NCBI RefSeq assembly: GCF_000949635.1
Contig: NZ_BAFN01000001.1
Coordinates: forward strand, 3,469,052 to 3,533,051
DNA from: Candidatus Brocadia sinica JPN1
GTDB taxonomy: Bacteria > Planctomycetota > Brocadiia > Brocadiales > Brocadiaceae
Direction: 5' to 3'
Length of the DNA: 64,000 nt
A model generated the notes under the pieces. The model did not search any database. It was not told the origin of the DNA and saw only the letters and a program-made list of their open reading frames with translations. This document shows positions 1 through 64,000 of the stretch, piece by piece. A program made the translations under genes and the position numbers. Positions within the stretch are counted from its first letter, which is position 1, and every line of letters starts with the position of its first letter.

Positions 1-2
1 AC

Positions 3-440
3 TTTCTTGTGGGGCATCTCATGATCAAGGGGTTTATCTTGCCACCGCTTTCGACCACAGTTCCCGGTCAGTCAGTATCAGCGGTAGAAAAGATCGATTG
101 GGTAATGAGCGAGGAGGAGGGACTGAGACAGGCCAGGGAAAGTGGTAGGATAGCGATCATCGATTTTTGGGCAGAGTGGTGCGCAGCGTGTAAGGAATTT
201 GATAAGTTTACGTACGCCGACCCGGAGGTTATCCGTGAATCGCAAAGATTTGTAAATATCAAGATCGACAGCACCAAAAGCGATGACCCAAAGGTTAAGC
301 AGCTTTGGGATAAGTATGGGGTTGTTGGCTTGCCCACGATCGTGTTTATCAGCAAGGACGGAACTGTGCTCAGGGATAAAACTATTACCGGTTTTGTTAA
401 TGCCAAAGAGTTTATTCAGGTTTTAAGAGGCTTGGAGTAA
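3..440 (+). CDS. C-terminal thioredoxin domain of a DsbD-like thiol:disulfide interchange protein (5' end outside window)
   Basis: The reading frame is open to the left edge, so the gene probably starts before the window. A GTG at position 9 is available but looks internal. Counting from it, residues about 45-140 form a thioredoxin fold with the redox pair Cys58 and Cys61 in the motif WCAACK, followed by a DPEV stretch and a cis-proline region (GLPT), as in the C-terminal domain of DsbD and related thiol-disulfide carriers. That domain passes electrons from the cytoplasmic thioredoxin system to periplasmic partners. The hydrophobic segment at the visible N-terminus may be the end of the membrane domain. 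The family is clear. Whether this is a full-length DsbD or a shorter membrane-anchored thioredoxin cannot be told from the fragment. Confidence 0.8.
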   Translation, partial: FLVGHLMIKGFILPPLSTTVPGQSVSAVEKIDWVMSEEEGLRQARESGRIAIIDFWAEWCAACKEFDKFTYADPEVIRESQRFVNIKIDSTKSDDPKVKQLWDKYGVVGLPTIVFISKDGTVLRDKTITGFVNAKEFIQVLRGLE

Positions 441-1046
441 TGATAAATGAAACATTGGGGGGCAAACTGCGAAATTAAACGGCCTTAGGCAACTTTTTGC
501 GCCACTAAGACACAAAGTCATATTTTTTTATTAAAGGTTATTGAATTTCCTCCGTAAATAGTAGGGTGTTGTATGAAGAGAAAGTACCACTTTCGGAGAA
601 GATTTAATAACCTTTTTTCATTTTTGTTCGAATAAGTCTTGATTATTCATTAATATCGCTATATTATGTTGTTTTTTGGAATCTTACGCAGGAAATTTCT
701 TGTGACGTTTTCTTATGAAATACTAATATGCCGGCAATATAAAGCGCAAAATTGAACATGTAATACAAGGCTGGTGTTGAGGCGAAATTTTTTCGAATCT
801 TTTGTGTAAACATCTCCCATTTATGCAAATTTTTCGCAAAAACTACGCTGGTGTTTTTAACAGATCGTAATTCTCAAAAATAAATTGTCGATAACCCATT
901 AAGAAATAAGTATATAAATGAATTTTTCAAATTATTCAGGGTCTATTGGTACAATTGTTGTTATGGACTGATAGATCCGAAAAAATGCTTTTGGCCGCTG
1001 ATTTACGGATATTTGCACTGATTTTTGAAGGACGAGAAATTCATTC
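441..1046. other. Long AT-rich intergenic region
   Basis: About 600 bases without a convincing gene. It holds a short stretch near 505-530 (CCACTAAGACACAAAG) of the kind seen as a dispersed simple repeat in many environmental genomes. I see no tRNA, riboswitch or clear terminator. The promoter for the mla operon probably lies here, but no good -35/-10 pair stands out. Confidence 0.4.
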
Positions 1047-1829
1047 ATGATGTGGATATTTGCTCCGTTTAAATTCCTCGGGGGTATTACCCAGAGATTC
1101 ATAAAGGAATTGGGAAGGATGGGATGTTTTTTTGCTGAATCCTTATTCTGGATGGTATTCCCGCCGTATTTGATACGAAGAATTATTAAGCAGATCAATT
1201 TCATCGGTGTAAAGACTACTCCTGTCATAATCCTGACAGGGTCTTTTACCGGGATGGTATTGGCGTTACAGACTTATTATGCTTTAGCCAAGTTTGGCGC
1301 ACAATCCAGCCTGGGTCCTGTGGTGGCTTTGTCATTAATACGGGAACTTGGTCCAGTTATTTCCGCTTTAATGGTTACCGGATGCGCGGGTTCTGCATTA
1401 ACGGCTGAGATTGGCATTATGAGAATAACCGAGCAAATTGATGCCCTTGATGCCATGGCGTTAAATCCCTACAAGTATTTGATTATTCCTAATTTAATAG
1501 GGGGTATCATATCGCTCCCTCTCTTAAACGCCATCTTTGTTGTGGTTGGCGTTTTTGGGGGATATGCCGTGGGGGTTGGGCTGATGGGCTTATCAAGTGG
1601 GACATATTTCCAGGGAATCAGAGATTTCATTAAAGCCCAGGACGTACTTGAGGGGTTATATAAATCCCTTAGCTTTGGTGTTTTAATAACGTGGATAAGT
1701 TGTTACAAGGGTTATTATACCAGCTACGGGGCAGAAGGTGTTAGCAAGGCAACCATCCAATCTGTGGTGCTTTCATCAGTTCTTATCCTGGTGTGGGATT
1801 ACTTTATGACCTCTGTGATAGTAGCTTAG
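1047..1829 (+). CDS. mlaE: MlaE-type ABC transporter permease
   Basis: 260 residues, the usual MlaE length, with an N-terminal amphipathic region and about five membrane segments. The conserved family stretches are visible: TGSFTGMVLALQ, then RELGPVISALMVTG and EIGIMRITEQIDALDAMA. MlaE is the inner-membrane permease of the Mla system, which moves phospholipids between the inner and outer membranes and maintains lipid asymmetry. It heads a five-gene run in the order E-F-D-C-A, with only 6 bases to the ATPase gene. Two ATG codons in tandem open the gene. An AAGGA lies upstream at a rather long distance. Confidence 0.93.
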   Translation: MMWIFAPFKFLGGITQRFIKELGRMGCFFAESLFWMVFPPYLIRRIIKQINFIGVKTTPVIILTGSFTGMVLALQTYYALAKFGAQSSLGPVVALSLIRELGPVISALMVTGCAGSALTAEIGIMRITEQIDALDAMALNPYKYLIIPNLIGGIISLPLLNAIFVVVGVFGGYAVGVGLMGLSSGTYFQGIRDFIKAQDVLEGLYKSLSFGVLITWISCYKGYYTSYGAEGVSKATIQSVVLSSVLILVWDYFMTSVIVA

Positions 1830-1835
1830 ATATAC

Positions 1836-2582
1836 ATGATTGAAGTTATTGATTTACACAAAAGTTTCAAAAGGCACGAGGTGCTCCGGGGTGTTAACCT
1901 AAAGGTAAAAGACGGCGAATCCCTGGCCTTGATTGGAGGCAGCGGTCAGGGTAAATCTATATTACTAAAACATATCATTGGTCTCGTAAAACCTGATCAA
2001 GGCAGGATATCAATAAATAATCAGGACATCAACAAACTTGGAAGAAAATCACTGAGACAATTAAAAGAACGATTCGGTGTTGTTTTCCAGGGCGGCGCTC
2101 TTTTTGATTCCCTTACCGTATTTGAAAATGTTGCATTTCCCCTGAGGGAAAAGACAAGGCTGAAAGCCTCGGAAATTCAGGAAAAGGTACTTAAAGAGTT
2201 GGGCAGGGTGGGTCTCTCAGGCTCCGAGAATAAATATCCAGCAGAGATAAGCGGCGGTATGAAAAAACGAGTTGCGCTTGCCCGATGTCTTGTTATGAAC
2301 CCCGAGATCGTCCTTTTTGATGAACCGACAACCGGCCTCGATCCGTTAATAGGCAAGGCGATACATAAACTGATCAGGGATTGTCAAAGGAGTTTTCATT
2401 TTACGGCTATTATAGTTACTCATGAGATTCCAGCGGTTTTTTCTGTTGTGGACCGAGTTGCCATGTTATTTGATGGGAAAATTATTGCTGAAGGTACTCC
2501 CGAAGAAATACAGGCGTCTACAGACCCCGTGGTGCACCAGTTTATTCATGGTGAACTGGAGGGGCCTATTACCATACAATAA
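1836..2582 (+). CDS. mlaF: MlaF-type ABC transporter ATP-binding protein
   Basis: 248 residues forming one complete ABC ATPase domain. The Walker A motif is GGSGQGKS at residues 34-41. The Q-loop region is [14 protein letters not shown], the signature is [13 protein letters not shown] and Walker B is [12 protein letters not shown], all very close to MlaF/Ttg2A proteins. It would hydrolyse ATP on the cytoplasmic face for the MlaE permease. The gene follows mlaE by 6 bases and is followed by mlaD after 31 bases, so the three are surely co-transcribed. Confidence 0.94.
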
Positions 2583-2613
2583 TTATGTTCCAATATTCTA
2601 AGAGGTAGCAAAT

Positions 2614-3060
2614 ATGAAAAAATTTGATGCTGAAATTGCTGTTGGTATCTTTGTCTTTTTTGGCATACTGTGCCTGGGTTATATCTCTGTAAGACTTGGG
2701 AAGATTGACTTGATTGGTAGCCATTATTATCCGGTAAATGCCATCTTTAGCAGTGTCAAAGGACTCAAAAAAAATACCGAGGTAGAAATATCTGGGGTTG
2801 AAGTGGGTAAGGTTGCAGATATCAAACTCGTTAATTATGAGGCGGTGGTTACTTTACGAATTCGGGATGATATAAAATTGCAGGATGATGCTATTGCCTC
2901 TATACGCACAAAAGGACTTCTGGGAGAAAAGTACGTAGAGATCATGCCCGGGGGATCGGATATATTAATAAAACCTGGAGATACGTTACATGAGACGGAA
3001 CCACCAATAGATTTAGAAAAATTAATAGGGAATTTTGTTTTTGGGAAAGTAAAGGAATAA
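2614..3060 (+). CDS. mlaD: MlaD-type MCE-domain lipid transport protein
   Basis: 148 residues with one N-terminal transmembrane helix (about residues 8-27), then a single MCE domain. The pattern VNAIFSSVKGLKKNTEVEISGVEVGKV and the later KGLLGEKYVEI are typical of the fold. MlaD forms a hexameric ring on the periplasmic side of the MlaFE complex and binds phospholipid. Start chosen at the ATG with AAGAGGT about 7 bases upstream. The length matches the short, single-domain MlaD class. Confidence 0.93.
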   Translation: MKKFDAEIAVGIFVFFGILCLGYISVRLGKIDLIGSHYYPVNAIFSSVKGLKKNTEVEISGVEVGKVADIKLVNYEAVVTLRIRDDIKLQDDAIASIRTKGLLGEKYVEIMPGGSDILIKPGDTLHETEPPIDLEKLIGNFVFGKVKE

Positions 3061-3064
3061 AAAA

Positions 3065-3667
3065 ATGAAAAACAGAAAAATTTTATTAGCAGTATTTGCT
3101 GGTTTATTTTCCTTGACGTCTATGTCTCCTTTTCTGTGGGCGGATGAACCAGGAAAACTTGTCATGAAGACTATTGACAGCGGTTTAACTGTTCTGAAAG
3201 AACCTTCCCTGAAGGGGCCGGAAAAGTCGCAAGAACGCAGACAAAGGTTATGGGAAGAAATTTCATTCATTTTTGATTTTGAAGAGATGTCTAAAAGGGC
3301 GCTTGGCCAGCACTGGAAAAAACGCACCCCTGAAGAAAAAACAGAATTTGTGGGATTATTTACCAACATCCTCAAAGATGCTTATATAGGGAAAACTGAT
3401 ACGTATTCTGGTGAAAAAATTGTCTTTCTCAAGGAAAAACAAGAGGATAATAAATACGCGACAGTACAAACAAAGATTATTACGAATACCGGAACAGAAG
3501 TATTGGTAGATTATCGCATGCTCAATGATGGCGGGAAATGGGCAATTTATGATGTAATCATTGAAGGGGTAAGTCTTGTGAATAACTACCGTAGCCAATT
3601 TAATAATATCTTGTTGAAATCTTCATATGCAGAACTCATTCAAAAAATAAAAGAGAAACACGGTTAA
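3065..3667 (+). CDS. mlaC: MlaC-type periplasmic phospholipid-binding protein
   Basis: 200 residues. A classical signal peptide (about residues 1-26, ending near FLWADE) is followed by the MlaC/Ttg2D fold: a helical RRQRLWEEISFIFDFEEMSKRALG region and the later DVIIEGVSLVNNYRSQFN stretch, which is the most conserved part of the family. MlaC shuttles phospholipid across the periplasm between MlaD in the inner membrane and MlaA in the outer membrane. The gene begins only 4 bases after mlaD. Confidence 0.92.
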   Translation: MKNRKILLAVFAGLFSLTSMSPFLWADEPGKLVMKTIDSGLTVLKEPSLKGPEKSQERRQRLWEEISFIFDFEEMSKRALGQHWKKRTPEEKTEFVGLFTNILKDAYIGKTDTYSGEKIVFLKEKQEDNKYATVQTKIITNTGTEVLVDYRMLNDGGKWAIYDVIIEGVSLVNNYRSQFNNILLKSSYAELIQKIKEKHG

Positions 3668-3736
3668 AGAAAGAATATCAGCAAAATGAGAAAAATGTCA
3701 TTTTGAATCGCTTCTACATTCTAAGAGGGGTAAATA

Positions 3737-4597
3737 ATGAAAAATTTTGTAGTAGTGACGTTCTTTTTAGTTTTTGCAACGTTTTTTTTGTTGACAGCTT
3801 CACGGGCAGAGAACTTGTCTGTGCCTGCCCAGGAGGGATCTTCTGGTGAAACGGGGAGCAATGGAAAATTTTCTGATAAGGATACAGCAAATAAAGATGA
3901 AGAAGCGGAACAGACAGAGGCAGAGGAAGCAGAAATGGAGCAAGAAATTCCTCCCATTAAAGACGCGTTCCCAACCTTTAACAGAGCCATGTTTACCTTC
4001 AATGATAAGGCTTTCCATTATTTCTTTAAACCAGTATATACAGGGTACAATTCAATGATACCTGAAAAAGCACGGGTAAGTGTCAGGAATTTTTACACAA
4101 ACATCAAGATGCCTGTCCGTTTTTTTAATTGCCTCTTCCAAGCCAATTTTAAAGGCGCTGGTACCGAGATGACGCGTTTTGTTATTAATAGCACTGTGGG
4201 AGTGGCAGGGTTTCTTGATCCTGCAAAATCAAAATTTCATATAGAAAAGCAAGACAGAGACTTCGGCCAGACTCTTGGTAAATATAAGATGGAATCCGGT
4301 ACTTACATTGTGTGGCCTTTTATTGGACCATCAAATACACGTGACACAATAGGACTTTTGGGTGACGGGGCGTTGAATCCATTAACCTGGATTTCATATT
4401 TTTTCCTCACACCGATTGAGAGCATGGGAAATTATACCTATGAATCTGTCAACGATGTCTCTATCGATAAAGGAAATACTTATGAGAGTATAACAAAACC
4501 AGCTATTGACCCGTATATTGCGCTCCAGGATGCTTATACACAAAATCGAATGAAGAAGATTAAAGAATCCCCGAATTATGATGAGACGATTGATTAA
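3737..4597 (+). CDS. mlaA: MlaA (VacJ) family outer-membrane lipid-asymmetry protein
   Basis: 286 residues. A signal peptide (residues 1-24) is followed by an acidic, low-complexity linker rich in Glu, Asp and Thr (about 25-75) and then the VacJ/MlaA domain, recognisable by PTFNRAMFTFNDKAFHYFF, NFYTNIKMPVRFFNCL, RFVINSTVGVAGFLD and FGQTLGKY. MlaA extracts phospholipids from the outer leaflet of the outer membrane and passes them to MlaC. E. coli MlaA is a lipoprotein, but here no lipobox cysteine is seen at the end of the signal peptide. A strong AGGGG ribosome site precedes the ATG. It closes the mla operon. Confidence 0.9.
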   Translation: MKNFVVVTFFLVFATFFLLTASRAENLSVPAQEGSSGETGSNGKFSDKDTANKDEEAEQTEAEEAEMEQEIPPIKDAFPTFNRAMFTFNDKAFHYFFKPVYTGYNSMIPEKARVSVRNFYTNIKMPVRFFNCLFQANFKGAGTEMTRFVINSTVGVAGFLDPAKSKFHIEKQDRDFGQTLGKYKMESGTYIVWPFIGPSNTRDTIGLLGDGALNPLTWISYFFLTPIESMGNYTYESVNDVSIDKGNTYESITKPAIDPYIALQDAYTQNRMKKIKESPNYDETID

Positions 4598-4608
4598 TGA
4601 AATTATCA

Positions 4609-5256
4609 TCACGAATTAGAATTAGCCGAAACATCTGCCTTAATTTTGCTACCAATTTTACTTTCTGTGCCGTTCAAGAGTCTTTTTATATTCGATTTAT
4701 GCCGGATAATAAGAAGGGCTGAGATGAATATTGAAAACAAGGTCAGGGGAAACCCCTGACCAAAAGGGTCTTTACCCAATACTATTAAACACGTTACCAA
4801 TGCAATTGAGCTGAGGATCGACCCCAAAGATATATAACGGGAAATATACACCGTCAATAACCATATACTGGCTGAAATAACAAGTGATAATGGCGCCAAC
4901 CATAAAAATACCCCACAGCCCGTCGCAGCAGCCTTTCCTCCCTTAAAACCAAGAAAGACAGGGAATGTATGGCCACATATTACGCCAACTCCACATGATA
5001 TGACGGCTAAACTGTGACTATAATTAGCAAACATTCGATCAAAGATAAAAACAGGGAGAAAACCTTTTAACATGTCTAAAATAAATACCGATATCCCATA
5101 AGGTCTACCCAGAATCCTTGAAACGTTTGTTGCCCCAGGGTTACCGCTACCAAGTTGTCGGATATCAACACCTTTTACGATCTTAGCGATTAAAAATCCG
5201 AAGGGAATACTACCGATAAAATACGAGATGATTGGACTGATAATTTGTATGAGCAC
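4609..5256 (-). CDS. plsY: Glycerol-3-phosphate acyltransferase PlsY
   Basis: An integral membrane protein of about 215 residues with the PlsY signatures: SYFIGSIPFGFLIAK near the N-terminus, RQLGSGNPGATNVSRILG, then GHTFPVFLGFKGGKAAATG. PlsY transfers an acyl group from acyl-phosphate to glycerol-3-phosphate, the first step of phospholipid synthesis. I favour the GTG at 5256, because AGGA lies about 9 bases upstream and the protein then begins right at the first membrane helix. A GTG 18 bases further upstream (5274) lacks a ribosome site. It faces the mla operon tail to tail. Confidence 0.92.
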   Translation of the reverse strand: MLIQIISPIISYFIGSIPFGFLIAKIVKGVDIRQLGSGNPGATNVSRILGRPYGISVFILDMLKGFLPVFIFDRMFANYSHSLAVISCGVGVICGHTFPVFLGFKGGKAAATGCGVFLWLAPLSLVISASIWLLTVYISRYISLGSILSSIALVTCLIVLGKDPFGQGFPLTLFSIFISALLIIRHKSNIKRLLNGTESKIGSKIKADVSANSNS

Positions 5257-5395
5257 GGTTTCCTTTCCTGTCACAAAATCAAAGTCGGTTATTTAAAAAT
5301 AAATAGTTGTATGGTTGCTGGGTGCCACTTGCCTCAGTGCGATGACCGCGTTAAACAGTTATTGCAAAAAGTTATTACACACTTCTCAGGAGTAT

Positions 5396-6445
5396 TTAAA
5401 AAAGGTCTAATGCACGCCACCAAAGTTTATGCATAGTGTGATGTGAATAGTATTGCCGGATATGCCTTTTCCAGTCTTTGTCAAGGGTATCGTCATATGA
5501 CGTATACCCTTTTAAAAACCTGACCCTATCCGTCTTGGAAATCAAACGTATTTTTTGTTTCATAGACGCAGATATCATTCGTTCACCAGACCAGTTACTT
5601 TGCGGAACGGCTACTTTGTATGAATGGGTTTCAGCAGAAAATTCCTCCCCGGAAAAGGGGAACTGAGGAGGATTTCCACTGGCACTTGTGTCTTTTTGAG
5701 TTGTTTTTATTATACCTGAAAACCAGCGTAACTTTTCAAGAGAACGGTCAAGACGCAGCAGGTTCTTAATTCTTTGTTCGATGCTTAGCTCTCTTGAAAC
5801 GACAGATTTATCGAGATCTATTATATATGCATGAAACTCCCCGTTTGTATCGTCTTTCAAGAGTATATTTTTCAGATGCAAATCTGCATGGTATATACCT
5901 GCATCATGCATGTGTCTTATCAGTCTAACCAGTTCAAAAATTATAGATTTCTTAGACTTTTGTATAAAAGTCAGGGGAGATTCTTTCAGGAATTGGACTA
6001 TGTCAACTGCCCCGGATATTTCCTTTGATATAAAATCAGCCTTGTAGAATAAACCCCATAATTTTCTTTTGGCTACGGCAATTACTTCAGCAGAAGGAAT
6101 ACCTTTCCGTGCCGCAATTTCATTTATCTGTAGTTCGTTTAAAGGACGATTCCCGTCATAAAATATCCCGCCAAAAAGTTTACCCAACAAACCACCGTGT
6201 CTATAGTTTCTGATAACAAATCTTTCGCCGCTGTTTTTTGAATCAGGGACGGACAAATATATTCCCCTTCCATATTTTCTATTTGTGTCGGCTCTCTTCC
6301 CAATCCGGGAAAAATTTTTATCAAGGGGTATGGACAGTATAGTTTCTTTATATTCTTCTTTTACAAAGAAGGTCGTATCTTCCCTTTTAACAATGGAAAA
6401 ACCTCTCGGTTCTTTTGTTTCCACGGCATAATTGGCGCTCATCAT
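5396..6445 (-). CDS. LPS core / Kdo kinase-like protein (WaaP/KdkA family)
   Basis: 349 residues with a eukaryotic-type small-molecule kinase fold. The catalytic loop is HDAGIYHADLHLKNIL (His-Ala-Asp-Leu-His-x-x-Asn) and the metal-binding segment is YIIDLDKS. The N-terminal stretch RHGGLLGKLFGG is typical of lipopolysaccharide kinases such as WaaP/RfaP and the Kdo kinase KdkA. These use ATP to phosphorylate sugars of the LPS inner core on the cytoplasmic side. The divergent neighbour is a family-9 glycosyltransferase, which supports an LPS role. The exact acceptor sugar is not shown by the sequence. Confidence 0.8.
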   Translation of the reverse strand: MMSANYAVETKEPRGFSIVKREDTTFFVKEEYKETILSIPLDKNFSRIGKRADTNRKYGRGIYLSVPDSKNSGERFVIRNYRHGGLLGKLFGGIFYDGNRPLNELQINEIAARKGIPSAEVIAVAKRKLWGLFYKADFISKEISGAVDIVQFLKESPLTFIQKSKKSIIFELVRLIRHMHDAGIYHADLHLKNILLKDDTNGEFHAYIIDLDKSVVSRELSIEQRIKNLLRLDRSLEKLRWFSGIIKTTQKDTSASGNPPQFPFSGEEFSAETHSYKVAVPQSNWSGERMISASMKQKIRLISKTDRVRFLKGYTSYDDTLDKDWKRHIRQYYSHHTMHKLWWRALDLF

Positions 6446-6493
6446 TGTGTTAGGCCTTCGGTGACTTATAAATACAAATTTTTCTGACAGGAG

Positions 6494-6562
6494 TCCACCC
6501 CCTTCACTCCGCCAGCGGGGGACAATTGGTTCCCCCCCCTCAGTGGGGGATTAAGGGGGAGG
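6494..6562. repeat. G/C-rich palindromic element (CCCCCTxAC / GGGGGAttaagGGGG type)
   Basis: A short element in the divergent intergenic region between the kinase and heptosyltransferase genes. It has runs CCACCCCC and TCCCCCCCC answered by AGTGGGGGA and AAGGGGGAGG, so it can fold back on itself. Similar C-rich/G-rich fold-back stretches occur at 13230-13304, about 21435-21475, 37625-37725 and 50697-50745, suggesting a dispersed non-coding repeat family. Confidence 0.5.
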
Positions 6563-6710
6563 ATTTTCGTTTGAAATTCCTTAATGGTAAATTATATAGC
6601 AGGATACAAGGTAATACAAATGCAAATTGGCCGGATTGTTATTGAAAAATGGATCTCTTAAGAATTATAGTATACAGGTGTTTAGTATAAAAACCATCAA
6701 TATAACAAAC

Positions 6711-7787
6711 ATGGGAAAACGATTCAATAATCTAAAGAATATCTTGGTTGTTCGGTTGGGTGCCATGGGCGATATAGTCCATGTTATGCCGGCAGCAAAA
6801 AACTTGCGAATGGCATTTCCATCTGCCCACATTGCATGGCTTGTGGAGGATAAACTTGAGGATTTGGTTGAAGGGCTTCAGGGAATAGACGAGGTTATTG
6901 TTTTTCCGAGAAGACAATGGCAGAAGCACCTCAAATCACCACGAAACTATTGTAATATCTTATCATCAATGCGATTGTTTTTGAAAAAATTGCGGAATAG
7001 GAAATATGACATTGCACTGGATTTCCATGGTAATTTTAAAAGCGGTTTATTAACGTATCTGAGCGGTGCAAGGACACGGGTTGGCTTCTCGAAAGGATAT
7101 TGTAAGGAATTTAATTTTCTTTTTACTAATTTGTGGATTGCACCACAGCAGAAGAGAATGCATAGAATCGACAAATATCTCGGTCTTTTACATGGTTTAG
7201 GCATAAAGGCATACTATCAAAGACCTGTATTTTCCATTCCAGATACGGATCGCCTTTATATTGACGATTTTCTTTGCCAAAATCATCTCGATCAAAAATC
7301 TATCGCAATAATACATCCAGGAACCAGCATGTTCGGGAAATATAAGCGATGGCCGCCTGAAAACTATGCGCATCTTGCGGATATTTTAACAAAAGAATTT
7401 AATTACTCAATCGTTTTTACCTGGGGTGCCTCCGAATATAACCTGATAGAAAAAATTCTATCATTAATGCGGTATCAGGCTACGATCGCATGTGAGACAT
7501 CATCGGTAAAACAGCTGATAGCCTTATTACAACATGCTCACCTTTTTGTCGGTGGCGATACAGGACCCACTCATATAGCTTCAAGTATTGGAATTCCCAC
7601 AGTAGCGATTTTCGGGCCTAAAGATCCGGTTATTTACGCACCTTATGATAGGAATGCACTGGTTGTGAGAAAAGATATTCCCTGCAGCCCTTGTGAAAAA
7701 CGGAAATGTGATCACGTTACCTGTATTAATGTTATTACTCCGGGAGATGTCTTTAAAGCAGTTAAAGACATAGGTAAATTAAAGTAG
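6711..7787 (+). CDS. Glycosyltransferase family 9 (ADP-heptose:LPS heptosyltransferase-like)
   Basis: 358 residues from the ATG at 6711. The N-terminal motif ILVVRLGAMGDIVHVMPA and the C-terminal HLFVGGDTGPTHIASSIGIPTVAIFGP are the two hallmark stretches of GT9 heptosyltransferases (WaaC/WaaF/RfaQ type). These transfer heptose from ADP-heptose to the LPS inner core. Four cysteines near the C-terminus (CSPCEKRKCDHVTC) are also usual in this family. The frame is open further upstream to a TTG at 6627, but that extension has no ribosome site and no family similarity. The adjacent divergent LPS kinase fits the same pathway. Specificity (heptosyltransferase I, II or III) is not resolved. Confidence 0.88.
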   Translation: MGKRFNNLKNILVVRLGAMGDIVHVMPAAKNLRMAFPSAHIAWLVEDKLEDLVEGLQGIDEVIVFPRRQWQKHLKSPRNYCNILSSMRLFLKKLRNRKYDIALDFHGNFKSGLLTYLSGARTRVGFSKGYCKEFNFLFTNLWIAPQQKRMHRIDKYLGLLHGLGIKAYYQRPVFSIPDTDRLYIDDFLCQNHLDQKSIAIIHPGTSMFGKYKRWPPENYAHLADILTKEFNYSIVFTWGASEYNLIEKILSLMRYQATIACETSSVKQLIALLQHAHLFVGGDTGPTHIASSIGIPTVAIFGPKDPVIYAPYDRNALVVRKDIPCSPCEKRKCDHVTCINVITPGDVFKAVKDIGKLK

Positions 7788-7872
7788 AAAAGAAGTTTGA
7801 CTTTTTAAATGCCGCTTGCTATTATAACCTCTCTTGAATATTTGCCAAAATTAAAAAAGGAGCCTGTCAATT

Positions 7873-8844
7873 GTGGAACCCGTGGGTATCTTCGACTCGA
7901 TAAAGGTTCTTATGGATGAGGTTGAAACCCGATTCCAGAAAGAATTGCAACCAAGAACCAACTCATTAGCCGATCTCATTGTTCACATCAGTAGATATAA
8001 AGGGAAAAGATTGCGACCGGCCTTGGTACTATTGTCGGGTAAATGTGTCGGTGGCATAGTCCCCCAGCACATAGATCTTGCCGTAGTAGTGGAAATGGTA
8101 CATACCGCGACGCTCGTTCACGACGATATTATCGATGAGGCCTCAATGAGGAGGCATGTTGAAAGTATTAATTCAAAATGGGGGAGGGAAATATCCATCC
8201 TGTTTGGGGATTACCTGTTTTCCAGGGGATTCACCATACTTTCCTCCCTTGATTCTCAAATCGCGACTCTTTTGCTTTCTCAGACGGTTAACATTATGTC
8301 AGAGGGTGAACTCATTCAACTTCAAAGACGTTATGATCTTGGATTGAGCGAAAACGATTATTTTGATATTATCGAGCGAAAAACGGCTTCTTTGTGTGCT
8401 GCCAGTTGCCGTTTAGGCGCTGCGTTTGCCGGAGCCAATCGCAAGGTATCAGACATGTTATCCAATTACGGCTTAAAAATCGGTATCGCGTTTCAGATTG
8501 TGGATGATTGCCTTGATGTGATGGGTACCGAAGAAGAAATTGGAAAATCATTAAACACGGATATACAGAAGGGGAAGCTCACGCTGCCTCTCATCCGGCT
8601 CGTTAATCAGCTTCCCAAAAACAAGCTTGAAACTGCGCGTGGGTTGATATTTCAGCACGATGCAAAAGATACGAAGAACGCTATTATTGAATTGTTGACA
8701 GAACATGATGCAGTAGAATATGCCTTTAATACTGCAAAAAATGTTGTAAAACAAGCGCAGGAAGAGATTGCTCCTCTTCCTGATTCTCAATACAAAACGA
8801 CCCTCATAGAACTTGCGGATTATATCGTTACAAGAAGGACATAA
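7873..8844 (+). CDS. Long-chain polyprenyl diphosphate synthase (octaprenyl/heptaprenyl type)
   Basis: 323 residues, the usual size for IspB-like trans-prenyltransferases. The first aspartate-rich motif is HDDIIDEASMRR (Asp84 and Asp85, approximately). The second, FQIVDDCLD, is about residue 215-222. The enzyme condenses isopentenyl diphosphate with an allylic primer to make the side chain of a respiratory quinone. GTG start with GGAG about 10 bases upstream. A TatA-type gene follows after 17 bases and is probably co-transcribed. Chain length cannot be deduced from sequence alone. Confidence 0.88.
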   Translation: MEPVGIFDSIKVLMDEVETRFQKELQPRTNSLADLIVHISRYKGKRLRPALVLLSGKCVGGIVPQHIDLAVVVEMVHTATLVHDDIIDEASMRRHVESINSKWGREISILFGDYLFSRGFTILSSLDSQIATLLLSQTVNIMSEGELIQLQRRYDLGLSENDYFDIIERKTASLCAASCRLGAAFAGANRKVSDMLSNYGLKIGIAFQIVDDCLDVMGTEEEIGKSLNTDIQKGKLTLPLIRLVNQLPKNKLETARGLIFQHDAKDTKNAIIELLTEHDAVEYAFNTAKNVVKQAQEEIAPLPDSQYKTTLIELADYIVTRRT

Positions 8845-8861
8845 AAATTCGGAGAATATGC

Positions 8862-9071
8862 ATGATTAGTATGCCCGGTGGTTGGGAATGGATTATTATC
8901 GGCATCATTGTTTTTATTATATTTGGCAAAAAACTACCAAACACAATGAAAATAATGGGAAAAACTTTTGCAAATTTCAGACACGGTTTAAAAGGTGTTG
9001 AGGAAGAAGTAAAAGACGTTAAACAAATCAAGAACGATATCGATATTATTACCAAACTGAAAATAGGTTAA
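8862..9071 (+). CDS. tatA: TatA/TatE-type twin-arginine translocase subunit
   Basis: 69 residues with the TatA plan: a short periplasmic N-terminus, one transmembrane helix (WEWIIIGIIVFIIFG), the FGKKLPN hinge, an amphipathic helix and a charged C-terminal tail. TatA oligomers form the pore through which folded proteins with twin-arginine signals cross the inner membrane. A GGAG ribosome site lies 8 bases before the ATG. No tatB or tatC is adjacent. The window does contain a likely Tat substrate (the gene at 32863). Some planctomycete-like genomes carry several unlinked TatA paralogues, so this may be one of a set. Confidence 0.85.
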   Translation: MISMPGGWEWIIIGIIVFIIFGKKLPNTMKIMGKTFANFRHGLKGVEEEVKDVKQIKNDIDIITKLKIG

Positions 9072-9087
9072 ATCTGAGGTGCTTCCT

Positions 9088-9891
9088 TTATTTTTCAATA
9101 TCCGCCAAGCTAAATTTCATACCATCCCCGGCAGCAATAATTTTTAATCCTGTTTCCTTTGATAGTCGTTCTGCAACCTTCCGTGGCTGTGCCTTGATCA
9201 TCGTCATGCCAAAATGATTTAATATCGTTACTTTCGGTTTCAACGCCGTTACGACTTCCTTCACGTCTGCGATACTGAGATGATAAAGCCAGCTTTTGGT
9301 ACCCTTATCCACGGTATACCGGACCACATTGATAATGAGAACATCTCCCTTGTAATGTTTCAATAACTCCGGAAAGTAACGGGTATCTACTATCAGGGAA
9401 ATGGTATAGTGAGGGGTAAAAAAGTTTATACCATATGTTTCACTTGGATGATGGTGTTTCAGGGGAGTTTCGAAAGATACTGCATCCGAGAGACTATACC
9501 TTCCTCCTTCCTTAATAATTTCTATCTGCGAGATGTAGCTTCTCACATATTTAAATACCACCGGGTCCTCTGTTAATGCATCTTCAGGTGTGTAAAGTAT
9601 GCCACGTTTTTTGAATCCACCCTCGGTCATTGCCTCAATCATTACATTTACATCGGCGGCGTGATCAAGATGCCTGTGGGTAAGAATGATAGCGTCCAAT
9701 TTCATAGGGTCCATCTTTGGCCTGCTTGAAATACATCGCACCAAACAGCCGGGGCCAGGATCTACCAATACATTAAAACCTTGCAGGGAATACCACATCC
9801 CCCCCGAAGCGCGCAATTGCTTGGATACAACAATCCTCGCGCCAGCAGTACCGAGAAATTTTATAAAATCAGTTTCCGGAATATCCTTCAT
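9088..9891 (-). CDS. MBL-fold metallo-hydrolase
   Basis: 267 residues from the ATG at 9891. The metal-binding motif HRHLDHAADV (HxHxDH) follows LDAIILT, with further histidines in HHHPSETYG and LNHFGM, as in the RNase Z/PhnP-like branch of metallo-beta-lactamase-fold hydrolases. The substrate is not identifiable. A TTG at 9927 would extend the N-terminus by 12 residues, but neither it nor the ATG has a good ribosome site of its own. A small ORF with a strong ribosome site overlaps the start (see 9869-9943), so translation may be coupled. Last gene of a minus-strand run starting near 13082. Confidence 0.78.
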   Translation of the reverse strand: MKDIPETDFIKFLGTAGARIVVSKQLRASGGMWYSLQGFNVLVDPGPGCLVRCISSRPKMDPMKLDAIILTHRHLDHAADVNVMIEAMTEGGFKKRGILYTPEDALTEDPVVFKYVRSYISQIEIIKEGGRYSLSDAVSFETPLKHHHPSETYGINFFTPHYTISLIVDTRYFPELLKHYKGDVLIINVVRYTVDKGTKSWLYHLSIADVKEVVTALKPKVTILNHFGMTMIKAQPRKVAERLSKETGLKIIAAGDGMKFSLADIEK

Positions 9892-9943
9892 AAGGGAGAT
9901 AATACCACGAATGTGTGAAGGGATCAATAATTTGCTTTTTCAT
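9869..9943 (-). CDS. Small upstream ORF overlapping the MBL hydrolase start (possible leader peptide)
   Basis: A 24-codon ORF beginning ATG-AAA-AAG-CAA with a strong AGGAGGA ribosome site. It overlaps the hydrolase start codon in another frame and stops about 20 bases inside that gene. It could be a translational-coupling leader, or the remnant of an N-terminus displaced by one frameshift. The peptide (begins MKKQIIDPF) has no recognisable family. This is an interpretation from the start signals only. Confidence 0.35.
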   Translation of the reverse strand: MKKQIIDPFTHSWYYLPYEGYSGN

Positions 9944-9954
9944 TCCTCCTCTTT

Positions 9955-10899
9955 TTACTTTTCTTCCAGGCGTCTCGCCTTTTCCGCTAAAAATGCGGCA
10001 TTGAGTTCTGCATTCTTCCATGCCTGCAATGCAATATCATAGCGAATTTTGGACGTTTCCAGTCTCGTCTTAAATATCATAACCCACTGCTCATTTACTG
10101 CCTTTTTCCACAGCAAAATCCTATCAATATTTTCCTGCAACTTCCCCAAAAGTTTATCGTTCTCAATACCTTCTTGCACTGATTTTAAATCTTTAGCAAG
10201 ATTCTGCTCATCAACAAATATTTTATCTCTGATCTCCTTCAACCTGTTCGTAAAAAAGGAAACTACCGACTCCTTTTCTTTGATGCCGTCCTGTATTTCG
10301 GCAATGTAATTCTTTGCAATGTCAACCTCTTTATGAATGATAGGGGCAGTATCAGAAGGTGTCATCGAAATGTCTTCTTCCAACTGTGCTATTAATGTTA
10401 ATAGCACAACCAGATCGGAATAAACTTTCGTTTGGTCATGAAGTACGGTAATCCGATCCTCATATGTCTCTATTTGTTCATTATTTATATCTATCTTTTC
10501 TTTCATTACGGTAATTTCTCTATCCAGTAATTCGAAAAATTTTGGGTTTACATTTCTGCTCTGATAATCTTTTTTATCTTGTTGGAGTCTGTCACGATAG
10601 ATTTCCTTTGCCTTAGTATCTTGTTCTAAACTTCTGATAAAGGACTTTATTTCACGGATGGCATTACCAACACGTGCTTCTACTTCCTCTTCGTTTTTCC
10701 TCGCATGTTCAATGTCTTCAGCTTTTACTGTTATGACGGATTCATCAAGCTTTACTTTGCCGGTTTTTTCCTTTTCAGAGAGATGAGTAGGTGTTTTTAC
10801 AGTTTGTGCATTTGCAGGAAAACACAGACCTGACCACAAAAAGTAAATACTCAGATAGTGGACTAACATAAAAATATTTCTTTTGATCTTTTTCTGCAT
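9955..10899 (-). CDS. Periplasmic coiled-coil protein of unknown function
   Basis: 314 residues with an N-terminal hydrophobic signal (about residues 8-31, ending near FPANAQ). The rest is almost entirely charged, heptad-patterned helix (about 60-310). No catalytic motif is visible and I do not recognise the family. Long periplasmic coiled coils of this sort occur at the N-terminus of MscK/MscM-type mechanosensitive channels, but the membrane domain is absent here. The start lies 19 bases after the end of the MgtE-like gene, so the two are probably co-transcribed with the site-2 protease upstream. Confidence 0.7.
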   Translation of the reverse strand: MQKKIKRNIFMLVHYLSIYFLWSGLCFPANAQTVKTPTHLSEKEKTGKVKLDESVITVKAEDIEHARKNEEEVEARVGNAIREIKSFIRSLEQDTKAKEIYRDRLQQDKKDYQSRNVNPKFFELLDREITVMKEKIDINNEQIETYEDRITVLHDQTKVYSDLVVLLTLIAQLEEDISMTPSDTAPIIHKEVDIAKNYIAEIQDGIKEKESVVSFFTNRLKEIRDKIFVDEQNLAKDLKSVQEGIENDKLLGKLQENIDRILLWKKAVNEQWVMIFKTRLETSKIRYDIALQAWKNAELNAAFLAEKARRLEEK

Positions 10900-10917
10900 C
10901 GATATCTTTATGAAAAT

Positions 10918-11898
10918 CTATTTAAGCATATACGTTCCAAGAGAAAAATACGAAGTTAATGACACAATATCGGCAATTGCCAGTACCAGGGGGCACGAAG
11001 CGTGTGCCGGATTAATACCGATCTTTTTGAAGAAAATCGGCAGGCTGCATCCAAGGAAAGAGGCATTAACAAGGGTCAATAAAATTGTGAGAGACAAGGT
11101 GATGGAGAAGCTTTGATTACCAAGCCAAAAAAAGGATACTGCATAGAGCACTCCGCCACATAATAAACCTATTTTAGCCCCAACCAGCACCTCGTAAAGA
11201 ACAAATCTTTTCAATTTAATGGTCTTTTCAATCTGAGAAAGGGTGACCGCGACGGCCTGAGTTCCAATACTTTCGGCAAGGCCCAATATGATCGTGATAA
11301 AGAAGGCTATGAAAATAAATTCATCTATTGTTTTGTCGAACAGTCTTGTGATAAAGGCACAGACAAGACCGCTTGAAATGTTAAAAAGGAGGTAGGGAAA
11401 CCGCAAAAAGGTGCTTTTGATGACCGTGGGTTTTCTAAATTCCTCCAGCTGAATACCGATTATTTTGAGAAGATCATCACGCATCTTTTCGGCGCTCTGT
11501 TCAAAGGCCAATGTGTCTTCTATAAAATCATTTGCCCTTGCAATACCAACAAGCTTTCCTTGTCCATTGACAACGGGAAAGGCTACGAATTTATAAACCA
11601 AAAAATACTCCATTGCATCCTCTATAGAAAAATCGATGGTCAGCCGGATCGGGTTGTGTATCATGATGTCAGAAATTTTCAATTCTTTATAAGAGGTAAT
11701 AAGTTTTCTTAAAGGCACAACACCAACCAATTTTCCTTCTTTGTCAGTGACATAACAGTAAAAGAAATTGCCGGACAGCGTGCTATTCCGAATTGATTCC
11801 AGGGCAGTGTGTGTCGTATCGTCAACCAAAACGGCAAATACCTCCGTACTATATTTGAATTTTGCCCTGTTTTTATTTGGTTTTTTAAGAAAAAGCAT
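10918..11898 (-). CDS. Short MgtE-like divalent-cation transporter with CBS pair
   Basis: 326 residues. Residues about 15-150 form two CBS motifs (LVGVVPLRKL, then LVGIARANDF). These are followed by a connecting helix and about five membrane segments containing MgtE-like stretches (ESIGTQAVAVTLSQ and HASCPLVLAIADIVSL). MgtE is a Mg2+ channel/transporter gated by its cytoplasmic domains. The usual N-terminal superhelical N domain is missing, and only 65 bases separate the start from the upstream gene, so it is genuinely short rather than mis-started. Ion specificity is inferred from family only. Confidence 0.8.
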   Translation of the reverse strand: MLFLKKPNKNRAKFKYSTEVFAVLVDDTTHTALESIRNSTLSGNFFYCYVTDKEGKLVGVVPLRKLITSYKELKISDIMIHNPIRLTIDFSIEDAMEYFLVYKFVAFPVVNGQGKLVGIARANDFIEDTLAFEQSAEKMRDDLLKIIGIQLEEFRKPTVIKSTFLRFPYLLFNISSGLVCAFITRLFDKTIDEFIFIAFFITIILGLAESIGTQAVAVTLSQIEKTIKLKRFVLYEVLVGAKIGLLCGGVLYAVSFFWLGNQSFSITLSLTILLTLVNASFLGCSLPIFFKKIGINPAHASCPLVLAIADIVSLTSYFSLGTYMLK

Positions 11899-11963
11899 GG
11901 CTGGTTATTTCTTCTTAATCCGATCCCGGTAAACATTTAATATTCTGAAAAAACGGTGTCAAA

Positions 11964-13082
11964 TTATTTACCCTTAATCTGTAAATACCGTGCAATGCCA
12001 TTTCTTGTAATGAGGCCGACGGCTTTGTCATTTTCCATAACAATAATCCTTCCTTTGTCTTCTTTTATCATTAATTCGAGTGCCCTCATGACATCTGAAT
12101 CGGGAGTTATTTCCCATTTTTTGCTATGGGGGACAAAAATATCCGATACCTTTACACCACTCCAATCTTTCCGGGGGATATCTTTGATCTCCTTAAGGGT
12201 TACAATGCCCAGAAATTTTCCGTCATCCATAACAGGGAATCCTCCATAACCATATCCGTATCTAAGAAAATATTTATCAACTGCCTCGTCAATGGTAAGC
12301 GAGGAATTAAGGGTTACAAGATCCCTTGCCATGACATCTTTGACTTTGATACCTGAGAGTACCTCATGAAGGGTTGCCTGTTGATAGCTTGACTGAGCAG
12401 CCATGTAAAGGAACCACCCCAGAAGCAGCAGCCACAGTCCTCCGGAAGAACCGGTAAAAACCAGAAACAGGCCAAAAAGAAGGAAAAACAGGGCGATCGT
12501 TTGCCCAAAGTTAGATGCCTTCTTAGTAGCATAAAAAAAATCTTTAGTCCTGCTCCATAGCGCTGCCCTGAGCACCCTTCCACCATCCATCGGAAAGCCC
12601 GGAATGAGGTTAAATACACCAAGTATGAGATTGATTCGCGCAAGATAAGAAAAAAGCGCGCTTGGTCCACCTGCTGTATTTATTGCAATCAGGAAAAAGA
12701 TGCCCGACAGGAGAAAACTCGAAATCGGTCCTGCGATTGCAATCCTGAATTCCGCTTTTGGATCTGGCGGTTCATCTTTTAACTGTGCAACACCCCCAAA
12801 AATGAACAAGGTAATGCTCGATATAGAAATATGGTATCTTTGGGAAATATACGAATGGGAAAGCTCATGGAAGGCGACTGAGACAAAAAGCAGCAGGGCC
12901 GCCAGTGTGCCTTTTATCCAGTAAGCAGCTACTGGGAGCTCCGGTGCGGCCTTCGGAAAATAATGGGTAGACAAAGACCATGTTATCAAACCAAAGACAA
13001 TAAACCACGAGAAATGCACCCGTATTGGTATCCCCATTATCGTTGCAATTTTCCACGAACCATGTGTCAATGATTTGTTCAT
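11964..13082 (-). CDS. Site-2 protease family (M50) metalloprotease with C-terminal CBS domains
   Basis: 372 residues from the ATG at 13082, which has AGGAG 8 bases upstream. A longer in-frame ATG at 13118 lacks a ribosome site. Membrane segments carry the zinc motif HELSH (HExxH, within VAFHELSHSY) and the second metal ligand in PGFPMDGGRVLRA. The C-terminal half has two CBS motifs (FLGIVTLKEI and AVGLITRNGI). Such enzymes cut substrates within the membrane, and the CBS pair is expected to sense an adenine nucleotide. It heads a probable operon with the MgtE-like transporter, the coiled-coil protein and the MBL hydrolase. Confidence 0.88.
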   Translation of the reverse strand: MNKSLTHGSWKIATIMGIPIRVHFSWFIVFGLITWSLSTHYFPKAAPELPVAAYWIKGTLAALLLFVSVAFHELSHSYISQRYHISISSITLFIFGGVAQLKDEPPDPKAEFRIAIAGPISSFLLSGIFFLIAINTAGGPSALFSYLARINLILGVFNLIPGFPMDGGRVLRAALWSRTKDFFYATKKASNFGQTIALFFLLFGLFLVFTGSSGGLWLLLLGWFLYMAAQSSYQQATLHEVLSGIKVKDVMARDLVTLNSSLTIDEAVDKYFLRYGYGYGGFPVMDDGKFLGIVTLKEIKDIPRKDWSGVKVSDIFVPHSKKWEITPDSDVMRALELMIKEDKGRIIVMENDKAVGLITRNGIARYLQIKGK

Positions 13083-13229
13083 GTTATTTCTCCTTTTTCT
13101 GTATATTTTCGGTTTCATAATAAATTGGCACTTTTTAGCCTGCTCTATTCATGGCGAGAATCACGTAACCCGGCCCATTCAGTCAAAAAAGAAATTGTAT
13201 ATCTAAGGCTTCTCTCAAGAGAATAAATA

Positions 13230-13304
13230 ACCCACCCCCTCTAGCCCCTCCGAGGAGGGGAATAGAAAAATGTCTCCTCTCTGGAGGAGATTCAGGGGTG
13301 GGTA
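13230..13304. repeat. Palindromic C-rich/G-rich element with inverted ends
   Basis: Begins ACCCACCCCCT and ends AGGGGTGGGTA, so the ends are inverted repeats. Between them CCCCTCC-GAGGAGGGG and CTCCTCT-GGAGGAG form inner hairpins. No coding content. It resembles a miniature inverted-repeat element and is related in composition to the elements at 6494, 37625 and 50697. Confidence 0.55.
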
Positions 13305-13397
13305 AAACACGTAACACTACCTTCACTTTCTTATGCATAGGCAATTTTCATCTGGACGGTTTTCTTCTTGTGTTTACGTCCTTTGTACATACTCGAT

Positions 13398-13847
13398 TTA
13401 TAACCCAAATTTATCCACCAGATGTACCGTGACCGATGCATTGTCATCGCTAACGTGAAATTTAACTTCATCCCATTTTGGATGACGTCGTATTTTTTGG
13501 ACATCGAGCCTTGAAAAGCCAACAGGTTCCCGAGGTATCCCCAAGATGCCGCTACGTTCCAGGTTACCACTGCGGTTAAGATCATGATACGCAGAGAGGG
13601 AGTACTCTCCCAATTCTACATTTTTAATCCTGTATTTCCTGAAATTATCAGTACGTTCAATGAGTTCTGCATCAATATCCACATATCCTTTATCTCTTTT
13701 CGTGTGGCATTCCTCGCTGTCACAAATAGAAAAACGTACCGGAGCATCATTGTTATGCTTGAATCTATCTACAGTAACAATTACATCTCCGGCAAATACT
13801 TGAAAAGAAAATGCAACAAATAGCAAAGGCAACCAAATGAAAATCAT
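13398..13847 (-). CDS. Exported DUF2141-like protein
   Basis: 149 residues from the ATG at 13847, preceded by GAGAGG. The longer frame upstream is AT-rich and not protein-like. A signal peptide (MIFIWLPLLFVAFSFQVFAG) leads into a beta-rich domain with VRFSICDSEE, an ELGEYSLSAYHDLNRSG stretch and the FHVSDD region, matching the small secreted DUF2141 family. Function of that family is unknown. It is monocistronic as far as can be seen. Confidence 0.7.
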   Translation of the reverse strand: MIFIWLPLLFVAFSFQVFAGDVIVTVDRFKHNNDAPVRFSICDSEECHTKRDKGYVDIDAELIERTDNFRKYRIKNVELGEYSLSAYHDLNRSGNLERSGILGIPREPVGFSRLDVQKIRRHPKWDEVKFHVSDDNASVTVHLVDKFGL

Positions 13848-14142
13848 ACTTTCCTCTCTCGTAAAACAAAAAAATGGGTATTTTATAAATATTTGTCTTT
13901 TTAATCCAAAGTATAATAGAAAGTCAAGAAAAACAAAAAATAAAACACCATCCATGAATTTTTTTATAAATGGATAACTACCGTGGAAGAATATAAGGGA
14001 TGAGGGTATTAAATGCACATACACATTGCAATTTGATCTCGTCCCTGCAAAAAAAGAACTTCTGTATAATCAGAGGGAGGAGTATGATCAGGAAGGCGAT
14101 AGCGAGACATAATCGTGATTACATTCTGAAGTCAGGATTTAA

Positions 14143-15363
14143 TCAGGTCTTCTTAAGTTTGTAATTGGTCTCAAAAGAATTCAACAAATCGAGATACTGC
14201 TCCACAAGACGTGTCATTAAGAATCTTTCCTTCACGGTTTCCTTTGCCTTTTTGCCCATTCTCTCCCTGAGCTTTGGATTCTTAAGGAGCTGGACAATGC
14301 GTGCCGCCGCTTCCTCGTTAGAATTTACAAGATAGCCGTTTACCCCATTCCGTATTTGATGGCGGATGCCCCCCACGTTACCGCCGATAACAGGGGTACC
14401 CTTCCACATGGCTTCTGCCACTGTGAGACCAAAGCCCTCCCGGATGGACTTCTGAAGGACGATGGCAGCACGCCGCTGGAGAGCATTCACAAGGGCGGTA
14501 TCTTGTACGCTGAGGATGATTATGCGCTCCTCGCGGTTTTTAAGGAGAGACTCAAAGATCTCCGATCCCTCAGGGTCGTCAGTCGCCACGTTACCAAGGA
14601 GCACAAGGGTGGCTTTTACCTCCCTGCGTGCAATCTTGAAAGCCTTGATAACCCCTTCGGGGTCTTTCCATCGATCAAACCGGGATATCTGCACTATGAG
14701 GGGAAGGTCAGTGGGAATATCATAGTGCTTCAGGCGTTCCTGCACCTCCGCTTCGGTGAATTCCTTGTTCTTGATGGTAAAGGGGTTAATGGCGGGAAGG
14801 AAAAAGACCTGAGGGGCGCCGAATCCTTTCTGCCGGTATTCCTTGAGGCTCAGCACAACGGCATCATATGCCCTGATGAACGGGGTAAGGTATTTAAGCA
14901 TTTCTCTGTTTGGCTCTGAGAGGTCTATGTGGCAACGCCATATCCAGGGACCGCGCTTCCGGTAATGCTTGACCATCGGGAGCGGCTGTGGGTCGTGGAC
15001 AACAACGATATCATGGTGAAGGTGGTTACGGATGGCGTTCTCGAAAACAACTTCCTCATAAATTTCCATCTTTAGTTTGGTAAGATTAATATCCGCACCC
15101 TGAAGGGCATTATGCATCTTCTTTGTGATGCTAAAGAAGTCAGGGGAACCCTGTATCACCCGCCAGCCGGTCTTGATACCAAGGCTGTTCATGAGCAGGG
15201 TCTTCGAAGAGAGCAGTTCTGCTACCCCGCCTCCGTAGTAGGTAGAGTTTATATGGGTAACATGGATATCCTTGAGTTTCGATGCCTTCTTGTATATCCG
15301 GTCCACCGCGTGTTCACCGATATAGGGTTCATAATCTTCCACCGTTATCAATTTTTGTTCCAT
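14143..15363 (-). CDS. treT: Trehalose synthase TreT-like GT4 glycosyltransferase
   Basis: 406 residues, the length of TreT, which makes trehalose from NDP-glucose and glucose. The N-terminal stretch STYYGGGVAELL and the HDPQPLP motif are characteristic. The C-terminal Rossmann domain has VQISRFDRWKDPEGVI and the GT4 donor-binding motif REGFGLTVAEAMWKGTPVIG. Trehalose is a compatible solute and reserve sugar. The gene lies 28 bases downstream of the PRC-barrel gene and so should be in the transcript controlled by the riboswitch at 16183-16314. The start codon has only a weak ribosome site, which also suggests coupling. Confidence 0.85.
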   Translation of the reverse strand: MEQKLITVEDYEPYIGEHAVDRIYKKASKLKDIHVTHINSTYYGGGVAELLSSKTLLMNSLGIKTGWRVIQGSPDFFSITKKMHNALQGADINLTKLKMEIYEEVVFENAIRNHLHHDIVVVHDPQPLPMVKHYRKRGPWIWRCHIDLSEPNREMLKYLTPFIRAYDAVVLSLKEYRQKGFGAPQVFFLPAINPFTIKNKEFTEAEVQERLKHYDIPTDLPLIVQISRFDRWKDPEGVIKAFKIARREVKATLVLLGNVATDDPEGSEIFESLLKNREERIIILSVQDTALVNALQRRAAIVLQKSIREGFGLTVAEAMWKGTPVIGGNVGGIRHQIRNGVNGYLVNSNEEAAARIVQLLKNPKLRERMGKKAKETVKERFLMTRLVEQYLDLLNSFETNYKLKKT

Positions 15364-15390
15364 TGAATCTCAGTAGTAAAGTTCACAGAG

Positions 15391-16131
15391 TCAAACCCAA
15401 TACTTCGGACGGCAATAATACTCATACAATGCAATTTCGTACTCTCTGTTCACAGGGCTTGAAAGGTCGTATTCCGGGCTGTTTTTAATCATTTCCTTCG
15501 GCAAATCCACGTACACTTTTGATTCCTCCCAGCGCACTTTGTCTATCCACAGTGGTGCAATCAGTATCTTCTTACCCGGCAACCAACTTCCCGTATCGAC
15601 AACGATATATCTGACAACCCATGTTTTATCATCAACGAGGAAATCTGACACATGGCCGATTTCACCACCAATTGCATGAATGTAATAATTTTTTACTTCC
15701 CTCATGCTTCTCAGGTGTGAGTCACGTTCATCTTCCCGGTTTGAGGCCGTTTCTAGCTCCGTTTCTGAAATATGGGGAACCGGAGGAATTGTATAAGGCC
15801 CACTCGCATGCCAGTAGAGGGGCCACCCGTAATAGTTGTGCAATTCGATTTGATGCTGGCGGGAGATCGGTTTGTGTGTATCGATATCGGGGCTGTTTTT
15901 TATCTGTTCCTGGGAGAGTGCAACGGGGAAATATCGTGATTCCCATTCTGGTTGACCAAAGACTTCCGGGGATATGAGGACTTTTCGATCCAGGAGCCAG
16001 GTTTCGACATCTGCCACAAGATATCGCACCGTCCATGCCTCGTCGTCAAAAAAGAAATCATATACTTCTCCTATGTTCCCATCTTTTGCCTGGATTTTAT
16101 ATCCAGAGAGATTTTTTATATTCCTCAGCAC
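15391..16131 (-). CDS. Protein with two PRC-barrel domains
   Basis: 246 residues in two repeats, about 1-80 and 135-215. Each contains the PRC-barrel pattern IGEVYDFFFDDEAWTVRYLV (second copy IGHVSDFLVDDKTWVVRYIV) followed by LISPEVF/LIAPLWI. PRC-barrel proteins of this kind are soluble cytoplasmic proteins linked to stress and envelope adaptation. No enzymatic role is established. GTG start with GGGGG 6 bases upstream. It is the first gene after the minus-strand cyclic-di-GMP riboswitch. Confidence 0.82.
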   Translation of the reverse strand: MLRNIKNLSGYKIQAKDGNIGEVYDFFFDDEAWTVRYLVADVETWLLDRKVLISPEVFGQPEWESRYFPVALSQEQIKNSPDIDTHKPISRQHQIELHNYYGWPLYWHASGPYTIPPVPHISETELETASNREDERDSHLRSMREVKNYYIHAIGGEIGHVSDFLVDDKTWVVRYIVVDTGSWLPGKKILIAPLWIDKVRWEESKVYVDLPKEMIKNSPEYDLSSPVNREYEIALYEYYCRPKYWV

Positions 16132-16153
16132 AAATTACCCCCTTTCAAGAAAC

Positions 16154-16202
16154 AAAAAAGCCTTACCATGAAGTTGTTATAATAACATCCCGGCGGTAAG
16201 GC
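16154..16202 (-). terminator. Intrinsic terminator forming the expression platform of the minus-strand riboswitch
   Basis: On the minus strand, GCCTTACC (16195-16202) pairs with GGTAAGGC (16160-16167), with an inner TGTTAT/ATAACA helix, and is followed by six T residues. The left arm overlaps the 3' strand of the aptamer core, so terminator and ligand-bound aptamer exclude each other. It lies about 20 bases before the GTG of the PRC-barrel gene. Confidence 0.8.
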
Positions 16203-16314
16203 TATCTTTAACTCTAAGGGAGCCTGTCTCTTCTTAACCCACTTCCCTGTAAATTTAAAGACCCTTTACTTTGCGTCTCCTGATTGCTCAGGATTTGCCT
16301 TTATCGTATGTTTT
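16183..16314 (-). promoter_or_regulatory. Class I cyclic-di-GMP (GEMM-I) riboswitch aptamer upstream of the PRC-barrel/TreT genes
   Basis: Read on the minus strand, the core is AAAGGCAAATCCTGA, the GNRA loop GCAA, then TCAGGAGACGCAAAG, matching the GEMM-I P1b hairpin and the conserved GACGCAAAG. Next come GGGTCTTTAA, a variable second helix and GATAGCCTTACCGCCGG, matching the 3' core. The outer helix can form from ACAT and ATGT at the two ends. The base aligned with ligand-contacting G20 of the Vc2 structure appears to be G, which favours cyclic-di-GMP over cyclic-GMP-AMP. The plus-strand riboswitch at 32242 is nearly identical in these positions. Confidence 0.85.
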
Positions 16315-16336
16315 TTTATTGGCTGGCTAAAAAGCC

Positions 16337-16365
16337 ATATAACAAAATTTGTCATAAGCTGTCAA
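16337..16365 (-). promoter_or_regulatory. Sigma-70 type promoter for the riboswitch/PRC-barrel/TreT transcript
   Basis: On the minus strand TTGACA (16360-16365), a 17-base spacer and TTATAT (16337-16342). This predicts a start near 16330, just before the 5' strand of the aptamer. Six of six at -35 and near-consensus at -10, with ideal spacing. Confidence 0.75.
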
Positions 16366-16634
16366 CAAGAATTTCTCCGATGATGAATTTCTCAATGAAC
16401 CGCTGGGGTATTTATTCTGGTAAAAGTATTGAAAAATGAATGTTAAAGCAATAACATTGTCCGTAGCAGTTAGTGACAATTATAACTAAGGGTCTTTCAT
16501 CCGGATTACAGCTACTGCATTCAAAAGACGCCGAAGGTACATAGGTAATGGTTATTTCTTGAGAAACAAAGGCAAACCGATCTTATTTGATTCAACACCC
16601 CAAGAGTTCCCCACGATAAAAACCGGCAGAAATT

Positions 16635-16667
16635 AACCCTGTCAGGGTTTTAAACCCCGACAGGGTT
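16635..16667. repeat. Palindrome AACCCTGTC...GACAGGGTT
   Basis: A near-perfect inverted repeat (AACCCTGTC, then a second GGGTTTTAAACCCC dyad, then GACAGGGTT) in front of the MFS gene. There is no T-run, so it is not an intrinsic terminator. Short palindromes of this CCCTGTCAGGG type are known as dispersed repeats in other genomes. The rest of the 16320-16700 region shows nothing else. Confidence 0.45.
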
Positions 16668-16730
16668 GACACATGAATTTCGTGCTTCGGATTCGTCTTT
16701 TCCGGCTTGATTGGGTTAAGGAGTTTAAGT

Positions 16731-17930
16731 TTGAATTCAGTACGGCGTCTCATGTTTATTGCAGGATTGTACTACTTTTTGCAAGGAATGAGCGGCAATC
16801 CTGGCCTTCATCGTCAGTCTCTTAACTTTTATCTTACTCAACATTTGGGCTTCGGGGCCTCAGAGCTTGCGTATTTTACGTTTCTCATAACGATTCCATG
16901 GATGGTTAAGCCGGTATATGGAATTATCGCCGACAGCTTACCGCTATTCGGTTATCGTATAAAAAGTTATTTTATTTTAGGAAGTCTTATCGCCTCGTTG
17001 TCTTACCTTATTATCTTCTGGGTTGGCTTGAGCACCGTATCGTCGCTCTATCTTTTGTTTATTTTGCCGGCGGTAGGCGTTGCGTCTTCAGATGTCCTGT
17101 GCGATAAATGGATGCTTGTCACGGGTAAACCTTTAAACGTAACAGACCGAATGCAGTCTGCTCAATGGTTTTCGATTTCCATCGCTGGAATTATTATTAT
17201 GGTTGTCGGTGGATATATTGCACAATATATGTCGTTACGTCATGCGGTTCTGCTTTCTTTGCCATTTGCCCTGATGATAATTCCTCTGACCGTTTTTTCG
17301 TGGAAAGAAGATCGGGTTGATTCAGTTGGTCATGCCGCTCAAGAGGCAAAAGAGGGTTTGAGACACGCGGCAAAGTCCAAAAAACTCTGGGGGTGTGCGG
17401 CATTTCTCTTTCTTTTCAACGCAATGCCTCAGTTGGGCTCACCCGTTCTCTACGTTTATGAGACCAATGCCTTAAACTTCTCTCAGGTATTGATCGGCTA
17501 TCTTGATATGACGGCCAACGTTGGCTTTATCATCGGAGTTGCATTATATGGTCTTTTTTGTAAAAAACTACCGGAAAAACTGATGCTGCGGCTTATTGTA
17601 GTAAGCGCCGTGCTCTCAGCAATCTGCTTCATATTCTTCCGGGGTCCTTTTAGCGCCTTTATCATATTTTTTGGATCGTCCATAATAGGCATCATTGCTT
17701 ATATGGGTCCGCTTGTCATTGCAGCTAAGGCATGTCCAAAAAATGCCGAAGGCACAGTATTCGCGCTGCTTATGTCAGTCATCAATTTCGGGAAACAGAG
17801 CGGCAATATAATCGGCGGCTGGATTTATGAACCATTTGGATTTACCTGGCTCGTAGTTTTTTCGACGGTTTGCGTATCCGCAACATGGTTCCTGCTACCG
17901 CTGGTTAGTTTTGATGATAGCAGGAGATAA
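16731..17930 (+). CDS. Folate/biopterin transporter (FBT/BT1)-like MFS permease
   Basis: About 399 residues and roughly 12 membrane helices. The segments GMSGNPGLHRQSLNFYL and PWMVKPVYGIIADSLPLFGYR resemble the BT1/FBT branch of the major facilitator superfamily, which carries folates or pterins in plants, cyanobacteria and protists. I chose the TTG at 16731 because TAAGGAG lies about 7 bases upstream. An earlier TTG (16707) has none. Substrate is not known. The last 50 or so bases of the gene plus about 20 downstream bases recur at 19904-19976, which shows local duplication. Confidence 0.75.
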   Translation: MNSVRRLMFIAGLYYFLQGMSGNPGLHRQSLNFYLTQHLGFGASELAYFTFLITIPWMVKPVYGIIADSLPLFGYRIKSYFILGSLIASLSYLIIFWVGLSTVSSLYLLFILPAVGVASSDVLCDKWMLVTGKPLNVTDRMQSAQWFSISIAGIIIMVVGGYIAQYMSLRHAVLLSLPFALMIIPLTVFSWKEDRVDSVGHAAQEAKEGLRHAAKSKKLWGCAAFLFLFNAMPQLGSPVLYVYETNALNFSQVLIGYLDMTANVGFIIGVALYGLFCKKLPEKLMLRLIVVSAVLSAICFIFFRGPFSAFIIFFGSSIIGIIAYMGPLVIAAKACPKNAEGTVFALLMSVINFGKQSGNIIGGWIYEPFGFTWLVVFSTVCVSATWFLLPLVSFDDSRR

Positions 17931-17988
17931 AAATTATAAAAAGATCATTTTTCTCATCTCCGTCTTCCTATCAAATGCGAGGGCTACG

Positions 17989-18085
17989 TCTTATAATTAT
18001 TTTATATGTCAATATGTATGTCAAATATTCCTTGACTTACGCTGTACTATTTGTCAAATTGGAGAAAATTGTTAATAACTTCGTT
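17989..18085 (+). repeat. Direct repeat, copy A (cassette spacer)
   Basis: First of three degenerate copies sharing CTTATAATTATTTTATATGT, a TTCCTTGACTTACGCTGT-like core, ATTTGTCAAA and the end TTGTTAATAACTT. Copies B and C are at 18831-18960 and 20009-20152. Each copy is followed by a different small gene or gene pair. Confidence 0.75.
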
Positions 18086-18140
18086 GGGGATGATACTTAA
18101 ACAAAACCAAAAGTATTATTATAAAAGAAAGGAGATAAAA

Positions 18141-18362
18141 GTGAGTGTGAAGGATATTCCAGATATCAAGAAATTAAGTACTGCAGAAAAAATCTTACTG
18201 GTAGAGGATCTGTGGGATAGTATCGCTTCAGATGAATCTGTCGTACCTGTTCCGCAAAGCCACATGGAAGAGTTGAAAAGAAGGCTCAAAAGCTATGAAT
18301 CCGCTCCGGGAAATCTATTATCTCTTGAGGAACTACAAACAAGAATAGAAAAAAGAAAATGA
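18141..18362 (+). CDS. Addiction-module antitoxin-like protein
   Basis: 73 residues from the GTG at 18141, which has AAGGAG about 6 bases upstream. A longer frame upstream is not protein-like. The sequence KKLSTAEKILLVEDLWDSIA is typical of the 'addiction module component' family, whose members neutralise RelE/ParE-type toxins. Its stop overlaps the start of the toxin gene (ATGA), the normal arrangement for such pairs. Confidence 0.82.
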   Translation: MSVKDIPDIKKLSTAEKILLVEDLWDSIASDESVVPVPQSHMEELKRRLKSYESAPGNLLSLEELQTRIEKRK

Positions 18363-18682
18363 TATACATCCTGCGTTTTCTTCCCGAAGTTGAGGAGGAT
18401 GTCTTTGGTGGTTATGTATGGTATGAGACTAAGTCACCCGGGCTGGGTGAAGAATTCCTTCGGATGTTTTATGCCTGCGCTGGTGAAATTTCACATGATC
18501 CCTTACTTTATCCAAAGGTTTATAGCGAATTTCGTCGCCGTCTGCTGAGAAGATTCCCATACGCTATTTACTTTAAAACAGAAGACAACCAGATTATCGT
18601 GTTTGGGCTCTTCCATTGTGCACGTGATCCACGTACTATCAGAATGCAATTGCAAAATCGAGATAAACCAAAGAGCCCGTAA
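18359..18682 (+). CDS. RelE/ParE-type toxin
   Basis: 107 residues of the RelE/ParE superfamily. FLPEVEEDVFGGYVWYETKSPGLGEEF is followed by RRRLLRRFPYAIYFKTEDNQIIVFGLFHCARDP, which carry the conserved arginines and the FPYAIYF strand. Family members either cleave mRNA or poison gyrase. Which applies here is not deducible. It overlaps its antitoxin by 4 bases. The pair sits between direct repeats A and B. Confidence 0.85.
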   Translation: MIYILRFLPEVEEDVFGGYVWYETKSPGLGEEFLRMFYACAGEISHDPLLYPKVYSEFRRRLLRRFPYAIYFKTEDNQIIVFGLFHCARDPRTIRMQLQNRDKPKSP

Positions 18683-18830
18683 GGTTGGGTTAAGGAATGG
18701 AAACCTAACTTCTTCCATTAAGTCGCCGAGTAACGATTATGAAATCAAAGATATCTAAAGAAAACGAAAAGAATAAACGATTAGAAGAACTTAAATCACT
18801 AATCAAGGTGTGACCCTTTTTATTTTTTTA

Positions 18831-18960
18831 CTATCCTCTTCTGCATCAGAAATCAAGATAGTACCTCAACCACTTCTTATAATTATTTTATATGTCAATT
18901 ATTCGTTGACTTACGCTGCACTATTTGTCAAACTAAAAAAAACTTGTTAATAACATAGTT
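18831..18960 (+). repeat. Direct repeat, copy B (cassette spacer)
   Basis: Second copy of the repeat, starting CTATCCTCTTCTGCATCAGA and ending CTTGTTAATAAC. It is about 80-90% alike to copy C over its whole length by eye and lies directly ahead of the DUF3786-like gene. Confidence 0.75.
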
Positions 18961-18977
18961 ATACGTAAGAATAAGTT

Positions 18978-19595
18978 ATGGTATGGCCAGGTGAAATAAA
19001 GGCATGGGATGTCCTTTCAGGGCTTGATTCGGAGGATGTAACAGTAAATGCAAAAGTATTATTTACTGCTCATGATTCTACGTACGTGTTGACTTGTTTT
19101 GGTCAGGATATCTTTATATCACTGAATGATCGTAATATCTATAGCACTACTGCATTGGGAAAATTGCTGATTAACGAACATTCTGAATACTCAAGGCTTT
19201 CTATACTTAAATACTTAATTCATTCGACTGATCTGCCACTTGCAGGACAATTGATACACCCCTCTGATTTACCTGGAGGTGATATATTTATTAGAGGAAC
19301 ACATGTCCTTCCGTTGGATAAGGTAGCTGAATATTTTGAGAATAGTAGTAATGAATTTATAAGCATAGGAAAGAGTCTCGGCGGTACTCAACTTGAATAT
19401 GGAGATATGTCCATAGAGCTACTCCCATTCCCTAGAGTGCCAGTGGTTATCATAGTATGGTTGGGTGATGAAGAGTTTCCAGCAAGGTCGACTCTTTTAA
19501 TTGACTCAAGCTGTAAATCACAAATACCAACTGATATTATTTGGTCAACTGCTATGATGTCCATCAAGATGATGCTGACAAATAAGGGCGTATAA
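18978..19595 (+). CDS. DUF3786-like protein
   Basis: 205 residues. The motifs DIFISLNDRNI, HSTDLPLAGQLIHPSDLPGG, FPRVPVVIIVWLGDEEFPA and LLIDSSCKSQIPTDIIWS match the DUF3786 family, found mainly in anaerobes and often next to corrinoid or CO-metabolism genes. Function unknown. Here it is isolated between direct repeat B and a transposase remnant, so it may have arrived as a cassette. Its TAA stop lies within TATAACAAGTCGTTGGAG, a sequence resembling the start of an integron attC site. Confidence 0.65.
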   Translation: MVWPGEIKAWDVLSGLDSEDVTVNAKVLFTAHDSTYVLTCFGQDIFISLNDRNIYSTTALGKLLINEHSEYSRLSILKYLIHSTDLPLAGQLIHPSDLPGGDIFIRGTHVLPLDKVAEYFENSSNEFISIGKSLGGTQLEYGDMSIELLPFPRVPVVIIVWLGDEEFPARSTLLIDSSCKSQIPTDIIWSTAMMSIKMMLTNKGV

Positions 19596-19663
19596 CAAGT
19601 CGTTGGAGATGATCGAGTGCCACAGGCACTTTTTCAGCTTATGGTTAGTTTGAGGAATGGGAT

Positions 19664-19879
19664 ATACTGAGAAAAGGGAAGGGAAAAAGGGAAAGGCAAG
19701 CAGTGATATATGTATCAAAAATCATGAGTAATGCGAAGAATACAGAAATTGGGAGGTATTTTGGCATACAAGGGTCAACAGTAAGTGAAGCTCTTAAGAG
19801 AGTAGAAACCAGGATAAAAAGAGAAGGTAAATTCAGGAAAGAAATCGAAGTATTAAAAAAACAATTCGTTATTGAATAA
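19664..19879 (+). pseudogene. Fragment of REP-associated tyrosine transposase (C-terminal helix-turn-helix domain), copy 1
   Basis: An open stretch of 71 codons without a start. It encodes LLRKGKGKRERQAVIYVSK, then SNAKNTEIGRYFGIQGSTVS and a basic tail ending KKQFVIE. This is the DnaA-like C-terminal helix-turn-helix domain that is appended to some REP-associated (Y1, IS200-like) transposases. The catalytic part is missing. Near-identical copies are at 21127, 40107 and 40380. Confidence 0.7.
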
Positions 19880-19903
19880 TGAAGGTTTGACCCCGTGCCC
19901 CCC

Positions 19904-19976
19904 CAACATGGTTCCTGCTGCCGTTGGTTAGTTTTGATGATGGCAGGAGATAAGAATTCTAGAAAGATCATTTTTC
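19904..19976 (+). repeat. Duplicate of the MFS gene 3' end
   Basis: CAACATGGTTCCTGCTGCCG and what follows repeats bases 17881-17951 (the last 50 bases of the MFS gene plus downstream flank) with a few substitutions. It is joined to direct repeat C, exactly as the original is joined to repeat A. This shows that a segment containing the gene end and the repeat was duplicated. No gene is intact here. Confidence 0.75.
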
Positions 19977-20008
19977 AATAAAATCGAGGGGATGACTCTC
20001 TTGATTCT

Positions 20009-20152
20009 CTATCCTCTTCTGCATCAGAAATCAAGGTAGTATCTCAACCACTTCTTATAATTATTTTATATGTCAATATTTATGTCAATTATTCCTTGAC
20101 TAAAGCTGTAATATTTGTCAAATTGAAAAAAACTTGTTAATAACTTTGTTAG
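20009..20152 (+). repeat. Direct repeat, copy C (cassette spacer)
   Basis: Third copy, CTATCCTCTTCTGCATCAGA through TTGTTAATAACTTTGTTA. It is followed after 168 AT-rich bases by the DUF433/DUF5615 pair. See copies A and B. Confidence 0.75.
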
Positions 20153-20319
20153 CTGCGGGCAATCTTAAAAAATTCAGATAACCTTTCTAGTAAATACTTT
20201 CTATTGATACTTGTATAGATTTGATTTAGTTTAATTTATAAATTATAATTCAAGCGGATAAGTCAATCAGTTGAGTAATTTACTCGAATAGCATTTAACA
20301 CCCTTAGGAGACATTATAA

Positions 20320-20634
20320 ATGCCAATCGTTGAAACGGGATACGAGCATATCATCCTTAACGAAAAAAAGGTGCCGATTATTGCAGGCACAAAAATGAAA
20401 GTAATTGAAATTATCCTCGATAAAATTGCCTATGGTTGGAGTCCTGAAGAACTCCAATACCAGCATCCCCATCTCACATTAGGTCAAATATACTCAGCTC
20501 TGGCTTATTACTCCGATCATCAGGAAAAGCTTGACCAAGAGATCGAAACGCAATTAAAGCAACTGGATCAAATGAAGAAGGAAGCAAAGCCATCACCACT
20601 CATTGTCAGGCTAAAAGCCAAGAAGCTAATATAA
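20320..20634 (+). CDS. DUF433 antitoxin-like protein
   Basis: 104 residues. The DUF433 fold is shown by GYEHIILNEKKVPIIAGTKMKV and the helix-turn-helix-like AYGWSPEELQYQHPHLTLGQIYSALAYY. DUF433 proteins pair with DUF5615 PIN-like toxins. Its stop codon overlaps the start of the partner by one base (TAATG). A TTAGGAG ribosome site lies 9 bases upstream. Confidence 0.85.
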   Translation: MPIVETGYEHIILNEKKVPIIAGTKMKVIEIILDKIAYGWSPEELQYQHPHLTLGQIYSALAYYSDHQEKLDQEIETQLKQLDQMKKEAKPSPLIVRLKAKKLI

Positions 20635-20981
20635 TGACAATCCAGCTTTATATGGATCATAATGTACCTCGAGCGATAACCGACGGATTGAGAGTGCGTG
20701 GAGTAGACATTATCACTGCACTTGAAGATGGCACAGCAGAAGTGGATGATCCAGAATTATTGGATCGTGTAAGCAAATTGGAACGCGTGTTATTTACAAG
20801 GGATTATAACCTCTTGCAAGAAGCCACAAAGCGTCAAAGGACTGGCATATTATTCCCTGGAATTATCTATGCTCACCAATTGCGTATTTCAATTGGAGAT
20901 TGCATTCGTAATTTGGAAATCATTGCAAAAGCTGGTGAGCCAGAAGACTTGCTGAATAGAGTACAATATTTGCCACTTTGA
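20634..20981 (+). CDS. DUF5615 PIN-like toxin
   Basis: 115 residues with the PIN-like acidic residues in MTIQLYMDHNVPRAI, the middle EVDDPELLDRVSKLERVLFTRDYNLL and the later FPGIIYAHQLRISIGD. This is the DUF5615 (Mut7-C/VapC-like) ribonuclease family, predicted RNase toxins partnered with DUF433 proteins. It is translationally coupled to the preceding gene. RNA target unknown. Confidence 0.83.
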   Translation: MTIQLYMDHNVPRAITDGLRVRGVDIITALEDGTAEVDDPELLDRVSKLERVLFTRDYNLLQEATKRQRTGILFPGIIYAHQLRISIGDCIRNLEIIAKAGEPEDLLNRVQYLPL

Positions 20982-21126
20982 TGAGAATGAATAATCAACT
21001 CCTTAAAGGTGCTGTGGGGTCACCCATGAGAAGGCTAAGCGAACAAATGAAAACACAAAGAAGATTTAAGAAAGAGACGGATCAGATTTTATATTCTATT
21101 TTCAAGGGTGACCCCTACGACCCTCT

Positions 21127-21411
21127 CGGGAAATAATTCCTATAGAGAAAGTTATCAAGGGTTGTTGTAAGTATTACGGCAAAAAGGAAGAGGAGCTACT
21201 GAGAAAAGGGAAGGGAAAAAGGGAAAGACAAGCAGCGATATATGTATCAAAAATCATGAGTAATGCGAAGAATACAGAAATTGGGAGGTATTTTGGCATA
21301 CAAGGGTCAACAGTAAGTGAAGCTCTTAAGAGAGTAGAGACCAGGATAAAAAGAGAAGGTAAATTCAGGAAAGAAATCGAAGTATTAAAAAAACAATTCG
21401 TTATTGAATAA
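21127..21411 (+). pseudogene. Fragment of REP-associated tyrosine transposase, copy 2
   Basis: 95 in-frame codons without a start. It encodes REIIPIEKVIKGCCKYYGKK, then the same C-terminal helix-turn-helix stretch as copy 1. It ends at the same TAA and is followed by the same TGAAGGTTTGACCCCGTGAC tail. Upstream (about 21015-21115) an inverted pair GGGGTCACCC/GGGTGACCCC encloses a short region with no gene. The catalytic domain is lost. Confidence 0.7.
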
Positions 21412-21434
21412 TGAAGGTTTGACCCCGTGACCCT

Positions 21435-21475
21435 TCCTTAGAAAAGTCCCCTCCTGGGAGGGGATTATGGGGGGA
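21435..21475. repeat. G/C-rich palindromic stretch
   Basis: CCCCTCCTGGGAGGGG followed by a GGGGGG run. One arm of the C-rich fold-back family also seen at 6494, 13230, 37625 and 50697. It lies between the transposase remnant and the exporter operon. I see nothing else in 21412-21555. Confidence 0.4.
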
Positions 21476-21576
21476 AAGTCACCGAAGGCCGAATTAAAGT
21501 TAACCAGTAAAATCGGGCATTTCCACCGATTTTACCCCCCTATAAAAAATCACGCTTGGATAAGGACTGGTACGCT

Positions 21577-21774
21577 ATGAAAAGTTTAGCGAAACCTATG
21601 AAGCACCTCTCCACTTGGCTGCAGTCATTATTTGCTGAAGAAAAATTGGAGTTATTTACGGATAAGCACTTAATGTTCGGCCGAGAGTTTCCCTTGTCAT
21701 CACAAGGAACCTTACCGGCAGAGCACGTGAATTATTCCGTGGTTCTGACCGACAAGAACAAGAGCGGAACATGA
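21577..21774 (+). CDS. Small hypothetical protein preceding the exporter operon
   Basis: About 65 residues from the ATG at 21577 (AAGGA upstream), with a TTG at 21556 as an alternative. The sequence contains WLQSLFAEEKLELFTDKHLM and has no recognisable domain or signal. It overlaps the next start by 4 bases (ATGA), which suggests real translation. It might be the leftover C-terminus of a regulator or another component of the exporter operon. Confidence 0.35.
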   Translation: MKSLAKPMKHLSTWLQSLFAEEKLELFTDKHLMFGREFPLSSQGTLPAEHVNYSVVLTDKNKSGT

Positions 21775-22835
21775 CCACGCGAAAATGGCTATTGTGGACA
21801 ACAGTGATCGTGGTTGGTGTCCTTTCCTATCTCGGTTGGAAATTCTTCCAGCCCAGGAAGCTGGCAGAGGGATTTGCCAGCAGCAACGGGCGCATTGAGG
21901 CGGTGGAGATCGATATTGCCACGAAGACAGAGGGACGCATCATAGATGTTCTGGTGGACGAAGGCGACTTTGTCACCGCCGGTCAAATCCTCGCCCGCAT
22001 GGATACCGAGGTGCTCATGGCGCAACTCAGAGAAGCCAGGGCACAACTTCGCCAGGCAAGAAGCGCTGTGGAGACTGCTCAGAGCATTGTGGTGCAGCGC
22101 GAAAGCGAAAAGGCGGCAGCGCAGTCCGTGGTATTGCAGCGCGCGGCCGAACTCGATGCTGCAAAAAAGCGTTTCGCCCGCACGGAAATCCTAGTTAAAA
22201 AACAGGCCGCATCGGTGGAGGATCTCGACAATGACCGTGCCGCCTTCTACAGTGCAGAAGCGGCCGTCAATGCAGCAAAAGCGAACGTGGCGGCAGCGGA
22301 TGCCGCCATTACCACAGCCAAATCGCAGGTCATCGAATCGAAAGCGTCCGTCGAAGCCTCGAAGGCGCGGATCGAACGACTCAGGGCGGACATCGACGAT
22401 AGCGCCCTGAAGTCACCGCGTGACGGTCGGGTGCAGTATCGCATCGCCCAGCCCGGCGAGGTACTTGGCGCGGGCGGTAAAGTGCTGAACATGGTTGATC
22501 TCGCCGACGTCTATATGACCTTCTTCCTGCCTACGGCTGCGGCTGGTCGGGTCAAAATGGGGGCCGAGGTCCGGCTGGTACTCGATGCCGCTCCGCAGTA
22601 CGTCATCCCGGCCCGGGTGTCCTTCGTTGCGGACGTTGCCCAGTTTACGCCCAAGACGGTGGAGACTGCCGAGGAGCGGCAGAAGTTGATGTTCCGGATC
22701 AAGGCACAAATCGATCCGGAACTGCTTAAGCAGCATATTCGCAGCGTCAAAACCGGTTTGCCGGGAATGGCCTACGTGCGGCTTGACCCTCAGGCAGAAT
22801 GGCCTGCACATTTGGAGGTAAGACTTACGCAATGA
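21771..22835 (+). CDS. HlyD-family membrane fusion protein
   Basis: 354 residues. One N-terminal transmembrane helix (about 8-25), a lipoyl-like hairpin domain ([20 protein letters not shown] and later [16 protein letters not shown]), a long alanine-rich coiled coil (about 80-215) and a C-terminal beta domain. This is the periplasmic adaptor that joins inner-membrane ABC exporters to an outer-membrane channel. It lies ahead of an RbbA-like ATPase and an ABC-2 permease, as in the yhiI-rbbA-yhhJ order of enterobacteria. GC content is well above that of the window's core genes, as throughout this operon. Confidence 0.88.
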
Positions 22836-25690
22836 CTAACCGTGACTTGGAACCACAGATTTCACAGATTACACAGATTTGCAAAACTTCTGCAATGACC
22901 AATCGTAATTCCACTGCCAATGTCGGACAATTCGATCAGTCGCCAGTGGCGCGACTGACTGATGTCAGCCTGCGGTACGGCAAGACGCACGCCCTCAATG
23001 CCGTCAGCCTTGATCTGCCGGCCGGTCGCATGGTCGGGTTGATTGGCCCGGACGGTGTTGGCAAGTCCAGTTTGTTGTCGCTGATTGCCGGCGCCCGTCG
23101 GGTGCAGGAAGGGCGGATCGAGGTGCTCGGTGGCGATATGAGGGATGCTGGCCATCGCCAAACGGTCCAGCCACGCATCGCCTACATGCCGCAGGGTCTG
23201 GGCAAAAATCTCTATCCGACTCTGTCGGTATTCGAGAATGCAGATTTCTTTGGCTGCCTGTTTGGTCACGGCCGTGCCGAACGCGAGCGCCGCATAGTAG
23301 AACTGCTAAAAGGTACCGGTCTTGCACCCTTTTCCGGCCGTCCCGCAGGCAAGCTGTCCGGCGGCATGAAGCAGAAACTCGGCCTGTGCTGCGCGCTGAT
23401 TCACGACCCGGACCTGCTAATCCTCGATGAGCCGACCACCGGTGTCGATCCCCTCTCGCGCCGCCAGTTCTGGGAACTGATTGCCCGTATCCGTGCCAAC
23501 CGGCTTGGCATAAGCGTCCTGGTGGCGACCGCCTACATGGATGAGGCCGCGAAATTTGACTGGCTGGTTGCGATGGATGCCGGTCACGTGCTTGCCACCG
23601 GAACGCCGGGGTACCTGCTCAAGAGCACTAACACGGCATCGCTGGAAGGGGCCTTCATCGCTCTGTTGCCGGAGCAGAAGCGTCAGGGGCATAGAGAGGT
23701 AGAGATTCCTCCCCGTGCAGCGGACGGCGGCCAGGTGGCTATTGAAGCGCGGGATTTGACCAAGCGTTTTGGCAATTTTGTTGCAGTCAATCGGGTGAGC
23801 TTCCGGATCGAGCGGGGCGAGATCTTCGGATTTCTCGGCTCCAACGGCTGCGGCAAGACGACGACAATGAAGATGCTGACCGGCCTGCTGCCGTCCAGCG
23901 AGGGACAGGCCTGGCTGTTCGGCCAGAAGGTCGATGCACAGGATCTCGAAACCCGCCGGCGGGTTGGTTACATGTCCCAGGGCTTCTCGCTCTATTCCGA
24001 GTTGACAGTGCGGCAGAATCTGGTATTGCACGCACAACTGTTTCAGGTGCCGAAAGAGGAGATTCCGGAACGGGTTGGAAAAATGGTTGCGCGTTTCGGC
24101 CTCGAAAAGGTTGTGGACGCTCTACCCAACGCGCTCCCTCTGGGACAACGTCAGCGTCTGTCTCTTGCGGTGGCGTTGATCCACCAGCCCGAACTGCTGA
24201 TCCTCGACGAGCCGACTTCGGGCGTTGACCCGGTGGCACGTGATAGCTTCTGGCAGCTCCTGATCGACCTCTCTCGCCGCGACAAGGTCACCATCTTCAT
24301 CTCCACCCACTTCATCAACGAAGCCCAACGCTGCGACCGCATCTCCCTGATGCATGCCGGCCTGGTGCTGGCCAGCGACACTCCAGACGTTCTGACCGAA
24401 AAGCGGGGCGCAGACACACTGGAAGACGCCTTCATCGGCTACCTGGAAGAGGCGGCGGCCGAGGGCCAGACAAACGTTCCAGCGCCAAAGCCGAAAGCAA
24501 CGGTACCAGGCGCGCCAACGGCGGGACCAGACTCCGATCACCGGGCGGCAGTCAAAAGGTGGTTTTTTAGCGCGCGACGGATGTTGAGCTACACCAGGCG
24601 CGAGACCTTGGAACTGAGCCGCGACCCGATCCGCCTGACGCTGGCGTTGCTCGGCAGCGTGATCCTGATGTTCATCATGGGTTACGGCATTACCCTCGAC
24701 GTGGAAGACCTATCCTTCGCCGTGCTGGACCGAGACCAGACGACCGTCAGCCGCGATTACATTCTCAATATTGCCGGGTCACGTTACTTCACCGAGCAGC
24801 CGCCGATCACCGACTACGAAGAACTCGACCTGCGGATGCGGTCTGGAGAACTCAGTCTGGCCGTCGAGATTCCACCAGGCTTCGCGCGCGATCTGGGGCG
24901 CGGGACCCCGGTGCAGATCAGCGTCTGGATCGACGGCGCCATGCCGCAGCGCGCCGAAACGATCCGGGGCTACGTGAAGGGCATGCATACCCTCTGGCTC
25001 ACCGACGTGGCCAGGCGCAACCTCGGCCAGCGCGGCCTGACCAGCCCTGCCGCCATCGAGACGCGGTTCCGCTATAACCCCGATGTCAAGAGCCTGGTGG
25101 CGATGGTGCCGGCGGTGATTCCGCTGCTGCTGCTTTTGATCCCGGCCATGCTGGCAGCGCTCTCGGTGGTCCGCGAGAAGGAACTCGGCTCGATCATCAA
25201 TTTTTATGTCACGCCAACGACGCGGCTGGAATTCCTGCTCGGCAAGCAGCTCCCCTATGTGGCCCTGGGGATGCTCAATTTCCTGCTGCTCCTGGCGCTC
25301 GCGCTGATCATATTCGGGGTACCGCTGAAGGGGAGCTTTGCGGCCGAGGCCACGGGTGCGCTGTTCTATATCGTGTGCGCGACCGCGATAGGGCTGTTGA
25401 TCTCGACCTTTATGCGCAGCCAGATTGCGGCCATTTTCGGCACGGCGGTGCTCACCATGCTACCCACTATGCAGTTTTCCGGTATGATCGACCCGGTCTC
25501 CTCGCTGGAGGGCACAGGCGCCCTGATCGGGCAGATTTACCCCACCACCCATTTTCTCACGATCTCCCGCGGCACATTCTCCAAGGCACTGGGTTTTGCC
25601 GACCTGTACCGCTCGTTCATACCACTGCTGATAGCCATTCCGGTGCTGACCGGATTGTGCGCGGTACTGCTGAAGAAACAGGAGGCCTGA
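22832..25690 (+). CDS. rbbA: RbbA-like fused ABC transporter (two ATPase domains plus ABC-2 permease)
   Basis: About 952 residues from the ATG at 22832, which overlaps the HlyD stop (ATGA) and has GGAGG upstream. First ATPase: [30 protein letters not shown] and [11 protein letters not shown]. Second: [31 protein letters not shown] and [11 protein letters not shown]; its signature lacks the usual LSGG start. C-terminal ABC-2 permease (about 590-950) with six membrane segments. E. coli RbbA was described as a ribosome-associated ATPase, but its domain plan is that of an exporter. The first 30 codons contain an inserted CACAGATT-type repeat. High GC suggests transfer from a proteobacterium-like donor. 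Confidence 0.88.
22853..22881. repeat. In-frame CACAGATT tandem repeat inside the rbbA start region
   Basis: Three near-copies of ACAGATTxC (CACAGATTTCACAGATTACA then CAGATTT) lie between two similar stretches that both encode MTNR. The repeat keeps the reading frame. The same motif is a common dispersed repeat in non-coding DNA of other genomes, so its presence in a coding N-terminus is unusual. Confidence 0.6.
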
Positions 25691-25693
25691 ACC

Positions 25694-26815
25694 ATGCGCG
25701 CGGATAACATTTTGCACCTGGGCATCAAGGAACTGTGGAGCCTGGTCCGTGACCCGATGATGTTGGTCTTGATCGTCTACGCCTTCACGGCATCGATTTA
25801 CACGGCAGCCACAGCGGCGCCGGAGACGCTCCACAAGGCGCCGATCGCCATCGTGGACGAGGACCAGTCGCCGCTGTCGGCGCGCATCGTCGGCGCCTTC
25901 TATCCACCGTATTTCCTTCCACCGGCGATGATTACCCATGCCGAAATGGATGCCCGGATGGATGCCGGACTAGACACCTTCGCCCTTAATATTCCTCCCG
26001 AATTCCAGCGTGATGTGCTTGCCGGGCGCACGCCGGCGATTCAGCTCAACGTCGACGCCACCCGAGTGAGCCAGGCCTTCACCGGCAGCGGCTACGTCCA
26101 GACAATCGTTAGCCAGGAGGTGCAGGCGTTCGTGCGACGCTACCGCGCCGACACGAGACCGCCGGTTGATCTGGCGGGGCGCGTGCGCTTCAACCCCGAG
26201 TTGAACAAGTCCTGGTTCAGTGCGGTGATGCAGCTGATCGACCAGGTCACCATGCTGTCGATCGTGCTCACGGGCACAGCGCTGATCCGCGAGCGCGAGC
26301 GAGGCACAATTGAGCACCTGCTGGCGATGCCGGTGACACCGATCGAGATCATGACCGGCAAGGTCTGGGCGATGGGGCTGGTGGTGCTCGCTGCCTGCGC
26401 CTTCTCCCTGACCGTCGTCGTCCAGGGACTGCTGTCGGTCCCGATTCAGGGCTCGATCCCACTCTTCCTGTGCGGTGCCGCGCTGCACCTGTTCGCTACC
26501 ACCTCGATGGGCATCTTCATGGGCACGTTCGCACGCTCGATGCCGCAGTTCGGCCTGCTGTTGATGCTGGTACTGCTGCCGCTGCAAATGCTATCCGGCG
26601 GCTCGACCCCGCGCGAGAGCATGCCCGAGTGGGTTCAGCGGGTCATGCTGGCGGCGCCAAACACCCACTTCGTGATGCTCGCCCAGGGGATTCTGTATCG
26701 CGGGGCAGGACTCACGGTCGTATGGCCGCAATTTCTCGCGATTACCCTAATCGGCGCCATCTTCTTTAATATTGCCCTCGCACGCTTCCGCAAGACCATT
26801 GGGACGATGGTATAA
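25694..26815 (+). CDS. ABC-2 type permease (YhhJ-like)
   Basis: 373 residues. An N-terminal membrane segment, a large periplasmic domain (about 45-180; IVDEDQSPLSARIVGAFYPP) and about five C-terminal helices with LSIVLTGTALIREREGTIE-like sequence, typical of ABC-2 exporters. With RbbA and HlyD it would form a tripartite exporter; an outer-membrane channel is not encoded intact nearby. It begins 3 bases after the rbbA stop. Substrate unknown. Confidence 0.87.
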   Translation: MRADNILHLGIKELWSLVRDPMMLVLIVYAFTASIYTAATAAPETLHKAPIAIVDEDQSPLSARIVGAFYPPYFLPPAMITHAEMDARMDAGLDTFALNIPPEFQRDVLAGRTPAIQLNVDATRVSQAFTGSGYVQTIVSQEVQAFVRRYRADTRPPVDLAGRVRFNPELNKSWFSAVMQLIDQVTMLSIVLTGTALIRERERGTIEHLLAMPVTPIEIMTGKVWAMGLVVLAACAFSLTVVVQGLLSVPIQGSIPLFLCGAALHLFATTSMGIFMGTFARSMPQFGLLLMLVLLPLQMLSGGSTPRESMPEWVQRVMLAAPNTHFVMLAQGILYRGAGLTVVWPQFLAITLIGAIFFNIALARFRKTIGTMV

Positions 26816-26888
26816 GCGTCGCCCCATACTTTATATCGAGTTCTGCGTCGCCTACGGCTCATCTTTAATATGCTGCTGGAGAAGCAAA

Positions 26889-27077
26889 ATGGGAAAATAC
26901 ACAGGGAAGATCTTTGTCTTATGCCGAGGAAGCATCATTGTGTTCTATCTCCTTCCCGTATGGGTTTATGGTTACTATCTGTTCGCCGCATCAGCCGGGG
27001 GTGGATTAAGCGAAAGCGAATCCACCTGCCGTTTGAATAATGTCGGTGGATTCGGCGCTAAAAGGCAAGCGCCTTAA
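26889..27077 (+). pseudogene. Truncated membrane/exported protein interrupted by a palindromic repeat
   Basis: An ATG with a GGAG-like site upstream starts a 62-codon frame whose first 36 residues (MGKYTGKIFVLCRG, then a hydrophobic stretch to YYLFAASAGG) look like a real N-terminal signal or membrane segment. The remainder is translated from the REP-like palindrome that begins at 26999. The position after HlyD, RbbA and the permease is where an outer-membrane channel gene could lie, so this may be its broken start, but nothing in the sequence proves that. Confidence 0.4.
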
Positions 27078-27088
27078 TCCACCCTACC
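26999..27088. repeat. REP-like double palindrome
   Basis: GGTGGATTAAGCGAAAGCGAATCCACC, about 15 bases, then GGTGGATTCGGCGCT with AGCGCCTTAATCCACC. Two hairpins in head-to-head arrangement, the typical plan of REP/BIME elements mobilised by REP-associated transposases, fragments of which occur elsewhere in this window. Confidence 0.7.
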
Positions 27089-27146
27089 CAACCCCTGTGA
27101 TAAAAAGAATGATATCCCTAAAGTCCAATCTGGCAGTGGAGGACCA

Positions 27147-27275
27147 TTATTTCGAGACCCATGATGAAGATTCTTCTTCAATTTGAATATGATGGATTCC
27201 TTTACCTTCATCCAATTCTTTTAATGCCATTCGAATTCCAACAACGAACTCTATACGTTCTTTAACGTCTTCCAT
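27147..27275 (-). CDS. Very short antitoxin-like remnant
   Basis: A 42-residue frame beginning MEDVKERIEFVVG and containing ALKELDEGKGIHH. The LDEGKGI(P)H pattern resembles the tails of small antitoxins that end in HEEV. No ribosome site is evident and no toxin gene adjoins, so it is probably a decayed module. The rest of the 27089-27419 gap is AT-rich and shows nothing. Confidence 0.3.
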   Translation of the reverse strand: MEDVKERIEFVVGIRMALKELDEGKGIHHIQIEEESSSWVSK

Positions 27276-27419
27276 GTGGCACTATCAGGAAGGCTTTTTA
27301 TTGTATCTATGGCTATTTCTTTTATGTTCATATACAGTTTTACGCTTACGAAAATCTTTTCTTATTATTTGGCGTTAGACTTTTGCCGGAGGTAAGGTTC
27401 TTTTCCTTATTTTTCCTGA

Positions 27420-29534
27420 TTATAGTTTTCCACGGTTTTTCACCCGGCTGACAAGGACCACCAATGATCGCGGTTGGACAGGATATACTGCTTCCCTGAC
27501 CACAGATGCCTCATCCCAAGAAGAGATGTCATCCGGCGATTCTCGGGCGGTATCGATCCACCGCATCCAGACTTCGCATTCAAACTCAGAGACAGGGGGG
27601 ACATCGAATTCCAGCCCTTCCCAGTATGCATTTATCATCGTATGGATTATGAATCTGCCTTTTAGGCTTCTCGCAGTCAGGGCGACAGCGTGGGAGTCGG
27701 CTCCCCAGTCGGGCTGGTTGAGTTTCACTCCATGCCAGGTTATTTTCGCCTGACTGAGGAGCTGGTTCAAGGTCAACCCAAGGTCCTCCAGAGAAACGTT
27801 CCTCCGCAGTCGGGCCGTAATGAGGTATTTGACAAACCTGAGCACGTTGGCATGTTTTTCAACAAGGCCCCAGTCGAACCAGCTGATCTCATTGTCCTGT
27901 CCGTAGGCATTGTTATTTCCTCTCTGTGTCCTCCGAACCTCATCCCCCATAAGAAGCATTGGCGCTCCTGCTGCGAGCAGGGTGACTGCAAAGAAGTTCT
28001 TCACCTGACGGTTCCTGAGCCGCTCGATTGGAAGGGCGTCCGTCGGTCCCTCGATGCCGCAGTTCCAGCTCATGTTGTCATTACTGCCGTCGCGGTTCTC
28101 CTCACCGTTCTCCTCGTTGTGCTTATCATTGTAAGAGACAAGGTCGTTCAGGGTGAACCCGTCGTGGCAGGTGACGAAATTGATGCTCTGCTCGGGTTCC
28201 CGCTCCTCATGTCCATAGATATCGGGACTGCCTAACAGACGGGATGCGAATTTTGAAACCGTATTCCTGTCTCCCTTGAGAAAGCTTCGCACATCGTCCC
28301 TGAATCTCACATTCCATTCCTTCCAGCTGTCACCGATGAAGCTGCCCACCTGGTAAAGCCCGGCCGCGTCCCATGCCTCGGCAATGAGCTTAACGCCGGA
28401 CAATACCGGATCGGTCTCGATGTCCCAGAGGACCGGTGGATTCGCGAGTGGCCGGCCCTGTTCGTCCCTGGCGAGGATCGAAGCGAGATCGAAACGGAAA
28501 CCGTCCACATGCATCTCCTGAACCCAGTAATGAAGGCTGTCGATGATCATGCGGCGGACAAAGGGATTGCTCGCATTGAGCGTATTGCCACATCCCGTGT
28601 AGTTGCTATAGTGCCTCTTGTCAGGCCCGAGTATATAATAGGCATCATTTTCGAATCCCCGGAAGGACAGCGTCGGCCCCTCATGGTTGTCTTCGGCTGT
28701 ATGGTTATATACAACATCGAGGATCACCTCAATCCCCGCGCGGTGTAGGGCCTTTATCATGTCACGGAACTCATCAACCACGCACAGAGGTTCTTTTCGC
28801 GAACTGTATGCAGGATGAGGTGTAAAGAACGAGACTGGCGCATATCCCCAGTAGTTCTTGAACTCCGGCGGTGCATCCTGCTCGTCGAAATGATATACCG
28901 GCAGCAGCTCAACCGCAGTGATGCCGAGGTCTTTAAGGTAAGGGATCTTTTCGATCAGGCCCGCGTATGTGCCCCGTTTTTCCGGTGCGACGCCCGAATT
29001 CGGATGGGCCGTGAATCCGCGAACGTGCATCTCATAAATGATCGTGCGCGTAAAAGGCCGTCTCAGAGGCAGATCACCTTCCCAGTCATACGTGCGCGGG
29101 TCTGTCACCACGCTCTTCATTGCAGCACCGCAATTGTCACCAGGCAGACCCGCCGCGGTGCGGCTGTATTTCTCGGGAACGACAACCGCCCTGCCGTAAG
29201 GATCGAGTAGTACCTTTCCGGGATCGAAGCGCATGCCGCGCGCCGGCTCATAAGGGCCGTGGACACGATATCCATAGATCTGTCCTGGACCGACATCCGG
29301 AACAAAAACATGCCAATAGTGGTATGTCCTATTCTTCCGTGGATCGAGCAGGATAGTGCGGGAAGGACCGGGATCCTCTGCATGGTCAAACAGCAGCAGT
29401 TCTACAAAGGTCGCGCTCTTCGAGAAGACACTAAAATTGACGCCACCCTGTAATACAGTTGCACCGAGGGGAAAACTGTTTCCCCTCGTTCTGTCAATAA
29501 CGGCATTCCCTGTGGTGAATGTCACCGGATCCAT
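27420..29534 (-). CDS. glgX: Glycogen debranching enzyme GlgX (GH13 isoamylase type)
   Basis: 704 residues. An N-terminal carbohydrate-binding module (about 15-130; LGATVLQGGVNFSVFSKSA) precedes a GH13 barrel with DVVYNHTAE, the nucleophile region VDGFRFDLAS, the acid region LIAEAWDA and FVTCHDGFTL. GlgX removes alpha-1,6-linked stubs left by phosphorylase. It starts 6 bases downstream of glgP, giving a glgP-glgX operon for glycogen breakdown. Composition is GC-richer than the core genes. Confidence 0.93.
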   Translation of the reverse strand: MDPVTFTTGNAVIDRTRGNSFPLGATVLQGGVNFSVFSKSATFVELLLFDHAEDPGPSRTILLDPRKNRTYHYWHVFVPDVGPGQIYGYRVHGPYEPARGMRFDPGKVLLDPYGRAVVVPEKYSRTAAGLPGDNCGAAMKSVVTDPRTYDWEGDLPLRRPFTRTIIYEMHVRGFTAHPNSGVAPEKRGTYAGLIEKIPYLKDLGITAVELLPVYHFDEQDAPPEFKNYWGYAPVSFFTPHPAYSSRKEPLCVVDEFRDMIKALHRAGIEVILDVVYNHTAEDNHEGPTLSFRGFENDAYYILGPDKRHYSNYTGCGNTLNASNPFVRRMIIDSLHYWVQEMHVDGFRFDLASILARDEQGRPLANPPVLWDIETDPVLSGVKLIAEAWDAAGLYQVGSFIGDSWKEWNVRFRDDVRSFLKGDRNTVSKFASRLLGSPDIYGHEEREPEQSINFVTCHDGFTLNDLVSYNDKHNEENGEENRDGSNDNMSWNCGIEGPTDALPIERLRNRQVKNFFAVTLLAAGAPMLLMGDEVRRTQRGNNNAYGQDNEISWFDWGLVEKHANVLRFVKYLITARLRRNVSLEDLGLTLNQLLSQAKITWHGVKLNQPDWGADSHAVALTARSLKGRFIIHTMINAYWEGLEFDVPPVSEFECEVWMRWIDTARESPDDISSWDEASVVREAVYPVQPRSLVVLVSRVKNRGKL

Positions 29535-29540
29535 GACACT

Positions 29541-32042
29541 TTACTCCCCTTTAACCGGATTTATCTTCCAGATATTATCGCAGTATTCCCGTATCGACCG
29601 GTCAGAAGAAAACTTCCCCATGCGTGCCACGTTCAGGATCGACATGCGCACCCAGCGTTCCTGATCACGATAAACCGAACTAACCCTGTCCTGGCAATCA
29701 ATATACGCCTGATAATCGGCCAGGAGCATGAATGGGTCATGGTTCAGGAGGTTGTCTACTAGGGGTTCGAAAAGTTCCCCATGCCCACCAGAAAAATGGC
29801 CTGACCGGATCTGATCGATAGCCTCCCGGAGGTGCGGGTTTGAGTCATAGTAGCCTCTGGGATTATAGCCCTTCACCTTCTGGTCGTGGACTTCGTCAGC
29901 GGTCAGACCGAAGAGGAAGAAGTTCTCATGTCCGACCTCCTCACGGATCTCGACATTCGCGCCGTCAAGGGTACCGATGGTGAGGGCGCCGTTCATCGAA
30001 AATTTCATATTTCCTGTGCCCGCGGCCTCTTTACCGGCAGTTGATATCTGCTCAGAGAGGTCTGCGGCTGGATAGATATGGTGCGCATTCTTCACATTAA
30101 AGTCCGGAAAAAAGACAACCTTTAACCTTCCTGCCACATCCTGATCTTTGTTTACTACCCCGGCAACTGAATTGATCAGCTTGATGATCAGCTTTGCCAT
30201 GAAGTAGCCGGGTGCGGCCTTTCCTCCGAAGATAAAGGTGCGGGGGATAATCTCCTGCCCGGGGTCTTTCTTGATGCGATTGTACAACGTGATGATGTTG
30301 AGCACGTTCAGGTGCTGGCGTTTGTATTCATGGATCCGCTTCACCTGGATATCGAAAAGCGAATCAGTATCCGTCACAACACCAGTTCGTTCTTTTATGA
30401 TCGCGGCAAGTCTGGACTTGTTGTTACGCTTGACCTTTCCCCATTCCTCGCGGAACCCTGCATCATCCGCTAAGGGCTCTATCTTCCTGATCTCATCTTC
30501 AAAATACCTGATCCATCTGTCACCGATGCTCTTGGTAATCAGAGCCGTGAGTTCCGCGTTGCTCAAGGCTATCCAGCGCCTTGGGGTCACACCGTTCGTC
30601 ACATTCACGAAACGATCCGGATAGAGATCGTACAGGTCTTTCAGAACGGTCTTTGTAAGAAGATTGCTGTGCAGCGCTGAGACGCCATTGATCCGATGGC
30701 TTCCCACAGAGGCAAGATGTGCCATGCGGACATACTTTTCCCCGCTCTCGTCGATAAGCGAAAGACGGGCAACCCGCCCATCATCGCCGGGGTATCTGAG
30801 ACGGACGCCGTCGAGAAATCTGCGGTTGATCTCATAGATGATCTCAAGATGTCGTGGGAGCGTACGGCCGAACAACGGCAGGGACCATTTTTCGAGTGCC
30901 TCGGGCAGCAGCGAATGGTTGGTGTACGACATGGTTTTCTCTGTTATCTGCCAGGCAGTGTCCCAGCCCATCAGATGCTCGTCCACCAGAAGGCGCATGA
31001 GTTCTGCTACGGCAATTGAAGGATAGGTATCGTTCAATTGCACGGCAAAGCTCTCGTGGAATGTCTCAATGCCCTTTCCCCGCATGAGATGAATGCTGAT
31101 CATATCCTGAAGCGAGCAGGTGACTAAGAAATACTGTTGAGCAAGACGGAGTGTCTTTCCAATTTCGGGTTCGTCATTCGGGTAGAGGACCTTGCTCACC
31201 GTCTCGGAAATGACCTTCTCGTCCACGGCCTTGTAATAGTCGCCGACATTAAATGCCTGGAAGTCAAAGGATTCGATTGCCTCTGATTTCCATAGCCTGA
31301 GCAGGTCCACCATATCGTTCCGGTAGGACGGGACAGGGGTGTCATAGGCAATTCCCTTGACCACACGGTGTGGGATCCAGCGGACTCTGAAACATCCGTT
31401 GTCATCAAGATACTGCACCGTATGCCCGCCGAAATTCACTTCATAGGATGTTTCCGGTCTGCATATCTCCCACGGGTTACCCAGGCGAAGCCACTTGTCA
31501 GTCTTTTCAATCTGCCATCCATCGCGGATCTCCTGGTCAAAGATGCCGAACTCATACCGGATACCGTATCCGATCGCCGGCACGTTCATGGTTGCAAGGG
31601 AATCCATATAGCAGGCAGCAAGCCTCCCGAGGCCACCGTTACCAAGCCCCGGCTCTTCCTCCTGCACGAGCAGCTCATCCAGTTCCAGACCAAGTTCTTT
31701 GACCGCCTCCCGCGTCTGGTCGGTGATCCCCAGGTTCAGGAGATTATTGCCTAAGTGCGGCCCCATCAGGAACTCTGCCGAGAGGTAGCTGACAATTTTC
31801 ACCTTCGGACTCTGCAACCTCTTGAGTGCATGGATAAAATGGTCCAGCATCCTGTCCCGTACCGTACGGGCTACGGCCATGTACCAGTCGTTCGGCATGG
31901 CAAGTTCCGGTGTACACCCCTGGATATAATAGAGGTTGTCGAGGATTGCCTGTTTTAATGAGGCAGTGCTTGTCCCAGTCCGGGTATTCTCACCTGTGTC
32001 AATAGGTGATGAAATCTGTCTTTTTTGTGATTGTTTGACCAT
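29541..32042 (-). CDS. glgP: Glycogen/starch phosphorylase
   Basis: 833 residues, full length for the family. Clear signatures: AEFLMGPHLGNNLLNLG, EEEPGLGNGGLGRLAACYMDS, FNVKNAHHIYPAADLSEQIS and the pyridoxal-phosphate lysine region AGTGNMKFSMNGALTIGTLD. It releases glucose-1-phosphate from alpha-1,4-glucans using inorganic phosphate. Co-transcribed with glgX. The upstream intergenic region also holds, on the other strand, the promoter and riboswitch for the pch-like cluster. Confidence 0.95.
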   Translation of the reverse strand: MVKQSQKRQISSPIDTGENTRTGTSTASLKQAILDNLYYIQGCTPELAMPNDWYMAVARTVRDRMLDHFIHALKRLQSPKVKIVSYLSAEFLMGPHLGNNLLNLGITDQTREAVKELGLELDELLVQEEEPGLGNGGLGRLAACYMDSLATMNVPAIGYGIRYEFGIFDQEIRDGWQIEKTDKWLRLGNPWEICRPETSYEVNFGGHTVQYLDDNGCFRVRWIPHRVVKGIAYDTPVPSYRNDMVDLLRLWKSEAIESFDFQAFNVGDYYKAVDEKVISETVSKVLYPNDEPEIGKTLRLAQQYFLVTCSLQDMISIHLMRGKGIETFHESFAVQLNDTYPSIAVAELMRLLVDEHLMGWDTAWQITEKTMSYTNHSLLPEALEKWSLPLFGRTLPRHLEIIYEINRRFLDGVRLRYPGDDGRVARLSLIDESGEKYVRMAHLASVGSHRINGVSALHSNLLTKTVLKDLYDLYPDRFVNVTNGVTPRRWIALSNAELTALITKSIGDRWIRYFEDEIRKIEPLADDAGFREEWGKVKRNNKSRLAAIIKERTGVVTDTDSLFDIQVKRIHEYKRQHLNVLNIITLYNRIKKDPGQEIIPRTFIFGGKAAPGYFMAKLIIKLINSVAGVVNKDQDVAGRLKVVFFPDFNVKNAHHIYPAADLSEQISTAGKEAAGTGNMKFSMNGALTIGTLDGANVEIREEVGHENFFLFGLTADEVHDQKVKGYNPRGYYDSNPHLREAIDQIRSGHFSGGHGELFEPLVDNLLNHDPFMLLADYQAYIDCQDRVSSVYRDQERWVRMSILNVARMGKFSSDRSIREYCDNIWKINPVKGE

Positions 32043-32151
32043 GCTTATCCCCTTTTATCCGTGATAAATTCACATGAAGGCTGCTTGCTATCCGAATTTA
32101 GCATATTAATGAGTGCACATCAAGTTTTTTATCTCCAGTTTCAGTTTTTTC

Positions 32152-32180
32152 TTGACATGGATGTAATTATATTGTATTTA
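32152..32180 (+). promoter_or_regulatory. Sigma-70 type promoter for the riboswitch/pch-like transcript
   Basis: TTGACA (32152-32157), 17-base spacer, TATTTA (32175-32180). The predicted start falls in the tandem octamer array that follows. Same spacing and similar distance to the aptamer as the promoter at 16337-16365. Confidence 0.7.
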
Positions 32181-32220
32181 ACCCACTAACCCACTAACCC
32201 ACTAACCCACTAACCCACTA
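32181..32220. repeat. Tandem octamer array, five copies of ACCCACTA
   Basis: Five perfect head-to-tail copies of ACCCACTA, directly after the -10 element and before the riboswitch. Copy number of such arrays can vary by slippage. Here a change would alter the 5' end of the transcript. Confidence 0.9.
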
Positions 32221-32241
32221 ACTAACATTATCAATAAAAAT

Positions 32242-32356
32242 ACATCGCGATAAAGGCAAACCCTGAGCAATCAGGGGGACGCAAAGTGAAGGGTCTTTAA
32301 AATATTTTCCTGCCCTCGCAGGAAAATATAAAGATAGCCTTACTGCCGAAGATGTT
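32242..32356 (+). promoter_or_regulatory. Class I cyclic-di-GMP (GEMM-I) riboswitch aptamer upstream of the pch-like cluster
   Basis: Core AAAGGCAAACCCTGA, GNRA loop GCAA (32267-32270), TCAGGGGGACGCAAAG, then GGGTCTTTAA, a variable hairpin (ATTTTCCTGC/GCAGGAAAAT) and GATAGCCTTACTGCCGAAG. GGCAAACC, the GNRA-capped helix, GGACGCAAAG and the 3' core are the defining elements of the GEMM-I class (Vc2-type). ACATC and GATGT at the two ends can close the outer helix. The base aligned with Vc2 G20 appears to be G. It controls the transcript for the cytochrome, the Tat protein and the flavoprotein. Confidence 0.88.
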
Positions 32357-32388
32357 TTAAGAAAACATTTTTGCAGTAAGGCTTTTTT
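32337..32388 (+). terminator. Intrinsic terminator forming the expression platform of the plus-strand riboswitch
   Basis: GCCTTACTGC (32337-32346) pairs with GCAGTAAGGC (32373-32382), with an inner ATGTTTT/AAAACAT helix, followed by TTTTTT. The left arm is also the 3' strand of the aptamer core, so ligand binding should prevent the terminator and switch the genes on. Confidence 0.82.
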
Positions 32389-32517
32389 GTTTTTAGGCAA
32401 ATTATTTGCAAATTTTATTAGCTTTAGTTCAGACAGGTTTGTGTACCTGAAATCAGGCTTTTGGGGACTTTGTCGGAACAGCTAATGGAGTCCAAATCTA
32501 GAGAGAGGGGGGGCGAT

Positions 32518-32850
32518 ATGAGCCAGTTGAAACCAAAAAGCATGGCGTCAGCGATCATTCTCGGCGCACTGGTTGGAGTCGGGATATGGGCAGGTATCGC
32601 ATCGGCGATGCCTCAAGAGGGTTCCGATCGTGGGATCGTGTGGAAAGATGGGGCTGAAGTGTACGCCGGTGTTTGTGTCTATTGCCATGAACAGATGCTT
32701 CGAGGGGCGGGCGTTGATCCTGCAAAAATTCGGTATGCGGTGCGACACGGAAAAAGGGCCATGCCGGCCTTCCGGTCGACTGAAATTGACGATGCGTCAA
32801 TGGAAAAGCTTATCGAGTATCTGTCGAAAAAAGAACCGGAAATCAAGTAA
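32518..32850 (+). CDS. pchC: Small c-type cytochrome, PchC-like subunit of a p-cresol methylhydroxylase
   Basis: 110 residues from the ATG at 32518, which follows an AGGGGGGG ribosome site. An earlier frame start at 32461 lacks one. A signal peptide (about 10-30, ending near ASA) is followed by one haem-binding motif CVYCH, a KIRYAVRHGKRAMPAF stretch giving a likely axial methionine in AMPAF, and a C-terminal helix. Size and plan fit the cytochrome subunit that takes electrons from the flavoprotein PchF. The gene order (cytochrome, unknown, flavoprotein) is that of the Pseudomonas pchC-pchX-pchF cluster. Confidence 0.82.
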   Translation: MSQLKPKSMASAIILGALVGVGIWAGIASAMPQEGSDRGIVWKDGAEVYAGVCVYCHEQMLRGAGVDPAKIRYAVRHGKRAMPAFRSTEIDDASMEKLIEYLSKKEPEIK

Positions 32851-32862
32851 AGGAGGTGTTGT

Positions 32863-33738
32863 ATGGAAATCGATCGTCGAAGTCTGCTGAAGACGATATT
32901 AGTCGGGGGTGCCTTTCTGGCGGCAGGTGTGCCACTGAGGACGACGGGCGAGTCGACTGAGAAACCGCGAGGTCCTGTCCTTCTGGTTATTGGGGGGAGT
33001 CGGCGTGATGCCGCGTTCGCCACGGGGGCCCAGGCAGTAGCACGTATGGCAGGGAAAAAAACCGTACCGGTCTATAAGCTCGACGGGCGCTTTGGTCCTG
33101 ACTCTGATCTCATCTCAGCCCTGTTTTACCCACGAAGGCAGACGCGTATAATTGGAATTATGGATGACGGCATGTATACCATCTTCCATGAGTTGGTGCG
33201 CGCAGCTGATGTGTGTTTGGTGTGCCTGGGGCGACATGGGTATGGTGGGAATATGGCATTTACTCATCGTCATACGATGCTCTCGGCGTTATCCGGTCAG
33301 AGTATCGCAGCAGCTGTAGCATCACAGCTTTCATTGATTGACCAGAACTTCCTGGTATCAGAGACAGTACTCGACAACAGGTCTGCTACAAACGTAGCAG
33401 GAAACAGCACTCTGCCCGGCTTTACTTCCTACCGCGTAACAGGTGATCGCCCAGTCCGGCTGCATCTATCGGGTCTGTCCCTGAGTGAGGCTTGTGGCGT
33501 GTTTGGTCTCAGCCTAGCAAGGGTCACCCACTGTGCAACATCCGTTGTCTACCATCCGCAACGGATCGCTCCGAGCGCGAACTGGTATGAATTGTTAGGC
33601 CAAACGGTGATGCAAGCGGGAATCGGAGTGCAGCCAAGTCAGTTAACCAGTGGATCTCAAGTATTCTTGCATCGCGGTTCAGCGGTAGGGCGAATGTCTC
33701 CGGCGGAGACATTCGTGACCTTCGTCATGGACGTGTAA
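32863..33738 (+). CDS. Tat-exported protein of unknown function in the pchX position
   Basis: 291 residues. The N-terminus MEIDRRSLLKTILVGGAFLA is a twin-arginine signal. The mature part begins with an alpha/beta-like stretch (GPVLLVIGGSRRDAAFATGA) and contains LVCLGRHGYGG and HRHTMLSAL, with no cofactor motif I recognise. It lies between the cytochrome and flavoprotein genes, where pchX lies in Pseudomonas. The role of PchX is not established there either. Homology to PchX is inferred from position only. A strong AAAGGAGGTG site precedes the ATG. It may help assemble or export the flavocytochrome. Confidence 0.7.
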   Translation: MEIDRRSLLKTILVGGAFLAAGVPLRTTGESTEKPRGPVLLVIGGSRRDAAFATGAQAVARMAGKKTVPVYKLDGRFGPDSDLISALFYPRRQTRIIGIMDDGMYTIFHELVRAADVCLVCLGRHGYGGNMAFTHRHTMLSALSGQSIAAAVASQLSLIDQNFLVSETVLDNRSATNVAGNSTLPGFTSYRVTGDRPVRLHLSGLSLSEACGVFGLSLARVTHCATSVVYHPQRIAPSANWYELLGQTVMQAGIGVQPSQLTSGSQVFLHRGSAVGRMSPAETFVTFVMDV

Positions 33739-33770
33739 CTCATCACTTACTATCTATCAAGGAGGAAATC

Positions 33771-35315
33771 ATGGCAAGTAAATACATCACTCTGCCGAAA
33801 GGGATATCCGAAGAGGTCTTTGATGCTGCTGTGAAGGATTTCCGCCGTGTGCTCGGTGAGGCCTCCGTACTCACAAACGCCGAACAAATTGCGCCATATA
33901 CTAAGATTATGATGTCGGTACCGGAGTCGAACCACACACCCTCCGCAGCGATCATTGCACAGTCGGTGGAACAGATTCAGGAAATTCTCGCCATTTGCAA
34001 TAAGTACAAGGTGCCGATTTGGCCCATCTCGACCGGGAAAAATCTGGGTTATGGCTCTGCGGCTCCGGCTGAGCGCGGTCAGGTTGTGCTCGATCTCAAA
34101 CGGATGAATCGCATCCTTGAAGTCGATCCGGACCTGTGCTTCGCTCTCGTCGAGCCCGGAGTCACGTACAAGCAGCTCTACGACTACATCCATGAGCACA
34201 ACTACCCCTTATGGTTGTCCGTGCCGGCTTCGTCTGCGATTGCCGGGCCGATCGGCAATACGCTGGATCGTGGCGTCGGGTACACCCCGTATGGAGAACA
34301 TTTCCTCTTCGCCTGCGGCATGGAGGTGGTCCTGCCGAACGGCGAGGTGTTACGAACCGGCATGGGATCGATACCGAAGTCCAGTACGTGGCAGGTCTTC
34401 AAGTGGGGCTACGGACCTTATCTGGACGGGATCTTTACCCAGTCCAACTACGGCATTGTTACCAAATTAGGCTTCTGGCTCATGCCGGCGCCCCCCGTTT
34501 ATAAACCTTTTGCCATTCAATATGAGCGTGAGGATGACATCGTGGAGATCGTGGAGACGATCCGTCCGCTACGAATCGGAAACGTGATCCCCAACGCCGT
34601 CGTTATCGCCCATGCGCTGTATGATGCGCCGGTGAAGGCCAAACGGAGTGATTATGTGACCGGACCGGGAGCGATCACCGATGAGGCGGTGCAGCGTATT
34701 ATGAAGGATCACAAGCTTGGAGCGTGGAACGTCTATGCGGCCCTCTACGGCACGTTGGAACAAATCGAGGTGAACTGGAAAATCGTGACGGAGTCCTTCG
34801 GGAAATCCGGAAAGGCGAAGATCCTGACGGAAAAAGAGGCGAACGGAGACCCGGCCTTCGAGTACCGTGCTGCCCTAATGCGCGGCGACATGAACCTCAC
34901 GGAATTCAGACTCTACAACTGGCGGGGAGGGGGCGGATCAATGTGGTTTGCGCCGGTTTCCCAGGCCCGCGGCAGTGAGTCATTGAAGCAGATGGCGATG
35001 GCCAAGCGTATTCTGGGCAAGTACGGACTGGATTACTCCGGGGAATTCATTGTCGGTATGCGCGATATGCATCACGTCATCGATGTGTTGTATGACCGGA
35101 CTGATCCTGATCAGATGAAAGCCGGACACGACTGTTTTAACGAGCTGTTACGTACGTTCGCCGCAGAGGGGTATGCGGTGTATCGGGTCAACACCGCCTT
35201 CATGGACACGGTGGCGCACACCTATGGTCCGGTGCAACGACAGGTCCACCAGACGCTCAAAAAGGCTCTGGATCCCAATGGGATTATTGCGCCGGGGAAG
35301 TCTGGCATCCGATAG
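33771..35315 (+). CDS. pchF: 4-cresol dehydrogenase (p-cresol methylhydroxylase) flavoprotein subunit
   Basis: 514 residues, close to PchF in length and collinear with it. Highly conserved blocks include YTKIMMSVPESNHTPSAA, PIWPISTGKNLGYGSAAP, TLDRGVGYTPYGEHFLF and LYNWRGGGGSMWFAPVS. Tyr382 in the last block aligns with Tyr384 of P. putida PchF, the covalent FAD attachment site, and GYAVYRVNT holds the active-site Tyr-Arg pair. The enzyme oxidises and hydrates the methyl group of p-cresol, giving 4-hydroxybenzyl alcohol and then the aldehyde, and passes electrons to the cytochrome. No signal peptide is seen, as in the Pseudomonas protein. The true substrate could be another para-alkylphenol. 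Confidence 0.9.
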   Translation: MASKYITLPKGISEEVFDAAVKDFRRVLGEASVLTNAEQIAPYTKIMMSVPESNHTPSAAIIAQSVEQIQEILAICNKYKVPIWPISTGKNLGYGSAAPAERGQVVLDLKRMNRILEVDPDLCFALVEPGVTYKQLYDYIHEHNYPLWLSVPASSAIAGPIGNTLDRGVGYTPYGEHFLFACGMEVVLPNGEVLRTGMGSIPKSSTWQVFKWGYGPYLDGIFTQSNYGIVTKLGFWLMPAPPVYKPFAIQYEREDDIVEIVETIRPLRIGNVIPNAVVIAHALYDAPVKAKRSDYVTGPGAITDEAVQRIMKDHKLGAWNVYAALYGTLEQIEVNWKIVTESFGKSGKAKILTEKEANGDPAFEYRAALMRGDMNLTEFRLYNWRGGGGSMWFAPVSQARGSESLKQMAMAKRILGKYGLDYSGEFIVGMRDMHHVIDVLYDRTDPDQMKAGHDCFNELLRTFAAEGYAVYRVNTAFMDTVAHTYGPVQRQVHQTLKKALDPNGIIAPGKSGIR

Positions 35316-35439
35316 CCTGGCAATTCACTCTAATTGGTGGTTGCGATGACCGCCGCAGAGGGTCATGAGGACAGGTTTTTAATCTTGCTGTTTGAGTCTG
35401 GAGGTTTGTTTGATGCTCGAAACTCAACACACTCAGTCA

Positions 35440-35546
35440 GGTAGGGCAAGCATTGCCTGCCTAAATAAATTTCGCCAAGACCATCCAATCTTCGTGCAAG
35501 AACCCTCCCGATCACTCAGTTTTTGGTAGATGGTGCCTACCCTACA
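35440..35546. repeat. Small inverted-repeat element, copy 1 (GGTAGGGCA...TGCCTACCCTAC)
   Basis: Begins GGTAGGGCAAGCATTGCCTG and ends TGGTGCCTACCCTAC. The ends are inverted and the middle holds CCAATCTTCGTGCAA and AACCCTCCCGAT. A second copy in the same orientation is at 37404-37516. No coding capacity. The remainder of 35316-35696 shows nothing else. Confidence 0.75.
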
Positions 35547-35696
35547 TGACCGCAAAAGATTCAGGGCAGTCGAATGTGCGGTGTGAGAGAAAAAAACCAT
35601 GCAGAAAGAATGGATTGATTCCTTCTTGCAAAATGATCTTGATTGGAGTTGAGTCTAAATCGGCCTTTTTTTAAGAAATTGAAAGGAGGTGCAACC

Positions 35697-36746
35697 ATGA
35701 AGGCAATAGTCTATCACGGTCCGGGCAAACGGAGCTGGGAGGAAAAACCTAAACCTGCAATCACGGCTTCTTCTGATGCGATCGTCAGAATCCAGAAAAC
35801 CACGATTTGCGGGACGGATCTGCATATCCTGAAGGGTGACGTACCAACCGTCACGGATGGAAGGATATTAGGGCATGAGGGGATTGGGGTTGTGGATGAA
35901 GTGGGAAATGGTGTAATGAATTTCCAGGCAGGCGACAAGGTCTTGATCTCCTGCATAACATCGTGCGGGAAGTGTGAGTACTGCCGAAAGGGAATGTATT
36001 CTCATTGCCATAACGGGGGATGGATCCTGGGGAATACGATTGATGGAACCCAGGCAGAGTATGTGAGAATCCCCTTTGCCGACACCAGTCTGTATCCCGT
36101 CCCGCCCGGTGCAGATGACGAGGCCCTGCTCATGCTGAGCGACATCCTTCCCACCGGATTTGAGTGCGGCGTGATCAATGGCCAGGTGAGTCCGGGTGAC
36201 ACAGTTGCCGTTGTGGGAGCCGGCCCCGTAGGACTGGCAGTGCTCCTGACGTCCCAGCTTTACTCGCCATCCGAAATCATCATGATTGATGTGGATGACA
36301 ACCGCCTGGAGGTCGCCAAAAGACTCGGGGCAACAAAGACGATCAACAGCAGCGATGGAAAAGCGACCCGGAGGGTGATGGAGCTCACACTCAACAGGGG
36401 CGTGAATGTGGCGATCGAGGCGGTAGGAATCCCGGTCACCTTCGACCTCTGCCAGGAGATCGTGGCGCCGGGTGGACATATCGCCAACGTCGGCGTACAC
36501 GGAAAGAGCGTGAACCTGAAGCTGGAGAAGCTTTGGGACCATAACATTACGTTGACGACACGTTTGGTTGACACCGTGACCACGCCGATGCTTTTGAAGC
36601 TTGTTCAAGCCGGACGGCTGAAAGCCAAGGACTTGATCACGCACCGGTTCCGCATCGAGGAGATCATGAAGGCCTACGACACGTTTGGAAACGCTGCGAA
36701 GGAGAAGGCGTTGAAAGTGGTTTTAGACTCAGGAGGAACACGATGA
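35697..36746 (+). CDS. Zinc-dependent medium-chain alcohol dehydrogenase
   Basis: 349 residues from the ATG at 35697 with AAAGGAGG upstream. The frame runs open to 35643 without a site. Catalytic zinc residues are in TTICGTDLHI (Cys38) and GHEGIG. The structural-zinc cysteines are in CGKCEYCRKGMYSHC and the NAD(P)-binding motif is VGAGPVGLAVLL. It oxidises an alcohol or reduces an aldehyde. Its place 0.4 kb after pchF suggests it might act on 4-hydroxybenzyl alcohol, but it lies beyond an inverted-repeat element and may be a separate unit. Confidence 0.88.
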   Translation: MKAIVYHGPGKRSWEEKPKPAITASSDAIVRIQKTTICGTDLHILKGDVPTVTDGRILGHEGIGVVDEVGNGVMNFQAGDKVLISCITSCGKCEYCRKGMYSHCHNGGWILGNTIDGTQAEYVRIPFADTSLYPVPPGADDEALLMLSDILPTGFECGVINGQVSPGDTVAVVGAGPVGLAVLLTSQLYSPSEIIMIDVDDNRLEVAKRLGATKTINSSDGKATRRVMELTLNRGVNVAIEAVGIPVTFDLCQEIVAPGGHIANVGVHGKSVNLKLEKLWDHNITLTTRLVDTVTTPMLLKLVQAGRLKAKDLITHRFRIEEIMKAYDTFGNAAKEKALKVVLDSGGTR

Positions 36747-36808
36747 GCCTTAAAACTCATTTTACTATTGCTGGCTCTTAACCATCAACTGAAAGGAGTG
36801 GATCAATC

Positions 36809-37381
36809 ATGAACATTGTAGAGAAGCAACTGGCAACAATTCTTGCCCGTAACTGGTGGGTGCTACTGCTGCGTGGCATCATCGCGATCATATTTGGCGT
36901 CTTGGTCTGGGTGCTGCCCTGGATCTCGCTCGTGGTGCTGGTGTTGCTCTTCGGCGCCTACGCCTTGGTGGACGGCATCCTCGGGGTCTGGATCGCCATT
37001 ATGGGACGCAAGGAGCACGAAGACTGGTGGGTGCTACTCCTCTGGGGACTCATCGGCATTGGGGTCGGAATACTGACTTTCCTAGTTCCCGATGTCACCG
37101 CGCTGGCACTCCTGTTCTACATCGCAGCCTGGGCAATTGCCACGGGAGTTCTTCAGATCGTGGCCGCGATCCGCCTGCGAAGGCAGATAAAAGGGGAGTG
37201 GATGCTCATTCTCGGCGGCCTCGCATCGGTCGTGTTCGGCGTCCTCCTCATGGCGCAGCCGTTCGCGGGCGCTCTCGCCCTGCTTTGGCTGATTGTGATA
37301 TATGCCGTTCTCTTCGGCGTCCTTCTCGTGATTCTCGCGTTAAGGGTGCGCACCTTCGGTAACCAACTTGCACGCTCATAA
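36809..37381 (+). CDS. HdeD-family (DUF308) membrane protein
   Basis: 190 residues with six hydrophobic helices in three similar pairs, beginning RNWWVLLLRGIIAIIFGVLV, the hallmark of HdeD/DUF308 proteins. E. coli HdeD is linked to acid resistance at high cell density. A GGAG site lies 9 bases before the ATG. Between two copies of the same inverted-repeat element together with the alcohol dehydrogenase. Confidence 0.87.
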   Translation: MNIVEKQLATILARNWWVLLLRGIIAIIFGVLVWVLPWISLVVLVLLFGAYALVDGILGVWIAIMGRKEHEDWWVLLLWGLIGIGVGILTFLVPDVTALALLFYIAAWAIATGVLQIVAAIRLRRQIKGEWMLILGGLASVVFGVLLMAQPFAGALALLWLIVIYAVLFGVLLVILALRVRTFGNQLARS

Positions 37382-37403
37382 CCGGACGATAGTGGATTAC
37401 TCA

Positions 37404-37516
37404 GGTAGGGCAGGGCATCGCCTGCCAAAATAAAGTTCGCCGAGACCATTTCGGTCCAATCTTCGTGCAAAAACCCTCCCGATACTTGGTTTTTGATAGG
37501 CGGCGCCTACCTTACA
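37404..37516. repeat. Small inverted-repeat element, copy 2
   Basis: Starts GGTAGGGCAGGGCATCGCCT and ends GGCGGCGCCTACCTTAC. It shares CCAATCTTCGTGCAAAAACC and CCTCCCGATAC with copy 1 at 35440-35546. The two copies bracket the dehydrogenase and HdeD genes. Confidence 0.75.
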
Positions 37517-37570
37517 CGACTCGACAAATTTGAGGAAGCACATTTGCATTTAACTTTTGAAGAAATCATA

Positions 37571-37777
37571 CATAACGCAGCATAGCCGCAACCAATTCCT
37601 GCTCAATACTTGCAGGAACAAGATTAACCACCCCTCTTTCCCCTCCTTCGCAAGGAGGGGATGGAGGGGAGGTAAAGTATAAAAAAACCTTCCGATTTTT
37701 CCATCGTAAGGAGGGGGCAAAGGGGAGGTAAAAAACTCGCTAAAACGAGAAGTTTTTATAGGGTAATACTATAGGGA
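37571..37777 (+). repeat. Larger non-coding repeat upstream of wrbA (second copy inverted at 50653)
   Basis: Runs from CATAACGCAGCATAGCCGCA through a CCCCTCC-TTCGCAA-GGAGGGG hairpin to AGTTTTTATAGGGTAATACT and ATAGGGAG. The reverse complement of 50653-50776 has the same beginning, hairpin and end. The right end supplies the GGGAG ribosome site of wrbA, 9 bases before its ATG. No coding content. Confidence 0.75.
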
Positions 37778-37786
37778 GAGAGACTT

Positions 37787-38398
37787 ATGAAAGTACTCAT
37801 TATCTATTACAGCACCTACGGCAACGTATACAAGATGGCGAAACTCGTGGCAGAGGGGGTTAAGGAGGTTAAAGGGGCAGAGCCTGTTATCCGCACAGTT
37901 CGCGAATTGATCCCTGAGAATGTCATCGAGTCCCGTGAGGATATGAAGGCTGGTAAGGAGATGCAGAAAGACGTTCCTCTCGTTACGTTAGAAGATTTCA
38001 AGGAGGCTGGGGCTATCGCTTTTGGGACACCAACAAGGTTTGGGAATGTATCTGCACAACTAAAAAACCAGATTGACCAACTTACATCGTTGTGGCTTGC
38101 AGGGGAATTAGAGGGCAAGCCGGCTGGGATCTTTGTCTCTACAGCGAGTCTTCACGGAGGACAAGAGACGACGATCCTTACCCTGATGGGTCCTTTGCTG
38201 CATCTTGGCATGATCCTTGTAGGTGTACCTTACTCAGTCAAAGAGCTTTTTTCGACACAGGGCGGTGGCTCTCCATACGGACCTGGCCATATTGCGGGAG
38301 TGGACAGTAAGCGGGAAATTGACCAGCAGGAGGCGACAATTTGTCGTGCCTTAGGGCGTCGGCTTGCTGATGTGGGACTCGGATTACAAAAGAAGTAA
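37787..38398 (+). CDS. wrbA: NAD(P)H:quinone oxidoreductase WrbA
   Basis: 203 residues, a flavodoxin-fold protein. The FMN phosphate loop is YYSTYGNVYKMA. GTPTRFGNVSAQLKNQID and STASLHGGQETTIL are classic WrbA stretches. It reduces quinones by two electrons and protects against oxidative stress. The upstream repeat element (37571-37777) reaches to within 9 bases of the start codon. Confidence 0.95.
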   Translation: MKVLIIYYSTYGNVYKMAKLVAEGVKEVKGAEPVIRTVRELIPENVIESREDMKAGKEMQKDVPLVTLEDFKEAGAIAFGTPTRFGNVSAQLKNQIDQLTSLWLAGELEGKPAGIFVSTASLHGGQETTILTLMGPLLHLGMILVGVPYSVKELFSTQGGGSPYGPGHIAGVDSKREIDQQEATICRALGRRLADVGLGLQKK

Positions 38399-38422
38399 TA
38401 ATGTGTCCGTGAGGAAGAAGTC

Positions 38423-39889
38423 ATGATGTCACCGCCAAACACCGTGACGGAGATACGTGCACTCGCCGACCAGGCCTTCTCTCGCGCCGCCGGTGCGCCA
38501 CTCGTTGAGGGTAATCATGTTCGACTGCTCAAAGACGCGCGAGAGAACTACCCGGCATGGCTCGATGCCATCGGAGCGGCGAAACGTCATATCCACTTCG
38601 AGAGCTACAGCATTCATGAAGACGATACGGGGTGCAAATTCGCTGACGCGCTGCTTGGGAAAGCGCGGGAAGGCGTGCGAGTGCGGATCATCTACGATTG
38701 GGTGGGCGGCTTTGGAAAGACCTCGCGGCGGTTCTGGAATCGCTTACGTGCAGGCGGCGTCGAAGTGCGTTGCTATAACCCGCCACGCTTGGACTCGCCC
38801 TTCGGCTGGCTTAGTCGTGATCACCGTAAGATGCTCTCAGTAGATAGTCAAGTTGGCTTCGTCTCGGGCTTGTGCGTCGGGCGCATGTGGGAGGGGGTTC
38901 CTGAAAAGAAGATCGACCCGTGGCGTGACATCGGAATCGAAGTGCGCGGACCCTCAGTGGCAGATATTGAGCAAGCATTCGCACAAGTCTGGGCGATGAT
39001 CGGCAAGCCAATCCCTGAACATGAGTTGGCGAGTCGAAACGCGCTCGCACAAGCAGGTGAAACGCCGCTTCGCATCGTGGCAAGCGTGCCGGCGACGGCT
39101 GGCATGTTCCGCTTAGACCAACTTGTCGCCACGCTTGCAAGAAAGAGATTGTGGCTGACAGATGCCTACTACGCCGGGACGTCAGCCTACGTGCAAGCTC
39201 TGAGAGCGTCGGCGAAGGACGGGGTTGACGTGCGCCTCCTTGTACCGAACGCGACAGACATTCCTATCTTAAAACCTTTATCGAGGGCGGGGTATCGTAC
39301 GCTCCTGGAGGCAGGCGTGCGCGTTTTCGAGTGGAACGGGACGATGCTGCATGCGAAGACCGCGGTCGCTGATGGGCGTTGGGCGCGCGTCGGTTCGACC
39401 AATCTCAACATCGCAAGTTGGTTTGGCAACTGCGAGTTGGATGTGGTGGTCGAAGACGAATTATTCGCACGCGAGATGGAGGAGATGTACCTTCAGGATT
39501 TAACGAATGCGACGGAGGTCGTCTTGGATGCGAAACAGAGGGTGTACGCACCCGGCGAGCCACCCCACCTGCATTCTGTGATGATAAGTGGCAGCGGAAG
39601 CGCGGGCAGAGCGGCATCTGGGGCGGTTCGTATCGGTAACGCCGTTGGTGCGGCTTTCACCGACCGGCGCGTACTTGGACCGGCTGAAGTGCACATGATG
39701 ATAGGTGGCGGCGCGTTGTTCTTAATTTTGGCCGCTCTCTTTGCATTCTTTCCGCGCGTGCTTGCGTACCCGCTGTTCATTATTTTTGCTTGGCTTGGCA
39801 TCACGCTGTTTTTTAGAAGCTATAAATTGCATCGTCAGACTAAGCGAAAAAGGGACGCACATGTACGTCATCGTAGAAGCAAAGGATAG
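38423..39889 (+). CDS. Phospholipase D-fold protein, cardiolipin synthase-like
   Basis: 488 residues with two HKD motifs: HRKMLSVD (about residue 134) and [20 protein letters not shown] (about 311). Two hydrophobic helices lie near the C-terminus (about 430-470), an unusual place compared with ClsA, where they are N-terminal. Such enzymes join phosphatidylglycerol with a second phospholipid, or act as phospholipases. Start ATG-ATG with GAGGAAG upstream; 24 bases after wrbA. Confidence 0.85.
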
Positions 39890-39935
39890 AAAGGGGACAG
39901 TTGGGATTACCCTTCATATTCCAATTGGCAAACTT

Positions 39936-40361
39936 CGCGTAATGGATAAAATATTTGATAATAAAGACAGGGAAAAGTTTCTGAAGATATTAAGAAGAAC
40001 AAAGGCGAGGTATGGCTAGCTCCTCCACGCATAAGTCTTAATGGGAAACCACTATCATCTTTTTCTGGAAACACCAAAGGCTAATATCTCTCAGATCATG
40101 CAGAATGTTAACAAAAAGGAAGAGGAGTTACTGAGAAAAGGGAAGGGAAAAAGGGAAAGACAAGCAGCGATATATGTATCAAAAATCATGAGTAATGCTA
40201 AGAATACAGAAATTGGGAGGTATTTTGGCATACAAGGGTCAACAGTAAGTGAAGCTCTTAAGAGAATAGAAAACAGGATAAAAAGAGAAGGTAAATTCAG
40301 GAAAGAAATCGAAGTATTAAAAAACAATTCGTTATTGAATAATGAAGGTTTGACCCAGTGA
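39936..40361 (+). pseudogene. Decayed REP-associated tyrosine transposase, copy 3
   Basis: Pieces of one transposase in order: an N-terminal MDKIFDNKDREKFLKILRR stretch, a stop, the catalytic HUH-type motif MGNHYHLFLETPKANIS in another frame, then an internal deletion straight into the C-terminal helix-turn-helix part KKEEELLRKGKGKRERQ. A single-base deletion near 40325 changes the last residues. Part of this sequence overlaps nothing else. It shows what the other fragments derive from. Confidence 0.75.
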
Positions 40362-40379
40362 CCCTCCAAAGAGTTTGTC

Positions 40380-40808
40380 ATGGAAGGCATGGGGGAAAGA
40401 AATAATCCCCTGGACGATGTGGTAGCTGGAGTTCTCCTCGGCAGTGAAATGTTCGTAGCACAAATAAGGAGGATGTTACAGAGACGAAAACCCGATGAAG
40501 AGATTCCTCAGTTGAAAAAACTCCGGGAAATAATTCCTATAGAGAAAGTTATCAAAGGTTGTTGTAAGTATTACGGCAAAAAGGAAGAGGAGTTACTGAG
40601 AAAAGGGAAGGGAAAAAGGGAAAGACAAGCAGCGATATATGTATCAAAAATCATGAGTAATGCGAAGAATACAGAAATTGGGAGGTATTTTGGCATACAA
40701 GGGTCAACAGTAAGTGAAGCTCTTAAGAGAGTAGAAACCAGGATAAAAAGAGAAGGTAAATTCAGGAAAGAACTCGAAGTGTTAAAAAAACAATTCGTTA
40801 TTGAATAA
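40380..40808 (+). pseudogene. C-terminal part of a REP-associated tyrosine transposase, copy 4
   Basis: 142 open codons, the longest copy: GERNNPLDDVVAGVLLGSEM, then LKKLREIIPIEKVIKGCCKY and the shared helix-turn-helix tail ending KKQFVIE. No catalytic histidines. It could still make a small DNA-binding protein from the ATG at 40380, but no ribosome site is clear. It is followed by the same TGAAGGTTTGACCCCGTGAC tail as copies 1-3. Confidence 0.65.
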
Positions 40809-40872
40809 TGAAGGTTTGACCCCGTGACCCTCAAGGTTGATAATAGGAAGTGTTTTTGGAAGGAGTTATAAA

Positions 40873-41340
40873 ATGTCTATTGGAAGGATTTGCGTTAGAG
40901 ATGTCTATTTAGCAGAAGCGGAAGAATCAACATATGTTGCTGCCCAAAGGATGCGGGAGCATAATGTAGGCACCCTTGTGGTTCTCGATAAGGATAAAAA
41001 GCCTTTAGGTATCGTCACCGATCGAGATCTTGCTATGAAAGTGATCGCTGAAGGCAAAGATCCGGCCAAAGTTAAAGTCTCGCAAGTTATGACGATCGAT
41101 CCTCGTTCATTGAGGGAAGATACGCCCATTGAAGAAGGATTGCGCATGATGCGTAGAGGACAGTGTCGCCGTTTGCCAGTGGTAGATGATAAAGGTGCTT
41201 TGCAAGGCATAGTGAGCATTGATGATATTCTTGAATTGTTAGCAGAAGAAATGTCCCAGATCGCGAGAATAATTGAATCGCAAGTAGAACGGAGATATCT
41301 AAGAGAGCAACTGGGGTCAAACCCAATCTATGGACAATAA
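40873..41340 (+). CDS. CBS-domain pair protein
   Basis: 155 residues from the ATG at 40873 with AAGGAG upstream. Two CBS motifs (KPLGIVTDRDLAMKVI and ALQGIVSIDDILELL) make one Bateman module, typical of stand-alone CBS proteins that bind AMP, ATP or NAD and tune other enzymes. No further domain; partner unknown. Confidence 0.85.
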   Translation: MSIGRICVRDVYLAEAEESTYVAAQRMREHNVGTLVVLDKDKKPLGIVTDRDLAMKVIAEGKDPAKVKVSQVMTIDPRSLREDTPIEEGLRMMRRGQCRRLPVVDDKGALQGIVSIDDILELLAEEMSQIARIIESQVERRYLREQLGSNPIYGQ

Positions 41341-41457
41341 CATGTTATTTTGGCTTTTTTTCTAAAACGATTATGCATTTAACAGTTTCTAACAGTCTTA
41401 ATTAAAAGAATGATGTTGGAATTGATTAATAATCATGGAAGAGGGAATGGTCACATC

Positions 41458-42059
41458 TTAAATATTAAGCAATTGCTTCTTTAAATTTATAATCTTATCA
41501 CTTAGGTTTTTATTCCGCATGAGTTCCACATTGATCTGGTTATATTTCATGGTAATTGCCGCACCTGATATCCCATCGAAAAACGCACCAAGATCCTTAC
41601 CTGATACCCCGCTCAGGTCTCGGGCAAGATACATCGCAATTGCTCGTACCTTGTTACTGTTTCCGTAACAAGCCAATCAGGTTCTCGTCTTTTCCGTGCA
41701 AATACAGGGTAACTAATCCATGAATACTCAAGGGGATGTGTAGCCATCTTTGCACGAACAGGTTTAAGATGGATGTACCGGGAAAGCAGGACAAGATAAT
41801 CATTTGCATCTATCAGGATTGCCTTGGAAGAGATGACCTCTTCTTCGGTGTCTTTTGTTGAAATAAACTGAGTAACTCACAGTAGGCCATTGAATTGCCA
41901 CGCTTAAATTGGCTTGTGGTGTTTCGATTAACACATGATAATGATTGGACATGAGACAATAGGTGTGGATCCTTGTTGTAAATCGTTCTACACTTTTTAC
42001 AAGATATTCCAGAAATTTTTCCCTGCCTCGTGCCCCATCTGACCGCCATTCCGATCACT
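41458..42059 (-). pseudogene. REP-associated tyrosine transposase of a second subfamily, frameshifted
   Basis: Reading the minus strand in more than one frame gives a near-continuous transposase: YCLMSNHYHVLIETPQANLS (HUH motif), SVYFNKRHRRRGHLFQG, ILIDANDYLVLLSRYIHL, then ATHPLEYSWISYPVFARKR and a C-terminal ACYGNSNKVRAIAMYLARD domain. At least two frame breaks and a small deletion are needed, and the N-terminus is missing where it meets the attC-like sequence near 42060. Inactive. Confidence 0.75.
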
Positions 42060-42090
42060 TCACGGCGGCAGGTGTGCTTTAGCGTTAGGC
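42060..42090 (+). other. attC-like right half (ends GTTAGGC)
   Basis: TCACGGCGGCAGGTGTGCTT followed by TAGCGTTAGGC. GTTAGGC (42084-42090) fits the integron core site GTTRRRY, and the GC-rich dyad before it is usual in attC sites. It immediately precedes the MntA/HepT pair. Confidence 0.45.
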
Positions 42091-42147
42091 ATCAAAACAA
42101 CATTAAAGATATTGAAATAATCTGCAACAATAGGTAATATTCTTTTT

Positions 42148-42450
42148 ATGATTGATTTATTAAAATTAAAATCAAAAATCGAGCGTGTCTGTCGACAATT
42201 TCCTATTAAACGACTTGGGATTTTTGGGTCCGCTTTAACTCAGGATTTTGGGTTGGAAAGCGATGTGGACGTATTGGTTGCTTTTGATTCCGATGAAAAC
42301 ATCGATTTGTTTGATAAATACTTTGAATTGAAAGAGCAACTCGAAACAATTTTTGAACGTGAAGTAGATCTCGTTATAGATAAACCTTTTAGAAATCCAG
42401 TTTTCAGAGAATCGGTTGAAAAAACGAAGATTATCATTTATGAAAGATGA
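42148..42450 (+). CDS. mntA: MntA-type minimal nucleotidyltransferase antitoxin
   Basis: 100 residues. The nucleotidyltransferase motif GSALTQDFGLESDVDVLV gives the Gly-Ser and paired Asp residues, with a third acidic residue in REVDLVID. In characterised MntA/HepT systems this enzyme adds AMP groups to the HEPN toxin and silences it. Its end overlaps the HEPN gene by 11 bases. Confidence 0.88.
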   Translation: MIDLLKLKSKIERVCRQFPIKRLGIFGSALTQDFGLESDVDVLVAFDSDENIDLFDKYFELKEQLETIFEREVDLVIDKPFRNPVFRESVEKTKIIIYER

Positions 42451-42778
42451 GATTCGGAAAAACCTTATAGATATTCTTCAGGCTGCAGAAGAAATACAGA
42501 GATTTACCCATGGGATGAATTTCAAGGAATATCAAAACAGCCCCGTCACTCAAAGAGCTGTTGAAAGGGATTTTGAAATTATCGGGGAAGCCCTAAACAG
42601 GATTAAAAGAATGGATGAGGAATTGCTTGAAAGGATTTCCGAGCATTACCGTATTATAGGCTTTAGGAATATCTTGATACATGGCTATGATATCATTGAT
42701 GAATTGATTGTCTGGAAGGCTGTTGAGAATCATTTACCTATTCTAATTAAAGAAATACATGAAATATTAAATACCTAA
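42440..42778 (+). CDS. hepT: HEPN-domain toxin HepT
   Basis: 112 residues from the ATG at 42440. The all-helical HEPN fold carries the RNase motif RNILIHGY (Rx4HxY). SPVTQRAVERDFEIIGEAL is also typical. HEPN toxins cut RNA. The ATG lies within the end of mntA, giving tight coupling. The stop codon lies inside the attC-like sequence ACCTAACAAG. Confidence 0.88.
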   Translation: MKDEIRKNLIDILQAAEEIQRFTHGMNFKEYQNSPVTQRAVERDFEIIGEALNRIKRMDEELLERISEHYRIIGFRNILIHGYDIIDELIVWKAVENHLPILIKEIHEILNT

Positions 42779-42815
42779 CAAGTCGCTGAAGCTGGCCTTT
42801 TCATCTGTCAGACAG
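42773..42815 (+). other. attC-like left half (starts ACCTAAC)
   Basis: ACCTAACAAGTCGCTGAAGC. ACCTAAC (42773-42779) fits the integron core RYYYAAC and includes the hepT stop, as is usual for gene cassettes. Paired with GTTAGGC at 42084, it brackets the MntA/HepT genes. The right half of this second site is not seen before the DUF433 gene. Confidence 0.45.
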
Positions 42816-42816
42816 T

Positions 42817-43050
42817 TCAAGCTACCTCCTGAATCGGATAAACTACCTCATCCCGTAATGAATCAGCCGCAAATGACAGGGCTGCTTGAATGGCATCGCG
42901 GGTAAGGCGGGGATGAGCGTCAAGAATTTGCTCGATAGTTTCACCGGCTGCAAGCTTATCTAAAATAAGCTCTACGGTAATGCGTGTTCCAGCAATAACC
43001 GGTTTGCCCATCATCACCGCAGGGTCTGATAGGATTAATTTTTTCTGCAT
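42817..43050 (-). CDS. DUF433 antitoxin-like protein without a partner
   Basis: 77 residues from the ATG at 43050, which has AAAGGAG upstream. MMGKPVIAGTRITVELILDK and TIEQILDAHPRLTRDAIQAAL are the DUF433 core. Partners are DUF5615 toxins, but the sequence beyond the stop is the attC-like site and the MntA/HepT genes, so the toxin is missing. It may act on a toxin elsewhere or be a remnant. Confidence 0.85.
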   Translation of the reverse strand: MQKKLILSDPAVMMGKPVIAGTRITVELILDKLAAGETIEQILDAHPRLTRDAIQAALSFAADSLRDEVVYPIQEVA

Positions 43051-43260
43051 TTTTTCTCCTTTCAAAGGACATATCGTCTTACATTCGAGACTTTGGAAAG
43101 TGTCACTAACTACAAGGGTTGTTGTTCCAAACTGTATTTTCCATATTATCAAAAGGAAAAAATACCGTCAAAATATTTTCCAGGCGTTTTTTACTATAAT
43201 AAAATTCGTAACAATTTAGCTTTTTGAAAAACCTTAATAAAAATCAGGCTTTACCATCTG

Positions 43261-43310
43261 TGTAGTGCGAACTTCAGTTCGCAGGACAGCGACATAAATG
43301 TCGCGCTACA
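43261..43310. repeat. Inverted-repeat element TGTAGTGCGA...TCGCGCTACA
   Basis: A 50-base palindromic unit: TGTAGTGCGAACTTCAGTTC, then GCAGGACAGCGACATAAATG, then TCGCGCTACA. A diverged second copy is at 63578-63627. No coding content. The rest of 43051-43387 is AT-rich without a visible gene. Confidence 0.65.
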
Positions 43311-43387
43311 TGTTCCGACTCATTCGGGTTAGGATGTTTCTTTCAAAATACTAAATTGTTACTAAAATTCACCATCAGATGCACGTT

Positions 43388-45991
43388 TTAAATTTTCAAA
43401 AGCCACCGCCTCCTTATCCACTTATCAATCTCAACGGCAATTATAATGGTCACTGTTATTGCTCCCACATTCACCCATTCCATTTCTGTTAGCGGCTCGG
43501 TTTTAAAAACCCACTGAAGGGCGGGTACGTAAAGCACCGCAAGCTGGGCAAAAAAGGCAGCTATCATGCTGTAGAACAAAAAGAGATTGCTCAAAGGATT
43601 GATCCTGAAGACAGACTGAATTTCTGAACGGGAATTCCACGCCTGAAAGAACTGGAAGAAGACCATCGTTGTCATGGCAACAGATCTTGCCTTTTCAATG
43701 GAGACACCTTCATTTAAAGCTGAGATAAAGTTATAAACAACTCCACCGCTAATTATAAGGGCAACAAGAAAGGTTCTTTCGATCAGAAGCCGGGACAATA
43801 TTCCTTCTTTTGGGTCCCTGGGGGGCCTGTTTATTATTCCTTTTTCTCCTGGTTCAAAGGCAAGGGCAACATCCTGCAAACCATTCGTAACGATATTTAT
43901 CCAAAGAAGCTGTGTGGGCACATATGGCATTGGTACGCCAAGGATAAGGGTAGCAATAATGGAAATTATGGTAGCTATACCGGTTGGTATAAGAAAAAAG
44001 ACCACCTTGCGTATGTTATCAAATAATATCCGGCCCTCCCTCACCGCATTAAAGATACTTGCAAAATTATCGTCTACAAGGACCATGTCAGATGCCTCCT
44101 TTGCAACATCGGTTCCTGTTCTTCCCATAGCGATACCAATATGCGCTTCCTTGAGGGCAGGGGCATCATTAACACCATCACCTGTTACAGCGACAACCTC
44201 GCCGTGCCTCTTCAGTTGTTGTACTATCCTCAATTTATGGTGTGGAGAGACCCTGGCATATACAGAAACATCCTTCACCTTATGAAAGAGTTCTTCATCA
44301 CTCATCACTTCAAGCTCTTTACCTGTGATCACTTCAGTATCTGTTCCACCTAACCCGAGTTTTTTTGCAATTGATACTGCAGTAACGGCATGGTCGCCCG
44401 TTATCATGATAGTCCTGATGCCCGCCTGTTTACAGCCATTTATGGCCTCTATGGATTCCGGTCTTGGCGGATCTATCATTCCCTGTAAACCTGCAAAGCT
44501 CAACCCTGATCCCACGTTATGGTGGGTAATCTCCTCCATGTCGTGAGGGGCTTCCTTATAAGCAAAGGCAAGTACCCGCATACCCTCTTTTGCAAAGTTA
44601 TTGGCGATAAGTAAAATCTCTTTTTTCTGAGAACCGTCACCGTCCGCAGACACAGCACACATATCCAGTACCTTCTCAGGCGCACCTTTCACAAATATAA
44701 GTTTTTTACCTCCGTGTCTGTGAAGGGTTGCCATGTAGCCATGTTCAGACTCAAAGGGTATGATTGCAATTTGCGTATAGTGCTTCTTTTCCTCCTCCGG
44801 CATGAGACCTGCCTTCATTGCAGAAACAATAAGGGCGCCTTCCGTGGGGTCGCCGTCAACTTTATACTGACCATCTTCCTCGTAAATATTTGACTCATTG
44901 CAGAGAAGTCCTATGCGCAGCACCTGAAGATGTTTCTTCTTCTCCTCTGCTTTAACAGACATTTGATCATGGAGTATCTCACCCTTTGGTTCATATCCAC
45001 TCCCAGAAACATCATATATGTGCTCTCCATCATAGATTAGCCTGACAGTCATCTCATTTTTCGTGAGGGTTCCCGTCTTGTCTGAACATATAACAGTGGT
45101 GCTTCCGAGGGTTTCTGCAGCCGGAAGTTTTCTCATGATGGCGTTCTGCCTTGCCATCCTGGCCACTCCAATAGCCATGGCTATGGTCACGACAATGGGA
45201 AGTCCTTCAGGTATGGCAGCTACCGCAGCCGCCACTGCCGTCATGAACATATCATGTATGCTTTCACCAATTATTATGCCTATACCAAAAAGCACCACAG
45301 AGGCTGCCATAACAATGAATCCAATGTATTTTGCGAAATTTTCTATCTTTTTCTGAAGTGGCGCCTTTGTGACTCCTATCTCTTTAACCTCCTGGGCAAT
45401 GCTACCAAGCACAGTCTTTGACCCCGTCTCTACCACAATACCCTTTGCCCTCCCACTCACCACTACCGTTCCCATAAATGCCATGTTCTTTTGGTCACCC
45501 GGGGTCAGATTGTCTTCACTTATTATTGCAACGGACTTTTCAGCGGGGACTGACTCACCGGTAAGCATCGCTTCCTCAATCTTTAATTCATACGTCCTGA
45601 TCAGCCGCAGGTCAGCCGGCACCTTGGTACCAGATGCCAGGAGTACGATATCTCCGGGTACGAGTTCCTCGCTGTTTATCTCTTTCTCTTTGCCGTTTCT
45701 TAAAACCCTTGCCCTTGGTATGAGCATCTTCTTGAGCGCCCTTACGCCCTGTTCTGCCCTGTATTCCTGGATATAGCCAATAATTGCATTAAGGGTCACA
45801 ACAGCCATGATTACACTGGTATCAATGTATTCTTTGAGAAGGGCAGTTACAACGGCGGCTACAAGAAGGATATAAATGAGCGGGCTTGTGAATTGATGGA
45901 GAAGGATTTTAAGCCTGCTAATCTTCCCTTCTTCGACAAGTTTGTTTAAACCGTATTGCTGAAGCCGTTTGCTGACTTCATTTTTGTTCAC
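43388..45991 (-). CDS. P-type cation ATPase (type II, Ca2+-ATPase-like)
   Basis: 867 residues. The phosphorylation motif DKTGTLT has its aspartate at about residue 304. TGES (144-147) lies in the actuator domain and PEGLP (261-265) in helix M4. TGDGVNDAPAL and about ten membrane segments complete the family plan. PEGLP and the overall layout are those of SERCA/PMR1-type Ca2+ pumps and related cation pumps. The N-terminus lacks some 20 residues common in the family. The gene overlaps the upstream TPR gene by 14 bases. Confidence 0.9.
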   Translation of the reverse strand: MNKNEVSKRLQQYGLNKLVEEGKISRLKILLHQFTSPLIYILLVAAVVTALLKEYIDTSVIMAVVTLNAIIGYIQEYRAEQGVRALKKMLIPRARVLRNGKEKEINSEELVPGDIVLLASGTKVPADLRLIRTYELKIEEAMLTGESVPAEKSVAIISEDNLTPGDQKNMAFMGTVVVSGRAKGIVVETGSKTVLGSIAQEVKEIGVTKAPLQKKIENFAKYIGFIVMAASVVLFGIGIIIGESIHDMFMTAVAAAVAAIPEGLPIVVTIAMAIGVARMARQNAIMRKLPAAETLGSTTVICSDKTGTLTKNEMTVRLIYDGEHIYDVSGSGYEPKGEILHDQMSVKAEEKKKHLQVLRIGLLCNESNIYEEDGQYKVDGDPTEGALIVSAMKAGLMPEEEKKHYTQIAIIPFESEHGYMATLHRHGGKKLIFVKGAPEKVLDMCAVSADGDGSQKKEILLIANNFAKEGMRVLAFAYKEAPHDMEEITHHNVGSGLSFAGLQGMIDPPRPESIEAINGCKQAGIRTIMITGDHAVTAVSIAKKLGLGGTDTEVITGKELEVMSDEELFHKVKDVSVYARVSPHHKLRIVQQLKRHGEVVAVTGDGVNDAPALKEAHIGIAMGRTGTDVAKEASDMVLVDDNFASIFNAVREGRILFDNIRKVVFFLIPTGIATIISIIATLILGVPMPYVPTQLLWINIVTNGLQDVALAFEPGEKGIINRPPRDPKEGILSRLLIERTFLVALIISGGVVYNFISALNEGVSIEKARSVAMTTMVFFQFFQAWNSRSEIQSVFRINPLSNLFLFYSMIAAFFAQLAVLYVPALQWVFKTEPLTEMEWVNVGAITVTIIIAVEIDKWIRRRWLLKI

Positions 45992-47912
45992 AAATTAAAT
46001 TGAATATTTCACGCGCATTCTGATGGTTTGGGTCTATTGATAAAACCATTCTGGATGCTTCGAGCGCTTTGTCGAGTTGTTTCGTGTTAAAGTAGGCAGC
46101 GCTTAAGTTGTAATATGCGTCTTTATAACGATCATTATATTTAATGGCCTCTAAACATGCCTGTATCGCCTTTTCATGAAGTCCTTTTCTTATATAGGTG
46201 GATCCAAGATTGTTGTAGGCATCAGAATAATCAGGTTTGCTTGAAATAGCATTATTAAATTCAGCGATTGCCAAATCTAAAAGATTGGATTTGGCATACA
46301 GGACACCGAGATTATTGTGGGCATAAGGATACCGTGGATTTAACATCAACGCCTTTTGATATTCAATCATAGCCTCATGAAACATACCCTTTTTCCGGTA
46401 AGTAACTCCGAGATTATTATGTGCATCTATATAGTCATCATACAATCTTAACGCATGTTTAAATTCGGCTATTGCCTCATCCAATCTACCAGTATCCCGA
46501 TAAATGTTTCCCAGATTATTGTGAGCTTTAAAACTATCGGGGGCTCTTTTCGCTGTATCTGTCCACAAAACCGTTTGATCCCTCCAGATATTGGTTCTCC
46601 TTATTGTCGCAATTGAAAAAAATATCAATATAGGAATCAATATGGTGAAAGTTATGGCGTTCCAGGGGAAAAATCTTTTTTCCCTGGCGAGATTTTTTGT
46701 AAAGTTCAGCGGGTATACGCAATCTGTCAGATTGCTCATTCCAGTCCTCAGACCCCAGCCTTGTGCCTGGTTGTAAATATAACACGATCTGTAAGATTTA
46801 TCAAAAGATACAAATTTATCATCATGAAATGTGAAAAGATTTCCACCTACCATACAAATACCCAGGATAGGCAGATAGAGATATCTCTCTGCCATAATGT
46901 TCTCAATGGGTACGATGTTTAATATGGGTAACAAACTGATAAAAAACCATACCGTGGCAAAGAACGCTATTTTTGAGTAAAAAAATATTCTATAGGCAAT
47001 AATAGCAATGGTTAAAAGGAGTAGGAACGACAGAATGAAGGATGCATCCAAGAGAGAGTAAGAATTGGGTACAACATAATCTGCACAAAGATGAAAAGGG
47101 GAGAAAAAGAGCTTAACATAGGAGGCGAGTACCTTGGACATCGTAAGAAAGTTGACAAAAATGCTATTGCCGGGATATGAGACATGTGATTCTGCCGGGT
47201 TGTGCAAGGTTACAAATCTTATAATGAGATAGAAAGCAGCAACAAAAATATAGCCTGGGTAATAATGGATAAATTTATAGCGGCGATTGGGGCTTTTCGT
47301 GAACAAGATATCATAGAAGAAGAGAAAAAATGGCAGCGTAACTGCCATTTCCTTGGAGAATACACCAAAAAGATAACATGCTACAGAGACAAAGTAAAGG
47401 AGGGAAAACCGTCGTTCATCCTTACAACACGCAAGGTACAGCAAGAAAGCTGCTATAAAAAATGTGGCCCCGAGGAGGTCTTCTCGATAACTTACGGCAT
47501 TAACCGTTTCAGAAAGGACAGGGTGGCATAGGAATAGAAGAACTGATACAAAAGAAGTTGGCCGGTGATTAAAAACCTGCATGAAAAAGAAAAAAAGTAA
47601 AACAGTGTTAACGGTATGTAAAAGTAAGTTACTGAGATGGAACCCAAAAGGGTTTAGTTTCCATAACGTAAAATCGATAAAATATGTCAGGGTGACAACC
47701 GGACGGTAACTCAATTCTCCGGAAAACTTAAAATATTCCTGGTTAAAAAGCAACGGTAAATTGCTCCACGTTTTTATGAAATGATTATTTACGATGGTAA
47801 ATTCATCATCGTAAACAAATTTATTTGCTAAAGAGTTTAGATAGATGAGTTGTGACGCAGCTACAAGGATGAAAACAAGAATAGGGAGATTTGGGGTTTT
47901 CATTATTTTCAT
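45978..47912 (-). CDS. TMTC-like membrane protein with C-terminal TPR repeats
   Basis: 644 residues. An N-terminal multi-helix membrane domain begins with a large-loop motif (FVYDDEFTIVNNHF, where the paired Asp residues match the catalytic region of GT-C mannosyltransferases and TMTC proteins). It includes SYRPVVTLTYFIDFTLW and HPVLSETVNAVSYREDLLGA. From about residue 465 six TPR units follow (AHNNLGNIYRDTG and so on). It is probably a membrane glycosyltransferase acting on proteins or lipids. Acceptor unknown. Its 3' end overlaps the P-type ATPase gene. Confidence 0.8.
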   Translation of the reverse strand: MKIMKTPNLPILVFILVAASQLIYLNSLANKFVYDDEFTIVNNHFIKTWSNLPLLFNQEYFKFSGELSYRPVVTLTYFIDFTLWKLNPFGFHLSNLLLHTVNTVLLFFFFMQVFNHRPTSFVSVLLFLCHPVLSETVNAVSYREDLLGATFFIAAFLLYLACCKDERRFSLLYFVSVACYLFGVFSKEMAVTLPFFLFFYDILFTKSPNRRYKFIHYYPGYIFVAAFYLIIRFVTLHNPAESHVSYPGNSIFVNFLTMSKVLASYVKLFFSPFHLCADYVVPNSYSLLDASFILSFLLLLTIAIIAYRIFFYSKIAFFATVWFFISLLPILNIVPIENIMAERYLYLPILGICMVGGNLFTFHDDKFVSFDKSYRSCYIYNQAQGWGLRTGMSNLTDCVYPLNFTKNLAREKRFFPWNAITFTILIPILIFFSIATIRRTNIWRDQTVLWTDTAKRAPDSFKAHNNLGNIYRDTGRLDEAIAEFKHALRLYDDYIDAHNNLGVTYRKKGMFHEAMIEYQKALMLNPRYPYAHNNLGVLYAKSNLLDLAIAEFNNAISSKPDYSDAYNNLGSTYIRKGLHEKAIQACLEAIKYNDRYKDAYYNLSAAYFNTKQLDKALEASRMVLSIDPNHQNAREIFNLICEQK

Positions 47913-48006
47913 GTTCTAATGCTTTATGACTGTGTGCAGTTTGGGCGGCTGAGTAGTTGACAAAAAATTTACGGTCGATGGACCGGCAGGATCTTGTTTT
48001 AAAAAA

Positions 48007-49212
48007 TCAGAGTTTTCCGAATTCTTTTGCAATGATGCTATAAACTTGTTTGAGAGGGACGCCTTTTTCCTCGGCAATTCTCTTACAATCTTCGTATTCA
48101 GGAGAAATGCTTTTGATATTACCATCAAATGTTCCGATCTTGATTTTTATTTTTCCTAACGGGCTATCCAACTCTTTAAACTCCCGTGTGAGTACTTTAC
48201 GGATTACTTTATATTTTCTTATGCCAAAAGTGGTTGTTTGATTGAACAAGGCTGATTCAACGGAGAGCAGATTCAATTCAGACACTATAATGCTAATAAT
48301 TATTCCAGGCCGTCCCTTTTTCATCTGAATTGATGTGAAATAGACATCCACGGCGCCTGCCTGAAATAATTTATCCATGACATAGCCCAGTATCTCACCC
48401 GGCATATTATCTATGTTTGTTTCGACAATCCACATTTCATCAGATTCAGTGCTGGAATCTGTTTCTCCAATGAGTATACGTAACAAATTAGGTATGTTGG
48501 GATTATCATTATTGCCTGCGCCATAACCAATCTGAAGGATTTTCATTTCCGGATTTGTGCGCAGACCATTGCCTAACGTTGTTACAATGGCAGCACCTGT
48601 TGGTGTGGTTAATTCCTTTTCTATCTTGACAGATTTTAGCAATTGGTTTTTAAGAAGTTCCGCAGTCGCAGGGGCTGGAACCGGGAACGTGCCGTGTTCA
48701 CATGTGGTGTATCCACATCCTGTGGGAATAGGAGAAAAATATATCTTTTCGATTCCTAAGTGCTTCATGGCGATTACAGAGCCAATGATGTCAATTATTG
48801 AGTCGATTGCGCCAACTTCGTGGAAATGGATTTTGTCTATTGAGGTATCATGGATTTTTGCCTCAACCATAGCGAGTCTTTGAAAAACCTTTATACTATC
48901 GTTCTTGATGTCATCGTGGAGGGTACTTTTTTCTATTATAGCCTGTATCTCAGAAAGGTTGAAGTGTGAGTTATGGTGGTGACCATGACGGAATCCGGGG
49001 GGATGGTTATTCCCCCGGGAGATCATTACATGGACTTTTGTACCACTTATCCCGGTCCGTTTTACCTTTTCTGCGGATATTTCATATCCATGGAGGTGGA
49101 GTTGCGCTAACTGATCCCTTAGCAGGTTGATGTCAAGTCCCGCATCTACAAAGGCACCAAGGGTCATGTCGCCGCTAATCCCGGAAAAACAGTCAAAATA
49201 TGCTATCTTCAA
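48007..49212 (-). CDS. larC: Nickel-pincer cofactor biosynthesis protein LarC
   Basis: 401 residues in a single uninterrupted frame. DCFSGISGDMTLGAFVDAG, a His-rich loop (HGHHHNSH), HFHEVGAIDSIIDIIG and PVPAPATAELL are the LarC signatures. LarC inserts nickel into the pincer nucleotide cofactor used by lactate racemase and related enzymes. larB and larE are not in the window. In some lactobacilli larC needs a programmed frameshift; no break is seen here. Confidence 0.93.
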   Translation of the reverse strand: MKIAYFDCFSGISGDMTLGAFVDAGLDINLLRDQLAQLHLHGYEISAEKVKRTGISGTKVHVMISRGNNHPPGFRHGHHHNSHFNLSEIQAIIEKSTLHDDIKNDSIKVFQRLAMVEAKIHDTSIDKIHFHEVGAIDSIIDIIGSVIAMKHLGIEKIYFSPIPTGCGYTTCEHGTFPVPAPATAELLKNQLLKSVKIEKELTTPTGAAIVTTLGNGLRTNPEMKILQIGYGAGNNDNPNIPNLLRILIGETDSSTESDEMWIVETNIDNMPGEILGYVMDKLFQAGAVDVYFTSIQMKKGRPGIIISIIVSELNLLSVESALFNQTTTFGIRKYKVIRKVLTREFKELDSPLGKIKIKIGTFDGNIKSISPEYEDCKRIAEEKGVPLKQVYSIIAKEFGKL

Positions 49213-49416
49213 TTGAATTCTTTCTGTCTGGAGAGAATACCTGAAATTGCTCTGTAAAGTATATCAGATGCTAGCACACGTTTTCTCATGAGTCAATGAA
49301 AAACGATCCCATTTTTATTGACTTATATACATTCATTTATATAATGCAACTTTTAAAAACATGGGTTTTACCGGGTACCTTTGAGTTTTTGTGATTAAAA
49401 ATGGTAAGAAAATAAA

Positions 49417-50058
49417 ATGGATATTGGTATATTTGGCGGATCATTTAATCCAGTTCATATAGGTCATTTAATTGTTGCTGAAGAAGTCTATCAGCAACGG
49501 GCATTAACAAAAGTACTATTTATGCCGACAGGAATATCTCCCCACAAGGAATCCAGCGACTTGATAGCATCATTTCACCGGTATCAAATGGTAAAAGAGG
49601 CAATAGATGACAACGAACATTTTGAGGTTTCTGATCTGGAAATAAAACGGGCCGGAAAATCATATACCATAGATACTATCGGTATGTTAAAAGAGATATA
49701 TGGGGAAAATCACCATTTGTTTTTGATTGTTGGAACTGATATGATTAATGAAATAGGTACTTGGAAAGACATTGACATGCTTTCTACGATGTGTCAGTTT
49801 GTTGTTGTTAATCGTTTTCCGGTTTCAGCCAATGGAAATTTCCATAACTCCCTCTTTCAAAAAGGGGAAGTGGGTGGGATGAAGGTGTTTTCAGATGGAA
49901 AAAAAACAGAGATCGAACAATTAAAAGTAAAAATTCCACCAATCGGTATATCCTCAACTGAAATAAGGGCAAGATTACAGAGTGGACGCAGCATAAGATA
50001 CTTGGTTCCACGCTGCGTGGAAAATTATATCAAAGCGCATAATTTATACATGAGGTAG
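49417..50058 (+). CDS. nadD: Nicotinate-nucleotide adenylyltransferase
   Basis: 213 residues. FGGSFNPVHIGHLIVAEE holds the HxGH nucleotide-binding motif and ISSTEIRARLQSGRSIRYLV is the C-terminal ISSTxIR motif. NadD adenylates nicotinate mononucleotide in NAD synthesis. The next gene begins 4 bases later, so the two are likely co-transcribed. Confidence 0.95.
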   Translation: MDIGIFGGSFNPVHIGHLIVAEEVYQQRALTKVLFMPTGISPHKESSDLIASFHRYQMVKEAIDDNEHFEVSDLEIKRAGKSYTIDTIGMLKEIYGENHHLFLIVGTDMINEIGTWKDIDMLSTMCQFVVVNRFPVSANGNFHNSLFQKGEVGGMKVFSDGKKTEIEQLKVKIPPIGISSTEIRARLQSGRSIRYLVPRCVENYIKAHNLYMR

Positions 50059-50062
50059 TAAA

Positions 50063-50578
50063 ATGAACTATATTCATCATGCATTGATAATATTTCTTCT
50101 TTTCGCAATAAATAAAGTCAGCCTTGCACAGGGAAATATTGTAGATTATTTTTTAAAAAACCCGAAGGCATGGGATGATACAAAGAAAATTATCCACAAG
50201 ACACCACTAAAGGTTATTATTACCGATGGATTGGAAGGGTTGGGATTCGACCTTATAGAATTAACGGAGGGGGATGAGGTAGCCTTGATTTTTCTAGAGA
50301 CTCAAAAGGCTGAAAAAATGAAGTGGAAGAGGTTTTGTAATGCAGGAGACAAACTATTGCCGGGGAAAAATAGGGTAGTATCCGTCATTACCCGGAATTC
50401 AGGAAACCGCACCCAATTTCAGTATCAATTCATGCTTCAAAGAAATATCAATAATGTACCCATTACCGTTTACAACAATGGCAATGCCGTTCTGGAAAGT
50501 AGATATGACGGCAGTCTGCCGGTAAAAGATATCTCCAATCTATCAGGAATTGAACTCTGTGAGGTTGAAATTCGCTAG
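50063..50578 (+). CDS. Exported protein of unknown function
   Basis: 171 residues. A signal peptide (about 1-22, ending near VSLAQG) is followed by a mixed alpha/beta sequence with ITDGLEGLGFDLIELTEGDE and a beta-rich C-terminal half. No known domain recognised. Starts 4 bases after nadD, so probably co-expressed with it. Confidence 0.6.
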   Translation: MNYIHHALIIFLLFAINKVSLAQGNIVDYFLKNPKAWDDTKKIIHKTPLKVIITDGLEGLGFDLIELTEGDEVALIFLETQKAEKMKWKRFCNAGDKLLPGKNRVVSVITRNSGNRTQFQYQFMLQRNINNVPITVYNNGNAVLESRYDGSLPVKDISNLSGIELCEVEIR

Positions 50579-50652
50579 CTAATTTATGGCTATCAGTTCT
50601 CAATCGTTAGCAATCAGCTCAGGCTGGCCGCTGAAGGTTAATTGCTGCCGCT

Positions 50653-50776
50653 CTCCTTATAGTATTACTGTATAAAAACTTCTTTTTTGTGTAAATTTTT
50701 ACCTCTCCTTCATCTCCTCCTTGCGAAAGAGGGGAAAAAGAGGAGGTTATTTTGGTTACGGCTTCGCTGCGTTATG
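50653..50776 (-). repeat. Non-coding repeat, inverted copy of 37571-37777
   Basis: On the minus strand it reads CATAACGCAGCGAAGCCGTA, a CTTTCGCAAGGAGG hairpin, then AGAAGTTTTTATACAGTAAT and ACTATAAGGAG, matching the element upstream of wrbA, which is longer in the middle. Located between the exported-protein gene and the DCC-family gene. Confidence 0.72.
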
Positions 50777-50815
50777 ATATTTTAAAAATCATTGAAATAC
50801 TCTATTTCGGCAGAT

Positions 50816-51199
50816 ATGAATAAGATGGGAACAGCTATACTTATTTATGATGCCAGGTGCAGTTTGTGTCGCGGATGCATAAGATGGATTGAACTCCACG
50901 CTATTCGAAAAGACGCCTTTGAGTTTATTCCATGCCAATCAGATGAGCGCCGGATCCGATTCCAGGATATAACAGATGAAGCCTGTTTACAGTCCCTTCA
51001 CTTAGTGCTTTCAAACAATCAATTTTTCTTCGGTGAACAGGTATTGCCTGAGATAATCAAGCGGTTGAGGGGGTTTCGGTGGTTGCATCTATTATTCAAA
51101 ATGCCCATAAGCAGGGTATTTTTGTATACCATTTACCGGTGGGTTGCCAATAACCGGTACATCATTTCGCAGACAATAAAACCTCTCATCGAGGAATAA
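50816..51199 (+). CDS. DCC-family thiol-disulfide oxidoreductase-like protein (DUF393)
   Basis: About 127 residues. ILIYDARCSLCRGCIRWIE has the DxxCxxC motif that names the family; FEFIPCQSDE and a C-terminal helix with YRWVANNRYIIS follow. These are small thioredoxin-like proteins of unknown physiological role. A TTG start at 50792 or the ATG at 50825 are alternatives. The ribosome site is weak in each case. Confidence 0.78.
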   Translation: MNKMGTAILIYDARCSLCRGCIRWIELHAIRKDAFEFIPCQSDERRIRFQDITDEACLQSLHLVLSNNQFFFGEQVLPEIIKRLRGFRWLHLLFKMPISRVFLYTIYRWVANNRYIISQTIKPLIEE

Positions 51200-51329
51200 A
51201 AATACAAAAAACGATAAATGTCAAACCTTTATCGCTTAGCGTTCTGCTTCAGGATGAGTGATCTGAACATCGTTCACTGAAGTTTGTCATTCAAGAACAT
51301 TATACATGTATCCACGCAACTCCTGGCAA

Positions 51330-51959
51330 TTACCTGTTGTCATCAATTCCCCATTCGAAATGATCGCACATAGTCTCAGTATGGGGTCTGCCAATGGATT
51401 TAAAGGCAGATGAAGGAATAAAGTTATTTCCATGAACTTTTGCGTCGACATCTATCGTCCACCCGGTAACATCGGTACGATCCCTATACACGCTCTGCTG
51501 TATCTTCCCAAAAGCCTTGTTCATTTGAAGAATATGACCAAGAGAAAACCGTCCGCGGAAATCTCCCGCTGTGGTTGGCTCGGGAATATCCTTTCTGCCT
51601 ATGGCCATCTGTATGGCAACGTCTTCCCTGAGCGCTTCAAGATCGTCAAGATAGTCTCCCCCTGCAAAGGCGTTGGCGGAAAGCGCCAGAATATGCTCAG
51701 ATTCTGGATACCCATATTCCCTTTCCTTGACACGAATATGGTAATCCACCAGTATTTGAGGTATGGTAAGAGCTTCTGCCATTGCGTAATGAAGCGAAAG
51801 TCCTGTGTGGACAGTCAAGGGCTCCTTGGTCACTTCCAATCGTATCGTATGACCTTGTCGAATACTCAGGGGAAGTCCCTTTTTCAGTTTTTTCGAAATC
51901 TTCGTTTTCACCTTTTGTATGAATTGGCCTCCTATGGGGTAGTACCTGTCTTTGCCCAT
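51330..51959 (-). pseudogene. Truncated IS1380-family transposase (N-terminal part)
   Basis: 209 codons. SANAFAGGDYLDDLEALRED and KDIPEPTTAGDFRGRF, then TGWTIDVDAKVHG with the first catalytic aspartate of the DDE domain, fit the N-terminal half of IS1380 transposases (about 450 residues). The C-terminal half with the other catalytic residues is missing, and the frame ends in unrelated sequence. It abuts a broken hsdM, suggesting the insertion broke that gene and then decayed. Confidence 0.72.
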
Positions 51960-51961
51960 AA

Positions 51962-52341
51962 ATATATGCCTTTCATTAGCAGGATCGTAGATTTTTCCAT
52001 TTCAAACTCAATGGCCTTCATGGCATCATTTATGGCCTTGCCGATATTGCGGCCTTCAGGGAGTTCAGGAGATAGGAATAATGGGCTATATCAGGCAGGT
52101 ACATAACTCCTTTCGCCTGATAATCCGCCTTGCCTATTTTTTTGCGGCTGCCGGTGGGTTGATACTTCTTTATCTCTTTCTCAACTTCTGTAAACTTGTG
52201 ATCGGCATAACGGAGAAAGATGAGTCCTAAAACGGGGACGGAATATTCCTGGGATGACAATTCAGAATTTGCCCTGAGCTGGTCGGCTGCTTCCCAGAGA
52301 TTCTTTTCGGTCTCGTTATTATTTCCTTTTGCCACACTCAT
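51962..52341 (-). pseudogene. Type I restriction-modification methyltransferase (HsdM) N-terminal remnant
   Basis: The first 100 codons begin [20 protein letters not shown] and continue with [20 protein letters not shown] and [16 protein letters not shown], all typical of the HsdM N-terminal helical domain. A frame break near 52065 shifts the continuation [19 protein letters not shown] to another frame. It stops at the IS1380 fragment. The methyltransferase domain and any hsdS/hsdR are absent. Confidence 0.8.
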
Positions 52342-52431
52342 CCCTTTATCGCAAACATACTGTTAGATGAAAATCATTTTTTTCTGTGTTTCTGTACTGC
52401 ATAACGAAGTATTTTCAGTTCTACAGTTTTA

Positions 52432-54096
52432 TCAGCCCATATACCCCAATCCTTTCAACCGTTCAGCGATCTTGGCCTCTTCATCCTCAGAAATTTTTTG
52501 GATGGCGCTTGTTCTTTTAACCTGGATGGACTGGTATTCAACTCCTTTTAACTCCTTATTCAATATATCGGTCAATACCTTACCATCCATATACGTGGGG
52601 ATCTGTTTGTTGAGTAGATAAAGAACTGTGGGGACGATGTCTATGATTTCTGCATTTTGTACTTGATGGTTTTTCTTGATGTCTTTTCCGATGGCAATGA
52701 AGATGCCGTGTTGTCTGTGACAGCCGGAACGATAGAGCTTATATTGCATAGCAGGCATGAGCATCTCCGGGGCAAGGCCGACCTGAATGACATACCCCTC
52801 TGCCATGTCAATTATCAGGTCGGGGGCATTTGATACGAGGTCTTCAGTGTATATCTCTTCCCTCCTATAGACCTTTTGGATGATATTTTTTGATGTTTTT
52901 GGGTCTTTGATGGTGTATAACTTTTCAATTATCTGATCCCTGAGGGCTTCGTATTCCTTTCCCGGTTCAATAATGCCTTCAGGTTGACGACCTTTGAGAT
53001 TGATCCAGACATTCTGGCCCGACAGGGAGCAGAAATATGCCTTTGTCTGCGACCAGTCAACGCTTCCCAAGCCGGTATCCACGGTGGGAGTAAGTGACTT
53101 AAGTCTCAGCCAGTCTGGTATCATACGGTCAACCCATCGTCCAACGCCCATTTTATATGTTAACTTTTTCAGGGTAGTTTTTATAGCCCTCAGGAGTTCG
53201 GTATTGATAGATAGTGGCGGTTTTGGTTTTAAACTCAAGATATCCATGTCATAAAAATATTTGTTGATATAAAAATCCTTGTGAAGCCCCCCAAACCCAT
53301 GGTCGGAGACGATCATGACAGTGGTATCTTCTGGAAGAGTGTCCAAAAATCGCTTCATGGCGATATCGAGATGTTGGTAGTAATCTTCAATGGCATCTTT
53401 ATATTTTTGAGATTTTTTAGGATCGTGAAGTGGATGGCTTGTCTCCATATGACGCCAGAAAAAATGCTGTATCCTATCCAGTTCATCAAACACTGCCATG
53501 AAAAGATCGGGTTGGTATTTATTGTAGAGATAATGGACGGCCTTTTCCTGTATATCGGTGACTTTATAGAGTTCATCAAGGAAGGCATCCTCCCTTCCCC
53601 CCATAATCGTTCCCACATCAATACTGAATTGTAATCCATGTAAATAGTTCTTTAACTCTTCTTTGAGGGATGCGGGGTATATGAAATTCGAGTTTGTATC
53701 AGGAGTACCAAGACCCGCAACCATAAAGCCATTAACGGCTTCTGGAGGATAGGTCATGGGCATATTAAAGATACCTGATGTCATGCCGTAGGTGTCGAGG
53801 ATATTCCAGATGGCAGGGGTCTTTCTATCGTTTGAGGTGACATTTCTGAGTTCGTAGTTATCGTTACGAATGGTGAAAAAGTCGAAGATATTATGTTTGC
53901 CGGGGTTCACACCGGTAAAGGCAGATGTCCAGGCTGGCGCACTGAGAGGGGGGATAGTACTATTTAAATTTCCATAACTACCGTTTTCAATGAGATATTT
54001 AAATGTGGGCAATTGCCCTTTGCGAATCATGGGATGAATAATATCCCATGTGGCGCCGTCCAGTCCAATGATGACAATTTTATTTGGTTTATTCAT
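52432..54096 (-). CDS. Alkaline phosphatase-superfamily phosphohydrolase/phosphomutase-like protein
   Basis: 554 residues. VIIGLDGATWDIIHPMIRKG, LSAPAWTSAFTGVNPGKHNI (nucleophile Ser/Thr region) and VMIVSDHGFGG are the metal- and phosphate-binding segments of the type I phosphodiesterase/AlkP fold (COG3379 type). No signal peptide, so probably cytoplasmic. Substrate unknown; relatives act on nucleotide- or lipid-linked phosphates. Starts 3 bases after pyrF and is probably in the same transcript. Confidence 0.83.
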   Translation of the reverse strand: MNKPNKIVIIGLDGATWDIIHPMIRKGQLPTFKYLIENGSYGNLNSTIPPLSAPAWTSAFTGVNPGKHNIFDFFTIRNDNYELRNVTSNDRKTPAIWNILDTYGMTSGIFNMPMTYPPEAVNGFMVAGLGTPDTNSNFIYPASLKEELKNYLHGLQFSIDVGTIMGGREDAFLDELYKVTDIQEKAVHYLYNKYQPDLFMAVFDELDRIQHFFWRHMETSHPLHDPKKSQKYKDAIEDYYQHLDIAMKRFLDTLPEDTTVMIVSDHGFGGLHKDFYINKYFYDMDILSLKPKPPLSINTELLRAIKTTLKKLTYKMGVGRWVDRMIPDWLRLKSLTPTVDTGLGSVDWSQTKAYFCSLSGQNVWINLKGRQPEGIIEPGKEYEALRDQIIEKLYTIKDPKTSKNIIQKVYRREEIYTEDLVSNAPDLIIDMAEGYVIQVGLAPEMLMPAMQYKLYRSGCHRQHGIFIAIGKDIKKNHQVQNAEIIDIVPTVLYLLNKQIPTYMDGKVLTDILNKELKGVEYQSIQVKRTSAIQKISEDEEAKIAERLKGLGYMG

Positions 54097-54099
54097 ATT

Positions 54100-55056
54100 C
54101 TATTTAAGAATCTTTCTTATTTCTTCATTCATCTTAATTACTGCCTCCTGTGTTGCGTCTTTCCAAGCACTTATACCATATTTTTTCTCCCAGGGGGAAA
54201 TATTGTATGCATAAAGGATGGAACGAGAGGCGCTGATGATAGCCCCAAGGCCATCAGGGTTAAAGCAATGTGCGATATCCTTTGCTGTAGCGCCCTGGGC
54301 ACCATAGCCTGGTACAAGAAAATAAGCAGCAGGCATAATCTTTCGCAATTTCGATATTTCGTGAGAAAATGTAGCTCCCACGACAGCCCCAACTGCGCTG
54401 TATCCCTGTTTGCCAATGAAGTCTTTTCCCCAGGCATGTGTCTTTTCTGCGATAATTTCATGGAGTTTTTTTGTCCCACACATGATGTCCTGGAGTTCAC
54501 CTGAGGATGGATTTGATGTTTTTACGAGGATAAATATACCTTTGTTATGTTTCCTCGCTGTTTGTAAAAAGGGGATCAGGCTGTCGGTTCCTAAAAGGGG
54601 GTTAACGGTTATGGCATCAGCGGCGAATGGGATTTCAACGATATTATCTATGTGTACCTCACCGATATGGGCATTGGCATATGCCTCAGCGGTGCTGGGG
54701 ACATCACCTCTTTTTACATCGCCAATTACTATCAACCCTTTTTGTCTGGCGTATTGAATAGTTTCCGCATATGCCCAAACACCCCACCAGCCATAAAGTT
54801 CATAAAATGCAATCTGGGGTTTGACAATGCTCACATATGGTGTGATAAGGTCGATAACCTGTGTATTAAATTCCAGAATAACACGGGATGCATATTCAAG
54901 TGCCTGTTTTTGAGAAGCGGAGAACTTCTGCTTAATAGTATCCGGGATGAGTTTAAAAGAGGGGTCTAAACCTACCACTACACAGCTATTTTTTCTGCGG
55001 ATGGCTGAGACAAGCTGGTCGGCAAAATTTTCTCTGATGTCAGAGACTACAGCCAA
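54100..55056 (-). CDS. pyrF: Orotidine 5'-phosphate decarboxylase (long, type 2)
   Basis: 318 residues. CVVVGLDPSFKLIPD, the catalytic VIGDVKRGDVPSTAEAYA (Lys-Asp set) and VNPLLGTDSLIPFL, with SNPSSGELQD, identify the longer OMP decarboxylase group. It makes UMP from OMP. TTG start with AAGGA 8 bases upstream. Lies between trpG/pabA and the AlkP-fold gene. Confidence 0.93.
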   Translation of the reverse strand: MAVVSDIRENFADQLVSAIRRKNSCVVVGLDPSFKLIPDTIKQKFSASQKQALEYASRVILEFNTQVIDLITPYVSIVKPQIAFYELYGWWGVWAYAETIQYARQKGLIVIGDVKRGDVPSTAEAYANAHIGEVHIDNIVEIPFAADAITVNPLLGTDSLIPFLQTARKHNKGIFILVKTSNPSSGELQDIMCGTKKLHEIIAEKTHAWGKDFIGKQGYSAVGAVVGATFSHEISKLRKIMPAAYFLVPGYGAQGATAKDIAHCFNPDGLGAIISASRSILYAYNISPWEKKYGISAWKDATQEAVIKMNEEIRKILK

Positions 55057-55099
55057 AATTGTTTTCCTTAAGTCTCAAGTTTTGATGATAATCAAGTAA

Positions 55100-55663
55100 C
55101 TAAAGGGACAAGAAATTTTTAAGAAGTTTTGGACCTTCTGCGGTTAAAAAGGATTCGGGATGAAACTGTACCCCTTCTAAAGGATACTCTTTATGGCGAA
55201 TACCCATAATCTCATCATCGTCTGCCCTGGCGGTAACTTCAAGACAATCGGGCAATGTATCTTCTTTGACGATAAGAGAATGATAACGAGTGGCTTCAAA
55301 AGGATTGGAAAGTCCCCGGTAAATGGTTTTGCAGTCGTGTTTGATCATAGATGTCTTTCCATGCATAAGTCTTCGTGCACGAATAACTTCAGCCCCATAT
55401 GTATATGCAATGCACTGGTGGCCCAGACAAACCCCGAGAATCGGTATTTTCCCTGAGAACTGTTTTATAATATCATTAGAGATGCCTGCTTCCTTGGGTG
55501 TACAGGGTCCCGGAGATATAATGATATGGTCAGGTTTCTTCTCCTCTATTTCCCCAAGGCTGACCTTATCATTTCTAAATACTTCCATTCTTGCGCCAAA
55601 TGCGCCAATTTGTTGCACTAAATTATAGGTGAAGGAGTCGTAATTATCGATAATGATTATCAT
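55100..55663 (-). CDS. trpG: Anthranilate / aminodeoxychorismate synthase glutamine amidotransferase subunit
   Basis: 187 residues. The nucleophile elbow GVCLGHQCIAYTYGA, the oxyanion-strand PGPCTPKEAG and FHPESFLTAEG with His-x-Glu form the class I glutaminase triad. It supplies ammonia to TrpE or PabB; many organisms use one subunit for both, and no trpE or pabB is nearby to decide. Divergent from nusA. Confidence 0.92.
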   Translation of the reverse strand: MIIIIDNYDSFTYNLVQQIGAFGARMEVFRNDKVSLGEIEEKKPDHIIISPGPCTPKEAGISNDIIKQFSGKIPILGVCLGHQCIAYTYGAEVIRARRLMHGKTSMIKHDCKTIYRGLSNPFEATRYHSLIVKEDTLPDCLEVTARADDDEIMGIRHKEYPLEGVQFHPESFLTAEGPKLLKNFLSL

Positions 55664-55784
55664 AAAAGTATTTCCCTTTTACAAATATTAGCAAAATAAA
55701 TTTTGAATATCAAAGAGATTTTAAGTGGTAATTAAACAAGTTCTTGCATTCACTGTTAGTAAATGCCATTACCATAAAAACAAC

Positions 55785-55813
55785 TTGACAATATTCGTTT
55801 TTTTTGTTAAATT
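55785..55813 (+). promoter_or_regulatory. Sigma-70 type promoter for the nusA-infB operon
   Basis: TTGACA (55785-55790), 17 bases, TAAATT (55808-55813). The predicted start near 55820 gives a leader of about 200 bases before nusA, long enough for the terminator-like hairpin at 55924. Confidence 0.6.
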
Positions 55814-55923
55814 TTGTTAATTGTATTAACTGTTAAGCGACACTGGGATAAGATCGATGTGTTATCCTTAAAGAATTTTGTGTAGTTATATATAGACTGG
55901 CCAAAAGGGGGAAAAGTTTGCGA

Positions 55924-55950
55924 AAGTGGGGATAACCCACTTTTTTATTT
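55924..55950 (+). terminator. Intrinsic terminator-like hairpin in the nusA leader (possible attenuator)
   Basis: AAGTGGG (55924-55930), loop GATAA, CCCACTT (55936-55942) followed by TTTTATTTT. It lies about 100 bases after the predicted promoter and 75 bases before the nusA start. There is no upstream plus-strand gene for it to terminate (trpG is divergent), so it more likely attenuates the operon. In B. subtilis nusA expression is autoregulated by a NusA-dependent leader terminator. Confidence 0.65.
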
Positions 55951-56025
55951 TAAGGAGTATATTTTTTCCCTTAGAGTGTTCTTTCTGGTTAGTCTTTGAT
56001 TAACGACTTAAGTAAAAAGGTATTT

Positions 56026-57102
56026 ATGGATAAAGAAAGTTTACTACGTCTAGTAGATAGTTTACACAGGGATAAAGAAATTGCCAAAGATGTTGTGTTT
56101 CAGGGTATAGAGGCCGCTCTAACTACCGCTGCCCGAAAACATTTTAAATCCCAGGAGACGGTTTCTATTCAAATTGATAGAAATACGGGAGAAATTTTGG
56201 CGAGGGAGGGTGATCGTAAAATCGATCCTTCCGAATTGGGCAGGATTACGGCGCAAACTGCGAAACAAGTTATCATTCAGAAGATACGGGAAGCTGAGAG
56301 GGACGTTATATACGAGGATTTTGTTAGCCGGAAGGGTGCCATTGTCAGTGGAACTGTCCAAAGGTTCGAAGGACCTACGATCATTGTTAACCTTGGGAAA
56401 ACAGAAGGCATCCTGCACAAATTGGAACAAATTGATGATGAACATTATAATACGAATGAACGGGTCAGGGCGATTGTCTTTGATGTGAAAAAAGTAGGAA
56501 CTCGGGTGCGGATATTACTTTCAAGGACGCATCCTGATTTTGTCCGGAGGCTTTTTGAATTAGAAGTACCTGAAATTGCGGAAAATACCATTGAAATTAA
56601 GGCCCTGGCAAGAGAGCCTGGTCATAGGACCAAGATTGCTGTGGCTTCAAGCGATCAAAATGTGGATTGCGTCGGTGCGTGTGTGGGTGTGCGTGGGTCT
56701 CGGATTAAGAATATTGTGGATGAATTAAATGGTGAGAAGATTGATATTATTCGGTGGAGTGATGAACCAGAGGTGTTGTTGCCCAATGCACTGAAACCTG
56801 CGGAAGTTTCAGGGATTATTCTGTCGGCAGAGAACCAGGTTGCGACTATTGTGGTACCAAATGATCAACTTTCTCTGGCAATTGGCAAGAGGGGACAAAA
56901 TGTACGTCTTGCATCCCGGTTAACGTCATGGGATATTGATATTATCACAGAATCGGAATTTGAAGAAAGGCAAAAAGAGGGTGCCGCAGGACTTACAGAG
57001 GTTGCAGAGTCGAACAAAAGGCCTTCTGATAATTCAAAGACGACAAATGGGGGGGCGGTGGCTGAGCATATTAAAGCGGGTGGGGAAAAAGAGGGAGTAT
57101 AA
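56026..57102 (+). CDS. nusA: Transcription termination/antitermination protein NusA
   Basis: 358 residues from the ATG at 56026 (AAGG upstream); the frame extends to 55996 without a site. N-terminal polymerase-binding domain (IAKDVVFQGIEAALTTAARK), S1 domain (GTVQRFEGPTIIVNLGKTEG), then two KH domains (VDCVGACVGVRGSRIKNIV and LAIGKRGQNVRLASRLTSWD). No C-terminal acidic repeats, as in most non-proteobacterial NusA. NusA modulates pausing, termination and antitermination. rimP, which often precedes nusA, is not upstream here. Confidence 0.95.
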   Translation: MDKESLLRLVDSLHRDKEIAKDVVFQGIEAALTTAARKHFKSQETVSIQIDRNTGEILAREGDRKIDPSELGRITAQTAKQVIIQKIREAERDVIYEDFVSRKGAIVSGTVQRFEGPTIIVNLGKTEGILHKLEQIDDEHYNTNERVRAIVFDVKKVGTRVRILLSRTHPDFVRRLFELEVPEIAENTIEIKALAREPGHRTKIAVASSDQNVDCVGACVGVRGSRIKNIVDELNGEKIDIIRWSDEPEVLLPNALKPAEVSGIILSAENQVATIVVPNDQLSLAIGKRGQNVRLASRLTSWDIDIITESEFEERQKEGAAGLTEVAESNKRPSDNSKTTNGGAVAEHIKAGGEKEGV

Positions 57103-57145
57103 TAATAAATATATGGAAATTATTTTGATTATCTTAGGAGTTTAA

Positions 57146-59383
57146 ATGGGAAAAATTCGGATCAGTTTACTTGCAAAAGAGCTGGGGGTTAAGAGTAGCC
57201 TGTTGATTGATAAATGTCATGAAAAAGGGTTGACTCACATTACGCACCATGCGAATACACTAGTTTCTGAGCAGGCGGAAATGATAAGACAATTGTTCCA
57301 ACCGGGTGCAAAGGTGACTCCTACGAAAGAAGAGCCCAAAATAAAAGAGGTTCCCGTTTCACATGCAGTGGTTGAACAGAAAAAGGCTGAGAAAACGACA
57401 TCGCAAGCCGGTGGTGTAAAAGTTATTCAACCGAGTAAAATTGTTAGAATCCCCAAAAGTGCACCCACTCCGCATCAGCAACAGCGTGTTGTAAAGATGA
57501 CCCCGGTAAAAACATATTGGAAGAAGAAACAGCCGCCAGGTGTTGTGTCTTTCAGGAAAAAAGAACACGGAGGGGAAGTTGTCGAATCAAAAAAACCAGC
57601 AGTTAAGGAGAAAGAAACAAAGGTTGTTATGGAACCACCGATAACGGTAAAAGATCTTTCTTCTAAGTTAGGGATTCGTGCAAATGAGATTATCACCAAG
57701 TTACTCCTCGAACACAATGTGCGTTCAACAATCAATCAGATATTAAGCGAAGAGATTGTACAGTTGTTAGGCATTGAATATGGGGTGGAGATTGAAATTA
57801 GAAAAAAAGAGGCCGTGGGAGAACGTGATTTCATGGCCGAGCAGGTATCTACAAAAGCCGAGGACATGGTGCATCGTGCACCGATCGTGACTTTTTTGGG
57901 GCATGTTGACCATGGAAAAACCTCACTCCTTGATAGTATTCGTCAAACAAATGTTGCCGCGGGAGAAATAGGTGGGATTACGCAGCATATTGGTGCGTAT
58001 AAGGTGGAAATGCATGGAAAACACGTAGTATTTCTTGATACACCTGGCCATGAAGCATTTACAGCTATGCGGGCAAGGGGAGCAAATATTACCGATGTGG
58101 TGGTGCTCGTTGTGGCGGCCGATGATGGAGTGATGCCTCAAACGGAAGAGGCATTAAATCATGCAAAAGCTGCTAATGTGCCGATTGTTGTTGCGGTGAA
58201 TAAAATTGATAAACCCGGTGCCAATTCGCTGAGAGTTAAACAACAGCTTGCAAGTCTGGATTTAATCCCTGAAGAATGGGGTGGAAAGACGCAGTTTGTT
58301 GAGACTTCAGCTGTTACGAAAAAGGGAATCGATACCTTGCTTGAAAGGCTTTTGCTGGAGTCTGAAATTCTGGAACTAAAAGCAAACCCTAAAAATCCGG
58401 CACGAGGAGTGGTATTGGAGGCTCGCCTTAGTGAGGGACGAGGAGTTGTTGCTAATGTCTTAATACAAGAAGGCACCTTGCATGAAGGAGATATTATCCT
58501 TTGTGGCAGGACTTTCGGTAGGGCGCGTCTCGTTACGAACGAAAGGGGATTGGAGGTACAAGAGGCAGGTCCGTCAACACCGGTATCCGTTTCTGATTTT
58601 TCTGAAGTTCCTGAGGCTGGAGACAAATTTTACGTCGTCAGCGATATACAAAGGGCAAGAGAGATTGCTCAGGAAAGACAAAAGAAAGAACGTGAAACCT
58701 CTCTGGCAAAACACCAGCATGTTACGCTGGATAGCCTGTATTCCAAAATTGCTGAAGGGAACGTAAAGGAAATCAAAATAATATTAAAGGCTGATTATAA
58801 GGGTTCTGTTGAAGTACTCAAAAAGGCATTAGAAGAACTTTCAACTCCTGAAATAAAAGTGAGAATATTACACTGTGGTGTCGGTGGTATTACAGAATCG
58901 GACGTGCTTCTGGCTGATGCATCGGATGCCATTGTGATTGGGTTTTATGTGACGACCGAGGATAAGGCACGCATACTGGCAGAAGAAAAAGGGGTGGAAA
59001 TCAGGCTCTACAAAATTATCTATGATGCAACAAACGAAATAAAAGCTGCCATGGAAGGTATGTTAGAACCAGAATCTAAAGAGGTTGTATTAGGTCAGGT
59101 CGAAATACGGCAAGTTTACAATATCTCAAAGTTTGGTAATGTTGCTGGTTGTTATGTAAAAACGGGTAAAATTACAAGAAATGCTTCCATCCGTTTAATT
59201 CGGGATAACATTATCATTTATGACGGGAAATTAGAGTCTTTAAAGGTAGTTAAAGATGATGTCAGAGAGGTTAGGGCAGGATTTGAATGTGGGCTGAAAA
59301 TTGCCAATTATGATGATATTAAAGTGGGGGATGTTGTGGAGGCATACGAAGTCCAAAAGATAGCAAGGGTCCTAACGGTATAG
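57146..59383 (+). CDS. infB: Translation initiation factor IF-2
   Basis: 745 residues. An N-terminal IF2_N helix ([20 protein letters not shown]), a variable linker and a second IF2_N module (about 165-215) precede the GTPase with [12 protein letters not shown] (P-loop), DTPGHEAF and NKIDKPGAN. Domains II, III and IV follow, the last containing the fMet-tRNA binding region. It delivers initiator tRNA to the ribosome. Second gene of the nusA operon. Confidence 0.96.
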
Positions 59384-59489
59384 TAATTGCTCTTAGCTTT
59401 GCCTGGCATTTTTAGAAAAAGATTTTTAACCCCTTGTTATCCTCCTTCTTGGCAATTGGGACAATTTTAATTGCGACTATGATGCACTT

Positions 59490-59801
59490 ATGAAATTAGA
59501 GTTTTACAAGTCTGATGATGCCGTAATTGGAGTTCTCAATATTCGATTGGTAATCCGGAGTGCAAATACCTTAAAGGACAAACGTCGCATCATTAAGAGC
59601 CTGAAAGATCGTGTTAAAAATAATTTTAACGTCTCTGTCTCAGAAATTGGAACTTTAGATCATTGCCAATATTCCAGATTAGGGATAGCAATGGTAGGAA
59701 ATGATAAGGGATATGTGAATAGTGTCTTGTCGAATTTACTTAATATGTTCCGAATCTCAACTTCTGTAGAGCTTGTTGGTTATCACCTCGAATTTGTTTA
59801 A
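59490..59801 (+). CDS. DUF503 family protein
   Basis: 103 residues. VIGVLNIRLVIRSANTLKDK, KRRIIKSLKDRVKNNFNVSV and SEIGTLDHCQYSRLGIA match DUF503, small ferredoxin-like-fold proteins commonly found between infB and rbfA, as here. Function unknown but the location suggests ribosome assembly. The intergenic gap to infB (about 100 bases) shows no terminator. Confidence 0.88.
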   Translation: MKLEFYKSDDAVIGVLNIRLVIRSANTLKDKRRIIKSLKDRVKNNFNVSVSEIGTLDHCQYSRLGIAMVGNDKGYVNSVLSNLLNMFRISTSVELVGYHLEFV

Positions 59802-59890
59802 TTCCATTCGTAAGAGATGTACATCCATATTGTAAATCCCTTTTTAGTGATATGTATACTTTTTTGTTTACAATAAAGAAGGGGGTTGTT

Positions 59891-60268
59891 ATGCCTTCAA
59901 GAAGAGTAGAGCGATTGTCTGAATCAGTTAAACAAGAGGTAAGTAAAATCATACTTTACGAACTCAAAGACCCTCGGATAAGTTTTATTACGGTTACCAA
60001 TGTTGAACTTGCGTCTGATTTAAAAAGAGCAAAGGTGTATATCTCTGTTTTGGGGGATGCTCTTACTCAGAGAAAAACCTTGCAGGCGCTGGAACATGCC
60101 AGAGGGTTTATTCAAGCAAAGGTGGGCGCACACCTGCAGATAAGATATACGCCATTGTTGACGTTTTATTTGGATGAATCGTTAAAAAAAAGTCAGCATA
60201 TTTCAAACCTTATTGACGAGGCAGTTAAGGGGAGTGACATTACAATTGAAGGTGAGTTAGAAGAATGA
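59891..60268 (+). CDS. rbfA: Ribosome-binding factor A
   Basis: 125 residues from the ATG at 59891 (GGGGG upstream); the frame extends to 59852 without a site. [40 protein letters not shown] and [12 protein letters not shown] are the RbfA KH-like fold. RbfA matures the 30S subunit and is needed for 16S rRNA processing and cold adaptation. Its end overlaps hisG (ATGA). Confidence 0.94.
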
Positions 60269-61137
60269 AAAAATTACATTTAGGTTTACCGAAAGGCAGT
60301 CTTCAGGAAGCAACAATTGAAATGATGAAAAAGGCGGGTTATACTGTCCACGTTAGTCCCCGGTCTTATTACCCTTCGATCGATGACGATGAAATTTCCA
60401 TACGATTAATCAGGCCGCAAGATATGTCCAGATATGTTGAAAAAGGGATTATTGATGCTGGTCTGACCGGCGCAGATTGGGTGAGAGAAGCTGGTTCTGA
60501 TGTGAAAGTGGTTGTGAGTCTTGTGTACGCTAAACAACAGTTGACGAAGGTAAAATGGGTTTTAGCTGTGCCTGAAAGTTCGACCATCCGCACCGTGGAT
60601 GATCTGCAGAATAAAAAGATTGCGACGGAGCTTGTGAACGTGACACGGCAGTATCTCGCAGAACGTGGGGTGGTTGCCGATATTGAATTTTCTCATGGTG
60701 CTACCGAGGCAAAGGCTCCAGACTTAGTAGATGCGATTGTAGAACTTACCGAAACAGGGAGTAGTCTGAAGGCAAACAAACTTCGTATCATTGAGATCGT
60801 TATGGAATCTTCAACTCAGCTTATTGCCAGTCATCATGCGTGGAAAGATGAATGGAAACGTACAAAAATAGAGAATCTTGCAATGCTATTTGAAGGAGCT
60901 ATTATTGCCCGTGCAAAGGTTGGATTAAAGATGAATGTTCCAAACGGGGCCCTGGATCAGGTGCTAAAAAAATTGCCTGCATTGAGAAAACCAACGGTCT
61001 CTACACTGTCTGAAGGGGCTGGTTATGCAATTGAAACTGTGCTGGATGAAACAGTGGCAAGAAGCATCACTCCTGAGTTAAAAAGAGCCGGAGCTGAAGG
61101 GATTATTGAATATCCATTAAATAAAGTTATTCTTTAA
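60265..61137 (+). CDS. hisG: ATP phosphoribosyltransferase (long form)
   Basis: 290 residues, the hexameric long form with a C-terminal regulatory domain. [30 protein letters not shown] and the PRPP-binding [18 protein letters not shown] identify it. It catalyses the first step of histidine synthesis and is normally inhibited by histidine through the C-terminal domain. Overlaps rbfA by 4 bases; no other his genes are adjacent. Confidence 0.94.
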
Positions 61138-61182
61138 GATGCGGGAGTTCCGATATGTTAAGGATATACAAAGAAGTATGAA

Positions 61183-62760
61183 ATGTTATTTGTCAAATCT
61201 TTTTCTGTTATTTTTGTTTTTATAATACTCTTCTCTATTAGTTTCCAGGGATGTAGTAGTATTGCAGCTAAACATGACAGTCAATCCTTGCCGGTTATTG
61301 AGAGCAGCCCTTTGCACGCTCAAGAGAAAGCGCATGCCTATTTTTGTGCCGGATATTTTTCCCTGTTGGATAGGGATTGGGAAAATGCGGCTGCTAATTT
61401 TGAAAAAGCGATTCAACTAGATCGTTCTTCGGGAAGAATTATGCAACATTTAGCTACATGCTATTTCCAGTTAGGAAAGAATGAAAAGTCGATCGATTAT
61501 CTCGAAAAATTAGCCAAAATCAAACCAAATGAATTTAGCGTGCATTATACATTGGCTACACTGTATGAAACTGTTGGAAAATATAGGGAGGCTATTGAGG
61601 AATATGAATACGCTCGCCAGTGTAAAACAACAAAGCTGGACCACGTATTTTTGGCGGATACTCTCTACCGACTTGCCAATCTTTATATGCAGGAAGGTAT
61701 GATGGAAAAGGGGATAGAATGTTATAAGAGCATGTTCGACATGAAACTTGTAAGTGAACCGGCAAAGATATATTATGAGATCGGTCAGAAATATTTCGAA
61801 AAAAATGATACAAAAAAGGCCCTGGAATATTTTTTAAAGGTAAAAGAGGCTGATCCAAAGTTGAGTTTTGCAAGTTTTTATCTCACTCTCTGCTATGATG
61901 CACTTCATGACTATGACAACGCCATTAAAGAGGCAAAGGTTTTTTTGGAAAAAGAACCTGATAACTGGGTTATGCGCCTAGCCTTGTCCGAGATATACGA
62001 GAAAACAAACAATGAGTCCCAACAAAGCGAAGAAATTAAAAAAATCGAGGAAATTCTCAAAAAAAATATAGATGCTGGAAGTAAGAACTCGAAGGAATAT
62101 TTCTTGCTATGCCAAATTTATAGAAATCAACGTAAAATTGATAAAGCAATCGCAGTTGTTGAGAATATGAAATTGATTCCTTTGGATAAAGAAACAATAC
62201 GGGATATTCATTTTTTGTTGGCGAATCTTTATTACGAAGATAAAAGATTCGATAGAGTAGAAGAAGAATTGCAGATGGCCTTAAAGCTCGATCCTGATTT
62301 TCATGAAGCAAATAACTTTCTTGGTTACCTGTTTGTTGAAAACAATAGAAATTTGGACGAAGCAATTCAGCTTATTAACAAGGCGTTAAAAGCACAACCC
62401 CGGAATGGCGCATATCTTGATAGTTTGGGCTGGGCCTATTACAAGAAGGCACAGGTGGAAGGAAGACATGATTATTTAATTAAGGCGCTTCAAAAGTTAT
62501 TGGAAGCTGTACAATTTCTGGAAGAACCGGATATCTATGATCATATCGGGGATGTTCATTATAGTTTGGGGAATTGGGACGAAGCTGTTAATGCCTGGAG
62601 GAAGGCGCAGGACTTATATAAGAAGATGTTTAATCAAGAAGTACAGATAGAGAACATTACGACGAAATTGGAAAAACTAAAGAGGTTAATATCTGTGGAA
62701 GAAACAGGCTCAAAGGTTATCAAAAAACGTATAGAGGTTAAAAGTGGCATTCAACCATGA
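61183..62760 (+). CDS. TPR-repeat lipoprotein
   Basis: 525 residues. A lipoprotein signal (hydrophobic stretch then SFQGCSS, with Cys at about residue 24) is followed by some ten TPR units (for example NAAANFEKAIQLDRSSGRI and EATNFLGYLFVENNRNLDEA-like sequence). The whole looks like a scaffold in the periplasm, possibly at the outer membrane. Partner unknown. 45 bases after hisG and ahead of yebC. Confidence 0.83.
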   Translation: MLFVKSFSVIFVFIILFSISFQGCSSIAAKHDSQSLPVIESSPLHAQEKAHAYFCAGYFSLLDRDWENAAANFEKAIQLDRSSGRIMQHLATCYFQLGKNEKSIDYLEKLAKIKPNEFSVHYTLATLYETVGKYREAIEEYEYARQCKTTKLDHVFLADTLYRLANLYMQEGMMEKGIECYKSMFDMKLVSEPAKIYYEIGQKYFEKNDTKKALEYFLKVKEADPKLSFASFYLTLCYDALHDYDNAIKEAKVFLEKEPDNWVMRLALSEIYEKTNNESQQSEEIKKIEEILKKNIDAGSKNSKEYFLLCQIYRNQRKIDKAIAVVENMKLIPLDKETIRDIHFLLANLYYEDKRFDRVEEELQMALKLDPDFHEANNFLGYLFVENNRNLDEAIQLINKALKAQPRNGAYLDSLGWAYYKKAQVEGRHDYLIKALQKLLEAVQFLEEPDIYDHIGDVHYSLGNWDEAVNAWRKAQDLYKKMFNQEVQIENITTKLEKLKRLISVEETGSKVIKKRIEVKSGIQP

Positions 62761-62798
62761 GTTTTTTCTAAAAATATTTTTAGGAGAAATAAAAGAAA

Positions 62799-63554
62799 TT
62801 GGCTGGACATTCACATTGGGCAAGTATAAAGCATAAAAAAGGTGCAGCAGATGCGAAAAAGGGCAAAATCTTTTCGAAGATAGCTCGCATGATTACTGTG
62901 GCTGCCAGAAGAGGTGGTGGCGACTCGAATATGAATCCAAGGTTACAGCTTGCCATAAGTAAGGCCAGAGCAGTTAATATGCCTAAAGAAAACATAGAGC
63001 GAGCCATTCAGAAAGGTACGGGGGGGGGTGAGGCATCAGAGTTGTTTGAATGTTTGTACGAAGGATACGGACCTCATGGCATAGCCTTAATGGTTGAAAT
63101 CCTGACAGATAATAAAAATAGAACTGCCCCTGAAATACGAAAGATATTTGAGCGATTTGGCGGAAATATGGGGGAATCTGGTTGTGTCTCCTGGATGTTT
63201 GAAAAAAAAGGACTTATTATCGTGGGTAGCAATAGTCTCAATGAAGACGATCTCATGATGTTAGTCTTAGATGCCGGGGCCGAAGATTTACAGCAGGTGG
63301 GAGATATTTTTCAGATCATATGCCCGCAAGTGAATTTGGATACCGTGAAGAAGGCTATTGAGAATAAAAGCGTTAAGATCGAAAGTGCCGAGGTGTGTTG
63401 GATACCCAAAAACAATATTGACCTAGACGATGCGATGGGTCGTAAAGTACTAGGACTTATGGAGGCGCTTGAGGATCACGACGATGTGCAAAACGTCTAT
63501 TCTAATTTTAATCTTCCACAAACCCTTCTCGCGGAAGCACAAGCAGCTAGATAG
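62799..63554 (+). CDS. yebC: YebC/PmpR family transcriptional regulator
   Basis: 251 residues starting at a TTG at 62799 with AGGAG upstream at a rather long spacing. MAGHSHWASIKHKKGAADAK is the invariant N-terminus of the family; ARRGGGDSNMNPRLQLAISK and FERFGGNMGESGCVSWMFEK follow. YebC proteins bind DNA, and recent work also links some to translation of poly-proline. Housekeeping gene, so the call is firm. Confidence 0.94.
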   Translation: MAGHSHWASIKHKKGAADAKKGKIFSKIARMITVAARRGGGDSNMNPRLQLAISKARAVNMPKENIERAIQKGTGGGEASELFECLYEGYGPHGIALMVEILTDNKNRTAPEIRKIFERFGGNMGESGCVSWMFEKKGLIIVGSNSLNEDDLMMLVLDAGAEDLQQVGDIFQIICPQVNLDTVKKAIENKSVKIESAEVCWIPKNNIDLDDAMGRKVLGLMEALEDHDDVQNVYSNFNLPQTLLAEAQAAR

Positions 63555-63577
63555 TACGGAATAAAATGACTGTTGGG

Positions 63578-63627
63578 AAGTGTGAACTTAAGTTTGCAGG
63601 ACGGCGGCATAGATTCCACCGCATACT
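63578..63627. repeat. Diverged copy of the inverted-repeat element at 43261
   Basis: GAAGTGTGAACTTAAGTTTG, CAGGACGGCGGCATAGATTC, then CACCGCATAC. It aligns with TGTAGTGCGAACTTCAGTTC and the following bases of the first copy, with the GCAGGACxGC core kept. The palindrome is weaker here. Confidence 0.5.
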
Positions 63628-63669
63628 CTGAGCCGCTCCGCTGTAATGAATAATGGTTAACAATACCAC

Positions 63670-63999
63670 TTATAGCTGCTTTTCCTCTTCTTTTTGAATG
63701 TATTGCAGATGCTGTTGAGGTTGTTCTATTGGAGCAACGTCCATTTCTTTATGGGTTTTCGGTTGTTTTTTCTCAATGTTTAACAATTCAAGAACTTGTT
63801 CTCCATCTAATACCTCATTCTCTTCGAGTTTCTTTGCTAACAGATTGAGTTTATCCTTATTATCGTTGAGCAATTTTTTGACCCTATCGTAGTTTCCCAT
63901 GATAAGATTGGTAACCTCTTCATCAATGGCAACGGCTGTTTTTTCACTATATTCTTTTTCTTGAACAAGGTCGTGCCCGAGAAAAATGTTTCCCGATTG
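63670..63999 (-). CDS. ftsH: C-terminal end of ATP-dependent zinc protease FtsH (5' end outside window)
   Basis: The frame is open to the right edge. The visible protein reads IFLGHDLVQEKEYSEKTAVA and VTNLIMGNYDRVKKLLNDNK and LNLLAKKLEENEVLDGEQVL, which is the conserved C-terminal helical part of the FtsH M41 peptidase domain. FtsH is a membrane-anchored AAA protease. The catalytic HExxH and AAA domains lie outside the window. The tail after LNIEKK is charged and variable, as usual. Confidence 0.9.
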   Translation of the reverse strand, partial: QSGNIFLGHDLVQEKEYSEKTAVAIDEEVTNLIMGNYDRVKKLLNDNKDKLNLLAKKLEENEVLDGEQVLELLNIEKKQPKTHKEMDVAPIEQPQQHLQYIQKEEEKQL

Positions 64000-64000
64000 C

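Follow-up and report, generated by a model that had tools for sequence, protein, structure and literature searches.

A predicted c-di-GMP ON riboswitch ahead of a p-cresol methylhydroxylase-type operon, from a set of about 58 in Candidatus Brocadia sinica

The window analyzed in this work is a stretch of 64,000 nucleotides from Candidatus Brocadia sinica JPN1, whose genome carries two hydrazine synthase alpha genes, identifying the host as an anammox planctomycete. Two riboswitches lie in the window, one of them followed by genes of the p-cresol methylhydroxylase (PCMH) type. The features considered here are as follows.

32152-32180, plus strand: putative promoter, TTGACA (32152-32157), 17-nt spacer and TATTTA (32175-32180), from the sequence and the comparison of copies
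32179-32222, plus strand: octamer array, TAACCCAC x5.5 (TRF), predicted G-less 5' leader in the promoter-to-aptamer interval
32246-32351, plus strand: c-di-GMP-I (GEMM-I) aptamer, from RF03167 and RF01051 scores, with G20 at 32255, A47 at 32283 and C92 at 32346
32301-32330, plus strand: P3-loop insert forming a hairpin, AUAUUUUCCUGC-CCUC-GCAGGAAAAUAU, from folds
32336-32388, plus strand: intrinsic terminator, left arm 32336-32346, right arm 32373-32383, U run 32383-32388
32518-32850, plus strand: exported c-type cytochrome, encoded by the gene next to the switch, in a PchC-like position (PF13442, E 2e-13)
32863-33738, plus strand: p291, conserved protein with a Tat-like N-terminus, between the cytochrome c gene and pchF
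33771-35315, plus strand: PchF-like flavoprotein, a member of the p-cresol methylhydroxylase family (1dii/1diq, E 2.3e-230)
35697-36746, plus strand: Zn-dependent alcohol dehydrogenase, likely the last gene of the cassette (PF08240/PF00107)
16188-16308, minus strand: second riboswitch (RF03167, 60.3 bits)

The initial annotation had read the genes downstream of the first switch as a PCMH-like cluster, and this was borne out. PchF aligns to 1dii over almost its entire length (E 2.3e-230) and, with residues counted on that alignment, keeps the FAD-linking Tyr384 together with the active-site residues Tyr95, Glu380, Glu427, Tyr473 and Arg474. The c-type cytochrome that partners p-cresol methylhydroxylase is present as the PF13442 protein at 32518-32850. 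No Pfam or NCBIfam match was obtained for p291, a homologue of which occurs in 52 of 80 pchF loci; its family is conserved between the cytochrome c and pchF genes in nitrifiers and betaproteobacteria. The cytochrome c, p291, PchF and alcohol dehydrogenase genes form a genuine PCMH-type operon.

Covariance models place the aptamer at 32246-32351 on the plus strand, with 64.0 bits against RF03167 (E 8.4e-13, cut-off 59) and 60.9 bits against RF01051. A GEMM-I core had been proposed from individual sequence pieces, all of which were found where they had been reported, and the class I model supports the assignment with a score above its cut-off of 35 bits. Alignment to RF03167 places G20, A47 and C92, the ligand pocket of RF01051, in the window aptamer, and from these three residues the predicted ligand is c-di-GMP and not cGAMP. 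Because P1 is short, ligand binding may be weak. Overall, the window RNA is a genuine and probably functional c-di-GMP ON switch. Its P3-loop insert resembles those of two other copies in the genome (C1:246423 and C1:3830788). The P3 loops of many copies hold dispersed repeats, either palindromic runs rich in GTTTAAAC or a TATTTTCCTGC hairpin that recurs among them. The P3 loop of these aptamers looks as if it were a tolerated insertion site.

A search of the genome (4.077 Mb, 3 contigs) gave 58 matches to RF03167, 34 of them above the cut-off, and 56 to RF01051, 55 of them above it. Neither this genome-wide set nor the second aptamer of the window had been noticed in the initial annotation. 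The sequence covered around the copies amounts to 348,750 bases of contig C1. G20 is present in 57 of the 58 copies, and so is A47. The set comprises two types of aptamer: a classical one, mostly without an embedded terminator, and the terminator-embedding type of the window, which is found in other anammox genera as well. Riboswitch matches were obtained in all 33 genomes surveyed in the family, with 20-45 copies per genome in other members of the genus and 1-28 in other genera of the family. Among planctomycetes sampled beyond the anammox family, the count is 0-3 per genome; the phylum survey scored 21 candidates per genome, so that its anammox counts are lower bounds. About 58 copies in one genome is an unusual number; 17 GEMM-I RNAs are reported in Geobacter sulfurreducens (PMC6456294).

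Comparison between copies also bears on the promoter. The promoter proposed earlier does lie at 32152-32180, and its TTGACA box is enriched ahead of the copies, but as a single site TTGACA-17-TATTTA did not rise above chance in a sigma-70 scan. TTGACA occurs within 150 nt upstream of 29 of the 58 copies (3.8 expected), and TTGACA-N15-19-TAnnnT upstream of 16 (0.5 expected); copies that bear an array, both in B. sinica and in two congeners, have this promoter layout as well. We therefore accept the promoter on the comparison between copies and not on its single-site score. The octamer array that follows it, perfect over 32179-32222, had been overlooked. Arrays of the (A/C)CACTAAC type occur at only two sites in the B. 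sinica genome, each just upstream of a riboswitch and differing in repeat number (the second lies at G000:C1:3355165-3355260). Among the 33 family genomes searched, one congener, G008, has three further arrays of this type (C51, C154 and C98), of which two run straight into an aptamer and the third continues to the point where the retrieved sequence breaks off. In another congener, G006 (C62), 7-nt units (ACACACT) make up a comparable array, likewise between promoter and aptamer. The G-less, C-rich leader may, speculatively, resemble a Rho loading site.

Counterparts of the PCMH cassette are found in nitrifiers. In Nitrospira, Nitrosomonas, Nitrosospira and Nitrotoga, PchF is 77-83% identical to that of the window, and cytochrome c and p291 homologues lie upstream of pchF, with a dehydrogenase downstream in most loci. 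The cassette (cytochrome c, p291, pchF and often alcohol dehydrogenase) is widespread in nitrifiers, which are autotrophs. In the window its GC content is 0.52-0.55, against about 0.36-0.45 across much of the surrounding sequence, and the riboswitch patch that adjoins it has 0.29-0.44. All ten congeners lack the cassette; among the 62 genomes of the order, B. sinica alone has it, and the others gave just one distant match at 39%. Ten PCMH loci from nitrifiers and related organisms gave no Rfam match, nor did the corresponding locus of congener G005, which has the neighboring glycogen phosphorylase gene and neither riboswitch nor PCMH; homology to it stops at 32075, a short way before the promoter. 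A conserved riboswitch-PCMH pairing was thus rejected, given one genome in 62 and nitrifier loci with no switch, and the GC-rich cassette with its nitrifier gene order points to a single-species event. Most simply read, switch and cassette would have come together once, through horizontal acquisition and rearrangement. Searching the open literature, with most subscription papers outside its reach, we found no paper joining anammox and p-cresol methylhydroxylase.

Elsewhere in this part of the window, two related ORFs at 40041-40808, which by their sequence resemble REP-associated transposase/DnaA-like fragments, lie at the right edge of a GC-rich segment of about 21.5-40 kb. An ABC exporter block at 21771-26815 (membrane fusion protein and ABC2 subunits), beside glycogen genes, is common to congener G005, where its relative orientation is opposite.

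The position of the switch makes c-di-GMP control of the PCMH operon plausible, but comparison between genomes lends it no support. Since the pairing is seen in one genome only, selection for it cannot be shown, and the riboswitch might be real but irrelevant to PCMH: the cassette would use a promoter of its own past the terminator, perhaps between 32390 and 32517, and the switch would be left over from the rearrangement. The rarity of the pairing in the order fits this reading, as do the step in GC content between switch and cassette, the end of homology at 32075 and the 129 nt that separate the terminator from the start of the cytochrome gene at 32518. However, a sigma-70 scan of 32389-32517 revealed no promoter, no plus-strand terminator lies in that interval, and the stretch leading from the U run to the cytochrome gene does not convincingly match the upstream DNA of nitrifiers. 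We regard an independent promoter as unlikely, though far from negligible.

How the switch would act is suggested by its terminator, in which AGCCUUACUGC (32336-32346) pairs with GCAGUAAGGCU (32373-32383) ahead of the U run. The hairpin has a free energy of -27.9 kcal/mol (z -8.4), equalled by none of 200 shuffles, and the minimum-energy fold of the full-length RNA contains it too. That its left arm lies inside the aptamer had been seen correctly: 32336-32346 is the 3' strand of the aptamer, C92 included, and the sharing of this strand gives the aptamer-coupled expression platform expected of RF01051. In a contiguous-helix test, at least 10 contiguous pairs between the aptamer 3' strand and a downstream strand, together with a T tract, were found in 50 of the 58 copies, compared with 1.2% of shuffles. 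The helix varies little among copies; three compensatory double changes preserve its pairing, one of them in the second copy of the window (16188-16308), where U-A is replaced by C-G relative to other copies.

The terminator cannot form without the C92 strand of the aptamer, so that the two structures are mutually exclusive, and an ON switch is predicted. Transcription would start near 32185 and proceed through the octamer leader into the aptamer. With the ligand absent, the AGCCUUACUGC strand and its ligand-pairing C92 would be captured by the downstream GCAGUAAGGCU, and RNA polymerase would halt at the U run (32383-32388). With c-di-GMP bound through G20, A47 and C92, the AGCCUUACUGC strand would be retained in the aptamer, the terminator blocked and the downstream operon transcribed. 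In the ON switch of Geobacter pilM, binding is lost as the ligand-pairing C becomes sequestered (PMC9262584). Certain GEMM-I switches are OFF switches, such as Cd1 (PMC9262584), and a few degenerate copies exist in the B. sinica genome, but at this locus aptamer and terminator compete for one C92 strand and cannot coexist, and the folds revealed no alternative anti-terminator partner. An OFF or decayed switch is accordingly very improbable.

Both c-di-GMP and cGAMP had been named as possible ligands in the initial annotation; the first is supported by G20, A47 and C92, and the second is made unlikely by G20 and by the genome's GGDEF proteins. A GEMM-Ib aptamer sensing 3',3'-cGAMP requires A20. 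The window RNA shares the ON architecture of Geobacter pilM, but has G at 32255, as do 57 of the 58 copies, and position 20 is a selectivity factor (PMC9262584). Enzymes of the Hypr type, which make cGAMP, have Ser at the Asp position of GHxxGD (PMC6456294), whereas among the 17 GGDEF matches in the genome the motif, with the Asp of diguanylate cyclases, is kept in all 13 in which it is readable. We therefore rejected a cGAMP/Hypr ligand and give a Geobacter-like reading hardly any weight. A c-di-GMP-I-GGC variant with a changed ligand is scarcely credible either: RF03167 outscores RF01051 at the site (64.0 versus 60.9 bits), but its consensus has G where the window RNA has A47 (32283), A47 recurs in 57 of the 58 copies, and 55 copies pass the cut-off by RF01051 alone. 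We infer that "GGC" in the name of RF03167 denotes letters 20, 47 and 92; A47 rules out taking the label at face value, and, as the hallmark G is lacking, the RNA is filed under c-di-GMP-I.

Taken together, we consider it quite probable that the RNA is a class I c-di-GMP transcriptional ON riboswitch, one of about 58 in an anammox-specific expansion, lying ahead of a horizontally acquired PCMH cassette that joined an otherwise typical surface- and biofilm-type regulon. The first genes downstream of the 58 copies include those for LamG/Ig, beta-helix, SBBP beta-propeller, RHS, RCC1, DUF11, PKD and kelch proteins, UDP-sugar pyrophosphorylase, an ABC-2 exporter, amidases, two sigma-54 activators, a PAS-GGDEF protein, a contractile tail sheath, a caspase-fold protein and cytochrome c'. 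These targets point to a surface and biofilm regulon with feedback on c-di-GMP synthesis; most look like typical c-di-GMP outputs, being surface, matrix or regulatory genes, with a diguanylate cyclase among them, and the PCMH operon is the outlier. The second riboswitch of the window precedes a PRC-barrel gene (16131..15391, minus strand, Pfam PRC) and one for a TreT-like glycosyltransferase/trehalose synthase (15363..14143, minus strand, Pfam TreT_GT1).

Several individual copies deserve mention. In a divergent copy at G000:C1:2104850, upstream of a response regulator-PAS-GAF-GGDEF gene, C92 is replaced by U and the terminator is compensated; its choice of ligand may be altered, or it may feed back on the synthesis of c-di-GMP. 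At G000:C1:1907295 and 1909803, 2.5 kb from each other, lie two riboswitches, the one ahead of a sigma-54 response regulator and the other ahead of a contractile tail sheath cluster. Another, at G000:C1:1636534, is followed by genes for a histidine phosphatase and for a second glycogen phosphorylase, a hint that c-di-GMP may control storage carbon.

Studies cited in PMC8851195 and PMC11224092 tie c-di-GMP to anammox aggregation. No paper naming direct c-di-GMP targets in anammox was found in the open literature. The roughly 58 cis-acting switches and the genes downstream of them form a testable regulon, even though the organism has no ready genetics, since the RNAs can be assayed in vitro. Their number could account for the linkage of aggregation to gene control in these bacteria. 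In the PCMH case a foreign metabolic operon is positioned under a switch, possibly an instance of regulatory capture after gene transfer. More tentatively, and with rather less confidence than doubt, we propose that the genus runs a genome-wide c-di-GMP network through 20-60 near-identical modules (A-rich leader, aptamer, embedded terminator), maybe the largest single-class set per genome; such modules would spread through the genome and bring new genes under their control, the imported PCMH operon being the case in the window, and the variable-number G-less octamer arrays of some could tune the response.

The element itself is a riboswitch of an already known kind; the novelty is in the scale of the network, which appears to be undescribed in anammox in the open literature searched: no paper on anammox and c-di-GMP riboswitches was found, most subscription papers being outside the search. 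Compared with PchCF (1dii) and the PCMH cassette of nitrifiers, the window operon has the same order of cytochrome c, p291, pchF and dehydrogenase and differs in carrying a riboswitch, which the scanned nitrifier loci lack. RF03167 (c-di-GMP-I-GGC) is the best-scoring Rfam family for the window RNA, which nevertheless departs from its consensus in having no G at the A47 position. With the pilM-type GEMM-Ib RNAs of Geobacter it shares a terminator that sequesters the ligand-pairing C, and ON logic, and the anammox host, like G. sulfurreducens with its 17 GEMM-I RNAs (PMC6456294), carries such RNAs in large number; the window RNA differs in having G20 in place of A20, so that c-di-GMP is predicted, and in the number of copies, about 58. 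Finally, the core sequence, the two-stem fold and G20, A47 and C92 are common to the window RNA and the RF01051 switches Vc2 and Cd1; unlike these, it belongs to a large anammox set with a near-fixed 3' strand, a built-in terminator and variable P3 inserts, and its target is a PCMH operon.
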